This document shows positions 1 through 64,000 of a stretch of 64,000 nt of DNA, one piece after another. Below the pieces are notes generated by a model that did not search any database, was not told the origin of the DNA, and saw only the letters and a program-made list of their open reading frames with translations. Where the stretch lies: positions 2,327,001 through 2,391,000 of the forward strand of contig CP166130.1 of NCBI GenBank assembly GCA_041228335.1, given 5' to 3'. This stretch comes from Alphaproteobacteria bacterium LSUCC0684 (GTDB lineage Bacteria > Pseudomonadota > Alphaproteobacteria > Puniceispirillales > UBA1172). The position numbers and the translations under genes are program-made. Positions within the stretch are counted from its first letter, which is position 1. Every line of letters begins with the position of its first letter.

Positions 1-738
1 GAGGCGAGCGCTGTCGTAGATCTTGATTTCATCCTCCCCCATCATTGTCCAGGCACCCGGGGCCGGGTTGGCTGCACGAATGATGTTATAGGTCTCTTGC
101 ACCGGCCTTGACCAGTCAATTTTTGCGGCATCCTTGTTAAACCAGCCTTCATAGCTGCCATCACCGAGACGCTGGTCGTGCTTGATGATGACGCCAGCCT
201 TGACCATGTTAAGACCCTCCATCATGGCATCGACACCCATGGGGAAAAGTTTGTTGAAATAGACATCGCCCAGAGTCTCATCGGGGCCGATCGGGCAGGT
301 TTTCTGGAGCATGATCGGGCCTTCATCGAGGCCGTCATCCGGCCAGAAGATCGTCAGCCCGGTATGTTTCTTGCCCATGGCGATCGGCCAGTTGATCGAG
401 GACGGACCGCGATGCTGCGGGCACAGCGACGGGTGATACTGAAAGGTGCCATAGGTTGGCGCATCGCGCACCGCTTCAGGCACGAAGAGCAGCACATAGG
501 CCATCAGACAGATATCCGCCTTGAAGGACTGCATGAGTTCAAGAGCTTCGGGCGTTTTCCAGGAACTCGGCTGATGGAGGGGAAGCCCCTTTTCACGGGC
601 AAGTTCAGCCAGCGGATCTTCGGGCTTGCCTTCCTTGGTGGGCGCACAGCAGACCGCCACCACATCTTCACCGCGTTCCAGCAGCCTTTCCAGCACCGCT
701 TTACCAAAGGCCTGCTGGCCATGGAGGACAATTCGCAT
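1..738 (-). CDS. Formyltransferase-family protein (methionyl-tRNA/10-formyl-THF type), partial at window edge
   Basis: The first 246 residues are visible; the C-terminus lies beyond the left edge. The start MRIVLHGQQAFGKAVLE at 738 follows a strong GGAGAGGGA ribosome site. The fold is the formyltransferase N-terminal domain: a Rossmann-like start, then YHPSLCPQHRGPSSINW and GLTIFWPDDGLDEGPI, which correspond to the N-H-D catalytic region of Fmt/PurN-like enzymes (the usual HxSLLPxxRG stretch). It is the third gene of an apparent oxc-frc-formyltransferase operon, 26 bp after frc. Known: members use or hydrolyse 10-formyltetrahydrofolate. Inferred: it links the formyl group made from oxalate to folate C1 metabolism. 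It could instead be an ordinary formyl-THF-dependent enzyme of unrelated role. The family call is firm; the substrate is open. Confidence 0.8.
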   Translation of the reverse strand, partial: MRIVLHGQQAFGKAVLERLLERGEDVVAVCCAPTKEGKPEDPLAELAREKGLPLHQPSSWKTPEALELMQSFKADICLMAYVLLFVPEAVRDAPTYGTFQYHPSLCPQHRGPSSINWPIAMGKKHTGLTIFWPDDGLDEGPIMLQKTCPIGPDETLGDVYFNKLFPMGVDAMMEGLNMVKAGVIIKHDQRLGDGSYEGWFNKDAAKIDWSRPVQETYNIIRAANPAPGAWTMMGEDEIKIYDSARL

Positions 739-764
739 CCCTGATCTCCCTCTCCTGTTGCGAT

Positions 765-2039
765 CTATTCGGCGACCGCCTTGACTTCACCCACGGCACC
801 CGAGGCAACAACACCTTCCAGCTCATCGCCTGCATAGCCGAGGACATCGGTCAGAATTTCCATTGTATGCTCACCAAGCAAGGGTGATCGCACAACCTCA
901 ACCGGGCTTTCCGACAATTTGATCGGGCAGCCCACCGAAATGTATTCTCCACGCTCCGGATGATCGACCCGGACAAGAGTGCCAGTGGCATAGAGCCCTT
1001 CGTCTTCCGAGATTTCCTTCATCGACAGGATCGGGCCCACCGGAATATCGAGAGGATTACACACATCCATGATCTCGAACTTGGTCTTGGTCATGGTCCA
1101 TTGCTCGATCCGTTCAAAGATTTCGTTCAACTTGTCCAGACGCTCAGGCGGCGTTGCGTAACCTTCCCGGGTTTTCCAGTCCGGCTCACCAATGACATCG
1201 CAGACCTTTTCCCAGACCGCGGCCTGCACGATGAAATAGGTATAGGCGTTGGGATCGGTCTCCCAGCCCTTGCATTTCAGGATCCGGCCAGGCTGGCCGC
1301 CACCGGAATCGTTACCCGCACGCGGGGTTGCCTCACCAAAGGGAATACCCTCACCAAACTGGGAGTATTCCTTGAGCGGGCCGGCGGCGAGGCGCTGCTG
1401 GTCCCGCAACTTGACGCGGGCAAGGTTGAGCACCGCGTCCTGCATGGCGGCGGTCACGCGCTGGCCGCGGCCGGATTTCTCGCGCTGAAAGAGCGCGGTC
1501 ACAATCCCGAGGCAGAGGTGAAGCCCGGTGCCGGAATCCCCGATCTGCGCCCCGGTCACCAGTGGCGGGCCGTCAAGAAACCCGGTAGTCGACGCCGAGC
1601 CGCCCGCGCATTGAGCCACGTTTTCATAAACCTTGCAGTCTTCATATTTGCCCGGACCAAACCCCTTGATGGACGCAAGGATGATGCGCGGGTTGATCTC
1701 CTGGATGCGCTCCCATGAAAATCCCATCCGGTCGAGTGCGCCGGGAGCAAAATTTTCCACCAGCACATCGCAGGTTTCAATAAGCCGGGTCAGGACCTGC
1801 TTGCCGGTTTCGTTCTTGGAATTCAGCTCGATCGATCTCTTGTTGTGATTGAGCATGGTGAAATAGAGACTGTCCGCCCCCGGTACGTCAACAAGCTGTT
1901 TGCGGGTGGCATCGCCAACCCCCGGGCGTTCCACCTTGATCACATCCGCGCCAAACCAGGCCAGCAACTGGGTGCAGGTCGGCCCGGACTGAACATGGGT
2001 AAAATCGAGTACTTTGATACCTTCGAGAGCTTTCATCAT
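765..2039 (-). CDS. frc: Formyl-CoA:oxalate CoA-transferase (class III CoA-transferase)
   Basis: It transfers CoA from formyl-CoA to oxalate, giving oxalyl-CoA and formate, in the cytosol. The 424-residue length matches Frc. The N-terminus [20 protein letters not shown] is the typical CaiB/BaiF start, with [14 protein letters not shown] following; the aspartate expected to form the acyl anhydride lies in [10 protein letters not shown] or the nearby [11 protein letters not shown] region. A longer reading frame extends upstream to 2159 but runs into the oxc gene; the ATG at 2039 (or 2036) follows a CAGGACAG site and was chosen. It lies 37 bp after oxc and is probably co-transcribed with it. Confidence is high because the gene pair is diagnostic of the pathway. 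Confidence 0.93.
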
Positions 2040-2076
2040 CCTGTCCTGTTTCTCTTGGATACGTGTCGTTGACTTC

Positions 2077-3810
2077 CTATTTCTTGCTGACCACGCTTTG
2101 CGGGTTGAGGTTCCCGATGCGGCCGCTTTCGGTGCCGGCGTTTTCATCGATAACGGCATTCACCAGCGTCGGCTTGCCTGAGGAGATCGCCTCCTCAACC
2201 GCCTGGCGCAGCTCATCGGGGCTGGTCGCATAGACGCCATTGCCGCCAAAGGCCTGCATCATCAGATCATAGCGGGCATCTTTCACGAAGACGGTGGGTG
2301 CCACATCATTGCCGCCGGTCGGGTTCGTGTCCGTTCCCCGGTAGATCCCGTTATTGTTGAAGACAACAACGCAGACCGGCAGGTTATAGCGGCAGATTGT
2401 TTCAATCTCCATGCCCGAAAACCCGAAGGCGCTGTCGCCTTCCACCGCCAGCACCGGCTGACCTGTCTCAACGGCGGCGGCGACGGCGGCCCCCATGCCG
2501 ATCCCCATGATCCCCCAGGTGCCAACGTCAATCCGGTGACGTGGCCGATAGATGTCGATGATGCTGCGGGCAAAATCGAGGGTGTTTGCGCCTTCGTTCA
2601 CCAGAATGGTATCGGGACGTTCCTTGATCACGTTCTTGAGCACGCCAAGAGCGCTGTGGAAATCCATAGGTGTTGCATTGCTCATCAGTTTGGCGGCCAT
2701 CCGCTCAAGATTGGTCTCTTTCTTGGCGGTGATGGTATCGGTCCAGTCCGCGGGAGGCTTGCTCCAGCCTTTGCCCATGCCATCCAGCATTGCCCGCAGC
2801 ACGGAGCCGATATCGCCGACCAGGGGCGCGGCAATCTCGACATTGCTGTCCATTTCCATCGCCTCGATATCCACCTGGATGAATTTCTTGGAAAACGGCT
2901 CTCCCCATGTCTTGCCCTTGCCATGAGAAAGCAGCCAGTTCAGCCGTGCTCCGACCAGCATGACGACATCCGATTCCTTGAGCACAAGCGACCGCGCGGC
3001 GCCCGCGGATTGCGGGTGATCATCGGGCAAGAGCCCCTTGGCCATGCTCATCGGCAGATAGGGAATGCCGCTTGTTTCGACAAACTTGCGCACCACGTCA
3101 TCCTCTTGAGCATAGGCCGCGCCCTTACCCAGAATGATGAGCGGTTTTTTTGCGGATTTGAGCACGTCGAGCGCGCGCTTCACCGCATCCGGATCCGGCA
3201 ATTGTTTCGGCGCCGGGTCGATGACCTTGACAAGGGACTTCCGGCCCTTTTCAGCATCCATGACCTGGGCAAAGAGTTTGGCCGGAAGATCGAGATACAC
3301 CCCGCCCGGACGCCCGGAGACCGCCGCCCGGATAGCGCGGGCAACCCCGATACCGATATCTTCGGCATGAAGTATCCGATACGCCGCCTTGCAAAGCGGC
3401 TTGGCGATGGCGAGCTGGTCCATCTCCTCGTAATCCCCCTGCTGGAGATCGACAATCTCACGTTCCGACGATCCGCTGATGAGAATCATGGGAAAGCAGT
3501 TGGTGGTGGCATTGGCCAGCGCCGTCAGCCCGTTGAGAAATCCCGGTGCTGAAACCGTCAGGCAAACCCCTGGCTTCCTGGTCAGAAATCCGGCCACCGC
3601 CGCCGCGTTGCCGGAATGCTGTTCGTGCCGGAAGGATAGCACCCGCATGCCTTCGGCCTGGGCCAGCCTGCCCAGATCCGTGATCGGAATCCCGGGCACG
3701 CCATAAATGGTGTTGATACCATTCAGCTTGAGCGCATCGATAACAAGATGAAAACCATCGGTAAGGTTCTGTGTTTCCGTTTCAACCGCAGTTGCTTCTG
3801 GCGCTGTCAT
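2077..3810 (-). CDS. oxc: Oxalyl-CoA decarboxylase (thiamine diphosphate enzyme)
   Basis: It decarboxylates oxalyl-CoA to formyl-CoA and CO2. The 577-residue protein has the three-domain ThDP architecture: an N-terminal Pyr domain with the conserved glutamate in [13 protein letters not shown], a middle domain, and a C-terminal PP domain with the [11 protein letters not shown] metal-binding motif and NNNGIYRG. The motif ALAIAKP...QGDYEEMDQ resembles Oxc rather than acetolactate synthase. The start at 3810 follows GAGGAGAGA; the reading frame is open further upstream, but no better start is seen. It sits between the gntR regulator and frc, and runs in the same direction as both. With frc it regenerates the formyl-CoA used for the next CoA exchange. 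Confidence 0.94.
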
Positions 3811-3842
3811 GTCTCTCTCCTCAAAACGACTTTTCCCTGACG

Positions 3843-4568
3843 TCAATCTTCGATGTCAGATGTGGTGTTTTTCTCTTCAAGGCTGTCAAGCCGCGTCCAT
3901 CGATCATGGATGTGGTCATGCAGCCGCATCGTGTGATTGCGGACAAGCCGGGAGGCAAGTTCCGCATCACGGGCTTCAAGCGCCTCAATGATCTCCATGT
4001 GATCGGCAACGGACCGCGAAGCCCGGTTGTCTTCGCCCATGGCCCGGCGGCGAACCGCGTACATATGGATAAAGAGATCTTCGGCTGAACTGCATAAGAG
4101 GGGGCAGCCCGATAACTCAAGAATGCTCTGATGAAATTTGATATTGGCGTCGGAATACTCGCCAAGCTCGGCCATCGCCGATTTGGTGCTGTGGCTCATG
4201 GCGAATTTGCGCAACGCCTTCAGATCGGCGTCCGTTGCCACGCCGACGGCAAGATAGGCGGCCATGCTTTCAAGCGCCGCCCAGGTCTTGATCATATCAA
4301 GAATTTCCGTAAGGGACTTGCGGTGGATGAACACCCCCTTGCGCGGGATGATCTCCACAAGGCCATCCTGCGACAGGCGCGCCAGCGCTTCACGGATAGG
4401 CGTTCGGGAAATGCCGAGCTGCTCAGCAAGTTTGCGCTCATCAAGACGCATATCCTGGCTGAAATTATAGATATCGACCTTGCGGATACTGTCCCGCAAC
4501 ACCTCATAGATGTGATCCTTCAAGGTGAAATTGATGGATACAGGTTTAAGTTTCACATCTATCGGCAC
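3843..4568 (-). CDS. GntR-family regulator, FCD (FadR) subfamily, probable oxalate-pathway regulator
   Basis: The 241-residue protein has an N-terminal winged helix ([21 protein letters not shown], split here as [12 protein letters not shown] and [11 protein letters not shown], about residues 38-75) and an all-helical FCD ligand domain with the metal-ligand pattern D..FH ([16 protein letters not shown]) and [16 protein letters not shown] regulators usually bind carboxylic acids. The start is GTG at 4568. The gene is first in the leftward oxc-frc operon, 32 bp before oxc. Two TGGTATACC palindromes lie just upstream and a perfect version lies before fdh, so it probably autoregulates and controls formate dehydrogenase. 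Oxalate or a CoA ester is an obvious effector candidate, but that is inference. Confidence 0.88.
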
Positions 4569-4636
4569 AAGTCACCCCCCGGTCAGATACGGCCCGTTCA
4601 GGCGGGCCAAAAACATGATCTGTTTTTTCTTTATCT

Positions 4637-4644
4637 GGTATACC
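4637..4644. promoter_or_regulatory. Operator candidate 1, GGTATACC in TTATCTGGTATACCTTAC
   Basis: An 8-bp palindrome whose left flank TTATCT is the same as in the perfect palindrome at 12891-12912. It lies 69 bp upstream of the gntR start and is placed to overlap the leftward promoter. Confidence 0.6.
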
Positions 4645-4719
4645 TTACACCCTATCCAAAGCCGGTCAAGCCCAATTTTTTCAAAATCAGGGGAGAAATG
4701 AGTTGCAATATTTGGCATA

Positions 4720-4729
4720 TGGTATACCA
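4720..4729. promoter_or_regulatory. Operator candidate 2, TGGTATACCA
   Basis: A perfect 10-bp palindrome 84 bp (eight helical turns) from operator candidate 1, centre to centre. It is also inside an outer TTGG/CCAA repeat (4712-4715, 4727-4730). It lies in the 406-bp gap between gntR and sucC, so it could act on either side. The rest of this gap (4731-4960) shows no gene or strong hairpin. Confidence 0.6.
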
Positions 4730-4974
4730 AGAATAGAGGTGTTTCCGGCGTGAAAGACCGGCTTGCACGCTATCGTTCTGATGCTCGATTTTCGCCGCAA
4801 CGGCAGGGCAGTTTTCGCGTAAGTGATGCATGGAGGAAGGCAGAAAGATGATACATCAGCAACCGAGCGGCGTTGATTTCATCACCAGGTACAGGCATAA
4901 GATGCTGAGCCTTGCAGCTATCCTGCCAATATCGATATCGCCAGGGACATGTGGGGAGTTAAGGAGATGAAACA

Positions 4975-6168
4975 ATGAACATTCATGAATATCAGGCCAA
5001 ACAGGTTCTCAAGGATTTTGGCGCACCGGTGGCCCGCGGCGTGGCCATCACCAGCCTCGACGAAGCCCAGGCGGCGGTGGATCAGCTGCCGGGGCCGGTC
5101 TGGGTGGTCAAGAGCCAGATTCATGCAGGTGGCCGCGGCAAGGGCAAGTTCAAGGAGCTTGGCGACGACGCCAAGGGAGGTGTTCGCGTCAGTTTCTCCC
5201 GCGATGAAGCCTTGCAGAATATCGAGGAAATGTTCGGCAAAACGCTGGTCACCAACCAGACAGGTCCCGCCGGCAAGGCAGTCAACCGGCTTTATATCGA
5301 AGACGGCGCGGCGATTGATCGCGAACTCTATCTTTCCATTCTTGTCGATCGCGAAACCGGCCAGACATCTTTTGTTGTCTCCACCGAAGGCGGCATGGAC
5401 ATTGAAACCGTGGCCCATGACACGCCGGAAAAGATACACTCCGTCGGTATCCGCGCCAGCGCCGGCTGCACCGAGGCTGATGCCAGCCAGCTTGCCGATG
5501 CCCTCAAGCTCGAAGGAGAGGCAAGGGCCGATGGCATGGAGCTCTTCGCCAATCTCTACAAGGCATTCACCTCGAAAGACATGAGCCTTCTTGAGATCAA
5601 CCCGCTGATCGTCACCAAGGAGAACAGGCTGCAGGTGCTTGACGCAAAGGTCTCCTTTGATGGCAACGCGCTGTTCCGCCACCCCGATATCATGGAGCTG
5701 CGCGATATCACCGAGGAGGACGACAAGGAAATCGAGGCCTCCAAATATGACCTGGCCTATATCGCTCTTGACGGCGATATCGGCTGCATGGTCAATGGCG
5801 CAGGTCTGGCCATGGCCACCATGGATATCATCAAGATGTACGGGGCTGAGCCGGCAAACTTTCTCGATGTCGGGGGCGGGGCGACAACTGAAAAAGTGAC
5901 CGCCGCCTTCAAGATCATCACCGCTGATCCGAATGTCAAAGGCATTCTTGTCAATATTTTCGGCGGCATCATGCGCTGCGATGTCATCGCCGAAGGGGTG
6001 GTGACCGCGGCACGTGAAGTCGGCCTTCAAGTGCCGCTTGTGGTGCGGCTCGAAGGCACCAAAGTCGCCGAAGGCAAAGCCATCATCGAGAAAAGCGGGC
6101 TGAACGTGATTGCCGCCGATGATCTTGATGATGCGGCGCAGAAAATCGTCAATGCGGTAAGGGGGTAA
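4975..6168 (+). CDS. sucC: Succinyl-CoA synthetase beta subunit (ATP-grasp)
   Basis: With the alpha subunit it interconverts succinate, CoA and NTP with succinyl-CoA. The 397-residue length and the start [19 protein letters not shown] are typical of SucC. An ATP-grasp domain carries [16 protein letters not shown] and [10 protein letters not shown], followed by the CoA-ligase domain with [20 protein letters not shown] and [12 protein letters not shown] strong AAGGAG site precedes the ATG. The gene overlaps nothing and lies 4 bp before sucD. In many alphaproteobacteria sucCD sits with mdh and sucAB; here it stands alone and divergent from the oxalate operon. A malate-CoA ligase (MtkA) is the alternative, but the N-terminus and length look more like SucC. 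Confidence 0.88.
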
Positions 6169-6172
6169 GACC

Positions 6173-7075
6173 ATGTCGATACTTATCAACAAAGACACGA
6201 AAGTCATCGTTCAGGGGCTTACCGGCAAGACCGGAACCTTCCATACCGAGCAGGCGCTGGCCTATCACGGAACCCAGATGGTAGCAGGCACGCATCCATC
6301 GAAAGGCGGTCAGGAATGGGTGAGCGCTGACGGGGTGAGGCTTCCTCTTTTCGCCACCGTGGCCGAAGCCAGGGAGGCAACCGGCGCCAATGCCTCGGTG
6401 ATCTATGTTCCCCCGGCAGGGGCGGCGGCGGCCATCGAAGAATCCATCGATGCCGGGATTGAGCTTATCACCTGCATTACCGAAGGCGTGCCTGTTCAGG
6501 ACATGGTCCGGGTCAAGGAGAAACTGGATGCCTCCGGCTCACGCCTCATCGGCCCCAACTGCCCGGGTCTGCTGACGCCTGAAGAATGCAAGATCGGCAT
6601 CATGCCGAGCAGTATCTTCCGCCGCGGATCTGTTGGTGTGTTGTCGCGCTCTGGCACCCTGACCTATGAAGCGGTGTTCCAGACATCCCAGGAAGGGCTC
6701 GGCCAGTCGACGGCGGTCGGCATAGGGGGCGATCCGGTCAAGGGAACCGAGTTTATCGATATTCTCGAGATGTTCCTCGGCGATCCGGAAACAACCTCGA
6801 TTATCATGATCGGTGAAATCGGCGGCTCGGCCGAAGAAGACGCAGCCCAGTTTCTAAAAGATGAAGCCAAAAAGGGACGCGCCAAGCCAACGGTGGGCTT
6901 CATCGCTGGCCGGACCTCACCTCCGGGCCGGACCATGGGTCATGCCGGTGCCGTGATTTCCGGCGGCAAAGGCGGCGCCGAAGACAAGATCGAGGCCCTC
7001 CAATCCGCCGGGGTCAAAGTATCCCCATCGCCAGCGCAACTGGGGCAGACCCTGGTCAATCTCCTCAAAGGATAA
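6173..7075 (+). CDS. sucD: Succinyl-CoA synthetase alpha subunit
   Basis: The 300-residue alpha subunit binds CoA and carries the phosphohistidine. The N-terminal CoA-binding domain starts [39 protein letters not shown] follows; the phosphohistidine is in [18 protein letters not shown] (about residue 250). It starts 4 bp after the sucC stop and is followed by a strong terminator at 7093-7126, so sucCD is a two-gene operon. Role as for sucC. The same MtkB alternative applies and is less likely. Confidence 0.88.
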
Positions 7076-7092
7076 AAAACGTCCTCCCAGCG

Positions 7093-7126
7093 AAAAGAGC
7101 GTCACCCCAGTGACGCTCTTTTTTTA
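7093..7126 (+). terminator. Rho-independent terminator after sucCD
   Basis: A 13-bp perfect stem (AAAAGAGCGTCAC with GTGACGCTCTTTT) and a CCCA loop run into a T tract. The A-rich left arm means it may work in both directions and also end the leftward ketopantoate-reductase-like transcript, whose stop is at 7145. Confidence 0.92.
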
Positions 7127-7144
7127 TATCTGAAGAAGAAAGAT

Positions 7145-8209
7145 CTAGACGGCCTGGGACATCGGCACGGAACTGGCCGCGTTGTCTTCAAGCCGCGCAT
7201 CCACGATGGCCACAATCCGGTCCACGGTCGAGTTCTGAAGGCCGAATCGCTGACCGATCCGCTGAACGAGACGATCCACCCGTTCGATCTTCTCGGCGCC
7301 GCTATCGATGGCGCGTGCCGCCGAGGACGGCTTGAGCAGATTCTGTGCCGCATTGGCGTATTTTTCAAAAGGAACCTGATCTTCGGCAGATGCACCGAGG
7401 CGCCGGGCCAGTTGATCCACCCAGTGATACATCGCCTCGGATGAGGCGACATCCCCATGCACCGCATCACGGATCGGCTGAACATGGTCAACCTCAACAC
7501 AGCGGTAATTCCCCGTCAGCAGCATGCTCCATTTCGCCATTGGCACGAAAAGGCTGTCATGCACCCGGAGTTTGACCGGAACATCCTTGCCATCCAGTTG
7601 TACGGCGGCGATATCGTCTTCCAGCTGGCGCAACATGGCGCTGTGTTCAGGACAGGCGAAATCCGCTGCCTTGAAATTGGTCGGCAGGCCGACATGAAGA
7701 ATGTTTGCGCCTTCTTCGGGCGGCCGGAACGCCTGCGGATCAGGGCTGCAGAGCGTCACCAGATCCGGATCAAAATTATCCCATACCGAGGCATCATCAA
7801 AACAGTCCGAAAGATCGGCATCAGCGAGGCTTTCAATCCGGCGAAGATATGGAAGCGGCGGCATGTTCATAATCGAAAGACAGGGCTTGCCGCTCAGGGC
7901 GATGCGCTGCATCAATTCCCGCACCGAGGGTGAGGAATACTGCGGCTCCTGCATGGCAAGGGCGATCATGTCATAATTTTCGGGCCTTGCGTCCTCAGGC
8001 GTGACGGCGTCAACCGATCCCGGCAGATCCGCCGACCTTATCGAGCGATGCGTATCCTCATCCTTGAGCTTGATCCGGACTTCCGTGCCTTCCTTGTTGA
8101 TCAGCGCCGCCGTCCGGGCGCGGCAGATCAGGGAGACGTCATGTCCCGCCATCAGAAGTTTGGTTGATAGAAGCGAGCCGTAGGATGCTCCGAGAATCAA
8201 AATACGCAT
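7145..8209 (-). CDS. Ketopantoate reductase-like NADP-dependent dehydrogenase (ApbA/PanE family)
   Basis: The 354-residue protein begins MRILILGASYGSLLSTKLLMAGHDVSLICRA, here cited as ILGASYGSLLSTKL, the GxGxxG Rossmann motif of the ApbA/PanE N-terminal domain. The C-terminal half is helical with KWSMLLTGNYRC, the position of the KxxxN motif in this family (PanE has Lys and Asn at the active site). The GTG at 8218 lies directly on the ribosome site; the ATG at 8209 has AGGAAGG at good spacing and was preferred. At this length it is longer than PanE (about 300), so the substrate is probably not ketopantoate. It lies downstream of fdhA in the same direction after a 151-bp gap with its own palindrome, so it may have a separate promoter. 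Confidence 0.7.
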   Translation of the reverse strand: MRILILGASYGSLLSTKLLMAGHDVSLICRARTAALINKEGTEVRIKLKDEDTHRSIRSADLPGSVDAVTPEDARPENYDMIALAMQEPQYSSPSVRELMQRIALSGKPCLSIMNMPPLPYLRRIESLADADLSDCFDDASVWDNFDPDLVTLCSPDPQAFRPPEEGANILHVGLPTNFKAADFACPEHSAMLRQLEDDIAAVQLDGKDVPVKLRVHDSLFVPMAKWSMLLTGNYRCVEVDHVQPIRDAVHGDVASSEAMYHWVDQLARRLGASAEDQVPFEKYANAAQNLLKPSSAARAIDSGAEKIERVDRLVQRIGQRFGLQNSTVDRIVAIVDARLEDNAASSVPMSQAV

Positions 8210-8303
8210 GATGGTCACCTTCCTGCCAGATCATCTGTCTTGACCCGTGCAATCTACAAGACAGGCCCGTAATCCCTAAGGAAAATGGTGAAAACCAGAA
8301 AAT

Positions 8304-8318
8304 TGTAAATTATTTACA
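8304..8318. promoter_or_regulatory. Palindrome TGTAAA-TTA-TTTACA upstream of the ketopantoate reductase-like gene
   Basis: A perfect 6-3-6 inverted repeat in the fdhA to KPR-like gap, 95 bp before the start at 8209. It could be an operator for an unidentified regulator. It lacks the GC-rich stem and T tract of a terminator. Confidence 0.35.
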
Positions 8319-8360
8319 TTTACACAATCCGGCGCGGGTGACCCGGGATTCACATCGCTT

Positions 8361-11129
<2,769 letters not shown>

Positions 11130-11139
11130 GGCCCCCGCC

Positions 11140-12867
11140 TCAGCTAATTTCGTCGGCAAAATGTTTCATCGTCAGCCGGATCGGATTTGGCGCTGCCTGA
11201 CCTAGCCCGCAAATCGACGCATCCTGCATCACCTCGCAGAGATCCGACAGCAGTTCCTGATCCCATGTCTCCGCCTGCATCAGCTGCACCGCCTTGCCGC
11301 ATCCTGTCCGGCACGGCGTGCATTGCCCGCAGCTTTCATCCTCGAAAAACCGCAGCATGTTCAACGCCGCATCACGGACCCGATCCTGATCCGACAACAC
11401 CACCACCGCGGCGGAACCGATAAAACTCCCCAGCGGTTGCAGCGTGTCAAAATCAAGCGGCACATCATCAATCGAAGCTGGCAGTATCCCCGAAGATGGC
11501 CCCCCGGGCTGGTAGGCACGGAATGCGTGACCCGCCATCATCCCGCCCGCCGCGGCAATGATATCGGTGATCGTCGAGCCCGCCGGCAACAGATACACCC
11601 CGGGCTTCGCCACCCGGCCGGATACCGAATAACTCCTCAGCCCCTTGCGGCCGTTCTTCTCAACCGATGACAGTATCTCCGGGCCTTCCCGGCAGACCCG
11701 CGCCACCCAGTGCAGCGTTTCGATATTATGCACCAGCGTCGGCCGGCCAAAAAGACCAACCTGCGCGACATAGGGCGGGCGATGACGCGGCAGACCACGC
11801 TTGCCTTCGATCGACTCGATCATCGCGCTTTCCTCACCGCAGATATACGCCCCCGCACCGCGCCGCAACTCAACATATCCAGCCTCGACAAGACCTGACC
11901 CTTCAAGCGCCCTGATCTCACGACGCAGAATCTCCAGAACCGCCGGATACTCATCCCGCATGTAGATATAACAGCGTTCAGCTTCCACGGCCCAGGCCGC
12001 GATCAGCATCCCTTCGAGAAACAGATGCGGCACCCGCTCAAGATAATATCTGTCCTTGAAGGTTCCGGGCTCGCCCTCATCCCCGTTCACCGCAAGATAG
12101 CGTGGCCCTTCGGCTGCCCGAACAAAACCCCATTTCCGGCCCGATGGAAATCCCGCCCCGCCAAGACCGCGAAGACCGCTTGCCAGCACCGTTTCCTGCA
12201 CCTCTTCCCAGGACCCGCCGGCACGTAACTCCTCAAGTTTCGCGTACCCGCCCTCGGCGCGATACGCCGCCAGGTCTTGATAAACCGGTATATGTGCGTG
12301 GGTTTCTCCGGCCGCGATTGCCGCCTCAACCTTGGCAAGATCCGCATGGTCGATATGATGATGGCCAAGCTCTAGGGCCGGAGCGGTATCGCATCTCCCC
12401 ATGCAGGGCGCCCGCAAGACACGCACTTCCGACGGATCAAGACCTTCTTCAAGCGCCGCCTTGAGCGCCGAGGCACCGGCAAGCTCACAGGACAGCGAAT
12501 CACAGACCCGGATCGTCAGCGCCGGTGGCGGCGTCTCCCCCTCACCCACCACCGTGAAATGCGCATAGAAACTCGCAACCTCATACACTTCCGCCTGCGC
12601 CAGTTTCAACTCGCTTGCCAGCGCGCAGAGATGCGCATGACCAAGATACCCGTACCTGTCCTGAATCAGATGAAGGTATTCGATCAGAAGATCGCGGCGA
12701 TACGGGCCAGAACCAAGCAGAACTCGAACCTCGGATAACGCTCCAGAATCAACCTGACGTCCCTTCGGCGTCTTCCGACCCTTACCTGAACCACTCTTCC
12801 AGATACCTTTGTTTTCGGTAATCGCGGTCAATTCATCCTCCCTCGGCTCTGAGACAGAGTTTTCCAC
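11140..12867 (-). CDS. Formate dehydrogenase beta subunit, NuoE-NuoF fusion (diaphorase)
   Basis: It passes electrons from the alpha subunit to NAD+. The N-terminal third is a NuoE/thioredoxin-like [2Fe-2S] domain (CDSLSC near 120 and CMGRCD near 153). The rest is NuoF: GLGGAGFPSGRKWGF (NADH site), YICGEESAMIESIEGKRG (FMN site), and the [4Fe-4S] set ESCGQCTPCRTGC plus SICGLGQ. In Fds-type enzymes these are two proteins (FdsG and FdsB); here they are fused, as in Methylorubrum Fdh1B. The longest frame uses GTG at 12867, but GGGAGGA lies 4 nt before an in-frame TTG at 12831, which may be the true start (563 residues). The operon promoter region holds the 22-bp palindrome. Confidence 0.92.
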   Translation of the reverse strand: MENSVSEPREDELTAITENKGIWKSGSGKGRKTPKGRQVDSGALSEVRVLLGSGPYRRDLLIEYLHLIQDRYGYLGHAHLCALASELKLAQAEVYEVASFYAHFTVVGEGETPPPALTIRVCDSLSCELAGASALKAALEEGLDPSEVRVLRAPCMGRCDTAPALELGHHHIDHADLAKVEAAIAAGETHAHIPVYQDLAAYRAEGGYAKLEELRAGGSWEEVQETVLASGLRGLGGAGFPSGRKWGFVRAAEGPRYLAVNGDEGEPGTFKDRYYLERVPHLFLEGMLIAAWAVEAERCYIYMRDEYPAVLEILRREIRALEGSGLVEAGYVELRRGAGAYICGEESAMIESIEGKRGLPRHRPPYVAQVGLFGRPTLVHNIETLHWVARVCREGPEILSSVEKNGRKGLRSYSVSGRVAKPGVYLLPAGSTITDIIAAAGGMMAGHAFRAYQPGGPSSGILPASIDDVPLDFDTLQPLGSFIGSAAVVVLSDQDRVRDAALNMLRFFEDESCGQCTPCRTGCGKAVQLMQAETWDQELLSDLCEVMQDASICGLGQAAPNPIRLTMKHFADEIS

Positions 12868-12890
12868 TTGTGGCTTGATGCGTCAAATAA

Positions 12891-12912
12891 ATTATCTGGT
12901 ATACCAGATAAT
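12891..12912. promoter_or_regulatory. Perfect 22-bp palindrome upstream of the fdh operon
   Basis: ATTATCTGGTA followed by its exact reverse complement. The core TGGTATACCA equals the sites beside the oxalate regulator gene. It lies 24 bp (or 60 bp if TTG is used) before the fdhB start. Probable binding site of the FCD-GntR protein. Confidence 0.75.
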
Positions 12913-13127
12913 TTTTTGCGCCGCCCTTTCGCAAGTAACCCTGCCAGTCCATCCTCACCAGCCCATTCATCGGGCCAGCAAACAGATCCAACGCCATAAA
13001 ACACTTCCCTTAATTGACCAGCGCCGGTGATTGCGCTACCAAATTCACGACAGGAACAGGTGGATACCCGACAGTCTCAACCGGAACACCGTTTTTGGGG
13101 ATAGGATTTTTCAAACAGGATCAGGCC

Positions 13128-14120
13128 ATGACCACACCAGAAAACATGAACGTCATCATCATACGGGAAGCAGGTGGACCGGACGTGCTGGAGGCTGGCA
13201 CCCGGCCCTGCCCTGTTCCGGCAGATCATGAGGTGCTGATCGAGGTTGCCGCTGCAGGGGTAAACGGACCTGATCTGCTGCAACGCCGCGGTCTTTATCC
13301 GCCACCAGAAGGCGCATCCGATCTTCTGGGACTTGAGGTTTCCGGCCGAATTGCCGCCCTCGGCGATGCCGTGACCGGCTGGACGGTCGGTGACCAGGTC
13401 TGCGCGCTCACCAATGGCGGGGGATATGCTGAATATGTTGCGGTCGATGCGGCCCATTGCCTGCCCATCCCCGAAGGCGTGGACATGATCGATGCCGCCG
13501 GGCTGCCCGAAACCTATTTTACCATCTGGAGCAATGTGTTCTTGGGGCGTGACATTCCGCAAGGGGGAAATCTGCTGGTTCACGGCGGCGCGGGCGGGAT
13601 TGGTTCAACGGCCATTCAGATCGGCCATGCCATGGGGCTCAATGTCTACACCACCGCCGGCAGTGCCGATGCGTGTTCCTGGTGCGAGGGTCTTGGCGCC
13701 AGGCGGGCCATCAATTTCAGGGAAGAGGATTTCATGCCAGCCCTGCGCGAGGCAGGCGGCGCGGATATCATCATCGATATCATCGGCGGTGATTATATTG
13801 CCCGCAACATAAAGGCAGCCCGCACCGACGCACGGATCATCCAGCTTGCCTTCAATCACGGCTCGAAAGTGGAGATTGATCTCATGCCGCTGATGCTGAA
13901 ACGGTTGACTCTGACCGGATCAACGCTGCGGTCACGGCCGACCGGTTTCAAGGCCGCGGTGGCCGCGGATCTGCGGAAAACGGTCTGGCCCCTTTTTGCC
14001 AAAGGCAGGCTACAGCCAACCACCTTCCGAACCTTCCCCCTTGCCGAGGCGACGGCAGCGCATGAGATGATGGAAGGCGGCGGCCTGCGCGGCAAGATCC
14101 TGCTCACCACCGCATCCTGA
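13128..14120 (+). CDS. NAD(P)H quinone oxidoreductase, PIG3/zeta-crystallin type MDR
   Basis: A 330-residue zinc-independent medium-chain reductase. Motifs seen are VNGPDLLQRRGLYPPPEG (substrate side), LGLEVSGRIAALGD, and the NADPH site LVHGGAGGIGSTAIQIGHAMG. No structural or catalytic zinc Cys set is visible. The ATG at 13128 follows AGGATCAGG; the frame is open upstream to 13014 without coding character. It is divergent from the fdh operon and convergent with pckA. Known members reduce quinones by one electron. A role in the oxalate block is not shown; only its shared promoter gap with fdh connects it. Confidence 0.83.
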   Translation: MTTPENMNVIIIREAGGPDVLEAGTRPCPVPADHEVLIEVAAAGVNGPDLLQRRGLYPPPEGASDLLGLEVSGRIAALGDAVTGWTVGDQVCALTNGGGYAEYVAVDAAHCLPIPEGVDMIDAAGLPETYFTIWSNVFLGRDIPQGGNLLVHGGAGGIGSTAIQIGHAMGLNVYTTAGSADACSWCEGLGARRAINFREEDFMPALREAGGADIIIDIIGGDYIARNIKAARTDARIIQLAFNHGSKVEIDLMPLMLKRLTLTGSTLRSRPTGFKAAVAADLRKTVWPLFAKGRLQPTTFRTFPLAEATAAHEMMEGGGLRGKILLTTAS

Positions 14121-14152
14121 TCCGCAGGTCACAACCAGCCCGGAGCCTGAAA

Positions 14153-15754
14153 TCAGCCGAGCCGGGGGCCTGCCTTGACAAGCTGCCGGCCGGCTTCGGT
14201 ATCGGTGAACTTCTTGAAATTCTCAATGAAGAGCCCGGCAAGATGTTCGGCTTTTTTTTGCCATTCGGCTGGATCATCATAGCTTGACCGCGGGTCAAGC
14301 ACATCCGCACCAAGCCCGGCGAGACGTGTCGGGATCCTGAGATTGAAGACCGGCAGGGTTGCGGTGTCGGCCTCATCGATTTCACCGGCCATGATGGCGT
14401 CAATCAGCGCCCGTGTATTGGCAAGGGAAATGCGTTTGCCCTGGCCGTTCCATCCGGTGTTGATGAGGAAGGCCCGCGCCCCTGAGGCCCGCATCCGCTT
14501 GCTGAGCACATCGGCATAAACCGTGGGATGCAAGGTCAGGAAGGCGGCCCCGAAACAGGCCGAAAAAGTGGGCTGATGTTCGGTCATGCCACGTTCCATC
14601 CCGGCCATTTTGGCGGTAAATCCGCTCAGGAAATGATACTGGGTCGCGGCATCATCGAGGATCGATACCGCCGGCAGAACACCATAGGCATCAGCAGTAA
14701 GAAAGAGCACGTTTTTCGCATGCCCGCCTTTGGAGACCGGGCGGACGATGTTTTCGATATGATAGATCGGATAGGAGACCCGGGTGTTCTGGGTCAGGCT
14801 TGTATCGCTGAAATCAATCTTGCCATTGGAATCAACCATGACGTTTTCAAGCAAGGCATCCCGGCGGACAGCACGATAGATCTCAGGCTCGCTTTCTTCA
14901 TTGAGGTCACTTGTCTTGGCATAGCAACCCCCTTCGAAATTGAACACGCCATCATCATCCCAGCCATGTTCATCATCACCGATGAGACTCCGGTTCGCCG
15001 AGGCCGAAAGGGTTGTCTTGCCCGTACCTGAAAGACCAAAGAACAGCGCCACATCGCCATCCTTGCCCATATTTGCCGAGCAATGCATGGAAGCAATCCC
15101 CTTCTGCGGCAGGAGATAGTTCATCATGGCGAACATGCCCTTCTTCATCTCGCCGCCGTACCAGGAGCCGCAGATCAACTGCATGCGCTCGGTCAGGTTG
15201 AAGGCAATGAAGGTCGACGAGTTCAGCCCCTGCGCCTGCCAGTTTTCATTCCTGGCCATGGAGGCGTTGACAACGGTGAAGTCCGGCTCGAAATCCGCGA
15301 GTTCTTCCTCGCTCGGGCGGATGAACATGTTCTTGACGAAATGCGCCTGCCAGGCGACTTCCATGACAAAGCGGACCTTAAGGCAGGTGTCCATATTGGC
15401 GCCGCAATAGCCATCGACAACATAGAGTTTCTTGCCGCTGAGCTGGGCCATGCAGAGGTCTTTGAGTTCAGACCAGATTTCAGGGGATATCGGTTTGTTG
15501 TCGTTCTTGGCCCCATTGCCATTCCACCATAAAGTATCGGCGGTGGTTTCATCTTTGACGATGAATTTATCCTTGGGCGAGCGGCCGGTATATTCACCGG
15601 TAAGCACATTGACCGCGCCAAGTTCGGTCAGGTAGCCGCGTGCGTATCCTTCCAGGCCCGGATCAAGTTCATCTTCATAAAGGCGGTCATAAGTCGGATT
15701 GGTAATGATCTCTTTGGCATCGGTGATGCCAATTCTTTCCAGAAAATCTTGCAA
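14153..15754 (-). CDS. pckA: Phosphoenolpyruvate carboxykinase (ATP)
   Basis: It makes PEP from oxaloacetate and ATP in gluconeogenesis. The 533-residue length is usual. Motifs are [12 protein letters not shown] (N-terminal), [10 protein letters not shown], the kinase-1a loop [11 protein letters not shown] (about 239-249), the kinase-2 aspartates in [21 protein letters not shown], and [16 protein letters not shown]. The start codon appears to be TTG at 15754 after GAGAGAGAA; no in-frame ATG fits better. A sigma70-like promoter lies at 15806-15833. It is a single gene, convergent with the quinone reductase. Gluconeogenesis fits growth on organic acids such as oxalate and TRAP substrates. Confidence 0.96.
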
Positions 15755-15805
15755 CGGTATTCTCTCTCAACGGTGAAAAATCCGGCCATAGGCCGGGTGG
15801 ATCTA

Positions 15806-15833
15806 AATGTATTGAAGTTCGAGATCTTGTCAA
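15806..15833 (-). promoter_or_regulatory. Sigma70-type promoter of pckA
   Basis: On the minus strand TTGACA (15833-15828), a 16-bp spacer, and TACATT (15811-15806). A CCGGCC-ATA-GGCCGG hairpin (15782-15796) lies in the leader just before the start codon and could affect translation. Confidence 0.6.
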
Positions 15834-15943
15834 CCAGTAGCGGCATAAACTGCGATGCCGCACCATGATGCAGGTTAGCATGAAGTTACGGGATTTAATA
15901 TCGGGCAGGGCCGTGCCTAGCCTTTCACCATTTTGAACAGCGG

Positions 15944-16927
15944 CTAGGTTTTTGCCAGCCGCCTTGACGCCAGATTGGGATTGGTCAGCGCATTTTTTGC
16001 GCCATAAAGGCCTGCCATCGTATCTGTCGCAAGCCATACCGGAATATGTTCAAAGATGTTCTGCATGATGCCGGCATGCCGAAAGCGTTCTTCAAAACGG
16101 CTTTCCGGAATAAGCGAGGCAAGGCGGGGAACGATGCCTCCCGCGATAACCGCCCCGCGCCAGCACCCCATGGTCAGTATGGCATTGACCATGACCGTCG
16201 CCAGTGCGTTCAGCAGTATCAGCACCGCCTTGCGGGCAAGCCCGTTTTCATGAAGTGCGGCCTTGCCAATATCTGCGGCGGTCCAGCCTGCCGCATCGAT
16301 ACCATCAAGATGGCAAAGGAAACGATAGATCACCTCAAGCCCCGGGCCACTTATCACGTTCTCTGCGCTGACATAAGGAGAGGTCTGGCGCAGGAAGGCC
16401 TCAAGCTCACTTTCCAGATCATCGCGTGGGGTGAAATGCACATGCCCGCCTTCACCTTCGACGACAAAACACTCTTGATCAACAGAGATCAGCGCCGCAA
16501 CACCCAGCCCCGTGCCCGGGCCGATCACCAGCAACGGCGCATCAGGATGGGAGGCGCCATCAAGGACAAGCTCATTGCCGCAAGTTTCAGGATCGGCCTG
16601 GGCGAGGGCCTGGGCCGTGAAGTCATTAATCACCAGGAGGCTTTTGACGGGCAGGTGATTCAGCAATGCTGTTTTGCTGAATTGCCAATGATTGTTGGTA
16701 ACATTGATGACATCTTCCAGCACCGGCGCGGCGACGGCGATGCTGACGGCCCTTATCCTGCGGCTTTGCGTATCGGGCAAACTGCCCAGATAGGCATCGA
16801 TGGCATCTTCAATCCCGGGAAAATCCGCGCAAGCCAGATTTCTGATATGCGACAGGGGTGCCCTTTCGGCCTCTGCAAAGCCGAAGCGTACATTTGTCCC
16901 ACCAACATCAACAGCGACTACAGACAT
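15944..16927 (-). CDS. glk: Glucokinase
   Basis: It phosphorylates glucose with ATP. The 327-residue length fits the bacterial Glk family (PF02685). DVGGTNVRFGFAEAE (residues 7-21) is the phosphate-1 loop; INDFTAQALA holds the catalytic aspartate; VIGPGTGLGVA and GEGGHVHFTPRD (the glucose-binding EGGH) follow, then GAVIAGGIVPR. It is the last gene of the leftward ABC sugar-transporter operon, 26 bp after the ATPase gene. Its place beside a sugar importer and two-component system supports glucose as the transported sugar. Confidence 0.93.
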   Translation of the reverse strand: MSVVAVDVGGTNVRFGFAEAERAPLSHIRNLACADFPGIEDAIDAYLGSLPDTQSRRIRAVSIAVAAPVLEDVINVTNNHWQFSKTALLNHLPVKSLLVINDFTAQALAQADPETCGNELVLDGASHPDAPLLVIGPGTGLGVAALISVDQECFVVEGEGGHVHFTPRDDLESELEAFLRQTSPYVSAENVISGPGLEVIYRFLCHLDGIDAAGWTAADIGKAALHENGLARKAVLILLNALATVMVNAILTMGCWRGAVIAGGIVPRLASLIPESRFEERFRHAGIMQNIFEHIPVWLATDTMAGLYGAKNALTNPNLASRRLAKT

Positions 16928-16953
16928 GCATTATCCCAACGGCACCGGAGGCG

Positions 16954-18051
16954 TTAATTCAGCCTTTCACCTGTATCTGCATCGAAATATGAGGCTTTGT
17001 CCATATTGAACGACAAATCCATCTCAAGGCCAGCAGTTGCGGTGGTTTCAGCCTGAAGTCGTGCCGTTACCTCAATACCGCCAAGCGACATCAGGACATA
17101 GGTATCTGCACCTGCAGGTTCCACCACATCGATCCGGCAGGATGAGACCTGATCACTTGAACGTTTATGTGATTTTGCATCAGCAATATCTTCAGGGCGG
17201 ATGCCGAGAACAACACGCTCCGGCAGATTCCTCGCGGTCATATCCGTGAGGATCAGATCACTGCTGTCGTTGCGATGGATGATGAATTTAGAGCCCTTGC
17301 CCTTCTTTTCCACCCTGGCGGGGATCAGATTCATCGCCGGTGAACCCATGAAATCAGCAACAAAGAGATTGGCGGGGTGGCTGTAAATTTCAGCAGGAGT
17401 GCCGATCTGCTGAATAACACCGCCTTTCATCACAACGATCTTGGTGGCCAGCGTCATGGCCTCGATTTGATCATGGGTGACGTAGACCATGGAGGCATTC
17501 AGGTTTTGATGCAGTTTCTTGATCTCTGTCCGCATTTCCACGCGGAGTTTGGCATCGAGATTGGAAAGAGGTTCATCAAAAAGAAAGAGTTTCGGGTCAC
17601 GAACAAGCGCCCGCCCCATGGCGACACGCTGGCGCTGGCCACCCGAAAGCTGGGATGGGCGTCGATCCAGCAAGGCTTCTATCTGCAACTGACGCGCCAC
17701 TTCGGCGAGTTTTTCCTGCTGAAGGGCTTTATCTACACCCCGCACCTTCATCCCGAAGGTGATGTTCTTTGCAACGGTCATTGTGGGGTAGAGCGCATAG
17801 GACTGAAAGACCATGGCAATATCACGATCCTTGGGGCTGATATTCTGCATATCACGTCCATCAATCATCACCGAACCGCTGGAGATCGGCTCAAGCCCGG
17901 CGATACAATTCAGCAAGGTCGACTTGCCGCAACCCGAAGGGCCGACCAGAACCAGAAACTCGCCTGTATCGATGCTGACATTGACATTCTTTAGAATATC
18001 AACCGTGCCGAATTTCTTGTTCAATTCTTTTAATTCCAGAATAGGGGGCAT
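16954..18051 (-). CDS. Sugar ABC transporter ATP-binding protein (MalK/UgpC/GtsD type)
   Basis: A 365-residue cytosolic ATPase. Walker A GPSGCGKST (37-45), Q-loop MVFQSYALYP, signature LSGGQRQRVAMGRAL (about 134), Walker B LFLFDEPLSNLDAK and switch H in VTHDQIEAMTLA. A C-terminal TOBE/OB regulatory domain (GSPAMNLIPA and GIRPEDIADA) makes it the MalK-type, CUT1 class. ATG at 18051 follows AAAGGA, directly after the MalG-type permease. It probably energises glucose uptake. Its C-terminal domain could be a docking site for regulation, as in MalK. Confidence 0.93.
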   Translation of the reverse strand: MPPILELKELNKKFGTVDILKNVNVSIDTGEFLVLVGPSGCGKSTLLNCIAGLEPISSGSVMIDGRDMQNISPKDRDIAMVFQSYALYPTMTVAKNITFGMKVRGVDKALQQEKLAEVARQLQIEALLDRRPSQLSGGQRQRVAMGRALVRDPKLFLFDEPLSNLDAKLRVEMRTEIKKLHQNLNASMVYVTHDQIEAMTLATKIVVMKGGVIQQIGTPAEIYSHPANLFVADFMGSPAMNLIPARVEKKGKGSKFIIHRNDSSDLILTDMTARNLPERVVLGIRPEDIADAKSHKRSSDQVSSCRIDVVEPAGADTYVLMSLGGIEVTARLQAETTATAGLEMDLSFNMDKASYFDADTGERLN

Positions 18052-18053
18052 GG

Positions 18054-18944
18054 TTATCCTTTCACTGAACCTGCTGTCAGACCGCGGATGAAATATTTTC
18101 CGGCGATCACATAAACGACCAATGTCGGCAAGGCGGCAATGATGGCCGAAGCCATATCGACATTATATTCCTTCACGCCGGTGGTTGAATTGACGATGTT
18201 GTTGAGCGCGACGGTGACAGGCTGGGTACCGGCTTCTGAAAAAGAGACGCCAAAAAGGAAGTCATTCCAGATCTGGGTAAACTGCCAGATCACCGTGACA
18301 ACAATGATGGGCAGGGACAGGGGCAGAAAAATCGAGAAAAAAATGCGGAAGAAGGAGGCGCCATCCACCTTGGCGGCTTTAACCAGTTCAATAGGAATGG
18401 TGACATAGTAATTACGGAAGAACAGTGTCGTGAAGCCGATACCATAAATGACATGAACCAAGATCAGGCCGGGAATTGAACCTGCAAGCCCCATCTGCCC
18501 AAGCAGGCGCGCCATCGGGAGCAGCACCACCTGGAACGGGATAAAACATCCAAAAAGGATCAGCGCAAAGATGAGGTTTGCGCCTCGAAACCGCCATTGC
18601 GCCACCGCATAACCATTGATGGCACCGATTAGCGTCGAGATGATCACCGCAGGCACCGCCATGATGACGGAATTCCAGAAATAGGGGCGCAGGCCTTCAC
18701 ATTTGATGCCGGAACAGGCGCTTGACCATGCCGTCTGCCAGGCCTGGAAAGTTACGTCACGGGGCAGCGAAATCAGCGAGCCTGTGCGGATTTCTTCAAG
18801 CGACTTGAGCGACGTGGTCACCATCACGAAAAGCGGCAGCAAATAATAGACGGCAAAGATCGCAAGCAGGACATAGAGCACCCAGCGCAGGATGATGTTT
18901 TTCATCGAAAAAGAGCGTGATGAAATATTGGCAAGATCAGTCAT
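18054..18944 (-). CDS. Sugar ABC transporter permease, MalG/GtsC type
   Basis: A 296-residue inner-membrane protein with about six helices. The N-terminal helix is WVLYVLLAIFAVYYLLPLF. The EAA loop, which docks on the ATPase, is ELVKAAKVDGASFFRIFFSI. It ends 2 bp before the ATPase start and overlaps the preceding permease by 8 bp, so translation is probably coupled. Family CUT1. The other permease and the binding protein are adjacent. Confidence 0.92.
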   Translation of the reverse strand: MTDLANISSRSFSMKNIILRWVLYVLLAIFAVYYLLPLFVMVTTSLKSLEEIRTGSLISLPRDVTFQAWQTAWSSACSGIKCEGLRPYFWNSVIMAVPAVIISTLIGAINGYAVAQWRFRGANLIFALILFGCFIPFQVVLLPMARLLGQMGLAGSIPGLILVHVIYGIGFTTLFFRNYYVTIPIELVKAAKVDGASFFRIFFSIFLPLSLPIIVVTVIWQFTQIWNDFLFGVSFSEAGTQPVTVALNNIVNSTTGVKEYNVDMASAIIAALPTLVVYVIAGKYFIRGLTAGSVKG

Positions 18945-19809
18945 GCCTGGCCCTCAATTCGGAATAGAGATACGGCACGACAATCGCGAAGATGATGGCC
19001 ATCATCACCATGGCCGAACTTGCCGCCTGGCCAAGATCGCCTCGTGAGAATGCCATCGTATACATATAGGTTGCCGGCAAGTCCGTTGCGAAACCGGGGC
19101 CGCCGCCAGTCAGCGCGATGACGAGATCAAAACTCTTGATCGCCAGATGCGCGAGAACGATAAAAGCCGACAGAAAGATCGACGCCATCGATGGAATGAT
19201 GATCGATGTGTAGATCCGCCAGGTGGGGATGCCATCGACCTGCGCGGCTTTGATCACCTCCTGATCAATGGATCGCAAACCCGCCAGAAACAGTGCCATG
19301 ACAAAGCCAGAAGCTTGCCAGACACCGGCAATCACCACGGTATAGATCGCCATCTCGGGATCAACCAGCCAGTCAAAACTGAAATCCGACCAGCCCAGCC
19401 CGCGGATAGCGGCTTCAAAGCCAAGACCGGGATTGAGTATCCATTTCCATGCCGTGCCCGTAACGATCAGCGACAGGGCCATGGGATAAAGATAGATGGT
19501 ACGGATGACCCCTTCGGTACGGATTTTCTGATCAAGCAAGATCGCCAGGATCAACCCGAGGACGGTGGAGATCGAAATAAAAAGAATACCAAAAATAAAC
19601 AGATTATTGATCGCGGTATCCCAGCGAAGGGAATCAAAAAGACGCTCATACTGAATGAAACCGTAGAGATCATAACGGGGCAGCAATCTTGACCGGGTCA
19701 GCGAAACCCAGGCTGTCCAGCCGATAAAACCATATACAAAAACAAGTGAGACCAAGAAAGACGGCGCCAAAACGATCTTGGGCATCTGTTTTTCCAACCA
19801 GTCGATCAT
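18937..19809 (-). CDS. Sugar ABC transporter permease, MalF/GtsB type
   Basis: A 290-residue inner-membrane protein with six predicted helices. The EAA loop is EVIKAAQVDGIPTWRIYTSI, followed by IIPSMASIFLSAFIVL. ATG at 19809 (MIDWLEKQMPK) follows GAGG; an earlier GTG at 19836 falls inside the terminator hairpin and was rejected. It is preceded by an attenuator, so it is likely expressed less than the binding protein. Confidence 0.91.
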   Translation of the reverse strand: MIDWLEKQMPKIVLAPSFLVSLVFVYGFIGWTAWVSLTRSRLLPRYDLYGFIQYERLFDSLRWDTAINNLFIFGILFISISTVLGLILAILLDQKIRTEGVIRTIYLYPMALSLIVTGTAWKWILNPGLGFEAAIRGLGWSDFSFDWLVDPEMAIYTVVIAGVWQASGFVMALFLAGLRSIDQEVIKAAQVDGIPTWRIYTSIIIPSMASIFLSAFIVLAHLAIKSFDLVIALTGGGPGFATDLPATYMYTMAFSRGDLGQAASSAMVMMAIIFAIVVPYLYSELRARHD

Positions 19810-19821
19810 CTGGAGCCTCAC

Positions 19822-19859
19822 AAAAGAAAAACCCACCTGCCGGTAACCCGGCAGGTGGG
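19822..19859 (-). terminator. Attenuator hairpin between binding-protein and permease genes
   Basis: A 12-bp perfect stem (CCCACCTGCCGG with its complement, 19832-19843 and 19848-19859) and a 4-nt loop. On the minus strand it is followed by TTTTTCTTTT. This is a rho-independent terminator within the operon. Such sites usually give partial read-through and a high ratio of binding protein to membrane subunits. Confidence 0.88.
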
Positions 19860-19869
19860 GGATGGTATT

Positions 19870-21117
19870 CTACAGGCTGTTTGCAACAGACTTTGCAAGC
19901 ATTTCAACAGCCTCGGATGAAGACATGTCAGAGTTGAAATGTGCGGTCACCACATCGGTGATGGCGCCGGACTGGGCCCCGCGAAGCGCCATGCCATGGG
20001 CATAGGACGGCAGGAGAGACCCGCCGGCATTGCTGGTGGCCATATCCTGTGCGGAAATATGGGCGCAAGTGTCAAAATCATCCAGCGCCACGTCAACACG
20101 AGCAGGGATCGAGCCTTTGTTCATGTTGAAGACCTTCTGGAAGTTCTGGCCGACGATCAGTTCCGCCAGCAGCATCTGTCCGGCTTGCTTGTCGTCACCA
20201 CTGACATCAAACATCGCGAAACTGTCCACGTTATAGAGGAAGCCTTCACCAGGTGTCGATGCGCAGAGGAAATCGATGCCGGGGCGCTTGCCGGCGGCAA
20301 GGAATTCACCCTTTGCCCAGTCACCCATGATCTGAAAAGCGGCTTCGCCATTCATGACCATTGCCGTGGCAAGGTTCCAGTCACGACCGGAGAAATTGCT
20401 GTCAACATAGCCGCGCAGTTTACGCATCTGGTCAAAAACCTTGACCATCGTAGCGGACTTCAGGGTTGCCTGATCAAGTTCAACAAAAGCTTTGTGGAAA
20501 AACTCGGGCCCGCCGATGCCAAGCGCCACGGCCTCAAAGACGGTGGCGTCCTGCCAGGCCTGACCGCCATGTGCAAGCGGGGTGATGCCCTTGGCCAGCA
20601 GTTTATCAGCGGCGGCGTTGAACTCATCCCAGGACGTTGGCATGGCGATACCGTTATCAGCGAGAACGGCGGCATTTGCCCAGATCCAGTCAATGCGATG
20701 AACGTTCACCGGCGCGGCACACCATTTGCCTTCGCATTTCATGTGACCGGCAATGGATGCTGGCAGCACATCGGCCCAGCCATGCTTTTCGGCGACAGAT
20801 GAAATATCGGAAAGCGCGCCTTCTTCATACCATTCCTGGATAGCAGGGCCTTTCAGCTGGACGGCGGTCGGTGCGTTGCCGGAAAGAACACGTGCACGCA
20901 GTGCGGTCATGGCCGCATCACCCCCACCACCAGCAACGGGCATATCTGTCCAAGTGCCGCCGCGGGAAGCGAATTCCTGCTGCAATACGGCGACAGATTT
21001 GGCTTCACCGCCCGAGGTCCACCAATGCAGAACTTCTGCCTGCGGCTCTGCTTTTGCAACACCGGCACAAGCAAGCGTAAGCGCAGCGGATGCTGCAAGG
21101 ATAAATCTGGATTTCAT
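19870..21117 (-). CDS. Periplasmic sugar-binding protein (GtsA-like)
   Basis: A 415-residue solute-binding protein of the CUT1 class. MKSRFILAASAALTLACAGVAKA is a signal peptide, probably cut after AKA. Mature features are EVLHWWTSGGEAKSV, GGGGDAAMTALRARVLSG and AFQIMGDWAKGEF, as in glucose/mannose-binding GtsA. ATG at 21117 follows GGAGGAC. It is the first gene of the leftward transporter operon and is divergent from a two-component system. Glucose is the most likely ligand because glk is in the operon; this is inference. Confidence 0.92.
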   Translation of the reverse strand: MKSRFILAASAALTLACAGVAKAEPQAEVLHWWTSGGEAKSVAVLQQEFASRGGTWTDMPVAGGGGDAAMTALRARVLSGNAPTAVQLKGPAIQEWYEEGALSDISSVAEKHGWADVLPASIAGHMKCEGKWCAAPVNVHRIDWIWANAAVLADNGIAMPTSWDEFNAAADKLLAKGITPLAHGGQAWQDATVFEAVALGIGGPEFFHKAFVELDQATLKSATMVKVFDQMRKLRGYVDSNFSGRDWNLATAMVMNGEAAFQIMGDWAKGEFLAAGKRPGIDFLCASTPGEGFLYNVDSFAMFDVSGDDKQAGQMLLAELIVGQNFQKVFNMNKGSIPARVDVALDDFDTCAHISAQDMATSNAGGSLLPSYAHGMALRGAQSGAITDVVTAHFNSDMSSSEAVEMLAKSVANSL

Positions 21118-21315
21118 TTTGTCCTCCCAAATTGACAATCCCAATTGAAAATTCATCCCTCCAGATTGATGATGCCGATTGTATTTTTCAAACAGATTCA
21201 GGCCGAAAAATGCAAGATCATGTCAATTTTTGAGAGGTTTTATTACAATTTGTTACCTGGGCTTGCGACGTGCTAATGAAGATAGGTTGAAGTGAACATA
21301 TCCATGGGGAATACG

Positions 21316-22053
21316 ATGGCGATCCCTAAGATACTTGTCGTTGATGATGACGTTGAACTTTGCGACATGCTTGCCGCCTATCTGGCGCATGAAGGTTTCA
21401 TGGTGCTTACCGCCACGAACGGGGCGGAGATACGCCGCCATATCGAGACGTCGCGCATCGATCTCATTTTGCTGGATGTCATGTTGGGGGAAGAAGACGG
21501 CATCACCCTGTGCAGGGAATTGCGCGAGGAACAAGACGTGCCCATCATCTTTGTCTCGACGCTGTCATCTGACCGGCAGCGTGTGGCAGGATATGAAGTC
21601 GGCGCCGATGACTATATCGCCAAACCATTCAATCTTGAGTTGCTCCTGGCGCGGGTAAAAGCTGTCCTGCGTCGCGGTCGTCGGTCCGCATCGCTGAATT
21701 ACCGACGTGATACGGCCGAATATCAATTCGGCGGCTGGCGGTATTCCGGCAGAAGCGATGAAGTCTATTCCCCCAATGGGGTGCAGGTGGCGCTATCCAA
21801 GCAGGAAACGAGATTGCTTAAAGTCTTTCTCGCCAACCCCCATATTGCCCTGACGCGTGAAGAGATCATCGCCGCCATGGATGTGACTCAAGATACCAGT
21901 GCTTATGTTGATACGAGTGGCCGTGCCCTGGATGTTCTGGTGGGGCGATTGCGAAGCAAGATCGAGCGCAACCCGAAAGCACCTGAATTTCTGAAGACCG
22001 AACGGGGTGTCGGATATGTTTTTGCGACTGATGTTGATCGGCTGGACACATGA
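21316..22053 (+). CDS. OmpR-family response regulator, GltR-like
   Basis: A 245-residue regulator. The receiver domain starts PKILVVDDDVELC, has the phosphorylation Asp in LLDVMLGEEDG (about 54) and Lys in AKPFN. The C-terminal winged helix has LSKQETRLLKVFLANPH and VDVLVGRLRSKIE-like sequence (seen as ALDVLVGRLRSKIERNP). ATG at 21316 was preferred to 21292. It overlaps the kinase gene by 4 bp. Divergence from the sugar transporter and the glk linkage resemble Pseudomonas gltR-gtrS/gtsABCD, so it probably activates the transporter operon. Confidence 0.9.
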   Translation: MAIPKILVVDDDVELCDMLAAYLAHEGFMVLTATNGAEIRRHIETSRIDLILLDVMLGEEDGITLCRELREEQDVPIIFVSTLSSDRQRVAGYEVGADDYIAKPFNLELLLARVKAVLRRGRRSASLNYRRDTAEYQFGGWRYSGRSDEVYSPNGVQVALSKQETRLLKVFLANPHIALTREEIIAAMDVTQDTSAYVDTSGRALDVLVGRLRSKIERNPKAPEFLKTERGVGYVFATDVDRLDT

Positions 22054-23507
22054 TGGCGATTTTCTCCAGCCTCAAAGCTCGATCCATGTGGTGGATTCTC
22101 TCCGCCATGGCCACGGGCATGCTGGCTATGGCCATGTGGATGCAATCCATCGCCGCCTGGGAGCGGCATCTCAATCAAGCCTATATTGCAGGGTTGAGTC
22201 TCAATACTACCATCGACAACAACGCGCCGGTAGGGGACGGGTTGCTCCTGCATCGGCTTTCAGGGCAGGAGGCGAAACTCGCCGATGCGGGGCTGTTCAC
22301 GAAACTGCCTGATGTTGCGCCTTCGGATTTCATCACCAGGTTGTCACTAAATGCCTATTCCGGCGATGGCGATGGACGGGTCAACCGGATTGATATCGCG
22401 GTGGTGGCCCGGGAGCTGCAATATCCGGTCGCCAAATTGAGGGGAGGTGAAAACCAGCCAAGAGGCGGGGGACTGGCTGAACTCACGCGGTTGCTGGCAA
22501 GTTACTGCGCCGAGCCGATCATCTTCGCCAGATTTGAAAAAGGTGACTGGTACAGGATCGACGGCAACACGATCTGGGGATGTGACGCCGCGCCTCTTGA
22601 CTTGCGCCTGCCGGCAATTTTACTGGTAGTGATTGCCCTGATGATCCTGTCGACACTTGTTTTCAGCACCAGCGCGGCTTTCCAGTCCTTCGCCCAGATG
22701 CTGGCCAATCAGGGGCTGCTGCGCGGACCTGCACGCTATAAACGGGAAGGGCCGGAAGAACTTGGCGTCATGATTGATGCCATCAATAACTATCTGGAAG
22801 ATCAGCGGCGGTCCTTGTCGAAACGGGCAATGTTCCTTTCCGGGGTCAGCCATGACCTTGGCACGCCGGCAACGCGGCTGCGCCTTCGGGCAGAGGCAAT
22901 AAAGGACAAATCCCTGCGCCGGAAAATCAACAGCGATATCGATCAGATGACCGGGATGATCACGTCGGTCCTGAGTTACACGCAATCCGAGATCAATGAG
23001 GAGCCGCCAAGAAAGGTCTCGCTTCTGTCTTTGGTGGAAGCCGTGGTTGCGGATTTTCAGGACGCAAGGCAACAGGTTACGTTGGCGGAGGCAGGCAGGC
23101 CAGAAGTGACGGGACGCACTCTTCTCTTCAGCGGTGATGGCCTCAAGCCCGGCCAGCGACGCCAGATGCCGCCTCAAATCGTTATCACCGCACAGCCTCT
23201 GGCGCTGCAGCGGGCGTTGTCGAACCTGATTGACAATGCCCTCAAATATGGGCGCAAGGCGGTGGTATCCGTTAATGCCAGTTCCGTGCAAGCGCAAATC
23301 CATATCGATGATTTCGGCGTCGGTATTGAGCCTGAAGACCTCCAGCAGCTGACCATGCCTTTTCAGCGGGGAAGCAATACAGGCCAGATCAAAGGGAGTG
23401 GCATTGGTCTTGCCATCACCACCACCATAGCGGAGCAGCATGGAGGACGGCTTGAGTTTTCCAGATGGGAATTTGGTAACAGGGCGACGCTGATCCTGCC
23501 GCGCTAG
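22050..23507 (+). CDS. Sensor histidine kinase, GtrS-like
   Basis: A 485-residue membrane kinase. It has an N-terminal helix (about 10-30), a periplasmic sensor of roughly 150 residues, a second helix near 190-210 (LPAILLVVIALMILSTLVF), a HAMP-like linker, an H box FLSGVSHDLGTPATRLRLR (His about 267) and an ATPase domain with NLIDNALKYG, DFGVGI and GSGIGLAI. The ATG overlaps the regulator stop (ATGA). The periplasmic domain may sense glucose or 2-ketogluconate, as GtrS does; the ligand is inferred from context only. Confidence 0.9.
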   Translation: MMAIFSSLKARSMWWILSAMATGMLAMAMWMQSIAAWERHLNQAYIAGLSLNTTIDNNAPVGDGLLLHRLSGQEAKLADAGLFTKLPDVAPSDFITRLSLNAYSGDGDGRVNRIDIAVVARELQYPVAKLRGGENQPRGGGLAELTRLLASYCAEPIIFARFEKGDWYRIDGNTIWGCDAAPLDLRLPAILLVVIALMILSTLVFSTSAAFQSFAQMLANQGLLRGPARYKREGPEELGVMIDAINNYLEDQRRSLSKRAMFLSGVSHDLGTPATRLRLRAEAIKDKSLRRKINSDIDQMTGMITSVLSYTQSEINEEPPRKVSLLSLVEAVVADFQDARQQVTLAEAGRPEVTGRTLLFSGDGLKPGQRRQMPPQIVITAQPLALQRALSNLIDNALKYGRKAVVSVNASSVQAQIHIDDFGVGIEPEDLQQLTMPFQRGSNTGQIKGSGIGLAITTTIAEQHGGRLEFSRWEFGNRATLILPR

Positions 23508-25147
23508 GAATCCTGCAGGGAAGAATATTGATAATCCAAAGGGGCGAGCTGCTCGCGCTTGAAGATAAAATCCGCCGCTCTTGCCGCCATCATCTGCACC
23601 GGCGCATTCAGGTTGGCGCTGACAATCCTGGGCATGGAAGAGGCATCAATTACCCGCAGCCCTTCAATGCCATGAACCCTGAACTGGCCATCGATGACCG
23701 CGGCATCATCATACCCCATGCGGCAGGTGCAGCTCGGGTGATAGGCGGTTTCGATATTCGCCCGCAGCATATCCTCGATGTCTTTTCGGGATTGGAATTG
23801 ATCACCGGGTTTCATCTCAGCTCCCCGGAATTCATCAAAAGCGCTTTGCGACACAAGATCACGTGCCATGTTTACCGCTTCCACCATTTCCTTCAGGTCA
23901 TCAGGATCCTGCATATACCGGAAGGTGATAATGGGACTGGCCTTGATATCGGAGGGATTGAGCCTGATCTCGCCGGTACTTTTGGGGCGCATCTGATCGA
24001 CATTCAGCGAAAACGCCTGCTCCACTTTTATCCTGCCATTCGTAATGGTGAAGCCGAGCGGGCCGAAGTGATACTGCAGGTTCGGGTGGGTGACGCTATC
24101 ATTGCTTCGGATCAGGCCGCCAGCTTCCCATATGTTTGAACTGGCCATGCCGCCACCGGTCAGCATCCAGCTGATACCGGCCTTTAATTTATTGACGGGG
24201 TTATTGATCGTATGAAAGGGAAGGCGTTTTCTTGAGGCAAATTGAAGCCTGATCTTGGCGTGATCCTGCAGGTTCTGCCCCACACCCAACAGATGTTTTC
24301 GAGGCGTGATATCACATTCGGCCAGATGTCTTGCCGGACCGATCCCCGATTGCATCAGCAGTTTGGGTGAATTGATCGCGCCGCCGCAAAGCAGGACTTC
24401 CCGGTCAGCAAAAGCGAGGACGTCTTCCCCATGATGGGTAAAGGCCACCCCTTGTGCCCTGTTGCCTTCGATAAGGATCTTATGGGTCTCGGCAGATGTC
24501 AGGAGAGTGAGATTTTTTCGCCCCAGCACCGGTTTAAGATGGGCGGTGGCGGCACTGCATCTCCTGCCGTTCATGACCGTTGTATCAAGCCTTGCCAGAC
24601 CTTCGGGATTAGGGCCGTTGAGATCATCGGAACGCCCTTGCCCGGATTGCGTTCCCGCTTCCAGAAACGCATCATATAGCGGATCCGGGTAATTGGCCTG
24701 CTTCACGCCCAGCCGGCCGTTTCTGCCGCGCCATTCATTGCCTCTATTCTCGTATTTCTCGCCGGCAATAAAATACGGCAGGCAATTGCTGAAGCCCCAT
24801 TCCGGAAGATCAAATTCGTTGGCCCATCCATCGTAATCCAGGCGATGGCCGCGCATATAGACCATCGAGTTGATCGATGACGACCCGCCGACAACTCGCC
24901 CCCGGGGCGTACTTATGGATCGGCCGCAAAGCCCTTTTTCATCAGCCGTATAATAATTCCAGTTAAATGCCGGGTCCCGGAACACGCGGTAGACACCTGC
25001 CGGCATGTGAATAAAGAGGCTGCGATCCATGGGCCCGGCCTCAAGAAGAAGCACCTTGCAGGAAGTGTCAGCGCTCAGCTCATTGGCCAGGACACATCCT
25101 GCTGATCCGGCGCCGATGATGATGAAATCATAATGCAGCTTTTCCAT
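23504..25147 (-). CDS. GMC-family FAD-dependent alcohol/choline dehydrogenase
   Basis: A 547-residue flavoprotein. FAD motif FIIIGAGSAGCVLANEL (8-24), GMC signature 1 GRVVGGSSSINSMVYMRG (about 83-100), signature 2 GGAINSPKLLMQSGIGP (about 256), and the C-terminal catalytic His in YHPSCTCRMG (about 461), with NLNAPVQMMAARAAD at the end. It lacks a signal peptide. Its stop overlaps the histidine kinase stop by 4 bp on the opposite strand. Family members oxidise primary alcohols or choline; the substrate cannot be told. No choline-uptake or betaine-aldehyde gene is adjacent. Confidence 0.87.
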   Translation of the reverse strand: MEKLHYDFIIIGAGSAGCVLANELSADTSCKVLLLEAGPMDRSLFIHMPAGVYRVFRDPAFNWNYYTADEKGLCGRSISTPRGRVVGGSSSINSMVYMRGHRLDYDGWANEFDLPEWGFSNCLPYFIAGEKYENRGNEWRGRNGRLGVKQANYPDPLYDAFLEAGTQSGQGRSDDLNGPNPEGLARLDTTVMNGRRCSAATAHLKPVLGRKNLTLLTSAETHKILIEGNRAQGVAFTHHGEDVLAFADREVLLCGGAINSPKLLMQSGIGPARHLAECDITPRKHLLGVGQNLQDHAKIRLQFASRKRLPFHTINNPVNKLKAGISWMLTGGGMASSNIWEAGGLIRSNDSVTHPNLQYHFGPLGFTITNGRIKVEQAFSLNVDQMRPKSTGEIRLNPSDIKASPIITFRYMQDPDDLKEMVEAVNMARDLVSQSAFDEFRGAEMKPGDQFQSRKDIEDMLRANIETAYHPSCTCRMGYDDAAVIDGQFRVHGIEGLRVIDASSMPRIVSANLNAPVQMMAARAADFIFKREQLAPLDYQYSSLQDS

Positions 25148-25472
25148 CGGAAGATCTTAGCAGAGGCAGCGCTTGAACAGCCATAGAATTAACGTGCTCA
25201 TCCATGTTGCTCTGGCGGAAGCTTAAGTCATATCCTTTGCCATAGCGTTGGCCTATGCCTTGCGGTCATCCAGCCGCCAATGGCGTCCATGATATCCGAT
25301 GGGTATTCAACAGATCTGGGGCGATCATGTAGGCTATGTCGGAAGGCGTGGATCACAAAGCAGCATTTCAAGACTGTTTCCATGGATCACAATTCTTGAA
25401 CATGTAATTCTACTTTTTTATGGTATATTCTAAGTTCATGATGAATAAACCAAACGCTCGGGGAGTGATGGC
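25148..25472. other. 325-bp intergenic region
   Basis: It lies between the divergent GMC and nitrilase genes. The right half is AT-rich, with a -10-like TATATT at 25424-25429 and a GGGGAG ribosome site before the nitrilase ATG. I see no hairpin or gene. Confidence 0.5.
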
Positions 25473-26291
25473 ATGAAGATCACCGCAATTCAGTTAAACA
25501 GCATCAATAATAAAGAGGATAATCTGAAAGCTGCCACCAAATTGGCAGAAGCAGCTATCAAGGCTGATAATCCTGATCTGATTGCCTTTCCTGAAATGAT
25601 GGCATTTTATGGTGGCACCGTCCAGGACAGGAAAGATTCAGCCGAAGATATTCCCAACGGGCGGACAACCGAATGTCTTTCAGCATTAGCAAAAAAACAC
25701 CGGGTATTCATTCACGGTGGCAGTTTCTATGAAAAAGCAGGGGACAAGGTCTATAACACGACCGTTGCTTTTGATCGCGATGGCGAGATCATTGCTACTT
25801 ACAGGAAAATACATCTATTTGACATCACCACCCCAGATGGAAAGGATTACAAAGAATCTGATACCGTTGTTCCAGGCAATGAGGTTGTAACCTATCAGGC
25901 TGAAAATATCACCATCGGATGCAGTATCTGTTACGATTTGCGGTTTGCCGAACTTTACCTGAAATTGGCAGCCGCAGGGGCAGATCTCATCATGATCCCG
26001 GCTGCCTTTACCCTGCAGACCGGCAAGGACCACTGGGAAACACTGATCCGGGCAAGGGCAATCGAAACCCAGTGCTACGCCATGGCTCCAGCTCAATGGG
26101 GTGTCTATCCTGACGGGACAGGGGGAAGCCGTGAAACATGGGGTCATTCGATGATCGTTGATCCTTGGGGATTGGTGGTTTCCCGAACTTCGTATGGGAC
26201 AGGCTGGGCCAGCGCAACCATGGATACTGATTATCTGGCAAGAATCAGGAGTGATGTTCCCGTTGCCAATCACCGCGTTCTGGGCAAATAA
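25473..26291 (+). CDS. Carbon-nitrogen hydrolase, nitrilase superfamily (Nit2/omega-amidase-like)
   Basis: A 272-residue cytosolic amidase. The Glu-Lys-Cys triad is visible: FPEMMAFYGG (Glu about 42), YRKIHLFDI (Lys about 112), and CSICYDLRFAELY (Cys about 151). The segment GKDHWETLIRARAIETQCY is typical of Nit-type omega-amidases. Ten bp precede an RraA-like gene in the same direction, so the two likely form an operon. GC is lower than in the preceding block. Substrate is unknown; omega-amidases hydrolyse alpha-ketoglutaramate or ketosuccinamate. Confidence 0.87.
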   Translation: MKITAIQLNSINNKEDNLKAATKLAEAAIKADNPDLIAFPEMMAFYGGTVQDRKDSAEDIPNGRTTECLSALAKKHRVFIHGGSFYEKAGDKVYNTTVAFDRDGEIIATYRKIHLFDITTPDGKDYKESDTVVPGNEVVTYQAENITIGCSICYDLRFAELYLKLAAAGADLIMIPAAFTLQTGKDHWETLIRARAIETQCYAMAPAQWGVYPDGTGGSRETWGHSMIVDPWGLVVSRTSYGTGWASATMDTDYLARIRSDVPVANHRVLGK

Positions 26292-26300
26292 CGGATTTTC

Positions 26301-26972
26301 ATGATGGACAAATATCAGATCAATCCCATGCCGCAAGCTGCTGACCCGGCGCTTTTGGAAAGAGCGGCCAATGTTGAAACAGCAACCATCGGTCATATCC
26401 GCCAGTTAGGCTTTGCTGACCCGTCGATTGCGCCGATGATGCCAGCCAGGACAGTTATTGGAACAGCGGTGACACTGGCACTGCCGGGGCAGGATTCAAC
26501 CTTGCTGCATCATGTTGCAGGGATGTTGAGAAAGGGTGATATCCTTGTCATTGACAGACTGGGAGATCATAAACATGCCTGTCTGGGCGGCGGCGTTGCC
26601 TGCGCCATCAAAGCATCGGGTTGTTCTGCCGTGATCATTGATGGTCCAGCAACTGATCGCCAGGAAATTCTGCATTTTGATCTTCCAGTCTGGAGCCGCG
26701 GTCTGTCACCTGTCACGACCAGACTCTATGATATAGGTGGTGCTCTCAATGTTCCTGTCAGTTGCGGCGGGGCTGCGGTCTTGCCAGGCTGGATTGTGGT
26801 TGCCGATGATAGCGGTGTGCTGTTCATGCCGCCGGACGAAGCACCCGAATATATTGACTGGGCACTCGGCAAGCAGAAACAAGAGCCAGAGTCTCACCGG
26901 AAAATCATTGAAGATGGTGCCAGGCTGGGTGATCTGACAGGGGCTTCAGAAAAAGTTATCGCGGGCATTTAA
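26301..26972 (+). CDS. RraA-like / HMG-aldolase-family protein
   Basis: A 223-residue member of the RraA/4-hydroxy-4-methyl-2-oxoglutarate aldolase family. It has MLRKGDILVIDRLGDHKHACLGG and GCSAVIIDGPATDRQEI, matching the GD...G and DG..RD regions. The arginine of the usual RD pair is replaced by Thr (TD), which in characterised aldolases binds the keto-acid, so aldolase activity is uncertain. Gene order nitrilase-rraA with a convergent TRAP transporter suggests a small keto-acid or amide pathway, but no pathway is proven. Confidence 0.8.
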   Translation: MMDKYQINPMPQAADPALLERAANVETATIGHIRQLGFADPSIAPMMPARTVIGTAVTLALPGQDSTLLHHVAGMLRKGDILVIDRLGDHKHACLGGGVACAIKASGCSAVIIDGPATDRQEILHFDLPVWSRGLSPVTTRLYDIGGALNVPVSCGGAAVLPGWIVVADDSGVLFMPPDEAPEYIDWALGKQKQEPESHRKIIEDGARLGDLTGASEKVIAGI

Positions 26973-26981
26973 AACCAGTCA

Positions 26982-28268
26982 CTATTCAGGTCCCAACACC
27001 AGATCAGGCAGCCATAACGTCAATTCTGGAATGTATGTCAGCATCAGCAGGACAACAATCAGCGGAACAAGAAACGGAATTACCGCTATTGAAAGCCGTT
27101 CGAACGGCACCTTTCCCACCTCGCTGACAATATAAAGCCCGATCCCCATCGGCGGTGTTGCAATCCCTATCAGCAGACCAAGCTGGATAATGATGCCAAA
27201 ATGAACCCTGTCGATCCCGTACTGATCGATAATGGGCAGCAGCATTGGCACAAGCATGAGCTTAGCCGGGACACCCTCAACAACACAGCCAATCATCAGG
27301 ATAAATACCAGCATAAGGGCAAGGAAGACATTTTTGTCGTCGGTAAAGTCAAACAGGAAATTTCCAAAATGCTGGGGCACCTGATCAATCGCGAGCAGCC
27401 AACCCATTGCCGTTGAAAAACCAATGATGATCATGATGATTGTTGTCATCATCATGGTATCGCTGAGAGCCACGTAAATAGATTTCCAGGTGATTGATCT
27501 GTAGATGAAACCCAGCAAGAGGGTATAGAGACAGGCCAGCACACCGGCTTCTGTAGCCGTCACAAAGCCAAATAATATGGCGCCAAGGATGATCCCCGGA
27601 GCTCCAAGGGCAAGAACACCGTCTATGCTCGTTTTGATCACCGTCTGACGGCTGGCCTTTTCCTGCGTCGGAAAATGCTGTCTTGCCGCCAGAATACGAT
27701 TGAAGACCATTAATGACATCCCAACAAGCAAACCAGGCACGAGACCTGCCAGAAACATCCGCTCAACAGATTGCTGGGCAAGAAAGGCATAGATCACAAG
27801 ACCAATCGAAGGTGGAATAATCGGCCCGATCACGGCTGAGCATACCGTCAGCGCTGCGGCAAATTCGGGATTGTATCCGCGTTCGCGCATCGCTTTGATT
27901 TCAATGGTGCCTAGCCCGGCGCAATCTGCCACCGCTGCCCCTGAAACCCCCGCAAACACCATTGAAGCCAGTACATTCACCTGTGCAAGGCCAGCTTTGA
28001 AATGACCAACCAGAGCGTTGGCAAAATTGAAAATCCGGTCCGTCATTCCAACAGCATTCATCAGATTCCCTGCCATGATGAAAAACGGAACGGCCGTCAG
28101 CGAAGGTTTGCGGACGCCTTCAAGCAGTTGTTGCGGAATGATATAGGTGGCGTCGCTGAATTCTGATGTAATGAAGGTTGCAAAAACAGCTGCACCTATC
28201 GATATCGAAACAGGTATCCCGATAAGGATAAGCCCGATAAACCCAGCAAAAAGAACAAGTGCAATCAT
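26982..28268 (-). CDS. dctM: TRAP transporter large permease (DctM type)
   Basis: A 428-residue membrane protein of 12 or so helices. Typical starts FAGFIGLILIGIPVSISIG, then PFFIMAGNLMNAVG, FAGVSGAAVADCAGLGTIE, GPIIPPSIGLVIYAF, and GIATPPMGIGLYIVSEVG. ATG at 28268 overlaps the DctQ stop (TGATG). Final gene of a leftward P-Q-M operon, 10 bp from the convergent RraA-like stop. It co-transports the substrate with Na+. Confidence 0.95.
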   Translation of the reverse strand: MIALVLFAGFIGLILIGIPVSISIGAAVFATFITSEFSDATYIIPQQLLEGVRKPSLTAVPFFIMAGNLMNAVGMTDRIFNFANALVGHFKAGLAQVNVLASMVFAGVSGAAVADCAGLGTIEIKAMRERGYNPEFAAALTVCSAVIGPIIPPSIGLVIYAFLAQQSVERMFLAGLVPGLLVGMSLMVFNRILAARQHFPTQEKASRQTVIKTSIDGVLALGAPGIILGAILFGFVTATEAGVLACLYTLLLGFIYRSITWKSIYVALSDTMMMTTIIMIIIGFSTAMGWLLAIDQVPQHFGNFLFDFTDDKNVFLALMLVFILMIGCVVEGVPAKLMLVPMLLPIIDQYGIDRVHFGIIIQLGLLIGIATPPMGIGLYIVSEVGKVPFERLSIAVIPFLVPLIVVLLMLTYIPELTLWLPDLVLGPE

Positions 28269-28810
28269 CACGGCACCTCTATGGGGGAATTGCCGCCGTG
28301 AATGAGCAGTTTGATAACTTCCAGCAAGGAATTGATCAGTATCAGGCCGCAGGACAAGCTCATCGGGATTGAAAGAGTGTATCTTTCAAGCTCCCCCCAG
28401 GGGGTTATCACACCATCAATAGGCCCTACCTGGCTTTCAAAGATAATCGGGAGCTGGACAATGATCAGCAGCATTACAAGGATGATAGCAATCTCGATGA
28501 AGATTTTGCTCAAATGGCCAATCGGTTCTGAAAACTTTTCTATTATAAAGCTGATGGAGATATCAGCTCGCCTGCGATAGACTGGGTAGAAGCCAAAAAA
28601 ACACATCCAGACAAAAAATTGAATCGTCCAAGGCCATATCCAGTAAAATGAAATTTCCAGTGGCCTTGCAATTATGGTGAAGGCCGTGCCCAACAGCATG
28701 GCCATAAGGCAAAAGATAGCAATTGAATGAAATAGATCAGACAGAAAGCCGAGTATTTCGTCGACTTTCTGTACCAGGGTTTTGATATTTAGCCACATAG
28801 GTGTGGTCAT
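28268..28810 (-). CDS. dctQ: TRAP transporter small permease (DctQ type)
   Basis: A 180-residue protein with four helices, including FHSIAIFCLMAMLLGTAFTI and FFVWMCFFGFYPVYRRRADIS, with the WxxF and R-x-x-x-I pattern of DctQ. It lies 15 bp after dctP and overlaps dctM. It supports the DctM subunit. Confidence 0.93.
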   Translation of the reverse strand: MTTPMWLNIKTLVQKVDEILGFLSDLFHSIAIFCLMAMLLGTAFTIIARPLEISFYWIWPWTIQFFVWMCFFGFYPVYRRRADISISFIIEKFSEPIGHLSKIFIEIAIILVMLLIIVQLPIIFESQVGPIDGVITPWGELERYTLSIPMSLSCGLILINSLLEVIKLLIHGGNSPIEVP

Positions 28811-28824
28811 GTATATGCGTTGCC

Positions 28825-29814
28825 TTAGCGTGACGAAGCAACAGCCTCGAGAAAGCCTTCCGGCAACTCACCTTTGCTGGCCATGTCGCTGTAGAATGAA
28901 TTCATCCTGGCAACGAATGGAGCCCGGTCGATGTCAATAAAGGTAACCCCCTTGGCCTTCATCCGGGCAATCGATTCATCAGCAGAAGCCCCCATGACCT
29001 GCTCGGAATATTTGCCGGCATCAAAATAGGCTTTTTCCAGTGCCTTCTGCAAGTCAGCGGAAAGCTCGTCAAACTTCTTGCGATTCATCATGAACCCGAT
29101 CGACTGATAATATTCATCATGGCGAATAATATGAGGTGCAACTTCGTGAAAGCGCATACTTTCAACAAGAGCAATCGGGCTGTTCACGGATTCCACGATC
29201 CCTTTCTGGATTGACTGATAAACATCGGTCCAGGCAAGAGTTTTCACATCGGCACCTAGATGCGTCCATGTGTTAACAGCCAGTTTGCTTGGATGCATCC
29301 TGAGTTTCAGAAGATTGATATCATCAAAGGTTTTTACGTCCTTGTTGGCAACCATCACGCGATACGGACCCCGCAAAATGGAGGTGGCGTCACCAAGAAG
29401 CATTATACCAGCTTCGTCGCTGGCTTTTTGATACCAGCCCTTGACAAGGTCGGTTTCCATGAACCGGATCCAGTGATCGCGATCGTCAAACATGAAGGCC
29501 GCCGATGTCCAGTTTATTTCCGGCACCCATTTTTTCATGTATGTTGAGCCCTCGGCATAAAGATGAACCGTTCCCAATTTAAGTTGTTCTAGGACGGCAT
29601 CCGTTTTGCCAAGCTGTTCATTAGGATAGACAATAACTTCTAGGTTGCCGCCGCTGTGTTCTTTCACCTTGTCGGCAAAATACTGAAACACTTTTCCTTC
29701 CGGGCTGTCCGCCGGCATTTTCGAAGCCATTCTCCAGGTTTCGGCATAGGCGGTACCGCCAAGAAGAAAAATTGCTCCCAATATTCCTAGAATTGTGCGA
29801 GTAAATCCTTTCAT
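28825..29814 (-). CDS. dctP: TRAP transporter substrate-binding protein (DctP family)
   Basis: A 329-residue periplasmic protein. The signal peptide is MKGFTRTILGILGAIFLLGG...AYA. Mature features are WRMASKMPADSPEGKVFQYFADKV, EQLGKTDAVLEQLKLGTVHLYAEG, and PYRVMVANKDVKTFDDINLLKLRM (region of the arginine that binds the carboxylate). ATG at 29814 follows AGGGAGG. First gene of the P-Q-M operon. Carboxylate substrate is expected from the family; identity unknown. Confidence 0.94.
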   Translation of the reverse strand: MKGFTRTILGILGAIFLLGGTAYAETWRMASKMPADSPEGKVFQYFADKVKEHSGGNLEVIVYPNEQLGKTDAVLEQLKLGTVHLYAEGSTYMKKWVPEINWTSAAFMFDDRDHWIRFMETDLVKGWYQKASDEAGIMLLGDATSILRGPYRVMVANKDVKTFDDINLLKLRMHPSKLAVNTWTHLGADVKTLAWTDVYQSIQKGIVESVNSPIALVESMRFHEVAPHIIRHDEYYQSIGFMMNRKKFDELSADLQKALEKAYFDAGKYSEQVMGASADESIARMKAKGVTFIDIDRAPFVARMNSFYSDMASKGELPEGFLEAVASSR

Positions 29815-29898
29815 TGTAACCTCCCTGCTTTTCAGCACATTTTAGAAAATTCTGTTTCGAATACGGATTTTTGTCAACTCTATGACATTTTTTTAAAC

Positions 29899-30141
29899 TT
29901 AATTCAGGCAGGAAAGCATCCTGGGATTACTTCTGATAAAGTTTTCAGGCCAGGAAATCCAGATGACAGTCACACCCTCTTCACCGTCCCATGTCTGACC
30001 CGTGACAGTGTTGAAGAGATCACCAGCAGAGGCACCCTTTATGAACTCAGGGTCTGTCTTGTTGATCTCAAGTGACAATGGTTTGATAATCCGTAGGAAT
30101 GGGATCTGCTTGTGATTGGCCGTTTGAATTTCATCAGGCAC
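29899..30141 (-). pseudogene. Phage hypothetical-protein remnant (N-terminal fragment)
   Basis: An 80-residue frame starting GTG. IPFLRIIKPLSLEINKTDPE, KGASAGDLFNTVTGQTWDG and EEGVTVI resemble the N-terminus of a phage protein I recall only as hypothetical (conserved 'PFL..LQPLSP...GA..G...NTVTG' pattern). After EEGVTVI the usual continuation (PC...) is replaced by unrelated sequence and a stop at 29899, so the gene looks truncated. It sits in an AT-rich 580-bp gap between the TRAP operon and the flavoprotein. The assignment is from memory and should be searched. Confidence 0.4.
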
Positions 30142-30397
30142 CGGACGAACCTTTTACATCTTTATTTTACAAAGTGATCAAAACCAAACGCCTAAATCCT
30201 CGCATCATGGCTTTTCAATTAAATTTAATGAGGAAAAGATGGGTTACTTGTGCTGCTTTGTATATTGGATAGTTCGCGAACTGAAAGCCATAGGATGTGT
30301 TGGTTGAGGAGCGTCATATCAATGTCATATTGACATGATGGCATGACATATTACGCTAAACTTTTGAAGATATTATGATGGCGGTTAAAAGGGGGCC
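30142..30397. other. AT-rich gap with palindromic site upstream of the flavin oxidoreductase
   Basis: No gene is seen. ATGTCA-TAT-TGACAT (30322-30336) is a perfect 6-3-6 palindrome, 62 bp before the ATG at 30398, and may be an operator. Confidence 0.4.
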
Positions 30398-32446
30398 ATG
30401 TCCGATCCGTTATTGACACCATTTCAAATAGGATCGCTATCGCTTAAAAACCGAATAGTAAGCACGCCTCATGCACCGGCCCTTGCCGAAAACGGTATGC
30501 CGAAGGAACGCTATCAACGCTATCACTTGGAAAAGGCAAAAGGCGGTATTGCGATGACCATGATTGGCGGGTCATCTTGCGTCAGCCCGGACTCACCCTC
30601 TGTCTTTGGTCAACTTGACGTTTCATCTGATCGCATCATTCCATATTTCACGGAATTTGCGGAACGTATCCATAAAGAAAATTGCCGCATTGTCTGTCAG
30701 ATTTCACATCTTGGACGTCGAACAACATGGAATGATGGGGACTGGTTGCCGGTGATTGCCCCATCTCGTGTTCGTGAACCGGCCCATCGCGGCTTTCCCA
30801 AGATTATGGATCATGCCGATATTAAACGGGTTATCCAAGATTATGTTGCCGCCGCTCGGCGCCTTCGTGATAGCGGTTTTGACGGTGTTGAGATTTTACA
30901 AAACGGCCATTTGCCCGGGCAGTTTCTTTCTCCTGATACCAACCTTCGGGATGATGAATATGGTGGAAGTTTTGAAAACCGTCTGCGTTTCATCAGAGAA
31001 CTTTATGACGCGGTAAAAAAGGCGATTGGCAATGATATTGTCATTGGCGCAAGAGTTGAGATGGACAGCAAGCTTGCAGAGGGGCTTCAGCAGGATGAAG
31101 CGTTAAAAGCATTGCAAGTGATCGAAACCGACGGAACTATTGATTATTTCAACTTAAATGTGGGGCGGTCTGATACGGATTATATGCTGGCCAGTTATCC
31201 GGTACCGGCTATGTTTGTCGGGCTGGCTCCGTTTGTGCAGCTGGCAGGTCTTTTCAAATCGCAACTCAACACACCAACGATACACGCCGCGCGTATCTCT
31301 GATCTCGCAACCGCGCGATATGCTGTTCAGGAAGGGATGATGGACCTTGTCGGCATGACCCGAGCGCATATTGCTGATCCGCATATCGTCAATAAATTAC
31401 TTGACGGGCGTGAAGATGAAATCAGACCCTGCGTTGGTGCCGGATATTGTATTGACCGGATTTATAATGAAGGGGAGATGTTGTGTATCCACAATGTTGC
31501 TACCACACGAGAGCAGCATATTCCGCATATCACACCACCAACAAAGGGTGATCTTAAAAAGGTTGTTGTTATAGGTGGTGGTCCAGCTGGCATGGAAGCG
31601 GCGCGCGTTTCAGCAATGCGCGGTCATGACGTGACGTTAATAGAAGCATCATCCCAATTAGGCGGACAAGTTCGGCTGGCTGCAAAAAGTCCGTTGCGAA
31701 AGGATTTGATTGGCATTGTGAACTGGCTGGAAGATGAGATCAAAAGACTTAACGTTGATGTGGTCTGGGAACATTTTGCGGATGTCAGCAGTATCACAGC
31801 ACTTCAGCCTGATCTTGTTATAGTAGCGACGGGTGGCCTGCCTGATCATGATCATATTCAAGGGGGTGAGCTTTCCTCTTCTACATGGGATGTTTTATCG
31901 GGTGCCGCCCTTATCGCACCTTCTGGTGAAGAAACTGTTCTGGTCTATGATGATCATGGACAGCATCAAGCGGCGTCCACGGTCGTTGAACTAAGTAAAC
32001 GCGGCTACAAAGTGCAACTAGTGACCCCTGACCGTCATGCCGTTCATGAAATGGGATCTTCAAATTACCCGATGTATATCAAGGCCTTTCATGATCATCA
32101 GGTCGTGGTCACACCTGATTTAAGGCTGAAATCGCTAATGCCTGACGGCAACGGCATTGAGGCTGACTTCAGGTCTGATTATGGTGATCATCCTTACCGC
32201 ATCAAAGCTGATCATGTTGTGATTGAACATGGCACGCTGCCCAATGACGCGCTTTATCATGATCTTGTTGCGTATTCGCATAATGAAGGTATTACTGATA
32301 TTTCCGCCCTGATCGCAGGAGAAGGGCAAAATTTGCCCACGCAAAATGAAGACGGGTTCAGCCTGTTTCGTGTTGGCGATGCTGTCGCCAGCCGAAATAT
32401 TCACGCCGCGATATTGGATGCGCGCCGTCTTTGCCAATCGATCTGA
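30398..32446 (+). CDS. Two-domain flavin oxidoreductase, old-yellow-enzyme/TMADH family (N-methylproline demethylase-like)
   Basis: A 682-residue protein: an FMN TIM barrel (LTPFQIGSLSLKNRIVSTPH, QISHLGRRTT, FDGVEILQNGHLPGQFLSP, YGGSFENRLRF) followed by an FAD/NAD domain (VVVIGGGPAGMEAARVSAMRG, about 390). The family usually has a [4Fe-4S] site; here CVGAGYCIDRIY...LCIHN shows three cysteines, the second position of C-x2-C being Ala. The layout resembles trimethylamine dehydrogenase, 2,4-dienoyl-CoA reductase and StcD-type N-methylproline demethylase. The last is the best guess, from the GAGYCIDRIY segment, but is not proven. The gene stands alone in a low-GC stretch. Confidence 0.85.
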   Translation: MSDPLLTPFQIGSLSLKNRIVSTPHAPALAENGMPKERYQRYHLEKAKGGIAMTMIGGSSCVSPDSPSVFGQLDVSSDRIIPYFTEFAERIHKENCRIVCQISHLGRRTTWNDGDWLPVIAPSRVREPAHRGFPKIMDHADIKRVIQDYVAAARRLRDSGFDGVEILQNGHLPGQFLSPDTNLRDDEYGGSFENRLRFIRELYDAVKKAIGNDIVIGARVEMDSKLAEGLQQDEALKALQVIETDGTIDYFNLNVGRSDTDYMLASYPVPAMFVGLAPFVQLAGLFKSQLNTPTIHAARISDLATARYAVQEGMMDLVGMTRAHIADPHIVNKLLDGREDEIRPCVGAGYCIDRIYNEGEMLCIHNVATTREQHIPHITPPTKGDLKKVVVIGGGPAGMEAARVSAMRGHDVTLIEASSQLGGQVRLAAKSPLRKDLIGIVNWLEDEIKRLNVDVVWEHFADVSSITALQPDLVIVATGGLPDHDHIQGGELSSSTWDVLSGAALIAPSGEETVLVYDDHGQHQAASTVVELSKRGYKVQLVTPDRHAVHEMGSSNYPMYIKAFHDHQVVVTPDLRLKSLMPDGNGIEADFRSDYGDHPYRIKADHVVIEHGTLPNDALYHDLVAYSHNEGITDISALIAGEGQNLPTQNEDGFSLFRVGDAVASRNIHAAILDARRLCQSI

Positions 32447-32629
32447 TTTATGACCAACCTGACCAGTCATCACCCCGAACTGAAGGCCGAGGAGCACGTC
32501 ACGAGGTCCTCAATCCCAGGTCCTTGGTCCAAGGATTTTGGTTCTTGAACCCAGACTCCTGTTCCCGAACGTTTATCTTATGGAAACAGTCACTTGGCAC
32601 TCGGTCCTTGGACCTTGATGCTTGGAAAC
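32447..32629. other. Non-coding region with CTTGG-type repeats
   Basis: It holds a palindrome TCCTTGG-T-CCAAGGA (32521-32535) and further TTGG/CTTGG copies up to the tRNA. No gene is seen. It lies between the flavoprotein stop and the 3' end of tRNA-Gly on the opposite strand. Confidence 0.5.
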
Positions 32630-32703
32630 TGGAGCGGGTAACGGGAATCGAACCCGTGCGTTCAGCTTGGGAAGCTGACAGGCTACCATTACATCATACC
32701 CGC
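32630..32703 (-). tRNA. tRNA-Gly (CCC)
   Basis: A 74-nt cloverleaf on the minus strand. The acceptor stem is GCGGGTA/TACCCGC, the T-arm CGGGTTCGATTCCCG, and the anticodon loop TTCCCAA gives anticodon CCC. The 3' CCA is encoded. It lies 104 bp upstream of the first integrase gene, with its 5' end facing the integrases. Confidence 0.95.
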
Positions 32704-32807
32704 AGCAGTGGCTGCTAAGACGCTGATAAGAAACAGATATTTTTCATCAAAACCTTTCATTTAACAGGGATTGGATCACGAATCCTGCCCCGAAAGAGGA
32801 GATGAAA

Positions 32808-33953
32808 ATGACAATCTGTTCCCTCACACCATCGCTGGTGGCGCGAGCTCATCCACGTTCAACATCTTATATCATTCGTGATGCGAAATTGAAAGGCTTT
32901 CATCTGAGGGTCATGGCAAAGAGCCCGGCTAGGCCGGCGCGGCGGAGCTTTGCCCTTGAAGTGATGCGTGGCGGCGTTACCTTCCGGGAGACTATCGGCG
33001 ATGCCGACCGGATGAGCCTCAAGGATGCCCGTGCCATCGCCCGCCGCAGAATCGCGGCGCTGACACTGGCCCAGACCTCACCCAGTGCCGATGAAGACGT
33101 GCGATTTGACACGCTGGCGGAAATGGTCTTCAGCCGCAGGGCACGATTGTGGAAACCATCCACCTTGCGGGTCAACCGGGATTATCTCAAAAACCAGCTC
33201 CTGCCGTTCTTTGGCGACATGCCTGTTGCCGCCATCAGCCGCAATGATGTTGAAACATGGTTTGCCGGGCTGAGCGATATTCCCGAAGGAGCGAACAGGT
33301 CCGTGCCGGTGCTCTCGGCGATCCTCAGGGAAGCCGAAGAAATGGGGCTCAGGGCCGAAGACAGTAATCCGACCATCGGCCTTCGCCGTTATAGAAGGCA
33401 GACGCGGGAACGCGTTCTCACCACAGGTGAAATGGCGCGCCTCGGCCAGGCACTGGCGCGAAGGCAGGAGCGGTTCCCCCGCAAGGTGGCCATCATCACG
33501 CTGATCATCCTCACCGGATGCCGGAAGAATGAGATCATGAAGCTGCGCTGGCGTGACTATCGCGGCGGGCATTTCTATCTGGCGGACAGCAAGACCGGCC
33601 CGAAAATGGTATTTCTTTCCGCCCCGGCACGATTGGTGCTTGAGGGGGTGAAGACGAAGCGCTCGGGATATGTTTTTCCGGCGCGGGGTGGCGGGCCTCT
33701 ATCCTGCATCAATTCCTTCTGGAAAAACCTGCGGGCGGAGGCCGGGCTCGATGATCTCAGGCTCCATGACCTGCGCCACAACTACGCCAGCATCGCCATC
33801 CGCAAGGGGGAAAGCCTTGGTACGATTGGCCGCCTGCTTGGCCATCATCAGCCTGCCTCGACCCTGCGCTACGCCCATCTCGATGATGCGATGATGCATC
33901 AGGCGGTAGAGCGGATCACCACATCCATGCTGGCAACAGAAGCGGCGGAATGA
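32808..33953 (+). CDS. Tyrosine recombinase (phage-type integrase) 1
   Basis: A 381-residue integrase. The N-terminal arm-binding domain holds YIIRDAKLKGFHLRVMAKS; a SAM-like core-binding region follows (about 105-175); catalytic residues are Arg in LTGCRKNEIMKLRW (about 238), the HDLRHNYAS box (about 320), His in GHHQPASTLRY and Tyr in RYAHLDD (about 358). The set R-K-H-R-H-Y appears complete. ATG at 32808 was preferred to 32802, which sits on the ribosome site GAGGAG. It overlaps the second integrase by 4 bp. Host element is unclear. Confidence 0.92.
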   Translation: MTICSLTPSLVARAHPRSTSYIIRDAKLKGFHLRVMAKSPARPARRSFALEVMRGGVTFRETIGDADRMSLKDARAIARRRIAALTLAQTSPSADEDVRFDTLAEMVFSRRARLWKPSTLRVNRDYLKNQLLPFFGDMPVAAISRNDVETWFAGLSDIPEGANRSVPVLSAILREAEEMGLRAEDSNPTIGLRRYRRQTRERVLTTGEMARLGQALARRQERFPRKVAIITLIILTGCRKNEIMKLRWRDYRGGHFYLADSKTGPKMVFLSAPARLVLEGVKTKRSGYVFPARGGGPLSCINSFWKNLRAEAGLDDLRLHDLRHNYASIAIRKGESLGTIGRLLGHHQPASTLRYAHLDDAMMHQAVERITTSMLATEAAE

Positions 33954-35128
33954 AAATCAACCTGACACCAGCGCGGATCAAACGCTTGCGCCCGAATACC
34001 CGTGATCAGGTTATCTGGGACAGGACTGTTCCGCATTTCGGCATCAGGATCAGGACCAGTGGTGCGATGCGTTATGTCCATATGGCAATGCAGGGTGGCC
34101 GACTGGTCAGAACAACCCTTGGCGATGTACGCAGGATGTCTCTTGACGATGCCCGTGCTGCCGCCGCTGATCTCAATGCCCGGATCACGCCCGGGATAAT
34201 CGAACCTGTGCCGCTGTTCAAGGATTTTGCCTGGCAGGTCTGGTGGGCGACATGCGAGCCGCACCACAAGCCGGGGACGAAGGCAAGGCATCGTCAGGCC
34301 CTGCTGAGACACCTCATCCCTGCCTTCGGGGATATGCGGCTTGATGCCATCACCAGGCCGCATATCCTGAACTGGTTTGACCGCTACAGCCGCCGCTATC
34401 CGGGAAGTGCCAATCGGGTGATGGATGTGCTGAAGGCAATCCTCAACCACGCGGTGCGGACGGGAGTATTGGCGCGCAACCCCGCCCGGGGCATCACTCC
34501 AAATCCGAAACGGAAGATGACACGGTTTCTGAGTGATGATGAACGGTCGCGGCTCCTGAACGCGCTTGATCGGGTACGCCCGAAGGAACAGGTACAGGCG
34601 GATTTGGTGCGGATGTTGCTCTTCACCGGATGCCGGAAAGGCGAGATCCTGAACCTCCGCTGGGATGAGGTTCACGGCAGCATCCTCACCCTCAGCGACA
34701 GCAAGACCGGACCGCGCACCATCTGGCTGGGTGATGAAACCATGGCGGTACTGGAACGTCAGCGAAGGCGGAAGATGGGGCAAGGTGAGGTAAGCGACTT
34801 TGTCTTCCCCCACCCCCATGATGTCAATCGGGGCATGGGGAGTATCGACATGTTCTGGCGCAGTTTGCGGCAACGGATTGGCCTGGTGGATGTGCGGCTT
34901 CATGATCTGCGCCACACATTTGCATCACAGGCGATGCGGCAGGGAATTGCCCTGCCCGTGATCTCAAAACTGCTGGAGCATTCGAGCCTCGCCATGACCA
35001 TGCGCTACACCCATCTGGGCAATGCCGATATCGAAGCCGCCGCCGAGCGGATAGGGGCACAGATCGACAGGCAGTTGAATGAACTGCCGCAGGAGGGGGC
35101 AATCCTCCTCGCAAGACAGGAAGGGTGA
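33950..35128 (+). CDS. Tyrosine recombinase (phage-type integrase) 2
   Basis: A 392-residue integrase beginning MKINLTPARIKRLRPNTRDQ, with an arm-binding region resembling integrase 1 (IRTSGAMRYVHMAMQGG). Catalytic residues: Arg in FTGCRKGEILNLRW (about 228), HDLRHTFAS (about 318), His in LLEHSSLAMTMRY, Tyr in RYTHLGN (about 352). The start overlaps integrase 1 (ATGA). The two proteins are clearly related, so a duplication or paired recombinase is likely. No excisionase or cargo-phage operon is adjacent. Confidence 0.92.
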   Translation: MKINLTPARIKRLRPNTRDQVIWDRTVPHFGIRIRTSGAMRYVHMAMQGGRLVRTTLGDVRRMSLDDARAAAADLNARITPGIIEPVPLFKDFAWQVWWATCEPHHKPGTKARHRQALLRHLIPAFGDMRLDAITRPHILNWFDRYSRRYPGSANRVMDVLKAILNHAVRTGVLARNPARGITPNPKRKMTRFLSDDERSRLLNALDRVRPKEQVQADLVRMLLFTGCRKGEILNLRWDEVHGSILTLSDSKTGPRTIWLGDETMAVLERQRRRKMGQGEVSDFVFPHPHDVNRGMGSIDMFWRSLRQRIGLVDVRLHDLRHTFASQAMRQGIALPVISKLLEHSSLAMTMRYTHLGNADIEAAAERIGAQIDRQLNELPQEGAILLARQEG

Positions 35129-35310
35129 TCCCGTGACCAATTCCGGGATACTCCCTAAGCCTCCATGAATATCAACTGATTGGCGACCAGTTGCATACGC
35201 TCGCCGCTATTATGTTTCTGCCTGGTGGGCGGATGCGTTTTTCGCTCCTAGGTTGTCTCTTTTTACCATCACAAGCATGCAACGCAGCCATGTCACCCGG
35301 GCCTTGTGGC

Positions 35311-38300
35311 CTACACCACCTCGAAATTGGTCATGGTCAACTCAGCAGTGTAATCTTCCAGCACCATGATAACGATATCATCTGCCGTACTGGCAGTGCC
35401 GTGCGTTGCATAGATCACCGTGTCGTTGAGGGTTTTGTCGTTATACGTTGTCCCGGTATCAAAGTTGCTGGTATTGGTCCAGCGGATATTCAACGCTGCT
35501 TTCAAGCTTGCCAGCGTTGTTTCGGTCCCAAGGGCCGTATCAACACGGATTTTGTCATTGCCGCCTCTCGTCGTGCCATTGTAATAAGCGTGCCCAGAAA
35601 CTATCCCGGAACTGAAATCAATGACAGCATCCCGATTAGTCTCACCGGTAGCATGTGCCCCCTGATACAGCACAAAGATATCGTTATCACCACCGCCGCA
35701 AAGTAAATCCGCACCCTTGCCGCCAATCAGCTTATCAACCTTATAACCACCATATATTTCATCATTGCCGTCGCGCCCATCCATAACTGAGTTACTGCTT
35801 GAGACGGACAAGATATTCTTCTTGGCATCACCTGAAAAAACATTATTGGACACAACACCCCTAACAGAGCCATTTGCAGATGCTTCCAGGTTTTCAATGC
35901 TTGTCATGTAATCGTGTTCAATGCGAAAATCATCATATACACCATCACCATCATCATCGTATTCATGCCGGTAAGTGGCGCGGATATAGGTGTATCCTTC
36001 ACCACTGCCGCTTTCCCATTCCCCGGTAGCGCGGTTATATTTCCACTTCACCGGATCAGCCAGATCAACATTCACATCACTGATAAATCTATTTAGATAG
36101 AGGGATGTATCGCTACCTTCACCTCCATTAATGATATCACTGCCGCCGGTACTGCCAAGGCGGTCATCCCCGCCATAGCCGTTGAGTATATCAAAAGCCC
36201 GGCGGGCATAGATCTGGTTTGGAAGGTCATTGCCTTCCAGCACATCCGAACCATGCAGAGAATAGAAGTTCTGATAGGTAAGAGATGATGTTTTGGAAGC
36301 ATGGATGGTGTAATCTTCATAAGTGTTGGATACAGAATAACTGCTCTGATCTGCTGTCAGATAGACATCCGTCCGGCCATTGATCGTGATGGTGAAGCTT
36401 TCCGTCAGGGTCTCGGCTTCGTTGATATCAGAGGTGGTCTCGTCATCAGCACGAGCCATGGTAACGGTGATGGTTTCGGTGAGCGTGCCCTTGGCCCCAT
36501 CGGTATCGTCGTCATCCCCGTCCAGCGCTTCCACCACCGCGTTGCTGTTGTCCAGATCGTATGTCCAGGTGCCATCCTTATTCACCTTCAGGGTGCCGTA
36601 GCTTGCCGTGATGCTGGTCGCGTCCGTGGTGATGGAGGTGTCGTTGACCGAAAGTGAATAGCCGGTTCGGTCCGTATCAGCCATGATGATCTGCCCCGCC
36701 GGATCAAAAAACGGGTTGTCTTCACTCGCCGTGAAGGTGCCGGTGATGCCAATGATGGAATCGACGGTGACTTTGATCTTGGCCTTGGCGAAACCGCCAT
36801 AGCCATCGGAAACATCGACTTCGAATTCATCGATGCCGGTAAAGTCGTCATTTGGGCTATAGTTGAGGGTAGTGCTCGCTCTGACGGTATAGCTGCCATT
36901 GGCGGTTTTCACACCCCCCTGTTTTACAACAAAAGTCAACTCATCACCGTCAAATTCATCCGGCGCAAGAATGGTGTGCTGTATCTCCTCAGCCTCACCT
37001 TTGAAAGTTTTTGCCGGAGCTTCTTTTTCAGAAATAATATGGTTGACCCTGATGCTGTATTTTTCTGCCAGAGCCTCACCGCCGGTGCCGGTTTTCACCG
37101 CTACCGTATAGGTGAGCTTTTCATCCTCTGACACATGCGTCGGCAAAGTCGCACCGGATTTCAACACCAGCTGGCCATCGTTATTGACTATGAAAAGATC
37201 TGAAGCACCGCCATCTCCCCCGACGTTATCATAAACGGTGTAAACCGCGTCCTTGGCGCCGAATTTCACCTTGCCGATGGACTTGCCTGCCTTGGCCGCG
37301 TCCATCTGGACAATTTCAATATGCTTCTCGCCCTCTTCCAGCACATTATTCACCTGAATGGTCACAGGAACGACGGGATGCTCGTTTATTTCGGGATTAT
37401 TCGGCTCTATTACCGTCATTTCAATGGTCATGGTGTGGCTGGCCATGTTTTCAAAATCCAGACTTCCATTGGGTATGAGGGTGATAGCTCCGGTCACAGC
37501 ATCTATATCAAAACTATCGGAAAGGTCACCACTGATGCTGTAATAAAGTAATGCCTTGCCATCCGGATCCACTGCCTTGATCGTGCCGATCACGTCGGTA
37601 TCGCTGATATCTTCATCCACACTGAACTTGTATTCCGTTACCGGGCTATCATCATCGTCTACAAAATGAACAGGCTCTTGCACATCAAGAACATTGAGCT
37701 TGAAGATCACCGGCTCAGGATCTGGTCCTTCCCCGCTTGCCTCAGCAACGAAGATGGTAACCTTCACCGGATTATTCGGGTCCTTCAAGTCTTCGAAACT
37801 TGGGGCTTTACCTGCCTTCAGCCATAACTCCCAGCCGTTTTCCTCATCGCCCTTTATCTCAAAAATATCATTGTTGTCCTTCAGCTTCGGTTTGCCCGTT
37901 CCAAGCCCGTCATCCTTAATCGTGATATTCGCCAGTTTCACAGCCTTACCGGGGTTATCCCTGGTGCTTTCATTCACCGACGCACTTTCCACCGGATCAC
38001 CTGCGTCATTGGTCAGCAAAATTTCCGTCGGCTTCTCATCCACATCGCTGATCGAGATTGTCCCGGAAAAAGTATGATGGGTGGACTTAACCGTCGAGTC
38101 AGCAAAAGTCTCCGATTTTTCGATCACAAAGGTCAGGCTGTAGTCATCGGGCTTAGATTCGAAATCCTGCGCATCCCCGTGAAACACCAGCTTCCATACC
38201 CCATTGTCATTTTTCATTCTGAAGACCGACGTGCTCTGGCCAAATTCGATCACCCTCTTGACGGTTTCGGAAGCACTGTCCGTCCCAAACTCGGAGACAA

Positions 38301-38400
38301 TCGTTCCATCTCCGAGATTTTCCGGCAATTTGAACTTGATCGATGTGATACCGGTAACTTCGTCGGTAACAAATTCACCATTGGTGACCGTGATAGCCAT
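35311..38400 (-). CDS. Large secreted cadherin/VCBS/RTX protein
   Basis: 1029 residues, no N-terminal signal peptide. It starts MAITVTNGEF after AGGAAACC; the frame upstream to 38460 was not used. From N to C: cadherin-like domains (DVDEKPTEILL; EHPVVPVTIQV), a copy of the repeat module with WELWLKAGKAPSFED, a VCBS-type domain (about 553-677, GTFTASEDNPFFDP, SYGTLKVNKDGTWTYDL), and two RTX calcium blocks (about 715-760 GGSDIINGGEGSD; 870-905 GGKGADLLCGGGDNDIF). The C-terminus lacks a stop-transfer segment and ends in a hydrophobic/acidic tail as in type I secretion substrates. Probable adhesin or matrix protein. No type I secretion genes are in the window. Confidence 0.85.
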   Translation of the reverse strand: MAITVTNGEFVTDEVTGITSIKFKLPENLGDGTIVSEFGTDSASETVKRVIEFGQSTSVFRMKNDNGVWKLVFHGDAQDFESKPDDYSLTFVIEKSETFADSTVKSTHHTFSGTISISDVDEKPTEILLTNDAGDPVESASVNESTRDNPGKAVKLANITIKDDGLGTGKPKLKDNNDIFEIKGDEENGWELWLKAGKAPSFEDLKDPNNPVKVTIFVAEASGEGPDPEPVIFKLNVLDVQEPVHFVDDDDSPVTEYKFSVDEDISDTDVIGTIKAVDPDGKALLYYSISGDLSDSFDIDAVTGAITLIPNGSLDFENMASHTMTIEMTVIEPNNPEINEHPVVPVTIQVNNVLEEGEKHIEIVQMDAAKAGKSIGKVKFGAKDAVYTVYDNVGGDGGASDLFIVNNDGQLVLKSGATLPTHVSEDEKLTYTVAVKTGTGGEALAEKYSIRVNHIISEKEAPAKTFKGEAEEIQHTILAPDEFDGDELTFVVKQGGVKTANGSYTVRASTTLNYSPNDDFTGIDEFEVDVSDGYGGFAKAKIKVTVDSIIGITGTFTASEDNPFFDPAGQIIMADTDRTGYSLSVNDTSITTDATSITASYGTLKVNKDGTWTYDLDNSNAVVEALDGDDDDTDGAKGTLTETITVTMARADDETTSDINEAETLTESFTITINGRTDVYLTADQSSYSVSNTYEDYTIHASKTSSLTYQNFYSLHGSDVLEGNDLPNQIYARRAFDILNGYGGDDRLGSTGGSDIINGGEGSDTSLYLNRFISDVNVDLADPVKWKYNRATGEWESGSGEGYTYIRATYRHEYDDDGDGVYDDFRIEHDYMTSIENLEASANGSVRGVVSNNVFSGDAKKNILSVSSSNSVMDGRDGNDEIYGGYKVDKLIGGKGADLLCGGGDNDIFVLYQGAHATGETNRDAVIDFSSGIVSGHAYYNGTTRGGNDKIRVDTALGTETTLASLKAALNIRWTNTSNFDTGTTYNDKTLNDTVIYATHGTASTADDIVIMVLEDYTAELTMTNFEVV

Positions 38401-38460
38401 GGTTTCCTCCCCAAACGTGGTGCATGCGCGCTGGCGCAAATCAAGTCTCCGCACAAGCAC

Positions 38461-38645
38461 TGCCCGGGAGAATGGGCATCAAACCTGTTTTCAACTAATA
38501 GTTACACATAATCGTGGTAAAAACAAACATATTTTTTACGGGCGGCAAAATATCCACATCATTGCCGCAGTCTTCCGTGTTCAGAAAATCAACTATTTAC
38601 TTGTTTTTACATAATAAATTCAGATTTTCTGACCCTGCCGAGTTA
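38461..38645. other. Gap between the two large surface-protein genes
   Basis: AT-rich, 185 bp. An inverted repeat GCGGCAA/TTGCCGC (38541-38547, 38561-38567) with a 13-nt loop follows the upstream gene's stop on the minus strand. It lacks a clear T tract, so it is only a weak terminator candidate. Confidence 0.4.
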
Positions 38646-48304: not shown

Positions 48305-48606
48305 CCGTGGTCCAATTGCATTTTCGTAAAGTGTGAGACAGGATCGCGCAATTCCCAGATTTGTTGTTGTGTTTCATCTTCTACATGTTCAACAACAAAA
48401 ATTGAATATTTCTCCCCCTCTTTCCAGGCTTTCTCAAGTTGAGATTTGGATAGAAGTATATCGTCTTCCCGGGAGAATTCTTGCATTAGCAACGACCTCC
48501 ACATTATTGCCCTGTTTCGATAAATAAATCCGCAACATTCATTTGGATATGCTTCCAAAGCATGCTCAGCGAGTGATTCAAGAACATTCCGATCAAATCT
48601 GAACAT
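48250..48606 (-). pseudogene. JAB/MPN (phage tail-assembly K-like) protein, probably degenerate
   Basis: A 118-residue frame starts MFRFDRNVLESLAEHALEAYPNECCGFIY, the usual beginning of JAB/Mov34 proteins, but the catalytic HxHP...SxxD region is absent. In the alternate frame NVEVVANARILPG (48500-48470) matches the expected continuation, and the main frame resumes at LSKSQLEKAWKEGE, which suggests a frameshifted gene. ATG at 48606 lies 2 bp after the EamA stop and may be read with it. Confidence 0.5.
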
Positions 48607-48767
48607 CCTATGAACCCCTCTCTTTTCGAGCATATAGTTTTTCCAAGGGGAATTTAGTCATGGCAAAGCCTGCCAATAATATGAAAACAAAAAATATAAA
48701 ATCGTTGCTCAGCGGTGTGGCGTCGTTCCAGCTATCAAAAATTATCGCGAAAACTGGAAAAATAATA

Positions 48768-49476
48768 GGGGCTGTACCAGATAACTAGTACAAGTTATAG
48801 GTATAGTGATGAGAAAGAGCAGATTAAGCCGATTGAAGCAGACTAAATTGATGGAGCATTATGTTGCGGGAACGACGGCGAGATGTGCCGCTGATTTGGT
48901 GGGTGTAAACTTCAAAACAGCAGCATATTACTTTCATCGTCTGCGGGAAATCATCGCCCTTGAGACGCAAAATAACGATGTGCTTTCAGGTGAATTTGAG
49001 GTGGATGAGAGTTACTTTGGAGGCACACGTAAAGGCAAACGCGGGCGAGGTTCTGCGGGCAAAGTTCCTGTGTTTGGTATCCTCAAACGTGGCGGTAAGG
49101 TTTACACACAGATCATTCCAGATGCGTCAGGTCAAACGCTTATACCTATCATAGAAGATCGTATTATGCCTGATAGCATCGTATATTCAGATTGCTGGCG
49201 TGGATACAATGTCCTTGATGTATCTGAATTTAAGCATTACCGCATTAATCATTCAGTATTGTTTGCAGATAAGAAAAACCACATTAACGGCATTGAGAAC
49301 TTCTGGAACCAGGCGAAACGGCATATGCGTAAATTTAACGGTATTCCTGCCAAGCATTTTCCGCTATTTTTAAAGGAGTGCGAGTGGCGATTCAACAACC
49401 CATCACCACAGACGCAATTAAAACATGTCAAACAATGGGTTAACAAACATATGGGCTAGTTATCTGGTACAGCCCC
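48768..49476 (+). mobile_element. IS1595-family insertion sequence, complete with 8-bp target duplication
   Basis: A 709-bp element. Perfect 21-bp terminal inverted repeats start GGGGCTGTACCAGATAACT at 48768 and end with the complement at 49456-49476. Direct repeats AAATAATA flank it at 48760-48767 and 49477-49484. Both ends and duplication intact imply a recent insertion. Confidence 0.95.
48809..49459 (+). CDS. IS1595-family transposase (ISXO2-like DDE)
   Basis: A 216-residue transposase. A helix-turn-helix-like front (YVAGTTARCAADLVGVNFKT) is followed by the DDE-type catalytic domain: Asp in FEVDESYFGGTRKGK, Asp in VYSDCWRGYN, and the INGIENFWNQAKRHMRKFNG region with His/Asn/Glu. It ends at 49459, inside the right inverted repeat. 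Fills the element and appears intact. Confidence 0.93.
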   Translation: MRKSRLSRLKQTKLMEHYVAGTTARCAADLVGVNFKTAAYYFHRLREIIALETQNNDVLSGEFEVDESYFGGTRKGKRGRGSAGKVPVFGILKRGGKVYTQIIPDASGQTLIPIIEDRIMPDSIVYSDCWRGYNVLDVSEFKHYRINHSVLFADKKNHINGIENFWNQAKRHMRKFNGIPAKHFPLFLKECEWRFNNPSPQTQLKHVKQWVNKHMG

Positions 49477-50298
49477 AAATAATAAATACAAACGATAGAA
49501 TTATCGGACTCATTCTTTTTAACAAATAGAAATAAACGATAAAGCCGCCTACAGATGCAACAATGCCAAGATAAAAAAGAGCAAAAATGCTTTCAGATGA
49601 AAATGAAGCAAATTGAGGTTTTTCAATAATAATACCTAAAGACAATAAAAGAAGCCCGGATACCCCGATCGGAAGAGCATTAAAGGTTATGGTATTTATA
49701 TTTTCTGCTGTTTTTTTTGTCAGAACATAACAAAATCCATGCATGATTGCCGCGACTAATATAGCAGCAACACCAATCAGACCACTATAGGACATGTACA
49801 TATCCTGATTTATTAAAATCAGCGTTAACCCGGAAAAACCTGTTATGATGCCAAGTATTTGAGATAAATAGATACGCTCTTTCAGCAGCCACCATGAAAA
49901 AAACAATATGAATATCGGCATGGTACTAAACAGCAATGCCGTCAACCCGGATGACACATATTGTTCTCCAAAATTAAGAAGCCAATACGGCAAGGCAAAA
50001 TAAAACAGGGTAATGAAATAAAAAAATTGTTTTTGACCTGCAGGATAAAAAATACTGGCCTGTCTGGCGCCTGCGAAAATGAAAAGCATTGGAGCGGCAA
50101 TAATAAATCTCAGCCCTGCCGCCGTTAATGGCGGGGATGATTCAACCGCAATTTCTATAGCCAACCAGGTCGTTCCCCAGCATAAACAAACAATTAAATA
50201 AAGCGCTACAGTGATAGTATGCTGAAGATAATCCTGACCCCAAATATTTTGGCTAATCCAATCCCTGGAATGCTGGGGCATTTTTTCTCCAAATTATA

Positions 50299-50313
50299 TT
50301 GACACCATGTCAA
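50299..50313. promoter_or_regulatory. MocR operator candidate 1, TTGACA-CCA-TGTCAA
   Basis: A perfect 6-3-6 palindrome located 18 bp upstream of the EamA start and 70 bp upstream of the mocR start. The same arms occur again at 50402-50416. Confidence 0.65.
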
Positions 50314-50382
50314 TTAATATTTTATTTTCATTTGAAAATAAAAAAGGTATCAATCTTTGAATTTAAGGATAATATCCCTAAA

Positions 50383-51807
50383 ATGACAGTCAATGAAGAA
50401 CTTGACAGGGTGTCAATTTTACTTCATGCCGTCCAGACTGGCCCCGGTCTGAAATATCGGAAACTTGCCCAAAAACTTGCCCAATTGATCAAAGACGGGG
50501 TTTATGCTGAAGGTGAAAAACTTCCCACCCATCGCGCATTATCGTTTGACCTAGGCGTCACACCAGGCACGGTCAGCAAAGCATATAATGAACTGACAGA
50601 AACAGGATTTGTGATTGCTAAAGTTGGTGGTGGTACTTTTGTTAGCAGCATTCATGACACCCCCCAAGCCAAAGCCTTCAAAGTATATTCAGATGCTGAA
50701 GGTGACGCGATTAATCTAAGTAGAAATATTGCAATCCCGATGGATATTGGTGATATCTACAAATCTACATTGAGAGCCTTGGGGACAAATCCTGAAACGC
50801 TTGAAGAGCTCCAGCAATATGCCCCTGAATTCGGCATTGAGCGCCATCGCCAAGCAGGAGCAAGATGGATAAGTTTTGAAAATTTCCAGGCTTTGCCAGA
50901 AAAAATAATATGCACAAACGGAACTCAGCACGCTCTTTTTTGCACATTGATGGCAACGGTCAAGCGCGGTGCAGTTATCGCAACAGAACGGTTTACCTAT
51001 CCGGGGCTTATTTCTATTTGCCGCACCTTGGGTATAAAAATGGACGGCCTTGAAATAGATGACGAGGGCCTGTGCCCATTGGCACTCGAGGCTGCCTGCC
51101 AACATAAGAGGATTTCTGCTCTTTACTGCACCCCAACAATCCAAAATCCTACAACCAGTGTTATGAGCTATGAACGACGCCTTGCAATTGCGCAAATTTG
51201 CAAAAAATATAATGTATTGATAATCGAAGATGAAACCCATGCATCACTTGAAGTGAACCGACTGCCTTCAATTGGTCATTTTGCCCCAGAGCTTGGGATT
51301 GTTTTATCAAGCATGAGCAAGGCAGTCATGACAGGATTGAGAGTTGGCTATGCATATGCACCCGCGCGATTGGTGAGACGCATCAGTGAGATGGTTCGCA
51401 TTACTTGTTGGATGGTGACACCGTCTGCATTTCAAATTGCAACACATCTCATTAATGAAAACATTACAGACGATCTTATCAATAATCAGCGTGAAGAGAT
51501 AAAACGCCGTAAATCTCTGGTCGAGCCATTCCTTGAGGGTCACCATGTCAAAACCCATCCATATAGCCCTCATTTCTGGATTCAGATGCCGGATTCGTGG
51601 CGCGCTTCGGAGATTTGCTCTGAGTTAGAGGTGAATGGTTGCCGTGTCGCTTCAGCTGAATCCTTCGCTGTGGACCCCATTCATACCGGCCAATACATTC
51701 GAGCAAGCGTAAGCGTTATCAACAATGACAATGATACATTGATCAACGGTTTCCAAATGTTGGCAGATACACTTAACCATCCAACATCATTACCAAATAT
51801 CAATTAA
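50383..51807 (+). CDS. MocR/PdxR-type regulator: GntR wHTH fused to class-I aminotransferase domain
   Basis: A 474-residue protein. A GntR-type winged helix comes first (KLAQLIKDGVYAEGEKLP, ALSFDLGVTPGTVSKAYNEL). An aminotransferase-like fold follows with GTQHALFC, DETHASLEVNRLPS and the PLP lysine in SSMSKAVMTGLRVGYA (about 315). MocR proteins activate or repress adjacent genes, and many control PLP, taurine or transporter genes. It diverges from the EamA gene. ATG 50383 follows AAGGAT at some distance; the open frame upstream to 50299 contains the operator and is unlikely to be translated. Confidence 0.9.
   Translation: MTVNEELDRVSILLHAVQTGPGLKYRKLAQKLAQLIKDGVYAEGEKLPTHRALSFDLGVTPGTVSKAYNELTETGFVIAKVGGGTFVSSIHDTPQAKAFKVYSDAEGDAINLSRNIAIPMDIGDIYKSTLRALGTNPETLEELQQYAPEFGIERHRQAGARWISFENFQALPEKIICTNGTQHALFCTLMATVKRGAVIATERFTYPGLISICRTLGIKMDGLEIDDEGLCPLALEAACQHKRISALYCTPTIQNPTTSVMSYERRLAIAQICKKYNVLIIEDETHASLEVNRLPSIGHFAPELGIVLSSMSKAVMTGLRVGYAYAPARLVRRISEMVRITCWMVTPSAFQIATHLINENITDDLINNQREEIKRRKSLVEPFLEGHHVKTHPYSPHFWIQMPDSWRASEICSELEVNGCRVASAESFAVDPIHTGQYIRASVSVINNDNDTLINGFQMLADTLNHPTSLPNIN
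50402..50416. promoter_or_regulatory. MocR operator candidate 2, TTGACA-GGG-TGTCAA (inside the mocR start)
   Basis: The arms are identical to candidate 1 with a different 3-bp centre. Centres are 103 bp apart (about ten turns). It lies within the first codons of the regulator gene, so binding could cause autorepression or a loop. Confidence 0.6.
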
Positions 51808-51906
51808 GCGATGCATTTCTCTACTTGTTGAATAATGTTTGGTGTTACTGTGCCAAGTTATTGATATTTTAACGTAACTAAATAAATCAGCAGCGCCAAT
51901 CATCAT

Positions 51907-53178
51907 TCACCCTGAAGGGTCACGTTTTCCCGATGCGGCGGCCTGATCGACAAGAAGGAGGCAGAGCACGGCGCTGATGACTGTTGCCCCCATGACAAAA
52001 CCATAAGTCCAGGCAAAGCTGCCGGACATCACCTTGATCCCTGATCCCATCATGTTGCCGGCCGCCCCGCCGATCCCGAGGCAAACATTACCCGTAGCAA
52101 AAACGAGCGACGCCGATGAGCCGATAAAATTCCGTGAAATGAACGCCGGAACAAGGCCAAAGATCGGATAGAAAGCCGCGCCGAAAGCAAGGGAAACAAT
52201 CCAGATCCATCCGCCTTCAACCGCCCCCAGCATTAACGCCGCGGACGCAAAAAGAAGAAACATCTGCGCCAGCACAAGGGCCCATCGGATGGATATCCGG
52301 TCACCTAGCCAGCCCATGGCAAAACCACTGAACATGCCGACAATGCCGATAAATCTCCAGGCACCGGCGGCCCGAACGATGGTAAACCCGTGCTCTTCGA
52401 CAAGGTATGATGAAAGATAGGTCTGAAATGGCATGGCGGACATGCCATTAAAGAACATCACCGCAACGACCAGCAAGGCAGGGCCTTTGGGAATGCTCGT
52501 TACGGCTTTCCTTAACCCCCGGGCTTTTTGAAAACCTGCCCGAACCCCTGGTGCGTTGGCAGACCTGATACGCCGAAAGAGCAGCCCTGCCGTGATCGAA
52601 AGAGCGGCAGAAAGCCCGAAGGTTGTGAGCCAGACTGCTCTCCAGCCATATGCATTGAACACAAGCCCGATGATCACGTTGCCGAGAAAAACCCCGTAGG
52701 CTGTGCCGGATGACATCAGGCAAAGTGCCTTGCCGCGGTGTCGTGCGGGTACCAGTTCCTGGGTGGCTTCAGCCATCGGCGTCCATACCGAGGCGGCCGT
52801 TCCGGACAGCATGACCATAAGAACGGCAAGGAGCCAGAAACTTTCAACCCATATCAGCCCGGCAAGTCCGGCGGAGCAGATAAGAATGGAGATCATCATG
52901 ACGTTGTACGGGCCGTTGCGGGTGGTGATAATGCCGCTCAGAAGCGCGAAAACAAGAAAACCGATCTGCGCAAGAGACGTGATGATCCCCAGATCAAGAT
53001 AGGAAAACCCGATATCCCGCATCATCGCCGGAACCAAGGACGCAAAGAGATACATCCCGAAGCCATAGGTAACGCCGATAAAGGCCGTGAAAACAACGAT
53101 GATGGCGGCGGTGATACGCACCCCTCGCCCCCGTCTACCTGCCTGCCCTCGGGCGCGGCGCTGATCGGAAAGCGTCAA
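51907..53178 (-). CDS. Major facilitator superfamily transporter
   Basis: A 423-residue membrane protein with 12 predicted helices. The first is AAIIVVFTAFIGVTYGFGMY; the 2-3 loop region reads ITSLAQIGFLVFALLSGIITTRNG; GWLGDRISIRW is the corresponding loop in the second half. The first codon is TTG at 53178; GTG at about 53121 is an alternative, as the basic segment RRARGQAGRRGRG before the first helix may not be translated. It follows the RTX gene by 6 bp on the same strand, so they may share a transcript. The substrate is unknown. It is not close enough to OxlT in visible motifs to be called the oxalate carrier. Confidence 0.85.
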   Translation of the reverse strand: MTLSDQRRARGQAGRRGRGVRITAAIIVVFTAFIGVTYGFGMYLFASLVPAMMRDIGFSYLDLGIITSLAQIGFLVFALLSGIITTRNGPYNVMMISILICSAGLAGLIWVESFWLLAVLMVMLSGTAASVWTPMAEATQELVPARHRGKALCLMSSGTAYGVFLGNVIIGLVFNAYGWRAVWLTTFGLSAALSITAGLLFRRIRSANAPGVRAGFQKARGLRKAVTSIPKGPALLVVAVMFFNGMSAMPFQTYLSSYLVEEHGFTIVRAAGAWRFIGIVGMFSGFAMGWLGDRISIRWALVLAQMFLLFASAALMLGAVEGGWIWIVSLAFGAAFYPIFGLVPAFISRNFIGSSASLVFATGNVCLGIGGAAGNMMGSGIKVMSGSFAWTYGFVMGATVISAVLCLLLVDQAAASGKRDPSG

Positions 53179-53184
53179 GCAGGG

Positions 53185-55158
53185 TCATATGATACTGAGC
53201 CCGGGATCATCGGTCACGTTGATATGCTCTCCTCCGCCAAAGAAATCATCCAGAAGATCAGCTTCCGTCAGGGTCGCCTTGCCGTCGCTGATGGCGGTGA
53301 AGTTGCTGGCGTCATACGCCTGCAGATTGCCGGGTTTGGACGTATCCAAATTCACCACCAGGGTGGAACCGGCGTCATCGCCGCTGCTGCCTTGAGTCTT
53401 GCCGGCGTGGGTGAAGCCAAGTTCCACGGCGGTGATCTTGCCATCCAGTGCACCGCTATCTGCAACCGAGACGACAACGGTGAGCAGATTGGAGGTGCCG
53501 CCCTTCACCTGAGTGAAGGCCTTTGCGAGCCAGGCGTCGTAGTCACTGAAGGCCCCGACGGCTTTCGTATCCACGAGAAAAAGCTGATCCACGAAAGGGG
53601 TGAAGTTGTTGATGATGTCCCCGCCATCGCTCAAGGTCCAGCCATCATCGCCCGTGCTTTCAACGCGGTGGATGATTTCGTCCTTGCTCTTGATATCAAG
53701 GGTGAGTGTATCCTTCCCAAAACCGCCGATCAGAATATCATTTCCGCCGCCGGTGGTGATAGTATCGTTGCCATTGCCGCCCCGAAGCGTTTCGTGACCG
53801 GATGTGCCGGTGATGGTCTCATCGGCGGTGGTGCCCGTGATATCTGTTCTCCCGGTGATGGTGAAGACGGCTTCCATGGAATTGGTGTAACCATCGCTGT
53901 CGGTCACGGTCACGATATAGGTGGTGCTGAGTTCATCCTGAGAGTTGAGGGCATTTATGTCGGTATTCGTGTTGTCGACAAGGTAGGTCCAGCTGCCATC
54001 GCTGGCGAGGTTGAGCGTGCCATATTCCGGCAACCCCGCTTTCACCTCTGCCGTGAACACAAGCGGGATTCCGGCAGAGCCATCCTCAATATCAATGGCG
54101 CTGAAGACACCCTTGTTCGGTTCTGTTTCATCCTCAATGGTTTCGCCGAAGAGCGTGGTCGAATCAAGCAATGGGTCGGCGCCGATTTTGAGGTTAAACG
54201 TCACGCTGCCAGTATTGTACCCGCTCACCCCGTCGCGGATAGTGACCATTACCGGCAGGGTTTCCCCTTCACTGAACTCGGCTGCTTTGTTGACCACAAG
54301 CCGGGAGGAGGTGCTGTCGCCGACAACGCCGAACCGGTCATCGGAAACCATCACCACCAGTTCGGAATCAGGTGTATCCGCATCCGCATAGGAAAAAGAA
54401 TATCCCGTCTGCATCTCGGTTGAGACAGCGCCCACTGCCGGAATGACAATCGACTGGACCCCGCCCTGGGTTATCACCGGCGCGGCATCATTGATGTTGT
54501 CAATGTTGAGCGTGAAGGTTTCGGTCAGCGCCGGGTTGGTGGTCGCCGTCACCGTTACCACATGGCTGGTCAGGCGTTCGTAATCCAACTCAACCCCGGC
54601 TCTCAACCGAAGCTCTGTGCCGCCCTCTTTATTTTCCTTGATCTCAAAGAGCGTGATATCGTCCACGGCAGCGCTGTTTTCCCCGAGCGCATCATCGGTA
54701 AAACTGATATCGGCAAGATGCCGTGCGCTGGTGACGCCTTCGTCGAGCCGGATCGTTTTCAATGACAGTTCCATCCGCGTCGGCGGCTCATCCTCATTGG
54801 TGATATTCACCGTCACCGTTGACCTGAATGACGACGACGCTTCCCCGGGAACAGCCTCCACCGACAGCTCGTAGCTTTTCACGCCGCTTTCAAAATCCTC
54901 TCCGCCTCCCGTATAGGAAATCACTCCCGTGTTGGCATTTATGTGAAAATTGCCATTGGTATCGGCCCCGTTTCCGAACCCGTAGGTTGCGGGGTCAGCC
55001 ACGTGATCGGTTGTCGTCACCACCCCGACAGGGACAGGCGTTGATGAGCCATCGGCATTTTCGGCAAGGCTGAATATATAGGCAAAAACCGGCGCTGCTG
55101 CCTCATCCTGCTTTGAGCTTTCGTCCATATCTTCCATGATCATGGCCGTTGGTATCAT
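53185..55158 (-). CDS. Cadherin/RTX protein (possibly the body of a split lipoprotein)
   Basis: 657 residues. Domains: cadherin (FAYIFSLAENADGSSTPVPV, GVISYTGGGEDFESG), one ELRLRAGVELDYER repeat module, an Ig/VCBS-like part (TLNLASDGSWTYLVDNTNTD), RTX nonapeptides (441-486, GGNGNDTITTGGGNDILIGG) and a C-terminus of type I secretion character. No signal peptide is present. The upstream frame at 55162-55482 is in phase and separated by one TAA and one CAG codon from the ATG at 55158, so the two may be one broken gene or a coupled pair. Shares module type with the giant lipoprotein and the 1029-residue protein. Confidence 0.82.
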   Translation of the reverse strand: MIPTAMIMEDMDESSKQDEAAAPVFAYIFSLAENADGSSTPVPVGVVTTTDHVADPATYGFGNGADTNGNFHINANTGVISYTGGGEDFESGVKSYELSVEAVPGEASSSFRSTVTVNITNEDEPPTRMELSLKTIRLDEGVTSARHLADISFTDDALGENSAAVDDITLFEIKENKEGGTELRLRAGVELDYERLTSHVVTVTATTNPALTETFTLNIDNINDAAPVITQGGVQSIVIPAVGAVSTEMQTGYSFSYADADTPDSELVVMVSDDRFGVVGDSTSSRLVVNKAAEFSEGETLPVMVTIRDGVSGYNTGSVTFNLKIGADPLLDSTTLFGETIEDETEPNKGVFSAIDIEDGSAGIPLVFTAEVKAGLPEYGTLNLASDGSWTYLVDNTNTDINALNSQDELSTTYIVTVTDSDGYTNSMEAVFTITGRTDITGTTADETITGTSGHETLRGGNGNDTITTGGGNDILIGGFGKDTLTLDIKSKDEIIHRVESTGDDGWTLSDGGDIINNFTPFVDQLFLVDTKAVGAFSDYDAWLAKAFTQVKGGTSNLLTVVVSVADSGALDGKITAVELGFTHAGKTQGSSGDDAGSTLVVNLDTSKPGNLQAYDASNFTAISDGKATLTEADLLDDFFGGGEHINVTDDPGLSII

Positions 55159-55161
55159 CTG

Positions 55162-55482
55162 TTACTGATCAACAACCATCTGGCCCTGTTGTTGATCCGG
55201 CACGGTCTCTTTCTGATCGACCGGCATCTGGGCCTGGTTTTCATCAGGTGATGCCTTGTCGATTTCATCGATGGCGGCGGCGGCCTGATCACCTGCAAGG
55301 CCCGGGGTATCCCGTTCAATATACTCGATGCGGGACCGGGTGCAGGCGATCAGGGATAATCCGGCCGAAATCCAGATCAGATTCCGGCCGGTGCTGGAGA
55401 TGACGGGAAACTTTTGCACTGGCAACAACAAGATCCTTGCTGGCGCCAATATTGCGGCACCAAATTTTTTGAGCCTGCGCAT
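55162..55482 (-). CDS. Putative lipoprotein leader, in phase with the downstream RTX protein
   Basis: A 106-residue frame. ATG at 55482 follows GAGG. LIWISAGLSLIACTRSR is a lipobox-type signal (Cys about 50), after a long basic and hydrophobic N-terminus (MRRLKKFGAAILAPAR). The rest is Gln/Asp/Met-rich, with repeated (D)QQQGQMVVDQ and NQAQMPVDQKE. Its TAA (55162-55164) is in phase with the next gene. A palindrome GCGTTAACGC lies upstream at 55548-55557. An earlier start at 55533 exists but is less credible. Confidence 0.55.
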   Translation of the reverse strand: MRRLKKFGAAILAPARILLLPVQKFPVISSTGRNLIWISAGLSLIACTRSRIEYIERDTPGLAGDQAAAAIDEIDKASPDENQAQMPVDQKETVPDQQQGQMVVDQ

Positions 55483-55635
55483 CACGACCTCGTACCATCC
55501 GGGTGAAGTGCTGAGTGTCCAAATGATGCACATATTTTGATAAAAAAGCGTTAACGCAGATCATTTTTTTCAAAATTTATTTCATGTGATTAGCCTGCCC
55601 GAACTTATGTATTAATCCATCATACAAAAGTATTG

Positions 55636-56280
55636 CTACCACCTTAGCAATACCCGGCCCGCACCGGCGCCGATACCGCCTGAAGCCAGGATTCCCAAGA
55701 GATACCACAAGGCAAAGAACCCGGGGCTGTCCTCGGTGCAGGTCAGTGCATAGATTACCGTCGCCCCGGCGCCAGCCGCAAACCCGGCCATCGCCCCTGC
55801 AACCCAGGGCCGGGTGACCGCATCCTGACGGAGAGACCAGAGCTGCGCGAGGGTAAGCGGCAGGGCCAGCACCGGAATGCTGACAAGACAGCGCAGCAAG
55901 GATGGACGGAAGGCAAGTTCGGACCAGCTCTGGGTGGAGATGGCGGAGAAGAAGAGCAGAGGGAAGATCATGAGGCAGATCAGGGCAGGCCAGAGCCGGG
56001 GTGATGCGTCGGGACGCCCAAGACTGAGGGCGATGGGCAGGGTGGAGAGCAGTATCAGAAGCGGCACAGCCTGCTTGGCCATGACGGTAGTGGTGAAAAT
56101 CACCGCCATATAATCCGCCCGGATCGGCCAACCCATGATATGGAAGGCCAAGAGCCCGAAACTTCCGACCGCAATTCCGGCTGCAACCATCAGCGCAGCA
56201 AAATCCCTGATCCGGTGGCGGGAAGGGATGGCGCTCTCACGGCCAAGACGGGTGATCAGCTCTTCATGTTGGTACATCAC
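55636..56280 (-). CDS. NrsF-type membrane anti-sigma factor (DUF1109)
   Basis: A 214-residue protein with six helices. A hydrophilic N-terminus (ELITRLGRESAIPSRHR) faces the cytosol and would hold the sigma factor. Length and topology match NrsF (CC3252) in Caulobacter, which binds SigF and releases it under copper or other redox stress through two cysteines. Here Cys occurs in LICLMIFPL, LRCLVSIPVL and LTCTEDSPGF. The ATG overlaps the sigma-factor stop by 4 bp. Final gene of the operon. Confidence 0.82.
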   Translation of the reverse strand: MMYQHEELITRLGRESAIPSRHRIRDFAALMVAAGIAVGSFGLLAFHIMGWPIRADYMAVIFTTTVMAKQAVPLLILLSTLPIALSLGRPDASPRLWPALICLMIFPLLFFSAISTQSWSELAFRPSLLRCLVSIPVLALPLTLAQLWSLRQDAVTRPWVAGAMAGFAAGAGATVIYALTCTEDSPGFFALWYLLGILASGGIGAGAGRVLLRW

Positions 56281-56843
56281 TCTTGCCCTTTATTGCTGAG
56301 ATTGAGTATGGAACGGAGCTTCCGGACGCCGCGGTGAAACTGCAGCCGGACGGCGTTTTCGCTGATGCCGACCTTGGCGCTCGTCTCCCGGATGCTTTTG
56401 CCATCAAGCCCGATGGAGGTCATGACCCGGCCGGTCTTGCCCCCCAGCCGGGATATCCCTTTTTCAAGATCCATGCGTGTTTCGGCATTTTCAATCATGG
56501 TAGCGATGGCCTCATCAACCCGGTTGAGGTCAAGTTCGGCATGGCGGTCGGAATGACGTTTCAGCGCCCGCACCCGATCGATCATCCGATACCGGGCGAT
56601 GGCGTAGACCCAAGGCAGAATCGGCCGCGTTGATGTCCAGGTATGTCGCTTGGCGTGAATTGCCAGCAGAATATCCTGAACCATGTCATCCTGATCTGCC
56701 TGGCTTGTCGCCGGGACCATGGCGCCGACCATCGAGGCCAGCACCGGTGCAAGCTGCCGGTAGAATTCGGAATAGGCTGTCTTGTCTCCGGCAAGTCCGG
56801 CCCGCAAGGTTTCCGCCATATCGTGTTCGCTGAGACGCCCCAA
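56277..56843 (-). CDS. sigF: ECF sigma factor, SigF-like
   Basis: A 188-residue sigma factor. Region 2 holds QADQDDMVQDILLAIHAKRH and PWVYAIARYRMIDRVRALKR (about 57-97); region 4 is IRETSAKVGISENAVRLQFHRGVRKL (sampled ISENAVRLQFHRGVRKLRSI). A TTG at 56843 begins the frame; ATG at 56819 is the alternative. Overlaps the anti-sigma gene by 4 bp. In Caulobacter SigF drives the bufferin genes, which precede it here. Confidence 0.88.
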   Translation of the reverse strand: MGRLSEHDMAETLRAGLAGDKTAYSEFYRQLAPVLASMVGAMVPATSQADQDDMVQDILLAIHAKRHTWTSTRPILPWVYAIARYRMIDRVRALKRHSDRHAELDLNRVDEAIATMIENAETRMDLEKGISRLGGKTGRVMTSIGLDGKSIRETSAKVGISENAVRLQFHRGVRKLRSILNLSNKGQE

Positions 56844-56932
56844 AGGTTTCGCCTTGGTTGCAGGGTTTTTTCTTTCCTTCGCTTAAGCATAGGAAAAACC
56901 GCTCTCAAGGGCAAATCTATCCGATCAGGCGT

Positions 56933-64000: not shown

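What the first reader, a model, noticed from the sequence alone, without database searches (positions are those of the whole stretch)
4631..12912. One palindromic operator links oxalate breakdown with formate dehydrogenase
GGTATACC sits twice beside the FCD-GntR gene (4637-4644, 4720-4729), and a perfect 22-bp version lies before fdhB (12891-12912). All three share the TGGTATACC core, and the first and third also share TTATCT on the left flank. The set defines a likely regulon for oxalate to CO2 with one regulator. I did not see the same core elsewhere in the window.
Basis: partly seen in the sequence, partly recalled or inferred. Interest (0 to 1): 0.72.

Follow-up and report, generated by a model that had tools for sequence, protein, structure and literature searches.

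The report
Shared switch site for oxalate breakdown
In this ocean bacterium (probably of the SAR116 group) one DNA-binding site, very likely recognised by the neighbouring GntR-type regulator, sits in front of both the oxalate-degrading genes and the formate-oxidising genes, so the two halves of the route from oxalate to CO2 are probably switched together; the kind of switch is ordinary, but in one related genus the regulator has become fused to the enzyme it controls.

Summary
Observation confirmed: TGGTATACC occurs at three places in the window (chance mean 0.15): twice in the gntR/sucC divergent promoter and once before fdhB. The fdhB site is a 26-bp (not 22-bp) perfect palindrome, the longest in the window. 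Interpretation supported by comparison. A motif model trained only on gntR-promoter sites was tried on fdhB promoters of the order (SAR116, inferred): with the regulator, 16 of 17 score 10 or more and the last is degraded; without it, 2 of 35 promoters do (two incomplete assemblies from a genus that carries the regulator) and 2 more are weak. A relative lacking the regulator but keeping oxc, fdhBA and sucCD has no site. The operator is a standard FadR-subfamily (FCD-GntR) box, TGGT-AT-ACCA. The regulator/oxc/frc module is widespread in Proteobacteria; the fdh branch was seen only in this order (0 of 7 fdhB promoters read elsewhere). The divergent sucCD is the only SucC match in the genome, so the set is not purely oxalate-to-CO2. 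Binding, effector and sign of regulation are untested; I infer repression relieved by a small carboxylate or CoA ester. Most novel item: in genus g4 (6 of 6 genomes with the regulator) GntR is fused in frame to oxalyl-CoA decarboxylase, with an internal start retained.

The parts
3843..4568 (-). gntR: FCD-type (FadR-subfamily) GntR regulator, 241 aa, proposed to bind the three sites and to regulate itself
   Evidence: Pfam FCD 2.6e-23 and GntR 4.3e-16; orthologue in 21 of 136 order genomes; AlphaFold model mean pLDDT 83.3 matches solved FCD-GntR structures
4629..4652 (.). Site 1: operator in the gntR/sucC divergent promoter (core 4637-4644), centre about 72 bp before the gntR GTG
   Evidence: same sequence on the other strand (TGTAAGGTATACCAGATAA) in G001, G003 and 7 of 11 regulator-bearing g14 genomes
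4713..4736 (.). Site 2: second operator (core 4720-4729) with outer TGGCAT arm, about 250 bp before sucC, 84 bp from site 1
   Evidence: of 20 genomes whose gntR/sucC region was read, 9 have two sites 83-89 bp apart, exactly 84 in 6 of them, this one included
12889..12914 (.). Site 3: 26-bp perfect palindromic operator before fdhB; centre about 70 bp before the likely TTG start at 12831
   Evidence: counterpart in 17 of 17 regulator-bearing genomes whose fdhB promoter could be read, this one included (16 scoring 10 or more, one degraded)
2077..3810 (-). oxc: oxalyl-CoA decarboxylase (likely ATG start at 3810 after GAGGAG; the listed ORF runs to 3846)
   Evidence: TIGR03254 1012.9 bits, cut-off 739.4; start
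765..2039 (-). frc: formyl-CoA transferase (listed ORF 765-2159; family matches start near residue 41)
   Evidence: TIGR03253 692.8 bits, cut-off 504.2
4975..6168 (+). sucC: succinate-CoA ligase beta, divergent from gntR; only SucC match in the genome
   Evidence: NF001913 551.2 bits, cut-off 370; malate-CoA ligase model below its cut-off
6173..7075 (+). sucD: succinate-CoA ligase alpha
   Evidence: NF004230 443.1 bits, cut-off 336
11140..12867 (-). fdhB: fused NuoE/NuoF-like diaphorase subunit of NAD-linked formate dehydrogenase (likely TTG start 12831)
   Evidence: Pfam 2Fe-2S_thioredx, Complex1_51K, SLBB, NADH_4Fe-4S; adjacent to fdhA; NCBIfam NuoE/NuoF cut-offs not reached
8361..11159 (-). 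fdhA: molybdopterin formate dehydrogenase alpha subunit
   Evidence: TIGR01591 726.6 bits, cut-off 666.25

Best explanation
A small regulon run by one FCD-type GntR regulator, encoded at 3843-4568. A dimer binds an inverted repeat with core TGGTATACCA (FadR-subfamily box, TKGT/ACMA with a 2-nt centre) at two sites in its own divergent promoter, controlling gntR-oxc-frc and probably sucCD, and at a third site before fdhBA. Shown by comparison: the sites, their conservation, and their joint presence or absence with the regulator. Inferred: that this protein is the binder; that it represses and is released by a small carboxylate or its CoA ester (oxalate, oxalyl-CoA, formyl-CoA or formate); that induction then turns on oxalyl-CoA decarboxylation and CoA transfer (making formate) together with formate oxidation to CO2 and NADH. 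In this order the fdh operon appears to have been added to an older, widespread oxalate module.
For: Three sites at the right promoters and nowhere else in the window. Family of 12 genomes: exact WGGTATACCAGAY in 10 of 10 with the regulator and 0 of 2 without (reversed control 4 strand-hits in 4 genomes against 20 in 10); both latter genomes keep fdhBA, and G011 also keeps oxc and sucCD. Order of 136: exact motif in 19 of 21 genomes with the regulator (reversed control 9 of 21), 26 of 28 places at the gntR/sucC or fdhB promoter (one site counted twice on overlapping contigs of G010); the two misses are G102, which has TGGTATACCACATA, and G105, whose contig ends at the gene start. In 115 genomes without it, 34 distinct sites in 26 genomes (reversed control in 43 by my count of the table), 31 of them inside open reading frames. 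Motif model trained on gntR-promoter sites alone: fdhB promoter score 10 or more in 16 of 17 versus 2 of 35. Named loci: oxc or frc nearby in 55 of 63, promoter motif with 0 of 100 shuffles as good in 44 of 63. Operator matches the published FadR-subfamily 2-nt class (PMC4494728). N142, H146, H190, H212 and R173 are invariant in 24 of 24 aligned proteins, spaced nearly as NanR's metal and carboxylate ligands (PMC8012715).
Against: No binding or expression data. Four genus-g14 genomes without a detected regulator have fdhB-promoter sites (G095 22.0 and G097 25.3; G091 and G092 weak, 9.0, with 3 and 0 of 200 shuffles); they are 51-80% complete, so the gene may be unassembled, but that is not shown. 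G104 has the regulator but a degraded fdhB site (7.3, 5 of 200), and G006 and G009 have a changed half-site (10.4, 11.5). With 1 mismatch allowed the reversed control hits as often as the motif in most family genomes, so that looser search is no evidence by itself. Site 2 in the window is weak. No sigma-70 promoter was recognised near the sites, so repression versus activation cannot be read off. Outside the order 0 of 7 fdhB promoters carry the site, and 19 of 63 named regulator promoters miss the 0-of-100 mark. Another FCD-GntR in G131 has a similar operator beside its own gene, so the box is not exclusive. The genomes are related, so the tests overstate independence.
Confidence: 0.82

Rival explanations
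1. The fdhB palindrome is read by another FCD-GntR paralogue with the same box, so oxalate and formate genes share a motif but not a regulator.
For: The genome holds 6 further weak GntR matches; G131 has a different FCD-GntR with a near-identical operator beside a TctC-like gene.
Against: The fdhB site is present or absent together with this regulator in the well-assembled genomes read (17 of 17 with it; G002, G011, G100, each 99% complete, lack both). The model built on gntR sites alone finds the fdhB sites.
Confidence: 0.1
2. The regulator is an activator (or dual) rather than a repressor; site 3, about 70 bp before the fdhB start, works as an upstream activating site.
For: A TTGACG hexamer lies just downstream of site 3 on the fdhB strand by eye; no promoter overlapping a site was found.
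Against: Most characterised FadR-subfamily regulators repress (recalled); promoters are not mapped.
Confidence: 0.25
3. The 26-bp palindrome is a transcription terminator or RNA hairpin between fdhB and qor, unrelated to gntR.
For: Perfect palindrome between divergent genes.
Against: No terminator-like element; mainly the operator core is kept in relatives while flanks change, and the site is missing where the regulator is missing in well-assembled genomes.
Confidence: 0.03
4. The regulon is a general C1/formate regulon in which oxalate is not the inducer; formate or formyl-CoA is sensed.
For: In G001, G090, G094 and this genome the oxc-frc genes are followed on the same strand by a formyltransferase gene and formate-tetrahydrofolate ligase (Pfam for both in G001 and for the formyltransferase here; the rest by eye).
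Against: Across Proteobacteria the usual neighbours are oxc or frc (55 of 63 named loci), and fdhB lay on few of these loci, without the site.
Confidence: 0.3

Closest known systems
[quoted passage not shown]
   Same: FCD domain; A/T-rich palindrome with TKGT/ACMA boxes, 2-nt centre; local regulon beside the regulator gene
   Different: The paper's main text holds 'formate' 0 times and the 'oxal' hits shown are pyridoxal; here longer arms (TGGYAT..ATRCCA) in many relatives and a second operon, fdhBA, in this order
NanR of E. coli (sialic acid repressor)
   Same: FCD-GntR; half-site GGTATA; metal and carboxylate pocket residues at nearly the same spacing
   Different: NanR binds direct GGTATA repeats with three dimers (PMC8012715 passages); here the half-sites form an inverted repeat. 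NanR model score 71.6 against cut-off 260
PmiR of Pseudomonas aeruginosa (PDB 7xp0/7xp1)
   Same: Best sequence match among solved structures and third in fold search
   Different: 27-28% identity; different genes regulated (recalled)
Oxalate degradation by oxc and frc in oxalotrophs
   Same: Oxc and Frc above curated cut-offs
   Different: Operator-linked formate dehydrogenase and divergent sucCD; PMC10192776 (passages) reports marine alphaproteobacterial oxc, and 'regulat' occurs 0 times in its main text
MocR-subfamily regulators
   Same: A GntR DNA-binding domain fused to an enzyme-like domain, as in the genus-g4 fusion (MocR description in PMC4494728)
   Different: MocR carries an aminotransferase-like domain; the g4 protein keeps the FCD region and adds a TPP decarboxylase

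Membership tests
FadR-subfamily (FCD) GntR regulator | N-terminal GntR winged helix plus C-terminal FCD domain | tested here: met
   Pfam PF00392 58.7 bits (cut-off 27), PF07729 83.2 bits (cut-off 24.3); fold match to FCD regulators
FadR-subfamily (FCD) GntR regulator | Operator with TKGT/ACMA boxes, 2 or 3 nt between GT and AC | tested here: met
   TGGT-AT-ACC(A) at three places (site 1 has ACCT on one side); consensus from PMC4494728
FadR-subfamily (FCD) GntR regulator | Metal-binding D/N-H-H-H set in FCD domain | tested here: met
   N142, H146, H190, H212 invariant in 24 of 24; NanR D172, H176, H222, H244; here N replaces D; metal itself not tested
FadR-subfamily (FCD) GntR regulator | Protein binds the operator and is released by a ligand | not testable with these tools
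   needs gel shift or footprint
NanR-type operator | Direct GGTATA repeats | tested here: not met
   Half-sites are inverted
TIGR03338 phnR_burk | Score above curated cut-off | tested here: not met
   100.1 bits against 271.5
Oxalyl-CoA decarboxylase / formyl-CoA transferase | Scores above equivalog cut-offs | tested here: met
   TIGR03254 1012.9 (739.4), TIGR03253 692.8 (504.2)
NAD-linked molybdenum formate dehydrogenase | TIGR01591 alpha subunit above cut-off plus NuoE/F-like partner | tested here: met
   726.6 (666.25); Pfam of partner; enzyme activity not tested
Malate-CoA ligase (serine cycle) | NF010647 above cut-off | tested here: not met
   476.4 against 604; succinate-CoA ligase model passes, 551.2 against 370

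The most novel reading that the evidence does not exclude
In genus g4 of this family the regulator of the regulon is one polypeptide with the enzyme it controls: GntR-FCD, a 75-100-residue linker, then oxalyl-CoA decarboxylase, with an internal ribosome site and ATG that could also make free decarboxylase. Fused subunits could sit in the decarboxylase oligomer and tether the repressor to the enzyme, so that catalysis or substrate occupancy directly sets DNA binding: a regulator-enzyme of an architecture I found undescribed, whose regulon extends to formate dehydrogenase.
Probability: 0.35. Interest if true: 0.72.

Novelty: new member of a known kind. Interest (0 to 1): 0.5.

Why it matters
It ties the two halves of oxalate oxidation (making formate, then burning it) to one switch in a marine group for which my searches found little on oxalate, and gives a concrete operator that can be tested by gel shift. 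It also offers natural experiments: relatives without the regulator lack the operator at genes they keep, and one genus fused regulator and enzyme, which makes the question of how an oxalate sensor reads flux directly testable.

Tried and rejected
Rejected: (1) sucCD as a dedicated malate- or oxalate-CoA ligase: it is the only SucC match in the genome and scores as succinate-CoA ligase. (2) Motif as a genome-wide repeat: the 9-mer is rarer than its reversed control. (3) Motif in family f3 as evidence of a wider regulon: all f3 sites read lie inside open reading frames, for example urease gamma. (4) pntA-like gene as regulon member: strong site only in G003 (there inside the end of the preceding ORF), 1 of 11 genomes with a match; G000 has a weak one (6.6, 2 of 200 shuffles); 7 of the 11 match at only 46-50% and may be a different member of that family. 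(5) Site inside qor of G006 as the fdhB operator: a degenerate site nearer fdhB is shared with G009. (6) Promoter/terminator scan gave nothing. (7) G206's 523-aa frame as another fusion: it is an upstream extension that ends with the regulator.

Literature, open-licence library only: oxalyl-CoA decarboxylase with GntR (3 papers), SAR116 with oxalate, the decamer (39, 30 papers, 20 listed, titles mostly on respiratory viruses), oxalate/FDH/GntR/Frc, GntR with GGTATACC (41, none), oxalate regulator terms, GntR fused trigger enzyme (63, none), GntR/oxalate/frc/oxc (66, 62 papers, 15 listed). Nothing listed described this operator, regulon or fusion; apart from passages of PMC8305402 and PMC10192776 I saw listings only for these. 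PMC4494728: passages and section 10. PMC8012715: passages. PMC3368413: passages.

Rows dropped: of 18 regulator-bearing genomes with an fdhB match, G007 was dropped because its contig ends inside fdhB; G003, G005 and G102 had no usable fdhB match. Of 75 genomes without the regulator but with fdhB, 34 were examined (35 promoters). Of 80 named loci, the 63 best (L220-L282) were analysed; L283-L299 (36% identity or less) were left out.
Full report
What is there. TGGTATACC occurs at three places in the window and nowhere else. Sites 1 and 2 lie between the divergent genes gntR and sucC; site 3 lies before fdhB. Gene calls by curated profiles: frc, oxc, FCD-type gntR, sucC, sucD, a weakly apbA-like protein, fdhA, fdhB (NuoE-like plus NuoF-like), a PIG3-type quinone oxidoreductase, and pckA. 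The likely fdhB start is the TTG at 12831, preceded by AGGGAGGA and matching the TTG starts of relatives, which puts site 3 about 70 bp upstream.

The organism. The window lies in a single-contig genome of 2,704,644 bases. Its order includes G089, whose contig is 2,753,527 bases, the length printed for Candidatus Puniceispirillum marinum IMCC1322 (PMC3368413, passages). I infer that the order is the marine SAR116 clade.

Is the motif rare? The bare 9-mer is not enriched in the genome (10 strand-matches against 15 for the reversed control). Of its five other places, three fall inside long ORFs of genes recognisable by eye and two in regions of uncertain coding; their motif scores run from below 7 to 12.4, against 30.1, 26.2 and 16.4 for the three sites. 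WGGTATACCAGAY with up to one mismatch gives only the three sites and one hit in an acyl-CoA-dehydrogenase-like ORF, which scores 14.0. Site 2 alone would not be significant (shuffled windows reach 17.6); its support is that 9 of the 20 genomes read carry two sites 83-89 bp apart, six of them, this one included, at exactly 84.

Does it go with the regulator? In the family of 12 genomes the orthologue is present in 10 and absent from G002 and G011. The exact motif is present in those 10 and absent from the other two (Fisher p 0.015); with one mismatch the two still have none, but there the reversed control is as frequent as the motif in most genomes. G011 keeps fdhBA with sucDC beside it and keeps oxc elsewhere; G002 keeps fdhBA but no oxc was found. 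In the order, 21 of 136 genomes have the orthologue. The exact motif occurs in 19 of these 21, reversed control in 9; 26 of its 28 places are at the gntR/sucC or fdhB promoter. In the 115 genomes without it, 34 distinct sites occur in 26 genomes, reversed control in 43 by my count; 31 of the 34 lie inside open reading frames. The three others are two in G097 (before fdhB and before a tctC transporter gene), a 70%-complete genome of a genus whose members carry the regulator, and one in G131 beside a different FCD-GntR gene.

The fdhB test. I built a motif model from 29 sites of 20 genomes, all in the gntR/sucC promoter, and scored 350 bp upstream of the fdhB match. With the regulator: 16 of 17 promoters score 10 or more, each with at most 2 of 200 shuffles as good (G006 and G009, at 10.4 and 11.5, have a changed half-site); the seventeenth, G104, scores 7.3 (5 of 200). 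One of the 17, G001, has a divergent fdhB (57% identical) on another contig than gntR. Without the regulator: 35 promoters of 34 genomes; 2 score 10 or more (G095, G097) and 2 have a weak variant at 9.0 (G091, G092), all four from genus g14 and 51-80% complete; the remaining 31 score at most 5.7, and the 18 genomes of at least 90% completeness at most 2.6. Fisher p 2.4e-10; restricted to close fdhB orthologues p 0.003. These p-values ignore shared ancestry.

Wider distribution. With a profile of the regulator, 80 named loci were fetched. Of the best 63, oxc lies within 2.5 kb in 38, and oxc or frc nearby in 55; the motif model finds a promoter site with 0 of 100 shuffles as good in 44, including Roseovarius, Jannaschia, Granulosicoccus, Nisaea, Bosea and Bradyrhizobium loci. 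The 19 that miss this mark include Asaia, Ancylobacter radicis and several Paraburkholderia and Caballeronia loci. In many relatives the operator has outer arms, as in TGGTGTATGGTATACCAGAGACCA or TGGCATTTGGTATGCCAGAAGCCA; site 2 of the window keeps one such arm (TGGCAT). Of 7 fdhB promoters lying on these loci, none has the site; fdhB genes elsewhere in those genomes were not looked at. So the oxalate module looks old and the formate dehydrogenase branch looks like an addition in this order.

How it most likely works. The protein has a GntR winged helix and FCD domain, its model resembles solved FCD regulators such as PmiR, VanR and TM0439, and N142, H146, H190, H212 and R173 are invariant in 24 of 24 aligned relatives. 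In NanR, D172, H176, H222 and H244 hold zinc and R203 contacts the effector's carboxylate (PMC8012715 passages); the spacings are nearly the same (4, 46, 22 against 4, 44, 22; 27 to the arginine in both). The operator is the FadR-subfamily box with 2-nt centre (PMC4494728, section 10). I therefore infer a dimer that binds TGGTATACCA, represses, and lets go on binding a small carboxylate or its CoA ester. Repression, effector and binding itself are not shown. Because sucCD is the only SucC match in the genome, site 2 is unlikely to shut it off fully; it may modulate it, or serve gntR-oxc by cooperation with site 1. Downstream of frc in this genome follow, on the same strand, a formyltransferase gene, formate-tetrahydrofolate ligase (by eye) and tctC, tctB (by eye) and tctA, which fits a route for using formyl units and for uptake.

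A fusion in relatives. In all six genus-g4 genomes that have the regulator, gntR runs in frame into oxc, giving open frames of 857-921 aa (857 is cut by a contig end). The 75-100 aa linker has no stop in any of the six (chance 0.002-0.014 each by shuffling), although lengths and sequences differ; pN/pS is 0.62, 1.47 and 0.31 in three pairs against 0.02-0.05 in the flanking domains, so the linker is loosely constrained but kept open. All six keep AAAGAGG and an ATG where free Oxc would start, so both products are possible; that ATG may even be the main start, which would make the fusion a minor or absent product. No other oxc was found in these genomes at E 1e-60. G011 of the same genus has an unfused oxc without the regulator. 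No comparable fusion showed in the 63 named loci. I found no report of one.

Verdict. Observation confirmed, interpretation supported with the stated corrections; an ordinary kind of regulon, well supported, with one unusual offshoot.

Noticed in passing
L104:5053-7662, L099:14292-16928, L108:6621-9290, L100:2594-5200, L106:352-2973, L117:3316-5862: GntR regulator fused in frame to oxalyl-CoA decarboxylase in six genus-g4 genomes, with AAAGAGG and an internal ATG kept at the decarboxylase start
   Followed up: yes
L215:3634-9739 (own genome 2321633-2327738): Downstream of frc on the same strand: formyltransferase, formate-tetrahydrofolate ligase, then tctC, tctB, tctA tripartite transporter; possible oxalate or formate uptake and assimilation. 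No operator found before tctC here, but one before tctC in G097 (L197:391)
   Followed up: partly
L206:1007 (G131): A different FCD-GntR gene diverges from a TctC-like gene with TTCTGGTATACCAGA between them: a second regulator with the same box
   Followed up: no
L099:8994-10466 and L190:3253-4707: A ScfRs/IrrE-type regulator gene (Pfam for L099) on the opposite strand sits between fdhA and the apbA-like gene in some relatives; not present there in the window
   Followed up: no
L093:5109 and L094:772 (G003): Two extra strong sites in G003: before a pntA-like gene (inside the end of the preceding ORF) and before a small secreted-looking protein gene; the former is not kept in the family
   Followed up: partly
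L133:1505, L140:1505: A TCTGGTATACCAGA palindrome lies inside urease gamma coding sequence of several family-f3 genomes: a coding coincidence that would fool a plain motif scan
   Followed up: yes
7145-8218: Weakly apbA/ketopantoate-reductase-like protein kept beside fdhA and sucD in many relatives; function unclear
   Followed up: no
L315 and L194 (G104): fdhB with three in-frame TGA and fdhA and sucC matches broken into pieces; may be sequencing errors in that assembly
   Followed up: no
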